From a virus: DNA of 34,058 bases. The notes beneath the pieces are model-generated. The model did not search any database. It saw nothing but the letters and a program-made list of their open reading frames with translations, and had not been told where the DNA came from. The position numbers were made by a program, and so were the translations under genes. Shown here piece by piece: positions 1 through 34,058 of this stretch (position 1 is the first letter of the stretch; every line of letters starts with the position of its first letter). Location of the stretch: the IMG/VR virus record IMGVR_UViG_3300009494_000011, positions 1 to 34,058 of that record; one strand, written 5' to 3'.

Positions 1-36
1 CATATATGCCGTCAGCAAAGGCGTGAGGGGGTAGCA

Positions 37-558
37 GTGCCAAAGGGCGGCCACAATCGCAAGCCGAAGCAGCTGAAAATCATCCAGGGCACCTTCCGGC
101 CCGATCGCAATCCCAAGAACGAACCAGAGGCCCCGCCGCTGACGGACATCCCGAAGCCGCCGGCCGGACTCAACCGGTGGGCGCGAAAGATCTGGAAGCA
201 GCTGGCCTTCGAACTCGTCGACAACGGCACGCTCAGCCGGCTGGATCTGTACGCCTTCGAGGCGTGCTGTATGCAGTACGGGATCTACCGCGAGCTGTGG
301 GACGCGATCACGCACAGATGGATTCTGGACGAGTACGAAAATCCTGTGAAGCGCGTGAAGCGATCACTCTCTGAGTATCTCGCTCCTCGCAACACACAGA
401 CGATGCCCGAGTACACCGCGATGCGCCAGGCCTTCGCGCAGTTCAAGGCCTATCTCGAGCAGTTCGGTCTCACTCCGGCGAGCCGCAACCGCATCGATCT
501 ACCAAAGGGAGGCGAGAAAGAGATTGACCCGATGGAGGCGCTCCTCAATGCGGACTAA
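37..558 (+). CDS. terS: Terminase small subunit, P27 family
   Basis: A 173-residue protein that would recognise phage DNA and bring it to the large terminase for packaging. The N-terminus has the basic GGHNRKPKQLKIIQGTFRPD stretch typical of P27-type small terminases, followed by an EPEAPP-type proline linker and a helical core beginning near LNRWARKIWKQL. The start is GTG at 37, behind AGGGGG at 26-31. It overlaps the start of the large terminase by 11 bases, the usual terS-terL arrangement. If the genome is circular, the upstream HNH gene ends at 24-26, 10 bases before this start. Family call is from motif layout and position. Confidence 0.9.
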   Translation: MPKGGHNRKPKQLKIIQGTFRPDRNPKNEPEAPPLTDIPKPPAGLNRWARKIWKQLAFELVDNGTLSRLDLYAFEACCMQYGIYRELWDAITHRWILDEYENPVKRVKRSLSEYLAPRNTQTMPEYTAMRQAFAQFKAYLEQFGLTPASRNRIDLPKGGEKEIDPMEALLNAD

Positions 559-2338
559 AGCGCTCCTGGTCATCCTGATCCTGACGATGGTGGCAACCAC
601 GGCGGCCTATACCGCCGAGCAGTACATCGACGACGTCCTCCATGAACGGATCCCGGTCTGCACGTACGTCAAGCTTGCGGTGCAACGTCATATCTCGGAC
701 CTCGAGCGAGTGGGAACGGATCCGTCGTTCCCGTATCATTTCGACGCTCACCAGGCGCAGCGGGTGATTGACTTCACCCAGGAGCTCCGGCACACGCGGG
801 GCCAGTATGCAAACGCGAAACTCCATGACCCTCGCCTTAGACTCGAGCCCTGGCAACAGTTCATAGATTCGGTCGTGTTCGGCTGGCGGCGTGAAGATGA
901 AAGCCGGCGCTTTGTGCGGGCGTACATCGAGATTGCCAGGAAGAACGGCAAGACAACCTGGTCTGCCGCGACCGCTAACTACTGCTTCCTGGCCGATCGC
1001 CCGCGCGAAGAAGGCGCCGAGGTCTACGCGATAGCGACTAAACGTGATCAGGCCAAGAGGTCCTGGGACGACGCGGTCCTCCAGATCCAGAGACATCCCA
1101 TTCTGCGGAACCTCACCAAGACCTACAAGAACGCGAACACGATATCTATCCCGGGATCCGCGGCGTTCTTCCGCCCGCTCGGCCGGGACTCGAAGAGTGA
1201 GGACGGACTCAACGCTCACTTTGTGCTGGTCGACGAATTCCACGCACACCCGACCGAGGCGATGATCCAAGTGCTCGTGGACTCGACAATGTCCAGGACT
1301 CAGCCTCTGACCTGGATCATCACGACCGCCGGCTTCGAGCAGAACAGTCCGTGCTATCGCGAGCGTGAACGGGTCATCACCACGCTCGAGCGAGCTGTTG
1401 ATCGAAGTCATGACGATCCGATCGATGAGACGACGTTTGGCATTATCTACACCCTTGATGAGGGTGACGACTGGGCCGATGAGTCGGTCTGGCCGAAAGC
1501 CAATCCTAATTTTGGTGTGTCGGTGGAGCCCCAGCGTCTGCGCGAACAGGTGAGCCGGGCGCTCTCCTCCCCGCACATCCAGAACGACGTCAAGACGAAG
1601 CACTTCAACATTTGGACCCAGGCAGAGACGCGCTGGATCCTCGATGAAAAGTGGATGCGTACGGCATTCCGTGTACGCCCTGAAGACCTTCGCGGTCGCC
1701 GGGCGTTTGGTGGCCTCGACCTGTCGACCAACGTTGACCTGACCGCCTTCGTGCTGTGTATCCCGCCGGAGGGCAAGCTCGAGAAGTTCGTGCTGATCCC
1801 GCGGTTCTTTATCCCGGAAGAGAACTTGCTGGAGCGCGAGCGCCGCGACAAGGTCCCGTATACGTACTGGGTCGAACAGGGACTCATCGAGGCAACGCCA
1901 GGGGATCTGATCGATTACTCGTTCGTTGAGCAGCGGATCACCGAGGACGCGGACACCTACGACATTCAAGAAATCGCGTTCGATCCATGGAACGCAACAC
2001 AGCTATCGACCAACCTCACGGAGAAGGGTATGACGATGGTTCCTCTCCGGCAGGGTATGTACAGCATGGCGGCGCCGACGAAGAACTTCGAGCGAATGGT
2101 GCTTGCCTGCGATATCGCCCACGGAGAGCATCCGATCCTGCGATGGAATATGAGCTGCACCGAACTTCGCCGGGATGCCCAGGATAACTTCATGCCGAAG
2201 AAACCCGATCGGGACAAGACCGGAAAGCGCATTGACGGAATCGTCGCGTCGATCATGGCCACCTATCGGGCCGTGATCTCTACAGCGGAATCGATCGACA
2301 TGCTCGAGCAGATGAGGGGGACTCATGGGGCTACGTAG
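548..2338 (+). CDS. terL: Terminase large subunit (ATPase and nuclease)
   Basis: A 596-residue packaging motor that pumps DNA through the portal and cuts the concatemer. The ATPase half shows a Walker A-like ARKNGKTT at about residues 130-137, Walker B VLVDEFH at about 226-232 and an ITTAG coupling motif near 258-262. The nuclease half shows GGLDLS near 388-393 and EIAFDPW near 475-481, whose acidic residues fit the RNase H-like metal site. I chose ATG 548 because GGAGG at 534-538 lies nine bases upstream; an in-frame ATG at 524 has poor signals. The first ~20 residues are unusually hydrophobic for a terminase, so the true start could also be ATG 587. Confidence 0.95.
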   Translation: MRTKALLVILILTMVATTAAYTAEQYIDDVLHERIPVCTYVKLAVQRHISDLERVGTDPSFPYHFDAHQAQRVIDFTQELRHTRGQYANAKLHDPRLRLEPWQQFIDSVVFGWRREDESRRFVRAYIEIARKNGKTTWSAATANYCFLADRPREEGAEVYAIATKRDQAKRSWDDAVLQIQRHPILRNLTKTYKNANTISIPGSAAFFRPLGRDSKSEDGLNAHFVLVDEFHAHPTEAMIQVLVDSTMSRTQPLTWIITTAGFEQNSPCYRERERVITTLERAVDRSHDDPIDETTFGIIYTLDEGDDWADESVWPKANPNFGVSVEPQRLREQVSRALSSPHIQNDVKTKHFNIWTQAETRWILDEKWMRTAFRVRPEDLRGRRAFGGLDLSTNVDLTAFVLCIPPEGKLEKFVLIPRFFIPEENLLERERRDKVPYTYWVEQGLIEATPGDLIDYSFVEQRITEDADTYDIQEIAFDPWNATQLSTNLTEKGMTMVPLRQGMYSMAAPTKNFERMVLACDIAHGEHPILRWNMSCTELRRDAQDNFMPKKPDRDKTGKRIDGIVASIMATYRAVISTAESIDMLEQMRGTHGAT

Positions 2339-4574
2339 TCGTTTCCTCACCTGGCTCACACGAGACTCACGATACGTCCAGCTTCCCGGAGGGATCCAGG
2401 TCCCGCGCTCGATGTGGTCCGAATCCCTGGCGATCACGCTGTCGTCGGTGTGGGCGGCAGTCACCCTGATCGCCGGACACATGGCATCAGTCCCGCTGAA
2501 CCTCTATCGCCGAGCCCCAAACGGTGGGAAGACCAAGGCAACCGATCATCCGTTGTGGAGAGCTCTCCACGACGAACCGTATCCCGGGATATCGAGCTAC
2601 GAATTCCGCGAGGCGCTGAATGCGAACATTGAGCTCCACGGAGTCGGCTACGTTGCGGCGATCGTCAGCCAGGGTCGCCTGAGTCTCATGCCGTTCAACT
2701 CGATGCACGTCACGCCTGATCATAGCCGGAGAGTCTACCGGATTAGCAATGGCAAGCGGCCGCAGTTCGACGTGCCGGCAGAGATCATGATCGTCTTCCC
2801 GTCGCTGACTCTTGACGGTATCAATCCGGTCCAGGTCACGAAGTACCGTCAACGATCAATCTCGCTTGCGATCAGCTATGAGGACAGGGCGGAAGCTTAC
2901 AACCGCAACGGCAGCGTGCCGGCGGGGATCGCCATCTGGGGCGAGGGCTACGGCAAGATGAACGACGATGACAAGAAGCGCCTGGAGGCGAAGTGGGACG
3001 AACTGTACCGCGGCGTGTCGAACAGCGGAGGGACGGCGTTCCTTCCGCAGGGATCCACATTCACGGCGGTCCAGTTTGATCCTGAGAAGCTGCAGATGCT
3101 TGCTTCCCGGGAGTTCTCCGTCCAGGAGATCGCCCGATGGTTCCGGGTCCCGCCGCACAAGATCGGCGACCTTTCCCGGGCGACGTTCAGCAACATCGAG
3201 CATCAGGCAATCGAGTACGTCCAGGACTGCCTGCTCCCGCGCGCAAACAAGATGGAGGCCATCCTGTCGCTGGCCCTCATCCCCGAAGATCAGCGGGGCG
3301 ATTTGCTCATTGAGCACAATCTCGATGGCCTGCAGCGTGGCGACTTCAAGACTCGCATGGAAGGTTATGCGATCGGGCGTAACGGGGGATGGGTCAAGCC
3401 GAACAACATCATGGCGCTGGAGAACATGGACCCGATCTCCGAAGAGGATGGCGGCGAGACGTACCTGGTCCCGCTGAACATGATCCCGGCGAACATCAAC
3501 ACGGGGATTGCCAAGGACAAGACCGAAGACGGTTCAACGGATGCGGCGCCGGTGGTCGAGGGAGCCGACAAGATCCAGGACACCGCGCTCAACGGAGCGC
3601 AGGTCCAGGCCCTCGTCGGAATCTTCGCTGAGATCGCTGCAGGCAAGATGACCAAGTCAACAGCCAAGCAGCTCATCCTCGTTGCCTTCCCACTCATCGC
3701 GGAGTCAGCTGTCGACGGCATGCTGAAAGATGTCGAGGAAGGGTCCGCTCCTGAAGACGCAGTCCGATCCTGGCTGCCTGACTACCTGGTCCGTGGCGGC
3801 GGCGAGACGATTCGCCGGACCATGACCTACTTGCGGTGTCGCGCTGCGGCGACCGTCCGTCGCGGTATCACAGCGGCATACGCGCCGGCGTTCAAGCGGT
3901 CGGCCTCAGCTGTCCTGAAGACAGAGATTGACGAAGTGCGAAAGGCGGCGAGCACGCATCTCCCGGGAGATTTGCCGGCGTTCCTTGCCTTCCTGGATGA
4001 GTTCTACGCGGACAACGGTTTTCTGCCTGAAGTCCGGCAAGGCGTTCAGGCCGTGATCACCGACTACGCCGGGCAGATCGAGACCGCGGCCCTTGAGGAA
4101 ATCGGCGTGGAGCCAACAGACGGCGCGATGGACGACAGCATCGCTCACTACATCGACAACTACGCGGTCCGCCATGTTGCGACCAGTCGCGGTCAGCTGG
4201 CGAAGAGCGCCCGCGAGGCGGACGCTGACGCAGACGAGGATGCCCTGGTCGCGGTGACCGAGCGCCTTGATGGGTGGGAAGAGAGCCGCGCAGATGAGTT
4301 TGCTCGTGACGACGGGATCCGCGCGGAGGGCTCATTCTCCAGAGCAGCCTGGTTGCTTGCTGGCGTTCTGAAGTTCATGTGGGTCACTTTCGACAAGAGC
4401 TGTCCTTCATGCTCGCAATTAGATGGGAAGATCGTCGGTGTCGCCGAAAGCTTCGTCACCAGCGGAGGTACCGTCGGATCTGGTACACCAGCTGCAATTA
4501 CAGTAAACACGAACATTCGGCATCCCCAACTACACAAGGGGTGCGACTGCGGAATAGCCGCGGTCATCGGATAG
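2325..4574 (+). CDS. Portal protein fused to Mu F-like minor head protein
   Basis: A 749-residue fusion. Residues 1 to about 400 match an HK97-type portal: an N-terminal SVWAAVTLIAGHMASVPL helix, the ELHGVGYVAAIV stretch, and later REFSVQEIARWFRVPPHKIG followed by ATFSNIEHQAIEYVQDCL. A portal-tail motif (NGAQVQALVGIFAEIAAGKM) follows. The C-terminal third carries a Mu F-like fold ending with a cysteine/histidine pattern, CPSCSQLDGK and then HPQLHKGCDCG. In most phages these are two genes; a fused one places the minor head protein on the dodecameric vertex. ATG 2325 overlaps the terminase stop by 14 bases and follows GAGGGGG. A read-through assembly error is unlikely because the frame is continuous. 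Confidence 0.9.
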   Translation: MGLRSRFLTWLTRDSRYVQLPGGIQVPRSMWSESLAITLSSVWAAVTLIAGHMASVPLNLYRRAPNGGKTKATDHPLWRALHDEPYPGISSYEFREALNANIELHGVGYVAAIVSQGRLSLMPFNSMHVTPDHSRRVYRISNGKRPQFDVPAEIMIVFPSLTLDGINPVQVTKYRQRSISLAISYEDRAEAYNRNGSVPAGIAIWGEGYGKMNDDDKKRLEAKWDELYRGVSNSGGTAFLPQGSTFTAVQFDPEKLQMLASREFSVQEIARWFRVPPHKIGDLSRATFSNIEHQAIEYVQDCLLPRANKMEAILSLALIPEDQRGDLLIEHNLDGLQRGDFKTRMEGYAIGRNGGWVKPNNIMALENMDPISEEDGGETYLVPLNMIPANINTGIAKDKTEDGSTDAAPVVEGADKIQDTALNGAQVQALVGIFAEIAAGKMTKSTAKQLILVAFPLIAESAVDGMLKDVEEGSAPEDAVRSWLPDYLVRGGGETIRRTMTYLRCRAAATVRRGITAAYAPAFKRSASAVLKTEIDEVRKAASTHLPGDLPAFLAFLDEFYADNGFLPEVRQGVQAVITDYAGQIETAALEEIGVEPTDGAMDDSIAHYIDNYAVRHVATSRGQLAKSAREADADADEDALVAVTERLDGWEESRADEFARDDGIRAEGSFSRAAWLLAGVLKFMWVTFDKSCPSCSQLDGKIVGVAESFVTSGGTVGSGTPAAITVNTNIRHPQLHKGCDCGIAAVIG

Positions 4575-4582
4575 GAGGACCT

Positions 4583-5272
4583 ATGGAAACGCGAGAAGCA
4601 GTGCGACCAGACCTGCAGATCAGAGAGATTCCCAGCGAGCTCCGAGCCGCAAAGGACGAAAGCGGTCAGATGGTCACGAGCGGTCGCGCCATCCCCTACG
4701 GGGTGGAAACAGTGTTGTGGTCAGATGGCGACTATGAGGAGCGGGAGGTGATTCAGTCTCGCGCCTTCTCTGCGGCCCTTGAGGAGATCGACCAGCGCGC
4801 GCTGTGGAACCACCACCGGGAGATTGTCCTCGGGCGCCGCAGTGCCGGGACGCTCACGCTAACGGAGACCGATGACGGCGTCGATTTCGAGATTGTATTC
4901 CCCGACTCTCCCGAGGGAGTGAGCAAGTTCACGACGGTCGAGCGGGGCGACGTAAATGCGATGTCCTTCGGATGGCGGGATCAGGACGTGAAGGAGGACT
5001 TCTTCAAGACGGAGAACCGGCGCATCTACAAGCGCACCGTCATACGTGGAGAACTCAGAGAGATATCGCCTGTGAGCTGGGAAGCCTACGAAGGCGTGAC
5101 CAGTATACAGGCACGAGACCAGCAAGACATCTCACGCATGAAAGGTCTCATCGATTCGAACCTGTCCGAAGCGTCGGGCGAGGTCGACACCGCGGCGGCG
5201 GTGCAGCGAGCGGCCGTTTTGCGAGACATGCAAATAGACCAACTGGGAGGAATCAATCATGCCAGCACCTAA
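4583..5272 (+). CDS. HK97-type prohead maturation protease
   Basis: A 229-residue serine protease of the herpesvirus-assemblin type that cleaves the capsid delta domain during head maturation. Visible marks are the edge strand SGRAIPYGVETVLW, the histidine region LWNHHREIVLGR, the serine motif NAMSFGW and the late strand ELREISPVSWEAYEG. The last motif normally reads SPV..PAY; here a Glu replaces the Pro. ATG 4583 follows AGGAGG at 4573-4578. Its stop overlaps the capsid gene start by 14 bases, so protease and capsid are probably translationally coupled. An open frame extends further upstream inside the portal gene but has no start signals. Confidence 0.92.
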   Translation: METREAVRPDLQIREIPSELRAAKDESGQMVTSGRAIPYGVETVLWSDGDYEEREVIQSRAFSAALEEIDQRALWNHHREIVLGRRSAGTLTLTETDDGVDFEIVFPDSPEGVSKFTTVERGDVNAMSFGWRDQDVKEDFFKTENRRIYKRTVIRGELREISPVSWEAYEGVTSIQARDQQDISRMKGLIDSNLSEASGEVDTAAAVQRAAVLRDMQIDQLGGINHAST

Positions 5273-6539
5273 TGACTTGGCAAAGAACCTGAACCACGCT
5301 CTGGAGCGTGATGCGCAAGAGGAGAAACTCTTCACGCGCATGAACGAGATCAACGAACTCGTCAAGAGCGAGGAACGGGATCTCACGACCGAAGAGGCCG
5401 CCGAATGGGCCGAGCAGCACGAGGAGTACAAGCGACTCCGGGCGCAGCGTGGTCGCGAAGATGCTCTCGGCGAAATGAGGGCCGTGATCGCCGAAGACTC
5501 CGGCATGTCCGACAACCCGGTGACACGACAAACTCCGAGAGAGCTGACGGTTCGGGATATCCAGGAGCAGATTGGCTGGGCCGGACAAAACCTGCTCCGC
5601 CGTCTTGGTATCGACATCAAGCAGCGCGACGTCCTGATGGACCAGGGAAGCTCCGGAGGCTACCTCATCAAAGAGGAAATGCTGCGGACAATCATGGCCG
5701 TCAAGCCTGAGCGTCAGATCATTCGCGGGCGGGCAATGGTCATCCCCAGCGGCGATCAGCCGGACGCAGCGTTCGAGATTCCATACTTCGACCAGTCGTC
5801 AAGCGTCTCCGGCAGCGCGACCAAGAGCGTTGCCTTCGCACACCGAAAGGAAAACGCCGACATGAGCGAGAGCGACGCTGGGTTCGGGATGCTGAAACTC
5901 GAGCCCAAGGAGCAGAGCACGTATCTGCAGATCGGTAAGAAGACTGCGATCAATGGCGCGGCCGTCGGGCTGGGGACGTTCTTGTCCCACTTCTTTGTAC
6001 GAGAGAAGGAGGCGATCGAGGACTACATGTTCATCAACGGATCCGGCCTCAATCAGCCGCTGGGGATGCTAAACGCACCCTGCAAGGTCAACGTGACCCG
6101 CAACACTTCCACTCAGGTCAAGTTCGTTGACGTGACATCGATGATCGTGAAGCTCCTCGACCTGGCCGGCGCCCTATGGCTCGCGAACAAGTTGTCGCTC
6201 GCCGAGATCGTGTCCATCGCGGACGCTGCCGGCAACAACCTGATCTACCAGCCTGGCAACATTACCCAAGGGATACCGGCGACCATGTTCGGCCAGCCCA
6301 TCGAGTTCACCACCAACTGCCCGAGTCTTGGGACTGAGGGAGACCTCATGCTGGTGAACCCTGAGTACTACATCATCAAGGACGGAAGGGCGTGGGAGCT
6401 CATGCTCTACGACGTGCGGCCAGAGAAGCAGCTTCTGGACTACGTCGGTGTGTGGGACGTCGATGGCGCACCCTGGGTCAAGAACGCCATCACGTTCAAG
6501 GACGGCAACAGCTACAGCCCGATCGTGGCGCTGAAGTAG
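5259..6539 (+). CDS. Major capsid protein, HK97 fold
   Basis: A 426-residue shell protein. Residues 1 to about 105 are charged and strongly helical (repeated E/K/R heptads such as EEKLFTRMNEINELVKSEER), matching the scaffolding-like delta domain removed by the upstream protease. The mature part begins near residue 110 and shows typical HK97-capsid stretches such as GGYLIKEEMLRTIMAVKP and INGSGLNQPLGML. ATG 5259 follows GGGAGGA. A strong hairpin lies 25 bases after the stop, which may raise capsid mRNA relative to its neighbours. Position directly after the protease makes the call secure. Confidence 0.95.
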   Translation: MPAPNDLAKNLNHALERDAQEEKLFTRMNEINELVKSEERDLTTEEAAEWAEQHEEYKRLRAQRGREDALGEMRAVIAEDSGMSDNPVTRQTPRELTVRDIQEQIGWAGQNLLRRLGIDIKQRDVLMDQGSSGGYLIKEEMLRTIMAVKPERQIIRGRAMVIPSGDQPDAAFEIPYFDQSSSVSGSATKSVAFAHRKENADMSESDAGFGMLKLEPKEQSTYLQIGKKTAINGAAVGLGTFLSHFFVREKEAIEDYMFINGSGLNQPLGMLNAPCKVNVTRNTSTQVKFVDVTSMIVKLLDLAGALWLANKLSLAEIVSIADAAGNNLIYQPGNITQGIPATMFGQPIEFTTNCPSLGTEGDLMLVNPEYYIIKDGRAWELMLYDVRPEKQLLDYVGVWDVDGAPWVKNAITFKDGNSYSPIVALK

Positions 6540-6563
6540 ATCCGGCCGGAGGAAATAATCTGA

Positions 6564-6587
6564 GTCGGCCGTCTTCGGGCGGCCGGC
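6564..6587 (+). other. UUCG-capped RNA hairpin after capsid gene
   Basis: Arms at 6564-6573 and 6578-6587 pair over 10 bp, including two G-U pairs, around a TTCG tetraloop. There is no following run of T, so this is more likely an mRNA stabiliser, processing point or weak attenuator than a full terminator. The next gene's ribosome site (GGAGGAA at 6592-6598) starts five bases later. Confidence 0.65.
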
Positions 6588-6601
6588 CATTGGAGGAAAC
6601 T

Positions 6602-7321
6602 ATGGAACGAGTACTCGAAAGCAACGAAGCGCAACTCGCCCTCATGCAGGCGTTGAACAACACGAACATCACGGGCAAGTACTTCGACATGCGCAAGAAA
6701 CGCAGCCTGGTGGCCATTCTAACCGTGCTGGCGATGGCCGCCACGAAGACTGCGAAGATCGAACTCCTGCAGGCCACCGACGCGGCCGGTACCGGAGCGA
6801 AGGCGGTGACGGGGGCAGAGAAGACCGTCACGGCGAATGCCGAGGTGATCGAGGCAAACATCACGCTGGCAACCTTCCTGGCAACCGGAACGATTACCAT
6901 CAACGGCCTGGTGTTCACCGCACACGCAACTGTGACGACGGTGGCCAGCCGGGAGTTCTCAATCTCTGGCAACGACACTGCGGACGCGGTGGAGCTCGCG
7001 GTCTGCATCAATGACGCGACCTACGGTGTGCCCGGGATTACCGCGACCAGCGCGTCGGGAGTCGTCACCCTGGTGGCCGACGATGGGCACGCGATCACAA
7101 TCGCGAGCGCACCGGACGATGGGACAAGCGTCAAGGCGACAGTCGAGGCAATCGCCGCGGTCGACATCTCGGTAGAGTCACTGGACTCAGACAACGGGTT
7201 CTACTTCGTCGCTCCGAAAGTGACGACCACCGCAAACGCCACCGCGGTGAGCGCAGTCATGCTCGCCGCCGATCAGTACCACAACAAGGTCGACCAGGTG
7301 AGCCCGCACACGATTCTGTAG
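6602..7321 (+). CDS. Putative head decoration / structural protein
   Basis: A 239-residue protein of unproven function. After a charged N-terminus and a hydrophobic segment (residues about 34-48) it is rich in Ala, Thr and Val, with repeated strand patterns such as GTITINGLVFTAHATV, EFSISGNDTADAVELAVCIND and SGVVTLVADDGHAITIASAP. That module recurs in phage head-decoration and other structural proteins. ATG 6602 follows GGAGGAA. It sits between two hairpins and directly after the capsid gene, the usual decoration-protein slot. It could instead be a head-fibre or a minor head protein. Confidence 0.55.
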   Translation: MERVLESNEAQLALMQALNNTNITGKYFDMRKKRSLVAILTVLAMAATKTAKIELLQATDAAGTGAKAVTGAEKTVTANAEVIEANITLATFLATGTITINGLVFTAHATVTTVASREFSISGNDTADAVELAVCINDATYGVPGITATSASGVVTLVADDGHAITIASAPDDGTSVKATVEAIAAVDISVESLDSDNGFYFVAPKVTTTANATAVSAVMLAADQYHNKVDQVSPHTIL

Positions 7322-7330
7322 AGATTGCAC

Positions 7331-7352
7331 GGGGGATCGATTTCGGTCCCCC
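7331..7352 (+). other. RNA hairpin between head genes
   Basis: GGGGGATCGA at 7331-7340 pairs with TCGGTCCCCC at 7343-7352 (10 bp including one G-U pair, two unpaired central bases, so in practice a slightly larger loop). There is no T tract after it. It is the second of three strong hairpins that follow likely highly expressed structural genes. Confidence 0.6.
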
Positions 7353-7378
7353 TCATTCTGACCGTTCGGAGGAATGAT

Positions 7379-7693
7379 ATGAAGATAGAGACGAAGAAAG
7401 AGACACGGATCAGTGGCCGTACCGTGGGCGCAGACAATGTAGTCGAGGTTGACGACGATCTTGCCGGTCGCTTGATCGATGCCGAGTTCGCCATTGCGGC
7501 GAGTCCGAAGGCGCCCGTGACACCGCTTCCGCCCGAAGATGAGGAGACTGAACCCGGCGGGGAGCCGGACGCGAAAAAAGACCCGGACCTGAAGGCGGAG
7601 GAGAAGGACAAGCCGGAGGAGAAGGACAAGCCGGACGAGAAGACTGCCGAGAAGGACCAGTCCGACACGAAGACGCCAGAGCGCAAGAAATAG
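7379..7693 (+). CDS. Small charged protein of unknown function
   Basis: 104 residues. The first ~40 form a small folded-looking part (KIETKKETRISGRTVGADNV then a LAGRLIDAEFA helix). The rest is a low-complexity tail rich in Lys, Glu, Asp and Pro, containing repeats of EEKDKPEEKDKPDEK. ATG 7379 was chosen because CGGAGGA lies just upstream; an upstream ATG at 7325 lacks a ribosome site and would read through the hairpin. Its place between the decoration and connector genes suggests a head-associated protein, but no family was recognised. Confidence 0.6.
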   Translation: MKIETKKETRISGRTVGADNVVEVDDDLAGRLIDAEFAIAASPKAPVTPLPPEDEETEPGGEPDAKKDPDLKAEEKDKPEEKDKPDEKTAEKDQSDTKTPERKK

Positions 7694-7705
7694 GAGTAGA
7701 CCACC

Positions 7706-8269
7706 GTGGCACTCGCGGCGAACGCCCTGATCACTATCGATGAACTCCGCGCGATGACTGAGGACGTGAAACTCCCGACCGACACTACGCTCGAGCTCCT
7801 GATCAACCAGGCGAGTCAGATCGCGGAAACCAAATGCAAGAGAAAACTGGCGACGCAGTCATTGGATGTTGTGCTGGATGCTCCGATCGGCCGAAAGAAA
7901 CTGTTGCTGCCGGAGTACCCGGTTGTCTCGGTGACTTCGGTCTATGTGGACTCAGAGCGCGCCTGGGAAGCCGAGAGCCTGGTCACCGACTACTACGTTG
8001 ATACACCATCGGCGATTCTCCATCGAGATGTCGGTTGGGGCACCACTGCGCAATCGGTCCGGGTAGTCTTCGAAGCCGGATATGAGACGGTTCCGCCGGA
8101 TCTTCAAGGGGCGATTGTCGAACTGATTCTGTGGCTGAAGCGCCGGCAGCCGGGCGGCAACGTTGGTGTGCGAACGCTCACCGATCCAGACGGTACGGCA
8201 ACAGAGATTGAGATCTCGATGCCGCTGCATGTTCAGCGGGTGTTGTTCGACTACGCGAGGGTGGCATAG
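7706..8269 (+). CDS. Head-tail connector (gp6-like adaptor)
   Basis: 187 residues. The N-terminal helical part (LITIDELRAMTEDVKLP, then LLINQASQIAETKCKRKL) and the strand region ending in LLLPEYPVVSVTSVYVD are typical of gp6/phiE125 gp8-like adaptors that form a ring beneath the portal. The C-terminal helix QGAIVELILWLKRR also fits. It starts with GTG at 7706 after AGGAG at 7692-7696. Its TAG stop shares a base with the next GTG start. Confidence 0.8.
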   Translation: MALAANALITIDELRAMTEDVKLPTDTTLELLINQASQIAETKCKRKLATQSLDVVLDAPIGRKKLLLPEYPVVSVTSVYVDSERAWEAESLVTDYYVDTPSAILHRDVGWGTTAQSVRVVFEAGYETVPPDLQGAIVELILWLKRRQPGGNVGVRTLTDPDGTATEIEISMPLHVQRVLFDYARVA

Positions 8270-8778
8270 TGGCAATACTGAGCCTCACCGAATACAAAGC
8301 TCTGCCCTCCTATCAGGCTTCGCACGGCGATGCGCTAATCACCCAGCTGATCCCGGAAGTCGAGGCGGACTACCTGGCGATCCGCGGGCTTGATTGGCGC
8401 AGAGCCACCGGAGACATTGCCAACGGATCAAAAACTGTTTCAACGGTGTCGACTTTTGTGGGGATCGAAGTGGGTCAGCTGGTCGACGGGACCGGCGTCC
8501 GCGGGGTGATTGTATCAATGGACCGCGATTCGGGCACGATTGAGCTCGATACGGCGGCAACCGCCGATGCGACGGGCGAGGCCCTCACGGTGTATCCGCA
8601 GGCAGTAAGACTTACGGCCGCGCGAATGCTCGTCTTCCAAATCAATGAAGGTCTGCGCGACTCTGCGTTGTCGGGAGAGTCGATCGAGAAGCACACCACG
8701 AGCGCTGACGCTGACAGGATCATGGGATACCCGAAAGCCATCGTCGGCGGGATCCGGCGCTATGGAGATGTCGCATGA
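8269..8778 (+). CDS. Second connector-type neck protein
   Basis: 169 residues. The start (LSLTEYKALPSYQASHGDALITQLIPEVEADYLAIRG, read in pieces) resembles a helical adaptor. Residues ~48-105 form a beta-rich insert with the pattern GSKTV..V....GIEVGQLVDGTGV followed by TIELDTAATA, a module seen in many phage structural proteins. The C-terminal half is helical again. It starts with GTG at 8269 overlapping the previous stop by one base and ends in an ATGA overlap with the head-closure gene. Role is inferred from position and layout. Confidence 0.65.
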   Translation: MAILSLTEYKALPSYQASHGDALITQLIPEVEADYLAIRGLDWRRATGDIANGSKTVSTVSTFVGIEVGQLVDGTGVRGVIVSMDRDSGTIELDTAATADATGEALTVYPQAVRLTAARMLVFQINEGLRDSALSGESIEKHTTSADADRIMGYPKAIVGGIRRYGDVA

Positions 8779-9125
8779 GTCTGCAGAGCAAGCTGCGTCA
8801 AACCTGCGCGATCTATCGATTGGTTCTCGGGAGTACGTATCCGCCGACTGAGACGTGGGGTCTCATTGCCGGAGCTGGAGTAGTCCCTTGTCTGCGGAGC
8901 GTTATCGATCGGAATGAGCAGCTTGAGGATGGGACCGTCAACCCATACAGCGCGGAGCGCGTGCTGATGGCTCCGAGAGATGTGACGATGGACGATCGGC
9001 TACTGATAGCAGGGGATGTTTACGCGATCGAGTCGGTGGAAGACATCGATAAACTCGGCCGGGAGTACGTGCTTGAGGCGAAAAGACTGCCTGCCGGAAC
9101 CGCTGGCGAGATGGGGATCAGCTGA
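8775..9125 (+). CDS. Head closure / head-tail joining protein
   Basis: 116 residues, predicted mainly beta (VVPCLRSVIDRNEQLEDG, ERVLMAPRDVTMDDRLLIAGDVYAIESVE in pieces). The size, beta-barrel-like pattern and the phrase DRLLIAGDVYAIESVE match small head-closure (SPP1 gp16-like) proteins that plug the connector after packaging. It overlaps the upstream gene by ATGA and the downstream gene by one base (TGATG). Confidence 0.7.
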   Translation: MSLQSKLRQTCAIYRLVLGSTYPPTETWGLIAGAGVVPCLRSVIDRNEQLEDGTVNPYSAERVLMAPRDVTMDDRLLIAGDVYAIESVEDIDKLGREYVLEAKRLPAGTAGEMGIS

Positions 9126-9520
9126 TGGCAGGAACGACGGCGAGCTTTCGGCTTGAATGGCACGGTGACCAATTTGGGATCCTGTTTGACACGTATGCGG
9201 ATCGTTTTCTTCGTGAAGCAGGCGAGCTTGTTGCGCACGAGGCTGCGGAGAACGTCCACGTCAAGACCGGAAAGCTGCGTCAATCAGTGCACTACAACGT
9301 GAGATCTCCAAAGGGTCTGTTCTATCCCCCGGACGCGCCAAGCAATGATGAGGGCAGGATGTCGCCGACTACCCAGGACAACACCGTGAAGATTGGAACG
9401 AAGCTGTTCTATGGCCGCTTCCACGAAAAAAAATACGGGTGGCTGTCGAGAGCTGCTGATAGCGTTGTCGGACCTCTCAAGGCCCTGTCGGAAACGATCG
9501 CACGAGAGGTGTTCCAGTGA
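9125..9520 (+). CDS. HK97 gp10-like neck/tail-component protein
   Basis: 131 residues. The segment HVKTGKLRQSVHYNV is the hallmark of the HK97 gp10-like family, which acts at the head-tail joint or as tail completion protein. The later YGRFHEKKYGW stretch corresponds to the family's conserved loop. Its stop overlaps the GTG start of a small HTH-like gene. Its order (connector, closure, gp10, terminator) is standard. Confidence 0.8.
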   Translation: MAGTTASFRLEWHGDQFGILFDTYADRFLREAGELVAHEAAENVHVKTGKLRQSVHYNVRSPKGLFYPPDAPSNDEGRMSPTTQDNTVKIGTKLFYGRFHEKKYGWLSRAADSVVGPLKALSETIAREVFQ

Positions 9521-9729
9521 GTGCCGGCACTGAGATCGGACAGGCGTTCCGTGATCGACGAGCCGATACCGTGGGCGGTCGGGAGGTGGTTGCGGCGAGA
9601 ACAGATCTCGACTTGCAGACAGTGGTCGATATCGAGACAGGTCTGTTTGATCGGGTCAGCTTTGCGACGGTCGAACGCTACTGCGAGGCGATTGGACTGG
9701 ACGTGGTTCTGCAGGAGCATGGACGATGA
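9517..9729 (+). CDS. Small HTH (XRE-like) protein inside neck operon
   Basis: 70 residues. The spacing of VVAARTDLDLQTVVDIETGL followed by SFATVERYCEAIGLDVVLQ resembles a Cro/C1-type helix-turn-helix: a first helix, a recognition-type helix, the VxxIExG turn and a final ALGxxLxL-like end. It begins with GTG at 9517 in a GTGA overlap and ends in an ATGA overlap, so it is embedded and probably co-translated with neck genes. A DNA-binding protein here is unexpected. Another reading frame (9521-9736) is also open but has no such pattern. HTH assignment is by eye only. Confidence 0.6.
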   Translation: MSAGTEIGQAFRDRRADTVGGREVVAARTDLDLQTVVDIETGLFDRVSFATVERYCEAIGLDVVLQEHGR

Positions 9730-10109
9730 GCGTTGACGGTGCGCTGTATACGATTCTCTCCACCGAGCTCGCGGCATTAATGACGGAGCCACTGAAGCAG
9801 ATTTCACCAAAGCCGATTGACAGAAAAGTGGCCTACCCGCATGTCTGGTTCCATCTCCTGGGCGATCCGGAAGGATCAGGACGTCCGGAGCGATGGCGGC
9901 GACTGCGGATCCACATAAAGGATTCGGACTTCTACCAGTGCGTTGCGCTGGTAGACGCGGTTCGTGATGCGTTGGCAAACGGGTTCGGCACTATCGACGG
10001 ATTCACGTTTGATCACATCCAATGTCTGGATCGGGGAGCCGATCCGGAACTGAATACGGAGACGGAGAAGTACGAAACATATTCGGACTTCCGCGTCTGC
10101 TATCACTAA
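9726..10109 (+). CDS. Tail terminator / tail completion protein
   Basis: 127 residues. The order helix (YTILSTELAALM), YPHVWFHLLGDPE, RLRIHIKDSDFYQCVALVDAVRDAL and a final strand set fits the gp17-like/DUF3168-type tail terminator that caps the tail tube and joins it to the head. It starts in an ATGA overlap. It directly precedes the tube gene, as usual. Confidence 0.75.
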   Translation: MSVDGALYTILSTELAALMTEPLKQISPKPIDRKVAYPHVWFHLLGDPEGSGRPERWRRLRIHIKDSDFYQCVALVDAVRDALANGFGTIDGFTFDHIQCLDRGADPELNTETEKYETYSDFRVCYH

Positions 10110-10125
10110 CGAGGAGGCATAGACA

Positions 10126-10953
10126 ATGCCGATCTACCAAAGGTCTTCGACCTACGAAAACAGCGCGGATGTGTTTCGCGGTTCCGCCGCAGTCAGCATC
10201 TCCCGCTTCCAGGCGTCACCGAGTTATGTTGCCGTAGGGGCACAAGTGGGGCTGACGATCACCCGAAACCTCGAAGTGTCCGAGGAGTCCGTTGACGACG
10301 CGCAGGGAATCAGCCGCGTATTCAAGGACACATTCAACATCGTGTTTGACCGCTTCGAGACGCTCAAGGACACGATCGCGCGCATTCTTCATGACGCGCT
10401 CGACGATTTCACCGACGTCGCCGGCAGCATAGTGTCGGGCGCAACGGAGGCGGTCGCTTCCGGCAGCTGGGGCTACAACGATCCGCACGTCGTTGAACAC
10501 CAGAATGGCGACCTCGGAATCCTGACGATCAATAGCATCACCGGTTCGGTGGACGGATTGCTCGTTGTGGATACTGACTATTTCATCGGGCAGGATGACG
10601 ACGGAAACACCGTTGTGACCATCATCGACAGCGTGACGGTAACGACCGAAACCCAGACGATGACGATTGACTACGACTACACGCCGAACGCCAGCGTCAC
10701 CCGTGACATGGGCAGCGGAACGACGCTCAACCAATTCATCGTGCGGATCATCGGCAAGAACGACGGTCGTCAGGTGCAATACGATTTTTGGAATGTTCAG
10801 CGCCAGGCTGGCGGTGAGGTGACCTTTGCCAAGGACGACGCCGAAGATCGGCGGAATGCCTCACGCGAGACTTGGCTTGCACGACCGGACTACACCTATC
10901 ACCCCGATGGTAGCGATGGAGCCTACGTCGGCAAGGAGACGATCAACGCATAG
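10126..10953 (+). CDS. Major tail tube protein (probable)
   Basis: 275 residues, beta-rich, with SYVAVGAQVGLTITRNLEV near the start and a C-terminal region (FIVRIIGKNDGRQVQYDFWN) that fits tail tube proteins with added strands. A VDGLLVVDTDYFIGQDDDG segment looks like an inserted domain. It follows an AGGAGG-type ribosome site. A terminator-like hairpin follows, as is common behind tube genes, and chaperone and tape-measure genes come next. No single diagnostic residue exists, so the call rests on order, size and composition. Confidence 0.75.
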   Translation: MPIYQRSSTYENSADVFRGSAAVSISRFQASPSYVAVGAQVGLTITRNLEVSEESVDDAQGISRVFKDTFNIVFDRFETLKDTIARILHDALDDFTDVAGSIVSGATEAVASGSWGYNDPHVVEHQNGDLGILTINSITGSVDGLLVVDTDYFIGQDDDGNTVVTIIDSVTVTTETQTMTIDYDYTPNASVTRDMGSGTTLNQFIVRIIGKNDGRQVQYDFWNVQRQAGGEVTFAKDDAEDRRNASRETWLARPDYTYHPDGSDGAYVGKETINA

Positions 10954-10961
10954 TGCTGATG

Positions 10962-10987
10962 CCCGGGGTAATGCGCCCCGGGTTCTT
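10962..10987 (+). terminator. Terminator-like hairpin after tail tube gene
   Basis: CCCGGGGT at 10962-10969 pairs with GCCCCGGG at 10975-10982 (8 bp with one G-U, 5-base loop), followed by TTCTT at 10983-10987. The weak T tract suggests partial termination, which would reduce transcription into the chaperone and tape-measure genes relative to the tube gene. Confidence 0.6.
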
Positions 10988-11008
10988 GACTACTGGAGGT
11001 AGACGAGA

Positions 11009-11413
11009 GTGGCGAAGAAACCAGATATCGATGTGACGGAACTGATCCCGACCATCGACGAGATGACCCTCATTGACAGGGCAAGGAAGCGGGCCGGTGA
11101 GCCGTACGAGTTCACCGTGTCGCTCTTCGTTCCGGCCCGGGTGGGCATCGTGTTGATCAACCGTAAGGATGTGATTGCGAAGATGCTCGGTGGTGACATC
11201 GATGAAGACGCTATCGACCTGGTGTTCCGGATCTTGGAGAAGATATTCAAGCCGCAGCATGAGTTCATGACGGCCGAGTGGTGTGAGAAGAACATCGATC
11301 TCGGCCAGGCGGTGATCATCATTACTCAGATCGCACTTCCGATCTACGAGTACCTCCAACAGTCGGGTCTGATCGGGAAGACGGAGATGCCCGCGGCAAA
11401 GAATCCGTCGTAG
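11009..11413 (+). CDS. Tail assembly chaperone, gpG-like
   Basis: 134 residues, helical and acidic, containing PYEFTVSLFVPARVGIVLI and an EDAIDLVFRILEKIF helix. Size and place between tube and tape measure fit the tail assembly chaperone that coats the tape measure during tail building. GTG 11009 follows GGAGGT at 10995-11000. The -1 frame is open from 11287 through the stop at 11413 and into the next coding segment, so a frameshifted gpGT-like product is likely. Confidence 0.7.
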   Translation: MAKKPDIDVTELIPTIDEMTLIDRARKRAGEPYEFTVSLFVPARVGIVLINRKDVIAKMLGGDIDEDAIDLVFRILEKIFKPQHEFMTAEWCEKNIDLGQAVIIITQIALPIYEYLQQSGLIGKTEMPAAKNPS

Positions 11414-11442
11414 ATTTCCAGGACATCATCGTCTGTATCGCG

Positions 11443-11694
11443 ATGGAGATGGGGAAGCATCACGATTGGGTGCTCGACAGGCTGTCGCTGCCGCAGGTGT
11501 TCCTGTACTGGGCGAACATCGGAATCGTGGCCGGCTACGGGAAGCGTCCGAGGCGTGGAAGAGCAGCGCTGCCGAGCGAAGACGGGGCGCACGATTGGGT
11601 GTGGGATAGAGCCACACGTCGACATCTCGCGTTCAACGAAGAAGAGCGCGAGCACTACGAGTGGAATGCTGAGCTGAGGCAATTCGAGAAGTAG
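11443..11694 (+). CDS. Tail assembly chaperone extension (gpT-like), probably by -1 frameshift
   Basis: At least 83 residues if started at ATG 11443, but no convincing ribosome site precedes that ATG. The same frame is open from 11287, and just before ATG 11443 it encodes DFQDIIVCIA, which reads naturally into MEMGKHHDWVLDRLSLPQVF. Such an iA..mG.....l pattern is typical of chaperone C-terminal extensions. A shift near GGCAAAG (11395-11401) would fuse the two; that heptamer re-pairs well only at the Lys codon, so the slip site is uncertain. The stop abuts the tape-measure ATG. Confidence 0.6.
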   Translation: MEMGKHHDWVLDRLSLPQVFLYWANIGIVAGYGKRPRRGRAALPSEDGAHDWVWDRATRRHLAFNEEEREHYEWNAELRQFEK

Positions 11695-14600
11695 ATGGGG
11701 ACCAAGATTTTTGACCTGCACGGTGATGTCTCACTCAAGACCGGCGATGTCCAGAAGGGATTGGACCAGGTCAAGTCGAAGGCGGAGGCGGTAGGAAAGA
11801 AACTCAAGCAAGTTGGCGACAGTCTGACCAGATTCGGCTCGATGATGTCGACGCGAGTCACGGTGCCTCTCATCGCCCTCGGAACCTTCCTCGTGAAGCT
11901 CGGCAGCGACTCCGAGGAAGTGCGGGCCAAGTTCAACACGGCGTTCCGGGATGTGCGCGACCAAGCCGACAGGACGGCGGCGAGCCTCGCAGAGAACTAC
12001 GGCCTATCTCAGACCGCTGCAGAACGTCTGCTCTCATCCACCGGTGATCTCCTGAAGGGCTTTGGTGCTACCGGTGACCACGCGCTGAATCTCTCAAACC
12101 GCGTCCAGGAACTCGCGGTTGACCTAGTCTCCTATAGCAATATTCAGGGTGGCGCGTCTACTGCGAGCGAGATCCTCACGAAGGCGATGCTCGGTGAGCG
12201 AGATGCGCTTACCTCTCTCGGCATCAAAATCTCCGAGGCAGAGGTCCAGCAGCGGTTGCTTGAGACCGGGCAGGCTGATCTCACCGGCCGGGCTCTACTG
12301 CTGGCGAGAGCCGAGGCGACGCTCGCATTGGCCTACGAGCAATCCGGCGACGCGCTTGGAGACTTCGCCAGGACATCGGATTCATTCGCCGGTCAGATAC
12401 GCATGATGAAGGCGGACGCTGAAGATGCAGCGGTGAGCTTCAAGGAGCATTTGCTCCCCGCCGCGACCGCTCTGGTCGGCAAAGTTCGCGAATTGATTCA
12501 GTGGTTCGGGGGGCTCGACGACTCAACGAAAAGTATGATTCTCGCGATAGGTGGAGTGGCGGCCAGTCTTGGTCCGCTTGCTGTAGCCATCGGCCTGGTG
12601 ACAAAGGCTATGATGGCCTTGGCGGCGAACCCGATCGTTGCGGTGCTGGCTGTGCTGGGCGTAGCGTTGATGGCGGTTGCTAGCAAGTTTGTGCAAACCC
12701 GCATTGAGGGCGCACGGATGAATGCGGAGATCCGGGCAACCAGGAAGGCGGCGATAGATGCAGCGACGGCAATCAGAGAGCTGAGCGCAGAAGAAGAACT
12801 ACGGATTCTGGCGATGCAGAGAGCGAGGATCGAAGAAGAGCTGAGCAGTGGGGCGTTGAGTTTTCAAGCCGCGCTATATGAGCGCACCGGGGAGGCCTCG
12901 GCAACGCTTGCGCGCAAACTCGTAGACCTGCAACGGATCGAAACCGAGATAGCTATCTTGCGTAACGGTGAGGGCGGCCAGGCGGCACAGGCAGAGTTTG
13001 ATTTTTTGGTTGCCATGCGCGGACAGCTTGATCAGACGGTGGTAGCGGAAAACCTGTTGCGGATAGCTATACAGCAGCGCATCAATGTGCTGGATGAGTT
13101 GCTGCAATCCGAGGGCACGATAGCGGATGAAAACGAACGGATCATAGAAAGCGCACGGACGCTGGCCGAGAAACTCGCGCTGTTGCAGGCGAAATATGAG
13201 GCCCTCGGCGGCTCCGATGGACCAATCAATCTGACTCGCGAGCAGATGAGTTTGTACCGTGAGGTAATTGAGACGCTGATAGAGAGCGGAATTGATCCGC
13301 AGAACAAGGCTCTCCAGGATCTCATCATCACATATCGTGAGCTGGCCGAATCGGTCGCGATTATAACGGAAGAGACTAGCTCTGCACTGACTATCGAGGA
13401 AGCCTTAGCTCAAAAGCGCAGTGCAATACGACAAGAAGAAAAGGCGGCGCAGGAAGAGCGCGATCGGTTGAACATCGAACGCATCGCCGGAATGGACCGA
13501 CTCGCTGAGGAGGAAGATCACCATTCGATCCAATCAACTGCCGGGTTCGTGGCGTGGGTCAACGCTCGACGAAAGGCCTCTGACGAAGCGATAGAAGAAC
13601 AGTCGGACGCCCAGCGCAGATTCAGCGAATTACAACTCTCAGAAGTTCAGCGCCGGATACGGGCAATCGAGACCGAGCGCGATGCATTCATCGACGGCGG
13701 CGTGGATGCGGTCGAGGCCCAGCAATGGGCGCAAGGTGAAATCACGGCGATCATCCTGGCCGAGCATCAGAAGCGGATAGACGCCGAACGGGGATATATC
13801 TCGCGGGTCGTCTCCGACTTCCGTTCGTTCGTGTCATCGATAGGTGACCTTATCAGCACGGTCTTTGATCGACAGATCGAAGCCATAGATGCAGCGCTTG
13901 CTGCCCAGCTGGCCGCAAATGATGAGGAATATAACGCTCAGCTGGCCGCAAATGAATCAAGATATGAAATCCTGACCGAAGCCGAGATCGCATATCAGCA
14001 ATTCTTGAATCAACAGGCTCAATTGCACTATGAATCCCTCACGGAAGAGGCGAGAAGAGAATACGACCTCAAGGCTGATGCAGACGCTGCAGCACTGGAA
14101 CGAGAACAGCAGCGAGCAGACGAAGAAGAGCGGATCCGTTCGGAGCTTGCCGCAGAGAAAGAGAGAATAGAACGGGAACTTGCGATCAAGAAAGCCGAGA
14201 TCGAGCGCCAACAGGCAGTCACGGAACGCGTGTATGCTCTCGCATCTGTTGCGTTCAATACGGCAGTGGCCATCGCCAAGGCGTGGCGGGATTTCGGTTG
14301 GCCGCTCGCACTGGTCCCGGCGGGGCTTGCTGCAGCGATGGGAGTTGCCGAAGCCACGACCATTCTCGCACAGCGGTTGCCTGAGATCCCCACGTTCGCC
14401 GCCGGCGGCATCGTGCCGGGCCGACAGTACACGGGGGACCAGGTTGTATCGAGGCTGAACTCCGGTGAGGTGGTGCTCACGCATCACATGCAGGAGAACC
14501 TGGTCAATTTGCTCGCGAGTCATCAGCCGCAGGCGCAGGCGTCGCAAGCAACGACCTATCACGAGATGACCGAGTCCCACAGCAACCCGACGTTCAACTT

Positions 14601-14700
14601 CTCGTCACAGTTTGATTTGTCGAACGATGCGACGAAACGCCGGGCGGTCCGTGAGCTCTATCCATACATCCTGGAAGAACAACGGAGGCGCGGAGCATGA
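11695..14700 (+). CDS. Tape measure protein
   Basis: 1001 residues, setting tail length (about 150 nm at 0.15 nm per residue). The N-terminus has amphipathic helices and a VGKKLKQVGDSLTRFGSMMS-type opening. Hydrophobic segments lie near residues 278-335 (STKSMILAIGGVAASLG, then AMMALAANPIVAVLAVLG) and 845-895. Between them is long coiled coil. Near residue 740 AQLAANDEEYN / AQLAANESRYE is a short internal repeat, with 17 near-identical bases at 13910-13926 and 13938-13954. The C-terminus carries FAAGGIVPG and SGEVVLTHHMQENL, common in tape measures. ATG 11695 directly follows the chaperone stop. Confidence 0.95.
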   Translation: MGTKIFDLHGDVSLKTGDVQKGLDQVKSKAEAVGKKLKQVGDSLTRFGSMMSTRVTVPLIALGTFLVKLGSDSEEVRAKFNTAFRDVRDQADRTAASLAENYGLSQTAAERLLSSTGDLLKGFGATGDHALNLSNRVQELAVDLVSYSNIQGGASTASEILTKAMLGERDALTSLGIKISEAEVQQRLLETGQADLTGRALLLARAEATLALAYEQSGDALGDFARTSDSFAGQIRMMKADAEDAAVSFKEHLLPAATALVGKVRELIQWFGGLDDSTKSMILAIGGVAASLGPLAVAIGLVTKAMMALAANPIVAVLAVLGVALMAVASKFVQTRIEGARMNAEIRATRKAAIDAATAIRELSAEEELRILAMQRARIEEELSSGALSFQAALYERTGEASATLARKLVDLQRIETEIAILRNGEGGQAAQAEFDFLVAMRGQLDQTVVAENLLRIAIQQRINVLDELLQSEGTIADENERIIESARTLAEKLALLQAKYEALGGSDGPINLTREQMSLYREVIETLIESGIDPQNKALQDLIITYRELAESVAIITEETSSALTIEEALAQKRSAIRQEEKAAQEERDRLNIERIAGMDRLAEEEDHHSIQSTAGFVAWVNARRKASDEAIEEQSDAQRRFSELQLSEVQRRIRAIETERDAFIDGGVDAVEAQQWAQGEITAIILAEHQKRIDAERGYISRVVSDFRSFVSSIGDLISTVFDRQIEAIDAALAAQLAANDEEYNAQLAANESRYEILTEAEIAYQQFLNQQAQLHYESLTEEARREYDLKADADAAALEREQQRADEEERIRSELAAEKERIERELAIKKAEIERQQAVTERVYALASVAFNTAVAIAKAWRDFGWPLALVPAGLAAAMGVAEATTILAQRLPEIPTFAAGGIVPGRQYTGDQVVSRLNSGEVVLTHHMQENLVNLLASHQPQAQASQATTYHEMTESHSNPTFNFSSQFDLSNDATKRRAVRELYPYILEEQRRRGA

Positions 14701-15074
14701 GCCAGACAGTCAAGCTCGGACTCTCCGGCTCCGAGCAGTCACTCACGCCGCTGAGCCGGCGATTTCAGGAAGCCATTGAAGAGATTTCCAGGACCAGGCG
14801 GACCGCGAGCGGCAAGCTGAAGAAACAGATCATCGGGTACAAGCGTATCTTCACGCTCAGTTACGGGGTGCTGGACCAATCGAGTTTTGAAACACTCACC
14901 GGCTATTACGAAACGCACATCGCCGACGGTGACAATCTGAGTCTGATCTATGAAACGGGAGACGGGTCTCTTGATACGGTTGAGGTCTCCCCGTCACCTC
15001 CCCAGTACACGACACATTCATCCCGCCGGCATTGGCTCTATCGTGACTTCTCAATGAGACTCGAGGAGGTGTGA
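14697..15074 (+). CDS. Distal tail / minor tail protein
   Basis: 125 residues in an ATGA overlap with the tape-measure gene. It has a central FTLSYGVLDQSSFETLTGYYE segment, a linker, and ends HWLYRDFSMRLEEV, resembling short minor tail (distal tail-type) proteins whose last strand reads as 'sv.l.EV'. It would form the tail tip collar between tube and hub. Assignment is by position and size. Confidence 0.55.
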   Translation: MSQTVKLGLSGSEQSLTPLSRRFQEAIEEISRTRRTASGKLKKQIIGYKRIFTLSYGVLDQSSFETLTGYYETHIADGDNLSLIYETGDGSLDTVEVSPSPPQYTTHSSRRHWLYRDFSMRLEEV

Positions 15075-15077
15075 GCG

Positions 15078-17408
15078 GTGATCGCGACCTCTGACGCCTA
15101 CAAGACAGCGATTGATGCCGACAGCCGGCAGGTCATTCCCCGGGTGAAGATCGACTACACCGGAGCGCTCATCGATCAGTCGATAGAGCGATCGGCGAAT
15201 GCCGAGTCTGCGCAGTCCATCATCGACCAGGTCGCCGACGGGATCGAGACGCCGACCCGCAAGTGGTGGTCGTGGGCGAACTTCGAGTGGGGGAACACCT
15301 ACTTTCCCAACGACGCGGTGGAGGTTGGGTATCACTCGCGCCAGATCGCCCGCGCCGATAAGACCTTCCTCGAGGGCGGACCGGCGACACTCTTCGGTCG
15401 CAAGATCTACGGCGCCGCTTCCTTCGGAACGTTCGTGAACTACCCGACAGTAGTCGTAGGTTTCTCAGAACGCGCGATGATGTCGGTCAAGGCGGTGTTT
15501 GACGACAAGCACATGGAGTGGGCCGAGGAGTTCACGATCTACGTCTATGACTCATCCGGGGCCCTCCAGCACACCGAGGCGGTGACGGGCAACACCGGCG
15601 TGAAATACGAGGTGCCGATCACTGCGATCCTGGACGCCGGCCGGCAGGAGCTCATCATCAAGAAGTGGAGCCGTGTTGACACGAACGCGAAGGTCCTGGA
15701 GTTTCTCACGAGCGTCTCGGAGACCTATGACGGCGACGAGGTCTTTGATCTGATGGTACTCGAGGAGAGCGAGACGGACGACGCCTCGTTGCCGATCGGG
15801 AACATCAGCGCCAACGCATGCGAAGTCTCAATCCACAACGCCGCTGACAAGTTCAACTACGGCAATGATGAGTCGCCGCTGAACAATCAGATCAAAGAGA
15901 ATCGGCGGATCAGCATCTGGCTATCGGTTGTCGGTGCCGACGATCTCATTCCCCTGGGTGTGTTCTATTCGCGCCACTGGTCGGTTCCTGAGCAGGACCT
16001 CGCTGTCACGGTATCCGGTGAGGACCGGCTGTCACTCATGGCCGAGACGACGTATTCATCCAACGAGATCATCACGGCGGCATCTGATCAGAACTTCTCT
16101 GACGATGCTCTGTCAGGGTGGGTGCTCGACAATATTGTCATGGCCTCCGGCGTGTTCCGGCTCGGCACCGGGTTCCCACTGTCGGATCCCGGCGGCTCGA
16201 TCTTCGCGACCGGTGTCTACGCGGAGCTTGTCTACCGCAGGCCGGCGCGGTCAGGCACGGCGATCCGCACATTCTCCGTCAACTACACCGCGGGCCTCAC
16301 CGTCTACGTCGCAACGTCGTGGGATGCGAACGAACCGGACAATACCGAGGTGATCGTAGAGATCAGCTTTGATGGTACGAACTACGAGAGTACAACCGAT
16401 GGAGGGGTGATTCGCGGGATGTTCGACACCGATATCTCAGGCACCTACGATCTGTACGTCAAGGTCACACTGGTCGAGCGCGGCGGGGATCCCTCCTTCG
16501 ACAGCATCGATATCACCGTGTCCCAGGTGCCGTCCGTCTATTCGATGGCGGTCGCTGTCTGCAAGGACTATGGCTTGTTGACCGGCGAGTACCTGATTGA
16601 CGAAACGCTCGGCGCCTACACGATTGACTATGCCTACCTGAACCCGATCAGTCACCGGGCAGCGCTTGAGAAGATTGCCCAGGCCGCGCTCGCTCGCTGT
16701 TATGTCGATCGATACGACCGGATCATCATGGAATCCGCCGTTGACACACCGGTCGGGACGGAAAAGACCCTCACGAATGACGACTACTATGAGAAAAACA
16801 ACCCGGCGAAAGGCGGGAAGGTCGTCAACGAGGTGATGGTCACATCAGCGCCCCTCGCTCTGGCATCGGTGGCCGAAGAGGTCGCGAGCTCAACCGAGAC
16901 AATCCCGGCAAGCTCGCAAGCCTCATACACGCTTTCTTATGTCGAGAAACCCGTGATGGACGCCGCGCTCGATACTGGATCCCTGGCGGCCGGTGTTTCG
17001 CTCGTCTCGGCCACCTACTACACCTGGGGCGCCGACGTCACGCTCAGCAATGCGAATGGGACAGACACCGAGACGGATATTGTGATCGATGGAAAGCCGC
17101 TGCGCCCTGTCACAGGCAACCGGTACTCGGCATCGAACGCTGCAAGCATCCGAGAGTTTGGGAAGATCACCTATGAGTTTCCGGACAACCATCTGATCCA
17201 ACGTGCAGACGTCTCACAGCTCATCGCTGATACGTTGGTTGATTACTACAAGGTCGACCGGAGAGATATCGAAATCGTCTACCCGGGAGATCCGTCCCTG
17301 TTGCTGAGCGACGTCGTCACCTGTGGCGGAGCATTCCAAGAGGTCCGACAGCGATTCGAGTTTGACGGAGCGCTTGAGGCATTGATTGAGGGGAGGGCTG
17401 TTGTATGA
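15078..17408 (+). CDS. Large tail tip / hub protein
   Basis: 776 residues starting with GTG 15078 after GAGGAGGT at 15063-15070. The opening MIATSDAYKTAIDADSRQV resembles tail proteins that begin with a short TSxAYKxAI helix and then a beta-rich body. The middle has EVSIHNAADKFNYGN and an RISIWLSVVGADDLIPLGVF stretch, which fits a hub-type domain. The C-terminal part (ISHRAALEKIAQAALARCYVD) resembles receptor-complex hub folds. Its length and place after the distal tail gene suggest a Tal-like baseplate hub. No lysozyme motif was seen. Confidence 0.6.
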   Translation: MIATSDAYKTAIDADSRQVIPRVKIDYTGALIDQSIERSANAESAQSIIDQVADGIETPTRKWWSWANFEWGNTYFPNDAVEVGYHSRQIARADKTFLEGGPATLFGRKIYGAASFGTFVNYPTVVVGFSERAMMSVKAVFDDKHMEWAEEFTIYVYDSSGALQHTEAVTGNTGVKYEVPITAILDAGRQELIIKKWSRVDTNAKVLEFLTSVSETYDGDEVFDLMVLEESETDDASLPIGNISANACEVSIHNAADKFNYGNDESPLNNQIKENRRISIWLSVVGADDLIPLGVFYSRHWSVPEQDLAVTVSGEDRLSLMAETTYSSNEIITAASDQNFSDDALSGWVLDNIVMASGVFRLGTGFPLSDPGGSIFATGVYAELVYRRPARSGTAIRTFSVNYTAGLTVYVATSWDANEPDNTEVIVEISFDGTNYESTTDGGVIRGMFDTDISGTYDLYVKVTLVERGGDPSFDSIDITVSQVPSVYSMAVAVCKDYGLLTGEYLIDETLGAYTIDYAYLNPISHRAALEKIAQAALARCYVDRYDRIIMESAVDTPVGTEKTLTNDDYYEKNNPAKGGKVVNEVMVTSAPLALASVAEEVASSTETIPASSQASYTLSYVEKPVMDAALDTGSLAAGVSLVSATYYTWGADVTLSNANGTDTETDIVIDGKPLRPVTGNRYSASNAASIREFGKITYEFPDNHLIQRADVSQLIADTLVDYYKVDRRDIEIVYPGDPSLLLSDVVTCGGAFQEVRQRFEFDGALEALIEGRAVV

Positions 17409-18007
17409 GCTGGGGCGGTACGAAGAGTTGGAGTCTGACTGATGAGCCCGTGCTCGGAGACGCGAACCGGATCGAGCGGAATCTGGACTGGCTCTACGAA
17501 CGTGTGTCCTGCGACGTGGGATTGGTTGGCTACTTCCCGGTGTCCAGCGCTGATCGGCATCTGCTATGCAACGGCGCGACGATCAGCAAAACATCGGAGC
17601 CGGAGTACACCGAGCTGGTGAACCATCTCAAGGCAGAAGCCGGCGGTGACTCCACTCACCCGTACTATCACGCCGACCAGGACAAGGCCAAGGTTCCGGA
17701 TCTTGATTCAGTATTCATCCGGGGCATGATGTCCGGTCGGAAGTCCGGCGAGTACCAGGGGAACGCGCTACGAAATCACCTGCATCAGACGGTGATAGGC
17801 TCGCACGATCACGAGATCATCAGAGGTGATGGCGTCGGCCACGCTGGGATTCAGGTCCAGAAACAGACAACCTCGTATACTCCGCCTGAAGCCGTCGACA
17901 CCAGCAGCACGGATCTGGGGACGAAGACATCCGGGAATCCGACGTCTGGCGGAGCGACAGAGAGCAGACCGGATAATGTTACGCTCTACCCGCTCATCAT
18001 GTATTGA
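17405..18007 (+). CDS. Tail-collar fibre protein, copy 1
   Basis: 200 residues in an ATGA overlap. It has a short N-terminal attachment helix (DANRIERNLDWLYERV), a collar-like middle (LLCNGATISK...PEYTELVNHLKAEAGG) and a conserved PDLDSVFIRGM stretch typical of phage tail-collar domains, then a His-rich region (NHLHQTVIGSHDHEI). The end, RPDNVTLYPLIMY, matches collar proteins ending RPxNVxxxxxI. The next gene is a paralogue: bases 17739-17935 and 18343-18539 are nearly identical. Confidence 0.8.
   Translation: MSWGGTKSWSLTDEPVLGDANRIERNLDWLYERVSCDVGLVGYFPVSSADRHLLCNGATISKTSEPEYTELVNHLKAEAGGDSTHPYYHADQDKAKVPDLDSVFIRGMMSGRKSGEYQGNALRNHLHQTVIGSHDHEIIRGDGVGHAGIQVQKQTTSYTPPEAVDTSSTDLGTKTSGNPTSGGATESRPDNVTLYPLIMY
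17739..17935 (+). repeat. Direct repeat, copy A (collar duplication)
   Basis: About 197 bases nearly identical to 18343-18539 (about 8 differences by hand, offset 604). It encodes the His-rich C-terminal part of the first collar protein. Confidence 0.9.
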
Positions 18008-18014
18008 GGTGTGA

Positions 18015-18611
18015 ATGGCTGTTGAAACGATCACCTGGACACCATACCGAGCGGTCACCCCGGACGAGTTCAACCGCATCGAGGATGGCCTGCAGTGGCT
18101 CTATGACCGGATCTCCGGAGGGGTCGGTCGGTTTGGGTGGTTTCCGCATCGCGACGTTCCTCAGCATCTGCTCTGTGACGGGAGCGTGATCACCAGTAAC
18201 GACCCGCGTTATGTCGAGCTCGTCGCGATGCTCAAGACCGAGGCCGGCGCAGACACGTCACACCCGTACTATCACGCCGACTCTGACAAGGCTGTCCTGC
18301 CGGACCTGGTCGGCCGATTCACTCGCGGAATGGGTGGCTCCAGGAAGTCCGGCGAGTACCAGGGGAACGCGGTACGGAACCACCTACATCAGACGGTGAT
18401 AGGCTCGCACGATCACGAGATCATCAGAGGTGATGGCGTCAACCACGCTGGGATTCAGGTCCAGAAACAGACAACCTCGTATACTCCGCCTGAAGCCGTC
18501 GACACCAGCAGCACGGATCTCGGGACGAAGACGTCCGGGGACCCCACGTCCGGCGGGGCGAGCGAAGAGCGTCCGGATAACGTCACGATGTGGCCAATGA
18601 TTCGGTATTGA
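18015..18611 (+). CDS. Tail-collar fibre protein, copy 2
   Basis: 198 residues, paralogous to the preceding gene along its length. N-terminal parts have diverged (MAVETITWTPYRAVTPDEFN against MSWGGTKSWSLTDEPVLGDA) while the C-terminal region is nearly the same at DNA level. It keeps the collar marks HLLCDGSVIT, LPDLVGRFTRGM and NHLHQTVIGSHDHEI and ends RPDNVTMWPMIRY. The pattern suggests recent duplication or gene conversion of the C-terminal half, with the N-terminal half diverging. The two proteins may form hetero-trimers or alternate on the tail tip. Confidence 0.8.
   Translation: MAVETITWTPYRAVTPDEFNRIEDGLQWLYDRISGGVGRFGWFPHRDVPQHLLCDGSVITSNDPRYVELVAMLKTEAGADTSHPYYHADSDKAVLPDLVGRFTRGMGGSRKSGEYQGNAVRNHLHQTVIGSHDHEIIRGDGVNHAGIQVQKQTTSYTPPEAVDTSSTDLGTKTSGDPTSGGASEERPDNVTMWPMIRY
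18343..18539 (+). repeat. Direct repeat, copy B (collar duplication)
   Basis: Partner of 17739-17935. The longest run without difference spans the HQTVIGSHDHEIIRGDGV codons. Confidence 0.9.
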
Positions 18612-18621
18612 GGAGGAAAAG

Positions 18622-19572
18622 ATGGGACTGTTGAATTGGAATAGTGCAGGAGTTTTGATCTCGGACGAGCCGGTCTACGGGATCGACGCCAACCCGGTGC
18701 ATTTGCTGCACGATACTCTCTACAACCACACCGGGCACAAGATCGAGATCTATACCGCCGCAGCGAAGGGCGGAACGAAACTCACCGAGGGGACCGACTA
18801 CTCGGTCGGCGACGAGGACACCGATCTCACGGCCGAAGCCGGAAACCCGGTCTATCAGACCGTCACGATCCTGAACAGCGCCTATCATGAAGCAACGCTC
18901 GGCGGTCCGCTCTACTTCTACTATGAGACGGTCGGAGACTACGTCGACGCCGAAGACGTGAAGCCGCGGATCATCAACAAGACCGCCGACTTCACGGTTA
19001 GGAACACTGTCCACGATCTGATCTACGTGATCGATACCACGAGTGGTGACGTGACGGTGAGCGGCGCAATGCCGGCGGCGAGCCTGCACGAGAACATCAC
19101 GATCGGGTTTGTGAAGTCGGACTCCGGCTCGAATATCGTAGATGGCCTGCCGGACTCGCTGACCTTGGAGTCGCAGGGAGACATTGCCACCTACTGGTGT
19201 GATGGAACGACCTGGCATTGCGTGCAACCGTGGGCCAACCACGGCAGCAACAGCGACGGGGAGTGGAAACGATGTGCGGACGGGACGATGATCTGCCGAT
19301 CCGGCAGCGTTTCCGTCTCAAGCGCATCGACGACCCCTTGGGGGGCTATCTATTGGAACGGACAAGCTCAGACATGGAATTATCCGAAGACATTCGTATC
19401 AATCGATTCCGTTAGTGGGAATCCCTGCGCTGCAACGTCGGGGATGTATATCCCGATGACGCAAACGATCACCACGAGCTATGTCCGATGGGGTGTAGCT
19501 CGGGGGACCTCCGACGCTGCGGTCAGAACCATTTTGGCGAATCTCACCGTCATCGGTAGATGGAGAACATAG
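18622..19572 (+). CDS. Tail fibre / receptor-binding protein
   Basis: 316 residues after an AGGAGGAAAAG ribosome site. The N-terminus includes HLLHDTLYNHTGHKIEIYTAAA. The middle is beta-rich, with RNTVHDLIYVIDTTSGDVTV. The C-terminus has the recurrent fibre-tip module: YWCDGTTWHCV, then GEWKRCADGTMICRSGS and YPKTFVSIDSVSG. Such tips usually bind the host receptor. It is the last tail gene before the lysis genes. No chaperone domain or enzymatic motif was noticed. Confidence 0.75.
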   Translation: MGLLNWNSAGVLISDEPVYGIDANPVHLLHDTLYNHTGHKIEIYTAAAKGGTKLTEGTDYSVGDEDTDLTAEAGNPVYQTVTILNSAYHEATLGGPLYFYYETVGDYVDAEDVKPRIINKTADFTVRNTVHDLIYVIDTTSGDVTVSGAMPAASLHENITIGFVKSDSGSNIVDGLPDSLTLESQGDIATYWCDGTTWHCVQPWANHGSNSDGEWKRCADGTMICRSGSVSVSSASTTPWGAIYWNGQAQTWNYPKTFVSIDSVSGNPCAATSGMYIPMTQTITTSYVRWGVARGTSDAAVRTILANLTVIGRWRT

Positions 19573-19596
19573 CAACACGAAACTTGGGAGGGAACG

Positions 19597-20226
19597 ATGC
19601 CACAGTGGGGATGGATCATCATATTTGCAACAGCCGTACCTCTGGTCGCCATCATCACGTGGGCGCTGCTCAAGCGCGGCGGATCGGTGGGCATCGGCAG
19701 TCACAGCATCGTGATCCACGGCGAGGGACGCTCACCGACTCCGCTGGGGCGGGCACTGAAATACGTCCCGGATCATATCGGTCAGATACACAGCCTGATT
19801 TACGGTCGATATCTGAAGCTCGTGAAAACGAAGGGCGTGGCTCACGGAGACATGACCAACTTGGAAGATAGTCGCTTCGCCCGCGCCGTGATCCGTAACG
19901 CAACGAGCCTGGGCAACGGGAGCAACTCGGTCCAGAAGATCATCGAGGACCACATCACGAGCCTCGAGTTCATCGGCAAGAGCCTCGATTCCTATGTGCG
20001 CTCTATGGTGGTTCCGCGCGTGATCGACAGCGTGCGCAACGTGATCAATTCAGAGTACGACAGCGTGGCTCATGACACCATCGTCACCATCCGCAAACGC
20101 ATCGTCAGTCAAGCCGAGTTTGTTGATGTGCTGCTGCAGCCAGAGTTCCACCGGGATCTCGTCGACGCGCTCGTGCCGTTCTTCTGCTACGCAAGTGAAT
20201 GTCTCAACGGGAGGTGCACAGAATGA
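19597..20226 (+). CDS. Membrane-anchored protein of unknown function
   Basis: 209 residues with one N-terminal transmembrane segment (WGWIIIFATAVPLVAIITWALL), then a basic/soluble part. The body is helical (FIGKSLDSYVRSMVVPRVIDSVRNVI) and contains two C-terminal cysteines (FFCYASECLNG). ATG 19597 follows GGGAGGGA. It lies just before the endolysin, so it could belong to lysis or be a tail-associated or superinfection protein; no family was recognised. Confidence 0.6.
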   Translation: MPQWGWIIIFATAVPLVAIITWALLKRGGSVGIGSHSIVIHGEGRSPTPLGRALKYVPDHIGQIHSLIYGRYLKLVKTKGVAHGDMTNLEDSRFARAVIRNATSLGNGSNSVQKIIEDHITSLEFIGKSLDSYVRSMVVPRVIDSVRNVINSEYDSVAHDTIVTIRKRIVSQAEFVDVLLQPEFHRDLVDALVPFFCYASECLNGRCTE

Positions 20227-20789
20227 GCGACACACACGAACTGACACCGGGCCTCGGCGGTAGCCGGGCAACGATGATGAGCTTGCCGGATGGGCTTGCA
20301 GAGATCATCGAGTTCTACGGAGACCCGGACGTAGATGGCGACTTCTCGCCCGACGAACAGTGGAAGGCGCACAACATCATGATTGCCAGGTTGCCTTATC
20401 CGATGAGGCTGTCCTGGAGACCACATGATCCGCCGATCGGACACGTCCAGGTGCACCGTAAGTGCTCGGCAGCGATGATCGGAGCACTCGAAACGTTCCG
20501 GGACGCTGTGGGCCGGGCCGCGATTGAGGCAAATGCATGGGATCGGTTCGGCGGTCTATTTCACGTCCGGCTGCAGACCGGGGCAAAACACAAATACAGC
20601 ATCCACTCGTGGGGGGCGGCGATCGATATTAACCCGCACCTCGGGGCGTTCGGCGAGTTCCCCACGCAACCGACCGAACTGATCGAGGCGTTTGAAGCCT
20701 CCGGGGCGTCGTGGGGCGGCGATTGGCCGAGCCTCAATCCGGCGTGGCCTTATGACGGAATGCATTGGCAGTTCGCTACAGGATATTGA
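20223..20789 (+). CDS. Endolysin, M15 (VanY/L-Ala-D-Glu-type) peptidase
   Basis: 188 residues. A zinc site is visible as HSWGAAIDIN (His128 and Asp135) and DGMHWQF (His181), the classic M15C pattern of phage peptidoglycan endopeptidases. The N-terminus has no signal peptide, so release would need the holin encoded next. ATG 20223 was chosen because GGGAGGT lies upstream; an earlier in-frame ATG at 20199 overlaps the previous gene and lacks such a site. Confidence 0.88.
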   Translation: MSDTHELTPGLGGSRATMMSLPDGLAEIIEFYGDPDVDGDFSPDEQWKAHNIMIARLPYPMRLSWRPHDPPIGHVQVHRKCSAAMIGALETFRDAVGRAAIEANAWDRFGGLFHVRLQTGAKHKYSIHSWGAAIDINPHLGAFGEFPTQPTELIEAFEASGASWGGDWPSLNPAWPYDGMHWQFATGY

Positions 20790-20807
20790 GAACACATGGG
20801 AGGGATT

Positions 20808-21095
20808 ATGTCACTGGCACAGTTACTACCGCACGTGGGGATCGTGATTGCGATCGTCCTGGCAACGGAGCTCATCAAGAGCTTTGACCGAACGGACCGG
20901 TTCAAGGGGTGGTACGTGGTGATTCCGCTGGTACTCGGCGCAGCCGCCGGGTGGCCGATCAGCTTGTCGTTGGGCAAGCCCGAGTGGTACCACATCGTCC
21001 TCTACAGCTTCCTCTACGCCGCGGTCGCCGGCTACCTGTGGAAGTTTCTCAAGGACGTGATCCTCGCACGGCTCAAGGCGAGTATCGGACAGTGA
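20808..21095 (+). CDS. Holin-like membrane protein
   Basis: 95 residues with three hydrophobic stretches (LLPHVGIVIAIVLATELI, YVVIPLVLGAAAGWPISL, IVLYSFLYAAVAGYLW) and a charged C-terminus. This size and topology fit a holin that releases the M15 endolysin. I chose ATG 20808, four bases after GGAGG; ATG 20796 is in frame but has no ribosome site and its own bases form part of that site. The stop is in a GTGA overlap with the next gene. Confidence 0.75.
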   Translation: MSLAQLLPHVGIVIAIVLATELIKSFDRTDRFKGWYVVIPLVLGAAAGWPISLSLGKPEWYHIVLYSFLYAAVAGYLWKFLKDVILARLKASIGQ

Positions 21096-21517
21096 AACCG
21101 GGGACCGCAATCAAGATCGCCATCGGCGCCTTTTTCACCGGGGGCGCCGTCGGCTACGCACTCGGGAGGTATCATGCGAAAAGCATTGCTGATGCTCGTG
21201 TTACTGCTGACGGTTACGACCCTGACACCGAGTCAGAGCTTGCAGGAAGCGTTGATCGAGATCTCGACCGAGCTGAGCAGGCTATCGAAAGGGTTCGACT
21301 CGGACTTGCTGATGCTCGAGGAGAATCTATCGAGCTTGCGCAGCGACTCGACACAGACCTTGGATCAGCACTCGACACAATTGGCCGACTTAGAGAGCGA
21401 AGCGGCGAGCTCGGCGGACTCGCTGACCGAATTGCGGACCTCGCAGCAAGCCTATCAGACATATGTCCAGACAACTCTGCAGACCCAGGCGGAGGAGATC
21501 CGGCGCCTGCAGATTGA
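21092..21517 (+). CDS. Inner-membrane spanin-like protein (overlapping gene A)
   Basis: 141 residues starting at GTG 21092, overlapping the holin stop as GTGA. It has a short basic N-terminus, a transmembrane segment (IAIGAFFTGGAVGYALG) and then a periplasmic-type coiled coil rich in Asp, Glu, Arg and Leu, ending in a Pro/Gly/Asp tail. This is the layout of an i-spanin (Rz). A second gene in another frame lies inside it from 21174. Function is inferred from topology and the lysis-cassette position only. Confidence 0.6.
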   Translation: MKPGTAIKIAIGAFFTGGAVGYALGRYHAKSIADARVTADGYDPDTESELAGSVDRDLDRAEQAIERVRLGLADARGESIELAQRLDTDLGSALDTIGRLRERSGELGGLADRIADLAASLSDICPDNSADPGGGDPAPAD

Positions 21518-21584
21518 GCGGTGGGTGTATCGCGTCGCAATCGGAATCCTCACGGCGCTGACCGTGAAGGAACTCCTCGAGTAG
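21174..21584 (+). CDS. Overlapping gene B, spanin-like with two membrane segments
   Basis: 136 residues in the frame +1 relative to gene A, overlapping it for 344 bases. It has its own ribosome site, GGGAGGT at 21164-21170, inside gene A. The N-terminus is signal-like (KALLMLVLLLTVTTLTP), the middle is a coiled coil (LEENLSSLRSDSTQ etc.) and the C-terminus is hydrophobic (WVYRVAIGILTALTVKELLE). There is no lipobox Cys, so it is not a standard Rz1 or u-spanin. Both frames have good start signals, coiled coils and membrane segments, which supports two real genes. Confidence 0.6.
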   Translation: MRKALLMLVLLLTVTTLTPSQSLQEALIEISTELSRLSKGFDSDLLMLEENLSSLRSDSTQTLDQHSTQLADLESEAASSADSLTELRTSQQAYQTYVQTTLQTQAEEIRRLQIERWVYRVAIGILTALTVKELLE

Positions 21585-21603
21585 TTGGTATCAACGATAC
21601 CAA
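21585..21603. promoter_or_regulatory. Perfect palindrome after lysis genes
   Basis: TTGGTATC and GATACCAA flank a three-base AAC spacer: 8-bp perfect arms directly after the last lysis stop codon. No T tract follows, so it is more likely an operator or an RNA hairpin than a terminator by itself. CAACGATACCA (21592-21602) recurs exactly at 21805-21815, upstream of the early promoter. Confidence 0.55.
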
Positions 21604-21614
21604 ACCGCTTCCGG

Positions 21615-21650
21615 ACCGGGCGTATTGAGGTAGGCTCAATCACCCGGTTT
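21615..21650 (+). terminator. Probable late-operon terminator hairpin
   Basis: Nested stems: ACCGGG (21615-21620) with CCCGGT (21643-21648), and ATTGAG (21624-21629) with CTCAAT (21635-21640), around a GTAGG loop, then TTT at 21648-21650. It sits at the end of the structural/lysis operon. The T tract is short, so efficiency is uncertain. Confidence 0.55.
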
Positions 21651-21843
21651 GTGCCTGTGTGCCGTTCTGAATAGGCAGTATTTGGCACAAAGACTCTGAC
21701 AGATGCTTGTCGAGATCATTCAGCCTGTCTTTCACCCGCCTCAAAAACGGATTCACTCATCCTCGCAGACCCTCCCAGTACCACGTTTATAGTAAATAAT
21801 AGTGCAACGATACCACAAACGCAACAATAAGCCTGAAAAGTTA

Positions 21844-21880
21844 TTGACAAGCGGCGTCATATGAGGTAGTCTGAGAACCA
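21844..21880 (+). promoter_or_regulatory. Early promoter, possibly leaderless
   Basis: TTGACA at 21844-21849, a 17-base spacer and TAGTCT at 21867-21872 give a sigma-70-like promoter with a perfect -35 and weak -10. The expected transcription start lies at about 21879-21880, i.e. at the A of the downstream ATG, with no close ribosome site. This suggests a leaderless message. A GAGG at 21863-21866 is 13 bases away, probably too far. Confidence 0.6.
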
Positions 21881-22071
21881 TGAACGAAACACAAACCAGT
21901 AAAGAAAGCCAAGAGCTAACGGTGCGCGTTCCTTTTTCACCCGAAGAGCGCCGTGCGTTCGATTTGGCAATGGAGAAAGGGCACCACTTCAAGGGCGGTT
22001 GGGTCAAGGCGGCGATCATAGAGAAGCTCGCTCGCGAACGGCACGAGCAAATCATCCAGATGAATAGATAG
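21880..22071 (+). CDS. Small ribbon-helix-helix-like protein
   Basis: 63 residues. A short strand (ELTVRVPFS) followed by helix PEERRAFDLAMEKG, a turn, and helix WVKAAIIEKLARERHEQ resembles Arc/MetJ-type ribbon-helix-helix DNA-binding proteins. As the first gene after the early promoter it may act as a transcription regulator. Its ATG 21880 coincides with the predicted transcription start. DNA-binding is inferred from secondary-structure pattern only. Confidence 0.6.
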   Translation: MNETQTSKESQELTVRVPFSPEERRAFDLAMEKGHHFKGGWVKAAIIEKLARERHEQIIQMNR

Positions 22072-22081
22072 GAGTCTTCCA

Positions 22082-22492
22082 ATGAAGACAGAAGCGCTGA
22101 TGGAACGCGTTCAAGCGGCGGCCGCCGCCAGGAAAACAATCGAGAGGACTGCGGTCGCGGTTCTGGAAGGTCTCGGGCTCACGGTAACACTCAACACGCA
22201 TCGCAAGGAGCTGTTGGACCCAATCAGCCTGGGTGGCGAGTTCGCAAGCCCGCTGCCGGCGGAAGTCAATGCAAACGAGGAGATTCGCTCGGTCGAGGAC
22301 GCCTTTCAGGCTCTTCGGGACCTACGGGCCGGATACGCAGAGGTCGTCCAGACGATTAAAGGCTCGCTGCGAGATGCAGGGCTGGACCCCGTGACGGTGG
22401 AGCGCTATACGTGGGGAGACAATCCCTACGTTTTCAGTGTGACGGTCCGGGTCAGTGCGGGAAGTCCCCGCGCTGCGGAGTCTCCGTCGTGA
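22082..22492 (+). CDS. Hypothetical early protein
   Basis: 136 residues, ATG 22082 after AGGAGTCTTCC. An N-terminal helix (LMERVQAAAAARKTIERTAVAVLEGLG) is followed by a mixed part and a C-terminal strand (YVFSVTVRVS). No family was recognised. Its 3' end overlaps the only minus-strand gene by 41 bases, tail to tail. Confidence 0.65.
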   Translation: MKTEALMERVQAAAAARKTIERTAVAVLEGLGLTVTLNTHRKELLDPISLGGEFASPLPAEVNANEEIRSVEDAFQALRDLRAGYAEVVQTIKGSLRDAGLDPVTVERYTWGDNPYVFSVTVRVSAGSPRAAESPS

Positions 22493-22676
22493 TCTTCAGG
22501 GCGAACTGGAGGATCCTATACAGATATAACCGCAACGGGTCTTGCTGGTTCTCGCTCTTTTCCCAGTACTCAATGCGGGCACGCTCCGGTAGTGCCGTAA
22601 ATGTCGCCGCGGCAAGCTGTGCCGCGGCAAATGTCCGCGGGTCGTCGAAGTCAAGTTCGATCTCTCTGTCATCCAT
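22452..22676 (-). CDS. Small minus-strand protein, unknown function
   Basis: 74 residues, the only convincing minus-strand gene. On the minus strand the start at 22676 is preceded by an AGGAGGG site five bases away, and a promoter-like TTGAAA - 17 bases - CATGAT lies at 22746-22718. The protein is acidic at the start (MDDREIELDFDDPRTF) and helical later (YWEKSENQQDPLRLYLYRIL). It fills the only wide gap between + strand early genes. Whether it regulates the divergent operon is inference. Confidence 0.65.
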   Translation of the reverse strand: MDDREIELDFDDPRTFAAAQLAAATFTALPERARIEYWEKSENQQDPLRLYLYRILQFALKITTETPQRGDFPH

Positions 22677-22717
22677 TCCGTCCCTCCTGGTCATGGTGGT
22701 GTTGTGTAGCGCTTCCC

Positions 22718-22746
22718 ATCATGCGCCGGGAGGGACGGCTTTTCAA
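22718..22746 (-). promoter_or_regulatory. Promoter for the minus-strand gene
   Basis: Read on the minus strand: TTGAAA (22746-22741), exactly 17 bases, CATGAT (22723-22718). This matches sigma-70 consensus in 5/6 and 4/6 positions. It would start transcription about 35 bases before the coding start at 22676. Confidence 0.5.
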
Positions 22747-22766
22747 CCAGCATCCGGGGCGGCCGC

Positions 22767-23603
22767 GTGAACATTGCAATCGCACCCGCATCGCTCGATG
22801 ACCTGGCGAACGCGGCCAACAACGAGCACGCGCTGCTCGCCGGCGACGCTCAACGCATGATCAAGCGTGCGATCCAGATCGGTGAGATTCTCAAGAGAGC
22901 AAAGGCTCGGCTTGCGCACGGCGAGTGGTTCCCCTGGATCAAAAAGAACCTGACTTTTGCACCACGGATGGCTCAGAACTACATGCGCGTGGCGGCAAAT
23001 ACGAAACGCGTTGCGCATTTGGATGCGACATCGGTTCGAGAAGCAGTCGCTCTCTTGGCGGAACCGAAAGACGAGGCCCCGACCGCGCAGCATCCCGCCC
23101 CGACAACATCCGGGGAGCCCACCATGTGGGAACCTGGTCCTGAAGATGTCTACAACAACGATCCCGACCTGGAGAAGGAACTCACCGACATCAAGGACGA
23201 GTCGCGGCGCCGCCAGGGAGAGATCGAGAACCTCTCCGCCAACCTGAGCGAGAAGGAATCCGAGATCTCCAGGCTACAGAAGCAGAACGCCGGCACCGCG
23301 ACCGAGCTCGAGGACCTGCGGAAGCTGAAGGCGGACAAAGCCACCGTCGAGAAAGCACTCAAAGACCTGCACGAGCTGGAGAAGCGGAAGCAGGACCTCT
23401 TCAAGGACAGCGAATCGCTGCGAGTGGCGACGGATGTCCTGGTGCGGAGCCGGGAGTTCTTCACCCGCGAGTGTATGCAGGTCGCTGCGCTCCAGTTCCG
23501 CCCGGGAACGGTGGAGGCCATCCGGCAGGACATGGCCGGGCTGCTGGAACTCGTGGAGAACTGGCTCCAGGCGATGCGGCAGAAGTTCATGGAGGACGCG
23601 TGA
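22767..23603 (+). CDS. DUF3102-type coiled-coil protein
   Basis: 278 residues. The first ~100 contain the DUF3102-type signature IGEILKRAKARLAHGEWFPW followed by APRMAQNYMRVA, seen in many phage and plasmid proteins of unknown role. The next ~170 residues are a long coiled coil (SRRRQGEIENLSANLSEKES and onward). It starts with GTG 22767; the ribosome site is weak (a GGGG run), and a later start cannot be excluded. Its stop is in a GTGA overlap with the next gene. Confidence 0.7.
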   Translation: MNIAIAPASLDDLANAANNEHALLAGDAQRMIKRAIQIGEILKRAKARLAHGEWFPWIKKNLTFAPRMAQNYMRVAANTKRVAHLDATSVREAVALLAEPKDEAPTAQHPAPTTSGEPTMWEPGPEDVYNNDPDLEKELTDIKDESRRRQGEIENLSANLSEKESEISRLQKQNAGTATELEDLRKLKADKATVEKALKDLHELEKRKQDLFKDSESLRVATDVLVRSREFFTRECMQVAALQFRPGTVEAIRQDMAGLLELVENWLQAMRQKFMEDA

Positions 23604-24163
23604 GCGACCAAACGCAACTCGTCCTGGCGGACGACGTACTGATGCAGATCGAGCAGTTGAGCCCTGAGCAGCAGGAATCGCTGCGGCAGGTCATGAACGA
23701 GCGAGCGATCGCAAAGCAGTTGGATACGTTGGCCGCCGGCGTGCAGCTGGTTCGATCGGAGAGCGAGGAGCGAGATCGGCAACTCCGGGAGGATCTGAAG
23801 AAAGCACTGGATGCAGGCAACCGCCGGATGAAGGGCGCGGACAACTACTACGCCAAGTCGATCCTGGGCAAGGCGTTCCAACCGATGATCTCGGCTCCGC
23901 GGATGACGAAGCTGCTCCGAGTGGTCGGGATCCTGAATAGCTTCGGCGATCCGTATGCACGGTATCGCATCGGGGCCGAAGCCCTGGCGAAGATCAAGCC
24001 GTGGAGCGAGTTCGAGACGTGGCTGTTCCACGCGGCGAAGACACGACGGCGGATAGACGCCTGGCTGGATGAGCACGGCCAATACGAAGCCTTTCACTTC
24101 ACGGCAACCAAGGAAGAGCGCGACGCATGCATCGACATGCTCTGCGAGGTGTACATCCGATGA
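23600..24163 (+). CDS. Hypothetical early protein
   Basis: 187 residues from GTG 23600, after GGAGG at 23591-23595 and overlapping the previous stop as GTGA. Residues ~10-75 are helical and charged. Residues ~85-180 look like a compact helical domain (TKLLRVVGILNSFGDPYARY, then WLFHAAKTRRRIDAWLDEHG). The second part has some look of small phage antirepressor-type C-terminal domains, but this is too weak to assign. Confidence 0.6.
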   Translation: MSDQTQLVLADDVLMQIEQLSPEQQESLRQVMNERAIAKQLDTLAAGVQLVRSESEERDRQLREDLKKALDAGNRRMKGADNYYAKSILGKAFQPMISAPRMTKLLRVVGILNSFGDPYARYRIGAEALAKIKPWSEFETWLFHAAKTRRRIDAWLDEHGQYEAFHFTATKEERDACIDMLCEVYIR

Positions 24164-24357
24164 CAGCGATACGCGATCCCCTGGCAGGCACCGTCCTTGA
24201 TCGACTGGTGCGAAAGGCTATGGAGCGGTCCGGACAGATTGAGCCATGCGACGGAAAGACCCTGGACGAGTGCGTCACCCACATCCGGGGCGGTCATCAG
24301 CTCTGGTACAACACGCCGGCAGACCGCTCAACGCGAATGGTGGAGATAGCCGAATGA
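24160..24357 (+). CDS. Small hypothetical protein
   Basis: 65 residues in ATGA overlaps at both ends, so co-translated with its neighbours. The helical start (TVLDRLVRKAMERSGQI) is followed by a CDGKTLDECVTHIRGGH segment. No family recognised. Confidence 0.6.
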   Translation: MTAIRDPLAGTVLDRLVRKAMERSGQIEPCDGKTLDECVTHIRGGHQLWYNTPADRSTRMVEIAE

Positions 24358-24623
24358 GCCATACCGTGAAGCTGACGATATCCGATGCATTGTATGCGGC
24401 GACTGTTGATAAGGCCAAGGCCGACGGCCAGGCGTTCGGCAACCAGACAGGGGCCCAGTACATCATCCGGAAAGCGATCCGAATCTATCTGAATCAGAAC
24501 GGCTACAAGAAGAAGCATCTGGACTTGAGCGACGACGAGTACCGCGAACGCAAGCGGAAGCGCGGAACAGGGGCACAGGAGCCCCTGAGCCCCTCTAATC
24601 ATGCGAATGGAGCGAACCAGTGA
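24354..24623 (+). CDS. Small CopG/RHH-like protein
   Basis: 89 residues. HTVKLTISDALYAATVDKAK followed by a long helix GAQYIIRKAIRIYLNQNG fits a strand-helix-helix DNA-binding fold of the ribbon-helix-helix kind. The C-terminal tail is basic (RERKRKRGTG) and could bind nucleic acid. Start and stop are both in overlaps with neighbouring genes. Confidence 0.55.
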   Translation: MSHTVKLTISDALYAATVDKAKADGQAFGNQTGAQYIIRKAIRIYLNQNGYKKKHLDLSDDEYRERKRKRGTGAQEPLSPSNHANGANQ

Positions 24624-24973
24624 GCTCACAAGAATTGGATTCTACGGCCATTGCGTCGAGCGAACAGATTGGCCGGACCATTGCCGGCGTTCTGCAGATG
24701 ATCGCAGAGATCGACGAACGCACCAAGCGCATCGAACACGCGACTACTCGCCAGGTGTTCACAATCCCGGAAGTAGCCGCGCGGTACCTCCACCGGTCGG
24801 AGCGCTGGGCACGCACTCATCGGTGGGCGCTCCCGAACTTCGGAGAGAGTGAGATCCCCGGCCACGCCGCCGCCTGGTCAGTCGGAGTGTGCGAGGAGTG
24901 GTACTCGGTGCCGCTGCATGTCCATGAGGCTGAGTGGTTCCGCAAGCATCGAGACACCCGGAGGTCCGCATGA
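24620..24973 (+). CDS. Helix-turn-helix (excisionase-like) protein
   Basis: 117 residues from GTG 24620 (GTGA overlap). A helical N-terminus is followed by TRQVFTIPEVAARYLHRSER, the usual opening of a small winged HTH of the excisionase/MerR group, and ends near VCEEWY, where such domains place a final helix. No integrase is present, so a role as a transcription or replication accessory factor is more likely than excision. HTH call is by eye. Confidence 0.55.
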   Translation: MSSQELDSTAIASSEQIGRTIAGVLQMIAEIDERTKRIEHATTRQVFTIPEVAARYLHRSERWARTHRWALPNFGESEIPGHAAAWSVGVCEEWYSVPLHVHEAEWFRKHRDTRRSA

Positions 24974-25260
24974 ACAATCCCGAAATCACCCTGACACCGG
25001 AACAGACGGTCCGTGTCACTGATCAGATCATCGGGGCTTCCCTGAGCGTTGAAAGCAGGATCGACATGGTCCTCCGATCGAAGAGTGAGCTGAAGCTGCT
25101 CGGAGACCCGAAGAAGATCCGGCGGAACATCAGGGCGTCATTCACCTATGACGCGATCAAGCTGGCGATCGCTGAGGAGATCATGGCGAATCCGCCGCTC
25201 TACGGTCACCAATTCAAGGACGCCTTCGAGCGACGCTGCAGAGAGGTCCTCGGTTCATGA
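24970..25260 (+). CDS. Hypothetical early protein
   Basis: 96 residues, ATG 24970 after GGAGGT and overlapping the upstream stop. Helical, with LTPEQTVRVTDQIIGASLSV and a C-terminal AIKLAIAEEIMANPP stretch. It ends in an ATGA overlap with the resolvase gene, so it may function with it. No family recognised. Confidence 0.6.
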   Translation: MNNPEITLTPEQTVRVTDQIIGASLSVESRIDMVLRSKSELKLLGDPKKIRRNIRASFTYDAIKLAIAEEIMANPPLYGHQFKDAFERRCREVLGS

Positions 25261-25772
25261 GCTGGATCCGTGTCGCTTGCATCGAAGTATCCGGGGATCC
25301 GGTTGCTCAGCCCCGCCCCCGGGCATTCGTGCGCCCGAACGGCAAAGCCTCGGTCATGGACAACGGGAAGTCCCGGCCGTGGAAGGCGCTCATCATCGGA
25401 ACCGCGGCATTCCTGAAGGTTCCGCGCGAACTCACCGGACCGATCCGGCTGCGGATCCTCTACCTGTTGCCGCGGCCGCAACGGTTACTGCGCCCGAGCT
25501 CGCCCTACGGCCTGGTGCCGCATGTGAACGTGCCGGACATCGACAACCTGGACAAGGCGGTGATGGACGCTCTCAGCGATTACGGCGTCTGGAAGGACGA
25601 TCGCCAGGTGTGCCAGCTGGTATCGAGCAAGTGGTATCACGGGCGAACAGGCAAACCAGGCGCAACCGTAGTCATAGATCAACTCGAGGCAGGCGCTGCG
25701 ACGGATGACAACTGGGAGGACGTCGTCGGCAGCCTGCTCGGAGAGCAAATAGCAATCGGGGGCACGCAGTGA
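25257..25772 (+). CDS. rusA: RusA-like Holliday junction resolvase
   Basis: 171 residues. The RusA signature is clear: basic early part with QPRPRAFVRPNGK, then VPDIDNLDKAVMDALSDYGVWKDDRQV, where Asp94, Asp96 and Asp99 (plus the KDD motif near 113-115) form the metal site. These dimeric nucleases cut four-way DNA junctions during phage recombination or before packaging. The stop at 25770-25772 lies inside the 5' part of the tRNA-like RNA that follows. Confidence 0.9.
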   Translation: MSWIRVACIEVSGDPVAQPRPRAFVRPNGKASVMDNGKSRPWKALIIGTAAFLKVPRELTGPIRLRILYLLPRPQRLLRPSSPYGLVPHVNVPDIDNLDKAVMDALSDYGVWKDDRQVCQLVSSKWYHGRTGKPGATVVIDQLEAGAATDDNWEDVVGSLLGEQIAIGGTQ

Positions 25773-25867
25773 CGGATGCGCTCGGCATTTCCCAGTTCCC
25801 CCGCCGCGGACAATTCCCAACGGTTCGCTGCAAAATGCCGAGGCCGGTTCGATTCCGGTTGCTCCCA
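25758..25867 (+). ncRNA. tRNA-like structured RNA, candidate mini tmRNA-like domain
   Basis: Four helices fold by hand. Acceptor-like: GGGGGCA (25758-25764) with TGCTCCC (25860-25866), one G-U. D-like arm: CGCA/TGCG at 25765-25768 and 25777-25780. Long central stem: CTCGGCATTT (25781-25790) with AAATGCCGAG (25833-25842), 10 perfect bp around a 42-base loop. T arm: 25843-25847 with 25855-25859, loop TTCGATT, one G-U. A73-like A at 25867, then AAC rather than CCA. The central stem directly abuts the T arm with no variable loop, as P2 does in tmRNA; there is no anticodon arm. It is not an ordinary tRNA. Alternatives: a decayed tRNA or an attachment-site remnant. Confidence 0.5.
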
Positions 25868-25869
25868 AA

Positions 25870-25963
25870 CACACTGGGTTTTTCGACCTCCTTTCCCCGG
25901 TGTGGATGAGTCCGGGCTCAGTAACCCGGGGATGGACGCGCTCATGCCTGGTCCACGGTGGAC
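25870..25963 (+). other. Chain of hairpins after the tRNA-like RNA
   Basis: Three stems follow in line: CACACTGGG (25870-25878) with CCCGGTGTG (25896-25904), 9 bp with one G-U; TCCGGG (25911-25916) with CCCGGG (25925-25930); GTCCAC (25951-25956) with GTGGAC (25958-25963). No good reading frame with a ribosome site covers 25773-26029. The stretch may be an extension or a 3' processing element of the RNA. Confidence 0.4.
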
Positions 25964-26029
25964 GGTGGTGCTAAAGCCGGGCGTTATTTCATAGGGGCCG
26001 CGATCTGAGGACGCGGGAAGGAGATGTTG

Positions 26030-26272
26030 ATGGATGTGAACACCGGGCGAGTGTACGAAGGGGATCCGGACGCGTTACGCAAGGAACTTGGGCTTGATGC
26101 TCTCGTCGAAGTTGATCCGGATGCGATGACCGAAAAGCAACGGGCTGAAAAACAGGTCAGCCTCAATGACCACAGGTCGCAGGTGGGCAAACAGCTCACG
26201 CGCATACGGTCTTCTCTGGGATTGACGAAAAACCAACGGCGCAATCTACGTAAACGGCTACGGCGAAGCTGA
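26030..26272 (+). CDS. Small basic protein, unknown function
   Basis: 80 residues. I chose ATG 26030 because GAAGGAG at 26017-26023 is six bases away; ATG 26024 would be flush with it. The N-terminus (VNTGRVYEGDPDALRKELG) resembles short phage proteins of unknown role; the C-terminus is very basic (TKNQRRNLRKRLRRS) and likely binds nucleic acid. Only seven bases separate its stop from the tRNA. Confidence 0.6.
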   Translation: MDVNTGRVYEGDPDALRKELGLDALVEVDPDAMTEKQRAEKQVSLNDHRSQVGKQLTRIRSSLGLTKNQRRNLRKRLRRS

Positions 26273-26279
26273 TGCGCAT

Positions 26280-26351
26280 CGTGGGGTAGAGCAGCGGTAG
26301 CTCGCCAGGCTCATAACCTGGAGGTCGCCGGTTCGAGTCCGGCCCCCGCTA
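26280..26351 (+). tRNA. tRNA-Met (CAU), initiator-like
   Basis: All arms fold: acceptor 26280-26286 with 26344-26350; D stem GAGC/GCTC; anticodon stem CCAGG/CCTGG with loop CTCATAA (CAT at 26312-26314); variable loop of five; T stem GCCGG/CCGGC with TTCGAGT; discriminator A26351. The 1-72 position is a C-U mismatch and the D stem has A11-U24, both marks of initiator tRNAs. Only two of the three usual G-C pairs at the bottom of the anticodon stem are present. CCA is not encoded (TCA follows the A), so host CCA addition is needed. Confidence 0.93.
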
Positions 26352-26365
26352 TCAGGAGGATCGAT

Positions 26366-26566
26366 ATGCAAGCAACAGCGACGCAGAAGCAGCCGCCGAG
26401 TAGCCACCTGCTCAGCCCGTGCCCCGATTGCGGATGCACGAGCGTGCAGACAATCCGACTGGATGGGGCCTGGTGGTGCGAGTGCATGGGGTGCAGGCAC
26501 CGCGGCGCCCAGGGAATCACCAACCACGAAGCCCACGAACGCTGGAATCAGCAGGAGCGGTCATGA
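26366..26566 (+). CDS. Lar-like zinc-ribbon protein
   Basis: 66 residues. PCPDCGCTSVQTIR..., WWCECMGCRHRGAQG and a final HEAHERWN match the Lar/restriction-alleviation-like zinc ribbon family of small phage proteins: CPxCG, then CxxCxxxG, then a conserved A..RWN end. In Rac Lar modulates host restriction; many phage relatives have unknown roles. ATG 26366 follows AGGAGGATCGAT. It ends in an ATGA overlap. Confidence 0.7.
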   Translation: MQATATQKQPPSSHLLSPCPDCGCTSVQTIRLDGAWWCECMGCRHRGAQGITNHEAHERWNQQERS

Positions 26567-26760
26567 GCCTCAAGAACAAGATCACGACGCTGCAGACACG
26601 ACTCTGCCGGTGGTCTGAAGAGGCGATGATATGGAAGGATCGGTGGAGCCAGCTGAAGACCGAGCTCCAGCACTGCAGGGATACCGACGAGCCCGGCACC
26701 GAGTCCCAGGAAGCGTGGCGCGTTGTTTTGCAGATGATGCACAGGATCGAGAAGGGATAA
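26563..26760 (+). CDS. Small helical protein
   Basis: 65 residues in an ATGA overlap. It is one long amphipathic helix pattern (KNKITTLQTRLCRWSEEAM) with Trp residues and charged pairs. It sits immediately before the M23 peptidase gene. No family recognised. Confidence 0.55.
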   Translation: MSLKNKITTLQTRLCRWSEEAMIWKDRWSQLKTELQHCRDTDEPGTESQEAWRVVLQMMHRIEKG

Positions 26761-26764
26761 GCAC

Positions 26765-27424
26765 ATGAGACGAGAGCGGACTCTACAGGATTGGTTCATG
26801 TATGGATTGGCGGCGTGTGTTCTGCTGATGTTCGCCATGCTCATGTTCTACGGCGCTGAACGGGCCGGATTGATGCGGGAGATCGAGGATCTGCGAGAAC
26901 AGATTCAGAGCGAGGCAGAGCCGGGGACAGGTGGCGCTGAGGTGCCGATACCACAGGTCGTAGCAGACGGACCGGAATGGCGGTTCCCGATCGCGGCGAG
27001 CGACTATCGGGTGCTGACGAGCCCGTTCGGACACCGCATCTCGCCGTTGCTGCACGTCGAGATGTTCCACCAGGGCCTGGATATCGCGGCAGTATGGAGG
27101 GCTCAAGTCGTAGCGGTCGCCGACGGCGTGGTCGTTATCCACTGGCCGCCACCTGGTACTCCATCGCCGGGCGGTGGAGTCTACCAAGGCCACGACGTCT
27201 ATGGTGGCATGGTCGAGATCGAACACGCCGACGGGGCGCGGACGCTGTATGCGCACATGAGTTGGACCCGTGTACATACCGACGATGCCGTGCGCGCGGG
27301 TGAGGTGATCGGACGCATCGGAGATACCGGGAAGTGCACCGGCGCCCATTTGCATTTCGAGGTCATCGGACCATCCGGGGAGCGGCTGAATCCGTTGTTG
27401 TATGTGGAGAATCCGGAGGAATAA
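26765..27424 (+). CDS. Membrane-anchored M23 zinc endopeptidase
   Basis: 219 residues. One N-terminal transmembrane segment (about residues 10-30), a short coiled-coil stalk, then an M23 domain: SPFGHRISPL, MFHQGLDI (His102, Asp106), LYAHMS (His164) and GAHLHFEV (His197). M23 enzymes cut peptide crosslinks in peptidoglycan. The anchor places the domain outside the inner membrane without a holin. It lies among early genes, not beside the lysis genes, so a role other than final lysis (for example local wall remodelling or exclusion) is possible. No Sec cleavage site is obvious. Confidence 0.85.
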   Translation: MRRERTLQDWFMYGLAACVLLMFAMLMFYGAERAGLMREIEDLREQIQSEAEPGTGGAEVPIPQVVADGPEWRFPIAASDYRVLTSPFGHRISPLLHVEMFHQGLDIAAVWRAQVVAVADGVVVIHWPPPGTPSPGGGVYQGHDVYGGMVEIEHADGARTLYAHMSWTRVHTDDAVRAGEVIGRIGDTGKCTGAHLHFEVIGPSGERLNPLLYVENPEE

Positions 27425-27426
27425 CC

Positions 27427-28053
27427 ATGAATGAAGTGAAACCTACAATCGGGTTTGTGGAGAAGACGAAGATGGGCGCTGTGTACGATGCGCTCAGGTT
27501 CGTACTCCCCGCAGTCAGTATCGACGAAACCCGGTATTTCATGAACGGCGTTCACGTTGAACGCACGAGCGAGAAGCGGAAGAAGGTCATCAAGCTGGTC
27601 GGGGCCGATGGCCGGCGGTTGCACCTTGCATCGATACCAGCATCCGAGGACGGCACAGACGGTATCCCCGAAGATGGAACCTGGATCGTCGAGAAGACCA
27701 AAAGCGGGTATGCGTTCATCAAGCAGGCCGGCGGTACATACCCGAAATGGCGGAAGGTCGTTCCAGACCTCACGCCCGCACAATTCACATTCGAGGCGGG
27801 CCGGTATCGTCAAAACTGCACGCACCCCGTGAGTATGCAGATTGCCAAGCTGTTCATCGCTGCTCGCGTGCTGCTGAACCTTCCCTTCGTCTTCGATATC
27901 TGCAACGCATCAATTACATACGCGGTGTGCTGGGAAGAGAAGAGGCAGAGGCCCGTTGATGGGATCGAGTATTTGAGCAGTGCCGTGAGGTTCGATGCTG
28001 ACCACCGAGGATACCATCGAACAGCCGTGATCATGCCAATGGTTGGAGTCTGA
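27427..28053 (+). CDS. Sliding clamp-like (DnaN-related) protein
   Basis: 208 residues, shorter than the ~370 of bacterial beta clamps. Its early part, LRFVLPAVSIDETRYFMNGVHVE followed by KLVGADGRRLHLASIP, matches the start of DnaN domain 2 (strand, R-Y-x-N-G, then a DGxRL turn). The end, TAVIMPMVGV, recalls the DnaN C-terminal VMPM. I infer a two-domain or reduced clamp that could tether a host polymerase. GGAGG lies eight bases before ATG 27427. Related clamps are known in some phages, but the match should be tested. Confidence 0.55.
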   Translation: MNEVKPTIGFVEKTKMGAVYDALRFVLPAVSIDETRYFMNGVHVERTSEKRKKVIKLVGADGRRLHLASIPASEDGTDGIPEDGTWIVEKTKSGYAFIKQAGGTYPKWRKVVPDLTPAQFTFEAGRYRQNCTHPVSMQIAKLFIAARVLLNLPFVFDICNASITYAVCWEEKRQRPVDGIEYLSSAVRFDADHRGYHRTAVIMPMVGV

Positions 28054-28058
28054 TCCCC

Positions 28059-28343
28059 ATGAGTGACATTGAAATAACGATGACGGTGCTGGATGAGGTG
28101 CTGACCGAGAGGACAAGACAGGACGAGAGGTGGGGGGAACAGAACCATCATCCTACCCATTACCTGACCGTTCTCGGTGAAGAGTATGGAGAATCGTGCC
28201 AAGCCTGCTGTCATGCGATGGGCGAAATCGGAGGCAAGAAGACCTGGCAAGACTATCGAGAAGAACTCGTTCAGGTTGCCGCCGTCGCCGTGGCGATGAT
28301 TGAGTGCTTCGACCGGGGAAAGGATGGGCGTAATGGCGAGTAA
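28059..28343 (+). CDS. MazG-like NTP pyrophosphatase
   Basis: 94 residues. The helical pattern with VLTERTRQDERWG, then VLGEEYGESCQA (EExxE, metal site), and REELVQVAAVAVAMIE matches the all-alpha NTP pyrophosphatase (MazG-like) superfamily. It would hydrolyse non-canonical or excess dNTPs/NTPs. The spacing resembles phage dNTP pyrophosphatases, but no purine-replacement gene (PurZ-like) is seen. Confidence 0.7.
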   Translation: MSDIEITMTVLDEVLTERTRQDERWGEQNHHPTHYLTVLGEEYGESCQACCHAMGEIGGKKTWQDYREELVQVAAVAVAMIECFDRGKDGRNGE

Positions 28344-28704
28344 CCCAACAGACGCGCAACTCCACACGCTGCGTCACATGCTCGGGATCAACACACCATG
28401 GGATCGCGCGCCGAGGCCGTACCGCAACTACGCGGCCGTGAATCCTGGCGATGCTAAGTTTGTAGAGATGGAGAGCGCCGGCCTCGTTGAGCGCTACCGC
28501 GAAGCTGACGCCAACAACGCCTACGACTACTACCGATGCACAGATGCTGGCAGAACTGCCGCCATGAGAAGTCACCGCGAAATACGGTACACGCGGGGGG
28601 AACGACGGTACATAGCCTTTCTCAATGTCAGAGACTCCTTCCAGGACCTGACATTCCGGGAGTTTCTGACCCTGCCGGAGTTCCGTGAAGCGAGGCAAGC
28701 GTGA
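28333..28704 (+). CDS. Small protein of a phage-wide family
   Basis: 123 residues. NPTDAQLHTLRHMLGINTP, RNYAAVNPGD, ESAGLVERYR and YDYYRCTDAGRTAA form the usual order of a small, conserved phage protein with winged-helix look (final TxAGxxAA). The start may be ATG 28333 or ATG 28324; both overlap the previous stop (28341-28343). Function unknown; regulatory is a guess. Confidence 0.6.
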   Translation: MASNPTDAQLHTLRHMLGINTPWDRAPRPYRNYAAVNPGDAKFVEMESAGLVERYREADANNAYDYYRCTDAGRTAAMRSHREIRYTRGERRYIAFLNVRDSFQDLTFREFLTLPEFREARQA

Positions 28705-29282
28705 GCGATCGCCAATTCATGCGGTATTGCCGGGACATTCGGGCGAGGAGGAGACTATTCATGAACGACCTACTCGGAAGGGATCCGACGGAACACGACT
28801 ATCCTGAAGACTGGCCCGGCGAGAACGGGATGTATCAGCAGACATGCTGCGAGTGCGGCAAACAGTTTGTCGGCCACAAGCGGCGGATGGTGTGCAAAAA
28901 GTGCATGAGCCCTCACGAACCAGTGAGGCGCTTCGGGGTCGTCACCACTTGGAACGACGATTGTACGAAGGTCATCGGCTCGCACATCGAGGAACGACCA
29001 GACGGCATCTACCGGCTGGCTTCTGATTACGAGCGTGTAGAAACCGACAAGGCGAACGCAGCGCGCATCGATCGAGAGCACCGCGATCGACTACAGGCCA
29101 CGATAGACCGGTTGGTGGATGAAAGGGTCACGATCAAGGCCGAGAAAGAGCGGCTGGGGAAAGAACTGAATCGAGTCGCGCCGTTCCTTGCCCTCCATGG
29201 TGTAGAGGGATATCGACAGGAAGACGGCACTGATGTTCAGACACTCCTGGAGAATGCCGAGCCCGCCGAGGAAAGGAGATAA
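28701..29282 (+). CDS. Zinc-ribbon coiled-coil protein
   Basis: 193 residues from GTG 28701 (GTGA overlap). A basic N-terminus leads to CCECGKQFVGHKRRMVCKKC, a zinc ribbon (CxxC ... CxxC). The C-terminal ~80 residues form a coiled coil (EHRDRLQATIDRLVDERVTI). No family recognised. It is directly before the ParB-like gene. Confidence 0.6.
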   Translation: MSDRQFMRYCRDIRARRRLFMNDLLGRDPTEHDYPEDWPGENGMYQQTCCECGKQFVGHKRRMVCKKCMSPHEPVRRFGVVTTWNDDCTKVIGSHIEERPDGIYRLASDYERVETDKANAARIDREHRDRLQATIDRLVDERVTIKAEKERLGKELNRVAPFLALHGVEGYRQEDGTDVQTLLENAEPAEERR

Positions 29283-29286
29283 ACAC

Positions 29287-30780
29287 GTGACCGAACAGAC
29301 AATCATTCGAGACATCGAACTGGACCAGATCGAGCCGTTCCCGGGAAACCGGAAGGTCGGGGGATTCGACGAGACTTCTCTGAACGAGCTCGCGCAGTCG
29401 ATCAAGGAGACCGGCGTGCACGAGCCGGCAATCGTCAGGCCGCTGGACGGAGCCGACTGCTATCAGATGGTGGCGGGCGAGCGCCGGTGGCGTGCCTCGA
29501 GGATTGCCGGCGCCGATACGCTGCCGTGCATCGTGCGGGAACTCGACGACGCCCAGGTGATCCGGATCCAAGTGATCGAGAACCTGCAGCGGGAGAATGT
29601 CCACCCGCTGGATGAGGCGACAGGCTACAAGCGCCTCGAGGAGCTCGGAACCCACGATGTCGGGGAACTGGCCGCGGAGATCGGCAAATCGAAGTCATAC
29701 GTCTATGGCAGGCTGAAACTGATGGACCTGGTAGACAAGGGCCAGGAAGCCCTGATATCCGAGGAGCTTTCGGTATCAGCCGCGTTGTTGATTGCGAGAC
29801 TACCCATTCCGGCGCAGAAGAAAGCGCTCAAGGCGAATCAGGATTGGTGGAAGCTCAGAGACCTCGAGAACTACATCCGGGACAGCATCTACCTGGATCT
29901 GAACGAGGCTTCGTTCAACCGTGAGGACCCCGGTCTCGTTGACGGTGCTCTGCCATGCGCTGAGTGTCCGAAGCGAACGGGCTACGAGCCGGCACTCTTT
30001 GACGACGTCGCCAAAGAGGACTTTTGCCTGGACGGCGACTGTTTCACTGCGAAGCAGCAGGCTTACCTGGAGGACGTTCTGGCGCGTCTGCAGTCGGAAG
30101 GTGCGGATCCACTCTTGATCTGCGACGGATATAGCAGCTGTCCAGACGGTGCGGTTCCGGCGTGGAAATACCACAATTGTGAGGAAACCGATGCCGGCGC
30201 CCAACTGGCGATTGTTGTGGCGGGGCCGGGTATCGGATCGACGCGCTGGGTCACCACAAACGATGAGCCCCGCGGCTGGCGCGAGCGCCTGACCGATGAG
30301 GAGCGCGAGGCCTACAAGCAAAGTGAGATTGCGCGAAAAGCAGCTCTCGCCATGGCGAGAGATATCACTCTCCGACTATGGAACGCAGAGAGCACGCGTT
30401 GCGCCGAAAAGCCAGGCCTGGACCGGGCGCGCCTTGAATGCGTCGCCGCCGCGTTCCTCGACGCGCTGGACTGGAATGCCACGGACATACTCAAGAGGCA
30501 TGGCGTCGACGATGATCCGGACCGTGACAATTGGGACACGGTCATCGACGGGATGATCAAGTCGCTTTCAGATTCGGAGATTCAGCTGGTCCTGATGGAG
30601 TGCTCCCTGGTCCAGTATGAAGACAGGCTACAGTTCGATCGCGACAAGTGCCCGCGCATCTTTACCCAACTCTTGGAGTCGAACGGAATCGACCTGGACG
30701 CCGTTCGGGTCGACGTCGAGAAAGCCGTGGCCGCCGAGGTCCAGGCAGAACTCGCAGCAGAGGAACAGGTCGGTGACTGA
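29287..30780 (+). CDS. ParB-like protein with zinc-binding tail
   Basis: 497 residues from GTG 29287, eight bases after AAGGAG. The ParB domain is clear: ETGVHEPAIVRP, MVAGERRWRAS (GERRWR near 64-69), ENLQREN (near 98-104), then an HTH around IGKSKSYVYGRLKLM. Residues ~210-255 contain CAECPKRTG and CLDGDCF, a cysteine-rich motif found in some ParB/RepB-type phage proteins. The rest is helical and of unknown role. There is no ParA partner, so a role in transcription, replication or DNA cutting is more likely than segregation. Confidence 0.85.
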   Translation: MTEQTIIRDIELDQIEPFPGNRKVGGFDETSLNELAQSIKETGVHEPAIVRPLDGADCYQMVAGERRWRASRIAGADTLPCIVRELDDAQVIRIQVIENLQRENVHPLDEATGYKRLEELGTHDVGELAAEIGKSKSYVYGRLKLMDLVDKGQEALISEELSVSAALLIARLPIPAQKKALKANQDWWKLRDLENYIRDSIYLDLNEASFNREDPGLVDGALPCAECPKRTGYEPALFDDVAKEDFCLDGDCFTAKQQAYLEDVLARLQSEGADPLLICDGYSSCPDGAVPAWKYHNCEETDAGAQLAIVVAGPGIGSTRWVTTNDEPRGWRERLTDEEREAYKQSEIARKAALAMARDITLRLWNAESTRCAEKPGLDRARLECVAAAFLDALDWNATDILKRHGVDDDPDRDNWDTVIDGMIKSLSDSEIQLVLMECSLVQYEDRLQFDRDKCPRIFTQLLESNGIDLDAVRVDVEKAVAAEVQAELAAEEQVGD

Positions 30781-30799
30781 CACCGACCAGCCGTAGCGT

Positions 30800-31006
30800 A
30801 TGGGAAGCCTGCCGCCGCGCGCACCGTTGAATCCTGCGTTCGCCTTGAGTTCCGCAGGAAGGTGCGATTCTTGTCGAACACGATCTGCCACGCTGCACTA
30901 TGTCGGAGATAACCAGTGGGTCTGTGACGACTGCTTCAATGCGCTCGGCGGGCTTGACTATATCGAAGCACTGCAAGAGGTCGAGCAGATAGCACCAGGG
31001 ATATGA
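30800..31006 (+). CDS. Small zinc-ribbon protein
   Basis: 68 residues. CDSCRTRSATLHYVGDNQWV followed by CDDC gives a zinc ribbon of spacing CxxC-x16-20-CxxC; the end is acidic (YIEALQEVEQ). No strong ribosome site precedes ATG 30800, so the gene is less certain than its neighbours. Possible nucleic-acid or protein adaptor. Confidence 0.5.
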   Translation: MGSLPPRAPLNPAFALSSAGRCDSCRTRSATLHYVGDNQWVCDDCFNALGGLDYIEALQEVEQIAPGI

Positions 31007-31028
31007 CCACCATCGGCAGGGAGGGGCC

Positions 31029-31904
31029 GTGACACAGACAACACAGACAGAGCAACCGCGCCGCCCGGTCCTCCGCTACCACGGCGGCAAATGGCGGCTC
31101 GCGCCCTGGATCATCTCGCATCTGCCTAAGCATGAGATCTATGTTGAGCCGTTTGGCGGCGCCGGATCCGTGCTCATGCGAAAGCCTCGCAGCGAAGCCG
31201 AGGTCTACAACGATCTCGACGACGAGGTGGTAAACGTCTTTCGAGTACTCCGGGATCCGGCCATGGCTGCGCGACTCGAGCAGTTGCTGTTCCTGACGCC
31301 CTATTCTCGCACCGAGTTCCTTGATTCCTACGACCAGGTAGCAAATCCGGTTGAGCGTGCCAGGAGAATGATCGTCCGCATGACGATGAGCCATGGCACG
31401 ACCGGCCTGCGCCGCGGAATGACCGGTTTCCGCTCGCGCTGCTGGGCTCAGCGACGGAACGAGGCAGCGATCTGGAGGGACTTTCCGGATCTTATCGGCT
31501 CCTACGTCGAGAGACTGCGCGGCGTTGTGATCGAGTGCAGACCGGCCCTCGAGGTCATCAATCAGCACGATTCACCAAGGACGCTGTTCTACGTTGACCC
31601 TCCCTATGTGATAGACACCAGGTCCTCAATCCGGACACAGGGCGAGGCAGAGGGCGGTTGGCGAAGCTACCGCTACAACCTGACGAACGATGACCACGTC
31701 AAGCTGCTTGAGACGCTCCAGGCGATTGACGGGATGGTCGTGCTTTCAGGCTACCGGTCCGAGCTGTACGAGGATCTCTTGGGAGACTGGAGCGTTGCAA
31801 CGAAGACGGCTCGAGCCGATGGCGGGCACGAGCGAGAAGAATGTCTGTGGATCTCGCCAAACGTAGCGGCGGATCAGCACGAGCTATTCAGGGGGAGATT
31901 GTGA
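31029..31904 (+). CDS. DNA adenine methyltransferase, D12 class (Dam-like)
   Basis: 291 residues. RYHGGKWRLAPWI and EPFGGAGSVL (about 40-49) form the AdoMet-binding motif I; DPPY (190-193) is the catalytic motif IV. The order motif I before DPPY fits alpha-group D12-class N6-adenine enzymes, such as Dam (GATC). The site is not proven, but GATC is dense in this genome. No cognate restriction nuclease was seen. GTG 31029 follows GGGAGGGG. Confidence 0.88.
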   Translation: MTQTTQTEQPRRPVLRYHGGKWRLAPWIISHLPKHEIYVEPFGGAGSVLMRKPRSEAEVYNDLDDEVVNVFRVLRDPAMAARLEQLLFLTPYSRTEFLDSYDQVANPVERARRMIVRMTMSHGTTGLRRGMTGFRSRCWAQRRNEAAIWRDFPDLIGSYVERLRGVVIECRPALEVINQHDSPRTLFYVDPPYVIDTRSSIRTQGEAEGGWRSYRYNLTNDDHVKLLETLQAIDGMVVLSGYRSELYEDLLGDWSVATKTARADGGHEREECLWISPNVAADQHELFRGRL

Positions 31905-32707
31905 TAGCAAATCAAATCCTACTGATGATCGAACGTCGCCACACGAACGATGTGTTTGTCCCTGAGTGCAAGGACGGCGCCACACAATTCGGCTCCCACG
32001 TCCGTCTTGATGCGTGGGCCATGAAGCGATCGTGGGCGCACCCGCTGACTACTGGCTACGAAATCAAGGTGAGCCGGTCAGATTTCCTGCGTGATACGAA
32101 GCTCCCGGCATACCTGGATCTGTGCAATCAGCTCTACCTGGTCTGTGCGCCCGGCGTGTGCGATCCCGACGAGGTTCCGGAGCAGTGCGGGCTATTGATC
32201 CCCGCGAAAACAGGCTCCCGGCTATTCACCAAACGGAAGGCCCAGCACCGGGAGATCGATGAGCCGTCAGCCCTCTACAAGTACGTGCTGATGAGTCGGG
32301 CGGTGATCTCTGCGTATCCGAGGTGGAACGACTCAGAGTCAAGCGTCCAGTTCTGGACCAAATGGCTTGAGAACCGAGAACTCGACCGGAGGCTGGGCGA
32401 GAGGGTGGGAAAGGCGCTGCGCGAGGAAATCAAAGGGCGGGTGACGGAGGCAGAGAGAGAGAATGAGCGGCTGGCAAAAGAGATCGCTGGCCTACAGGAG
32501 ATCAAAGAGGCGCTCGAACAGGCCGGAATCAGTCCCAGAGAATACGCCAATGGCGCACGTTACCAGGCGAGGCCTCGGATCGAGGAGATCCGGTCCGGCG
32601 TGAGCAGAGAACTCAGCGTTGCTCTCAATGGCGCAATCTCCAGCGCGAAGCAGCTGCAGGAGACCGCCGGCAGGTTGGGTGAGCTATTCAGGGAGGCGAA
32701 CCTTTGA
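31901..32707 (+). CDS. MmcB-like (PD-(D/E)XK-type) protein with coiled coil
   Basis: 268 residues from GTG 31901 (GTGA overlap with the methylase stop). Residues ~35-115 contain RLDAWAMKRSW, GYEIKVSRSDFLRD and YLDLCNQLYLVCAPG, the signature of MmcB-like proteins related to PD-(D/E)XK nucleases: an acidic residue, then ExK. The C-terminal half is a coiled coil (AERENERLAKEIAGLQEIKE). A repair or recombination nuclease is plausible. It is translationally coupled to the methylase and to the replication gene (TTGA overlap). Confidence 0.65.
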   Translation: MIANQILLMIERRHTNDVFVPECKDGATQFGSHVRLDAWAMKRSWAHPLTTGYEIKVSRSDFLRDTKLPAYLDLCNQLYLVCAPGVCDPDEVPEQCGLLIPAKTGSRLFTKRKAQHREIDEPSALYKYVLMSRAVISAYPRWNDSESSVQFWTKWLENRELDRRLGERVGKALREEIKGRVTEAERENERLAKEIAGLQEIKEALEQAGISPREYANGARYQARPRIEEIRSGVSRELSVALNGAISSAKQLQETAGRLGELFREANL

Positions 32708-33384
32708 GACGCTACGTATCGGGCGATTTCGCGACTCTCGAGACGATGTCCAGGCGCTGGGTGCAGGCGCAGACAGTGAGTAACGAGCTTCACAAGGTCA
32801 CCGGCAAGGAGCCGGAACCGGTTCGCCATCTCGATGCTGTTGACGGTCTCTTGATGGGGCTGATAGAACACCTCGAGCGCAGCGAGAACCCAACGGTCAA
32901 TCGCCTGAAGCGTGACGGCATGGTTCGATTTGACACCGGTTTTGTCCTGGACAACATGCCGTCGCTACACATCGGGGAGCGCTCGCTGCGACAGCGTTTG
33001 GACAAGCTTGAGGAGTCCGGCTGTCTCCTCCGCAAGACGGTTGCGCTCGGACGAGAGCGCGGATCGAACCGGTACGTGCGCCGGTCACCGGTCTGGTGCC
33101 GAGTCGCCGGGGCTCTTGACCAGGCGATGGACGACAACCTTAACCTGGTCATTGAGCGGCTGGTGGAGGATTTAGACCGGCAATCTGCTTCCGGTCTAAA
33201 CGACAACGAGGATTTAGACCGGCAATCTGCTTCCGGTGCCTATGAGCGGCAATCTGCTTCCGGTGCCTATGAGCGGCAATCTGCTTCCGGTCAGATAGAT
33301 ACTGATAGTAAGGGAAAGAAAGAACGGGAAGGCCTTGAACTTCTGGACAGTCTCCCGTGGAAGACGGGCGCCCCTTGCGCGTAG
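32704..33384 (+). CDS. Replication initiator-like protein containing iterons
   Basis: 226 residues, probably starting at TTG 32704, eight bases after GGGAGG. Residues ~90-120 (MPSLHIGERSLRQRLDKLEESGCLLR) resemble a winged helix of phage/plasmid replication initiators. The C-terminal region holds a 9-residue repeat: DLDRQSASG twice and AYERQSASG twice, coded by four exact 18-base DNA iterons. This is the lambda O arrangement, with the origin inside the initiator gene. It could instead be only a phage regulatory protein with repeats. Confidence 0.65.
   Translation: MRRYVSGDFATLETMSRRWVQAQTVSNELHKVTGKEPEPVRHLDAVDGLLMGLIEHLERSENPTVNRLKRDGMVRFDTGFVLDNMPSLHIGERSLRQRLDKLEESGCLLRKTVALGRERGSNRYVRRSPVWCRVAGALDQAMDDNLNLVIERLVEDLDRQSASGLNDNEDLDRQSASGAYERQSASGAYERQSASGQIDTDSKGKKEREGLELLDSLPWKTGAPCA
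33171..33200. repeat. Perfect 10-bp inverted repeat in the iteron region
   Basis: TTTAGACCGG (33171-33180) and CCGGTCTAAA (33191-33200) form a perfect dyad around a 10-base spacer. It includes the first 18-base iteron. Confidence 0.75.
33178..33291 (+). repeat. Iteron array, four copies of an 18-base unit (putative origin)
   Basis: CGGCAATCTGCTTCCGGT occurs at 33178-33195, 33220-33237, 33247-33264 and 33274-33291, with start spacings of 42, 27 and 27. Each copy has ACCGG/CCGGT-like half sites at its ends. An A-rich stretch (about 33292-33335) follows, as in lambda-type origins. It lies inside the initiator-like gene. Confidence 0.8.
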
Positions 33385-33416
33385 TGGACGCGCAGGGCGC
33401 CATCATCGGAGTGAGC

Positions 33417-33653
33417 ATGGAAGACAAAGGCGTCAGATGTCCACGTTGCGGCGGTGAGTCCACCGTCACAGGTAAGCGAAAGATTGCAGGATTCAACAAA
33501 CGCTGGCGGCGCTGCAAGACATGCAATCTGACCTTCACTACGCGCGAAAAACTGGAACCGTCCATATCTGGACTGTTTCTTGACGAGATGGCTGAAATCC
33601 CTTGCGAATCTGAGCCACCCGGCGCTACTACTGAAGTGAACAGCACCGATTGA
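33417..33653 (+). CDS. NrdR-like zinc-ribbon protein
   Basis: 78 residues. VRCPRCGGESTVTGKRKIAG and RWRRCKTCNLTFTTREKLE match the NrdR N-terminal zinc ribbon (CPxCG ... RRC..C..FTT.E). The ATP-cone that makes NrdR a nucleotide-sensing repressor is absent. It may be a DNA-binding adaptor. ATG 33417 follows GGAG; an upstream GTG at 33357 is in frame but poorly supported. Confidence 0.7.
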   Translation: MEDKGVRCPRCGGESTVTGKRKIAGFNKRWRRCKTCNLTFTTREKLEPSISGLFLDEMAEIPCESEPPGATTEVNSTD

Positions 33654-33676
33654 AGGTGCGCCCTGGGAGGGGAGCG

Positions 33677-34058
33677 CTGCCACACAGACCGGCCAAACCA
33701 TGCAAATACCCCAATTGTCCTGCCCTCACTCATGCCGACTACTGCGAGGCTCACGCTGCAGAGTCAGCGTCAGTGCGTCCGGACACCCGCCGATCTTCGG
33801 CACAACGCGGTTACGGTCGGCAGTGGCGGCGCATCCGTTCCAGGATCCTCCTGCAGCACGGCATCCCGAGATCGGAGTGGCACAAGTGGGACATCGACCA
33901 TCGGCCGGCGTATGACCAGCAGGTTGAGCCTGATCATCTGAAGTACGACCTGGTCCCCATGCTCCGTACCGAGCACAGCCGGAAGACCGCGCGAGAAGAC
34001 GGCGGCTTCGGAAACAGAAGGGGAGGGGCGGGTCAAATCTCTACAGTCCACGGGCTGT
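33677..34058 (+). CDS. HNH endonuclease (runs off the window end), CTG start likely
   Basis: Translation from 33677 gives a protein opening PHRPAKPCKYPNCPALTHAD, with CxxxxC and CEAH metal-type residues, then HKWDIDHRPAYDQQ and MLRTEHSRKTA, the D-H and N/H-type HNH motif. The best start is CTG 33677, six bases after GGGAGG at 33665-33670; an in-frame GTG 33656 has a weak site. 127 codons are in the window. Joined to base 1 it continues eight codons and stops at 24-26 (135 residues). HNH enzymes next to terminase often assist packaging (as in HK97 gp74). Confidence 0.8.
   Translation, partial: MPHRPAKPCKYPNCPALTHADYCEAHAAESASVRPDTRRSSAQRGYGRQWRRIRSRILLQHGIPRSEWHKWDIDHRPAYDQQVEPDHLKYDLVPMLRTEHSRKTAREDGGFGNRRGGAGQISTVHGL

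Follow-up and report, generated by a model that had tools for sequence, protein, structure and literature searches.

An anticodon-less tRNA-like RNA at the end of rusA in a phage contig, and tRNA-like RNAs of altered architecture in other viral genomes

The locus and the fold of the RNA

The window (i.e. the whole stretch of DNA that was analysed, a 34,058-base IMG/VR contig) carries genes for terminase, portal, tape-measure and RusA proteins. The Holliday junction resolvase gene rusA (25257..25772, + strand) runs at its 3' end into a 110-nt tRNA-like RNA without an anticodon arm (25758..25867, + strand), which was delineated by its fold, by shuffles and by a geometric descriptor, and which is made up of an acceptor, a D-like arm, a long central arm, a T arm and a discriminator base (A73). 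RusA possesses a 27-residue C-terminal tail that is missing in its nearest relative (the phage G001) and that reaches into the RNA; as the stop codon (TGA, 25770..25772, + strand) lies within the D-like loop, the overlap with the end of rusA noted in the preliminary description of this DNA is real. An ordinary tRNA-Met(CAT) is found downstream of the RNA (26279..26353, + strand) and is the only canonical tRNA that ARAGORN and Rfam recognise in the window, while the prediction of promoters and terminators on the + strand near the RNA returned none. The 156 nt that separate the RNA from the following ORF (25868-26023) are possibly structured, as judged by eye.

The acceptor (5' strand GGGGGCA, 25758..25764, pairing with 25860-25866; 3' strand UGCUCCC plus the discriminator A, 25860..25867, where A73 is position 25867 and CCA is not encoded) comprises 7 bp, with a single G.U at 4:69 and a G3-C70 pair at 3:70. 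Directly stacked on it, without the 8-9 linker, is the D-like arm (CGCA-GUGACGGA-UGCG, 25765..25780), which has a 4-bp stem (CGCA/UGCG, 25765-25768/25777-25780) and a loop that contains GACGG, as does RNA 2 of the related phage G028 (see below). The anticodon arm is replaced by a central arm (CUCGGCAUUU/AAAUGCCGAG, 25781..25842), supported by both the fold and the shuffles, in which a 10-bp helix that is Watson-Crick throughout (25781-25790/25833-25842) bears a 42-nt loop. The T arm (GCCGG-UUCGAUU-CCGGU, 25843..25859) follows, with a 5-bp stem (25843-25847/25855-25859) that includes one G.U. In total 24 of the 26 pairs are Watson-Crick (the other 2 being G.U), and the four stems stack in a flush four-way junction with zero linker bases. 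Since it has no unpaired linkers, the RNA is devoid of tRNA positions 8-9 and of the variable loop, both of which a real tRNA requires.

The structure proposed in the preliminary description is identical to the MFE fold of 25758-25867 (-49.8 kcal/mol, z -2.82): its coordinates were exact, all the upper-half tRNA elements (7-bp acceptor, D-like arm, TTCGATT T arm) are recovered, and the 10-bp helix with its 42-base loop does take the place of the anticodon stem and abut the T arm, through a junction that is cleaner than had been claimed. Among 200 shuffles none was as stable as the RNA. In a conditional test (T arm and 3' acceptor strand fixed, 320 nt upstream shuffled with dinucleotides kept) a flush central helix of at least 7 bp appeared in 0/20,000 shuffles, the observed one having 10 bp. 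Furthermore, a strict geometric descriptor yielded 2 matches in 5.2 Mb (the window RNA and an RNA on the contig L484, described below) and 0 in five shuffled copies. Taken together, these results uphold the earlier view that chance pairing is unlikely, and confirm the structure that had been described.

Known RNA families and a second RNA of the same plan

ARAGORN, run on the window, missed the RNA at 25758-25867 and found no tmRNA; Rfam at gathering thresholds passed the tRNA-Met alone and placed 25758-25867 in no family; and a permissive Rfam scan (251 bases) gave no RF00023 match to the RNA, its match to tRNA-Sec (RF01852) being sub-threshold (21.1 vs 47 bits). Thus, none of the covariance models that had been suggested for it (tRNA, tmRNA and Y RNA) matched the window RNA. 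The bacterial Y RNAs (YrlA) are known tRNA mimics; a Y RNA identity, raised earlier, found no Rfam match, and the window RNA differs from them in having an acceptor stem. With tRNA (RF00005), class II tRNA and tRNA-Sec it shares the 7-bp acceptor, the UUCGAUU T arm (a UUCRANN loop) and A73, but it lacks the anticodon arm (no 5-bp arm with a 7-nt loop is present), the 8-9 linker and the variable loop, and it scores below the RF00005 gathering threshold.

With tmRNA (RF00023) the window RNA shares a tRNA-like domain (TLD) and a long helix beside the T arm that replaces the anticodon arm (P2 in tmRNA; 10 bp and flush with the T stem in the window RNA). However, neither an mRNA-like domain with a tag reading frame nor pseudoknots were found in the window RNA (110 nt, of which 42 nt form the central loop), and two tmRNA signatures are missing from it: G3.U70 (it has G3-C70, and a G.U at 4:69 instead) and the unpaired D loop with GGNUUCGAC (it has GUGACGGA, closed by a 4-bp stem). 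Moreover, the model R1, which represents tmRNAs reduced to the tRNA-like domain (TLD-only), gave 19.3 bits for the window RNA as against up to 27.6 bits for ordinary tRNAs. Because G3·U70 and GGNUUCGAC are absent, we do not assign it as a tmRNA domain; at most, it may work like a TLD-only tmRNA. The likeness to the tmRNA TLD in a far smaller RNA, pointed out in the preliminary description, proved a useful lead, since RNAs of this kind do exist in relatives (G047 and G028) and among numerous further phages; it is the window RNA itself that fails on both signatures and on the R1 score.

Searches for sequence homologues of the window RNA found none: BLAST against phages and plasmids gave nothing useful and its exact 3'-end pattern had 0 matches in IMG/VR. 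Anticodon-less phage tRNAs were not described in the open literature covered. An RNA of the same architecture nevertheless exists on an otherwise unrelated contig, L484 (IMGVR_UViG_3300037400_003892), at L484:3976-3870(-). This contig was brought in by a GGGG...GACGG...T arm pattern (116 stretches, mostly other things, with six loci, including G028, passing the acceptor test), and the RNA was then found separately with the single-sequence model R2 (30.7 bits, E 0.0024, where E-values come from short calibrations). As ordinary-length tRNA-like matches reach similar R2 scores, the score was rejected as a classifier in favor of the geometric descriptor, and the likeness of the two RNAs rests on geometry. 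The L484 RNA (GGGAGCG / CGGG-GACGG-CCCG / G / AGGCGC-(48 nt)-GCGCCU / G / GGCGG-UUCAAAU-CCGCC / CGCUCCC / A CCA; fold z -2.70) has a flush D arm with a GACGG loop, a central helix that is flush to one nucleotide, a 48-nt loop and an encoded CCA, and it begins 7 nt past the stop codon of the upstream ORF, a gene that differs from rusA. The sequences of its stems are unlike those of the window RNA, yet all of them pair, and a MAFFT alignment of the window, L484 and G028 RNAs revealed no sequence similarity outside the T arm and acceptor. The features that we propose as defining an L484-type RNA (a GACGG-bearing D arm and a central helix that are both flush, a 40-50-nt loop, and a T arm) occur together, within the 5.2 Mb, in the window and L484 alone; two sequences are too few to establish a common origin.

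tRNA-like RNAs in related phages and TLD-only tmRNAs

The closest phage, G001 (terminase 71% and RusA 58% identical, best segments), has a T arm 0.3 kb downstream of rusA; as this locus offered three candidate acceptors, a z close to 0 and no clear cloverleaf, we did not treat it as a homologue. A tRNA 3'-half-like sequence without a 5' half (L062:2007, i.e. G001:19006) is possibly the attP of G001, which encodes a tyrosine recombinase at L062:14611-15453. A full-length phage tmRNA (L007:2850-3271, tag GNTLETLATLGLVREDAVVAA), which an M23 peptidase homologue follows at a distance of 0.7 kb, was considered as an ancestor in the same place; this reading was abandoned since L007 comes from an AT-rich phage that is otherwise unrelated.

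Viral DNA related through terminase or rusA (1.34 Mb) contains 28 strict T arms against 2.2 expected, the expectation deriving from mononucleotide shuffles; the choice of loci relied in part on patterns with T arms in them. ARAGORN calls nine of the 28 (three of these being odd in length), and most lie outside any canonical tRNA. The phage G028 (terminase 49% and RusA 38% identical to the window) has an array of three consecutive tRNA-like RNAs (L168:1320-1917 / L261) immediately upstream of rusA, of which two have G3·U70 and tmRNA (RF00023) scores of 32.8 and 29.9 bits; the first RNA of this array is possibly a minihelix of 44 nt (GCAGGA...T arm...UCCUGC) with an 8-nt linker. In G026, G071, L069 and L181, as well as in two bacterial contigs from spirochaete MAGs (L082 and L083), there are also T arms whose anticodon arm is enlarged, shortened or absent. 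All these tRNA-like RNAs are not one family; they have in common the upper half of a tRNA, and none retains a normal anticodon arm. Separately, we noted tRNA genes of phages or prophages in which the D and T arms are normal and the anticodon arm is enlarged (L395:2096-1997(-); L484:3535-3425(-), with RF00005 47 bits and 46 nt in the anticodon arm; L082:1120 and 1510), as well as a D-armless tRNA-like RNA (L250:1501-1566, in G071) in which a 9-bp hairpin carries a 7-nt loop, CUUUUAA, that resembles a Lys anticodon loop.

The G047 RNA (62 nt) is an end-to-end match to RF00023 at 56.2 bits, above the Rfam tmRNA threshold, although it consists of the tRNA-like domain only, terminated by ACCA; it exactly fills the gap between the TGA of one gene and the next Shine-Dalgarno sequence (L262:1559-1498(-), i.e. 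G047:33546-33604). A pattern made from it matched at least 120 IMG/VR stretches, and at least 67 loci on viral contigs (within L265-L384) carry at least 53 distinct TLD-only RNAs (59-81 nt) with an acceptor, a tmRNA D loop, helix P2, a T arm and nothing further. The D-loop motif and the acceptor CC were selected by the pattern and carry no evidence value; G3·U70, a position left free in the pattern, is present in 53/53 distinct RNAs among the matches listed, of which 17/53 encode CCA. In an alignment of 39 sequences 97.4% of the cells pair and 6/6 P2 pairs change on both sides (the alignment was fitted to the structure, so these counts lean towards it), and neither shuffles nor slid structures come anywhere near the real covariation. 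None of the 37 RNAs tested overlaps an ARAGORN call. Two cultured Streptomyces phages, pSt2308 and LuckySocke, have a TLD-only RNA within their tRNA cluster where no feature is annotated (L501:1501-1578; L502:1501-1578).

The open literature covered records one phage TLD-only case, that of mycobacteriophage DS6A (PMC4131195; PMC11915505), which hereby becomes a family of at least 53 distinct members with strong covariation and an invariant G3·U70. A 2014 tmRNA survey states that a DS6A-like molecule, whether chargeable or not, strongly inhibits tmRNA and perhaps titrates SmpB (PMC4131195). As judged by its published description, the DS6A RNA (tmRNA Website tmID 11587) shares with the window RNA an acceptor, a D-like loop, a helix in place of the anticodon arm, a T arm and the absence of a tag frame, whereas the window RNA is without G3.U70 or the GGNUUCGAC D loop, its D arm is paired and its central arm is longer (10-bp, 42-nt loop). 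The CDS-less plastid and mitochondrial tmRNAs are likewise comparable, as tmRNA-type RNAs that are reduced to a tRNA-like domain (~65 bp in two plastids; PMC11915505), but they are organellar and homologous to tmRNA.

Possible roles of the window RNA

As a long hairpin replaces its anticodon arm, the window RNA cannot decode; and as related phages carry other such RNAs, including stripped-down tmRNAs, it probably mimics tRNA without decoding. We tentatively propose that it is a phage tRNA mimic, which may act as a decoy or competitor for a host tRNA-handling factor; its function, transcription, processing, CCA addition, target and benefit to the phage are what we infer. The RNA would be co-transcribed with rusA. 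RNase P recognises stacked acceptor and T stems and, provided that the transcript folds, would thus probably cut at 25757|25758; the 3' end would then be matured at A25867, and a host enzyme would add CCA. The mature RNA might occupy a host factor with affinity for the elbow and acceptor of tRNA (such as EF-Tu, SmpB or a defence nuclease that targets tRNA), in a competitor or decoy role parallel to that proposed for TLD-only tmRNA. Since RNase P cleavage would strip the rusA stop from the transcript, maturation of the RNA and translation of rusA would compete.

In favor of the mimic we count the intact stems, the shuffles, the absence of an Rfam or ARAGORN identity, the shared plan of L484, the excess of T arms and the occurrence of TLD-only tmRNAs both in a relative and widely. 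Against it stand the absence of a sequence homologue, the G001 locus without a clear cloverleaf, the absence of a predicted promoter or terminator nearby, the lack of SmpB and AlaRS identity elements in the RNA, and the consideration that a ribosome finishing rusA would disturb the folding of its 5' part.

A less probable, though still serious, explanation is that of a former decoding tRNA gene that lost this role through expansion or replacement of its anticodon arm, persisting either as a cleavage point for RNase P and tRNase Z ('punctuation') in a compact operon or as a relic. The enlarged anticodon arms beside normal D and T arms (L484:3535-3425, L082, L083, L069, G026 and G047) are in line with it, as is the fact that several such RNAs sit behind a stop codon and ahead of the Shine-Dalgarno sequence that follows, but ordinary tRNAs also fill such gaps in compact phage genomes (e.g. 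the tRNA-Met of the window). Moreover, with the 8-9 linker and variable loop missing as well, the window RNA is not a simple insertion into a tRNA, and its stems are perfect, unlike those of a decaying gene. We regard it as unlikely that the RNA is a TLD-only tmRNA which has diverged and which, by binding SmpB, blocks trans-translation in the host: the overall geometry, the tmRNA-like TLDs of relatives (G047 at 56.2 bits, G028 at 33 and 30 bits) and the GACGG shared with G028 RNA 2 would fit, yet its G3-C70 contrasts with the G3.U70 of every TLD-only RNA among the matches listed, it has no GGNUUCGAC, its D arm has a stem, and under R1 it falls below the score that ordinary tRNAs can attain.

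It is rather improbable that the structure is a cis-acting 3' element of the rusA message (a stabiliser, a processing site or an end regulator) and not a separate RNA. Its overlap with the final codons and the stop of rusA, and the absence of a predicted promoter of its own, agree with this; however, a plain 3' hairpin has no need of a consensus T arm, an acceptor and a discriminator, and the L484 RNA, although built alike, lies behind another gene and begins after the stop codon of that gene. The integrase-target remnant put forward in the preliminary description (i.e. a former tRNA attachment site, or attP core) is very unlikely, since attP cores contain just the tRNA 3' half (PMC10865867) and the 5' half of the window RNA pairs fully; the last 25 nt do resemble a tRNA 3' end, and the nearest relative combines a T arm similar to a tRNA 3' half (L062:2007) with a tyrosine recombinase, but those window proteins that were compared with Pfam included no integrase. 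A T arm that arose by accident, with chance pairing around it, for which one might cite the many searches made and the single RNA of the exact plan in the window, has next to no probability in view of the conditional shuffles, the empty shuffled 5.2-Mb copies and the z of -2.8.

On the premise that the window RNA is a tRNA mimic, we further suggest, with greater reserve, that it founds with the L484 RNA a class of phage RNAs not described so far (cloverleaves in which the anticodon arm is missing, the D arm is flush and the central arm long) that may have evolved to occupy a host tRNA-binding factor, beside a widespread, largely unannotated family of TLD-only tmRNAs that would interfere with ribosome rescue. 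Phage tRNAs are usually taken as decoding aids; RNAs that keep the tRNA elbow without decoding point to another use, that of capturing or misleading tRNA-handling factors. It thereby becomes testable whether phages use a minimal tmRNA to inhibit or redirect trans-translation, and the question arises whether the window RNA is a version of it in which the alanine identity was lost.

Two further features of the window were noted outside this locus: in-frame repeats encoding RQSASG (33166-33291), within a 226-aa protein without a Pfam or PHROG match, and a tandem duplication (17405-18611) that comprises two adjoining genes of ~200 codons, the last 271 nt of which are 88% identical.
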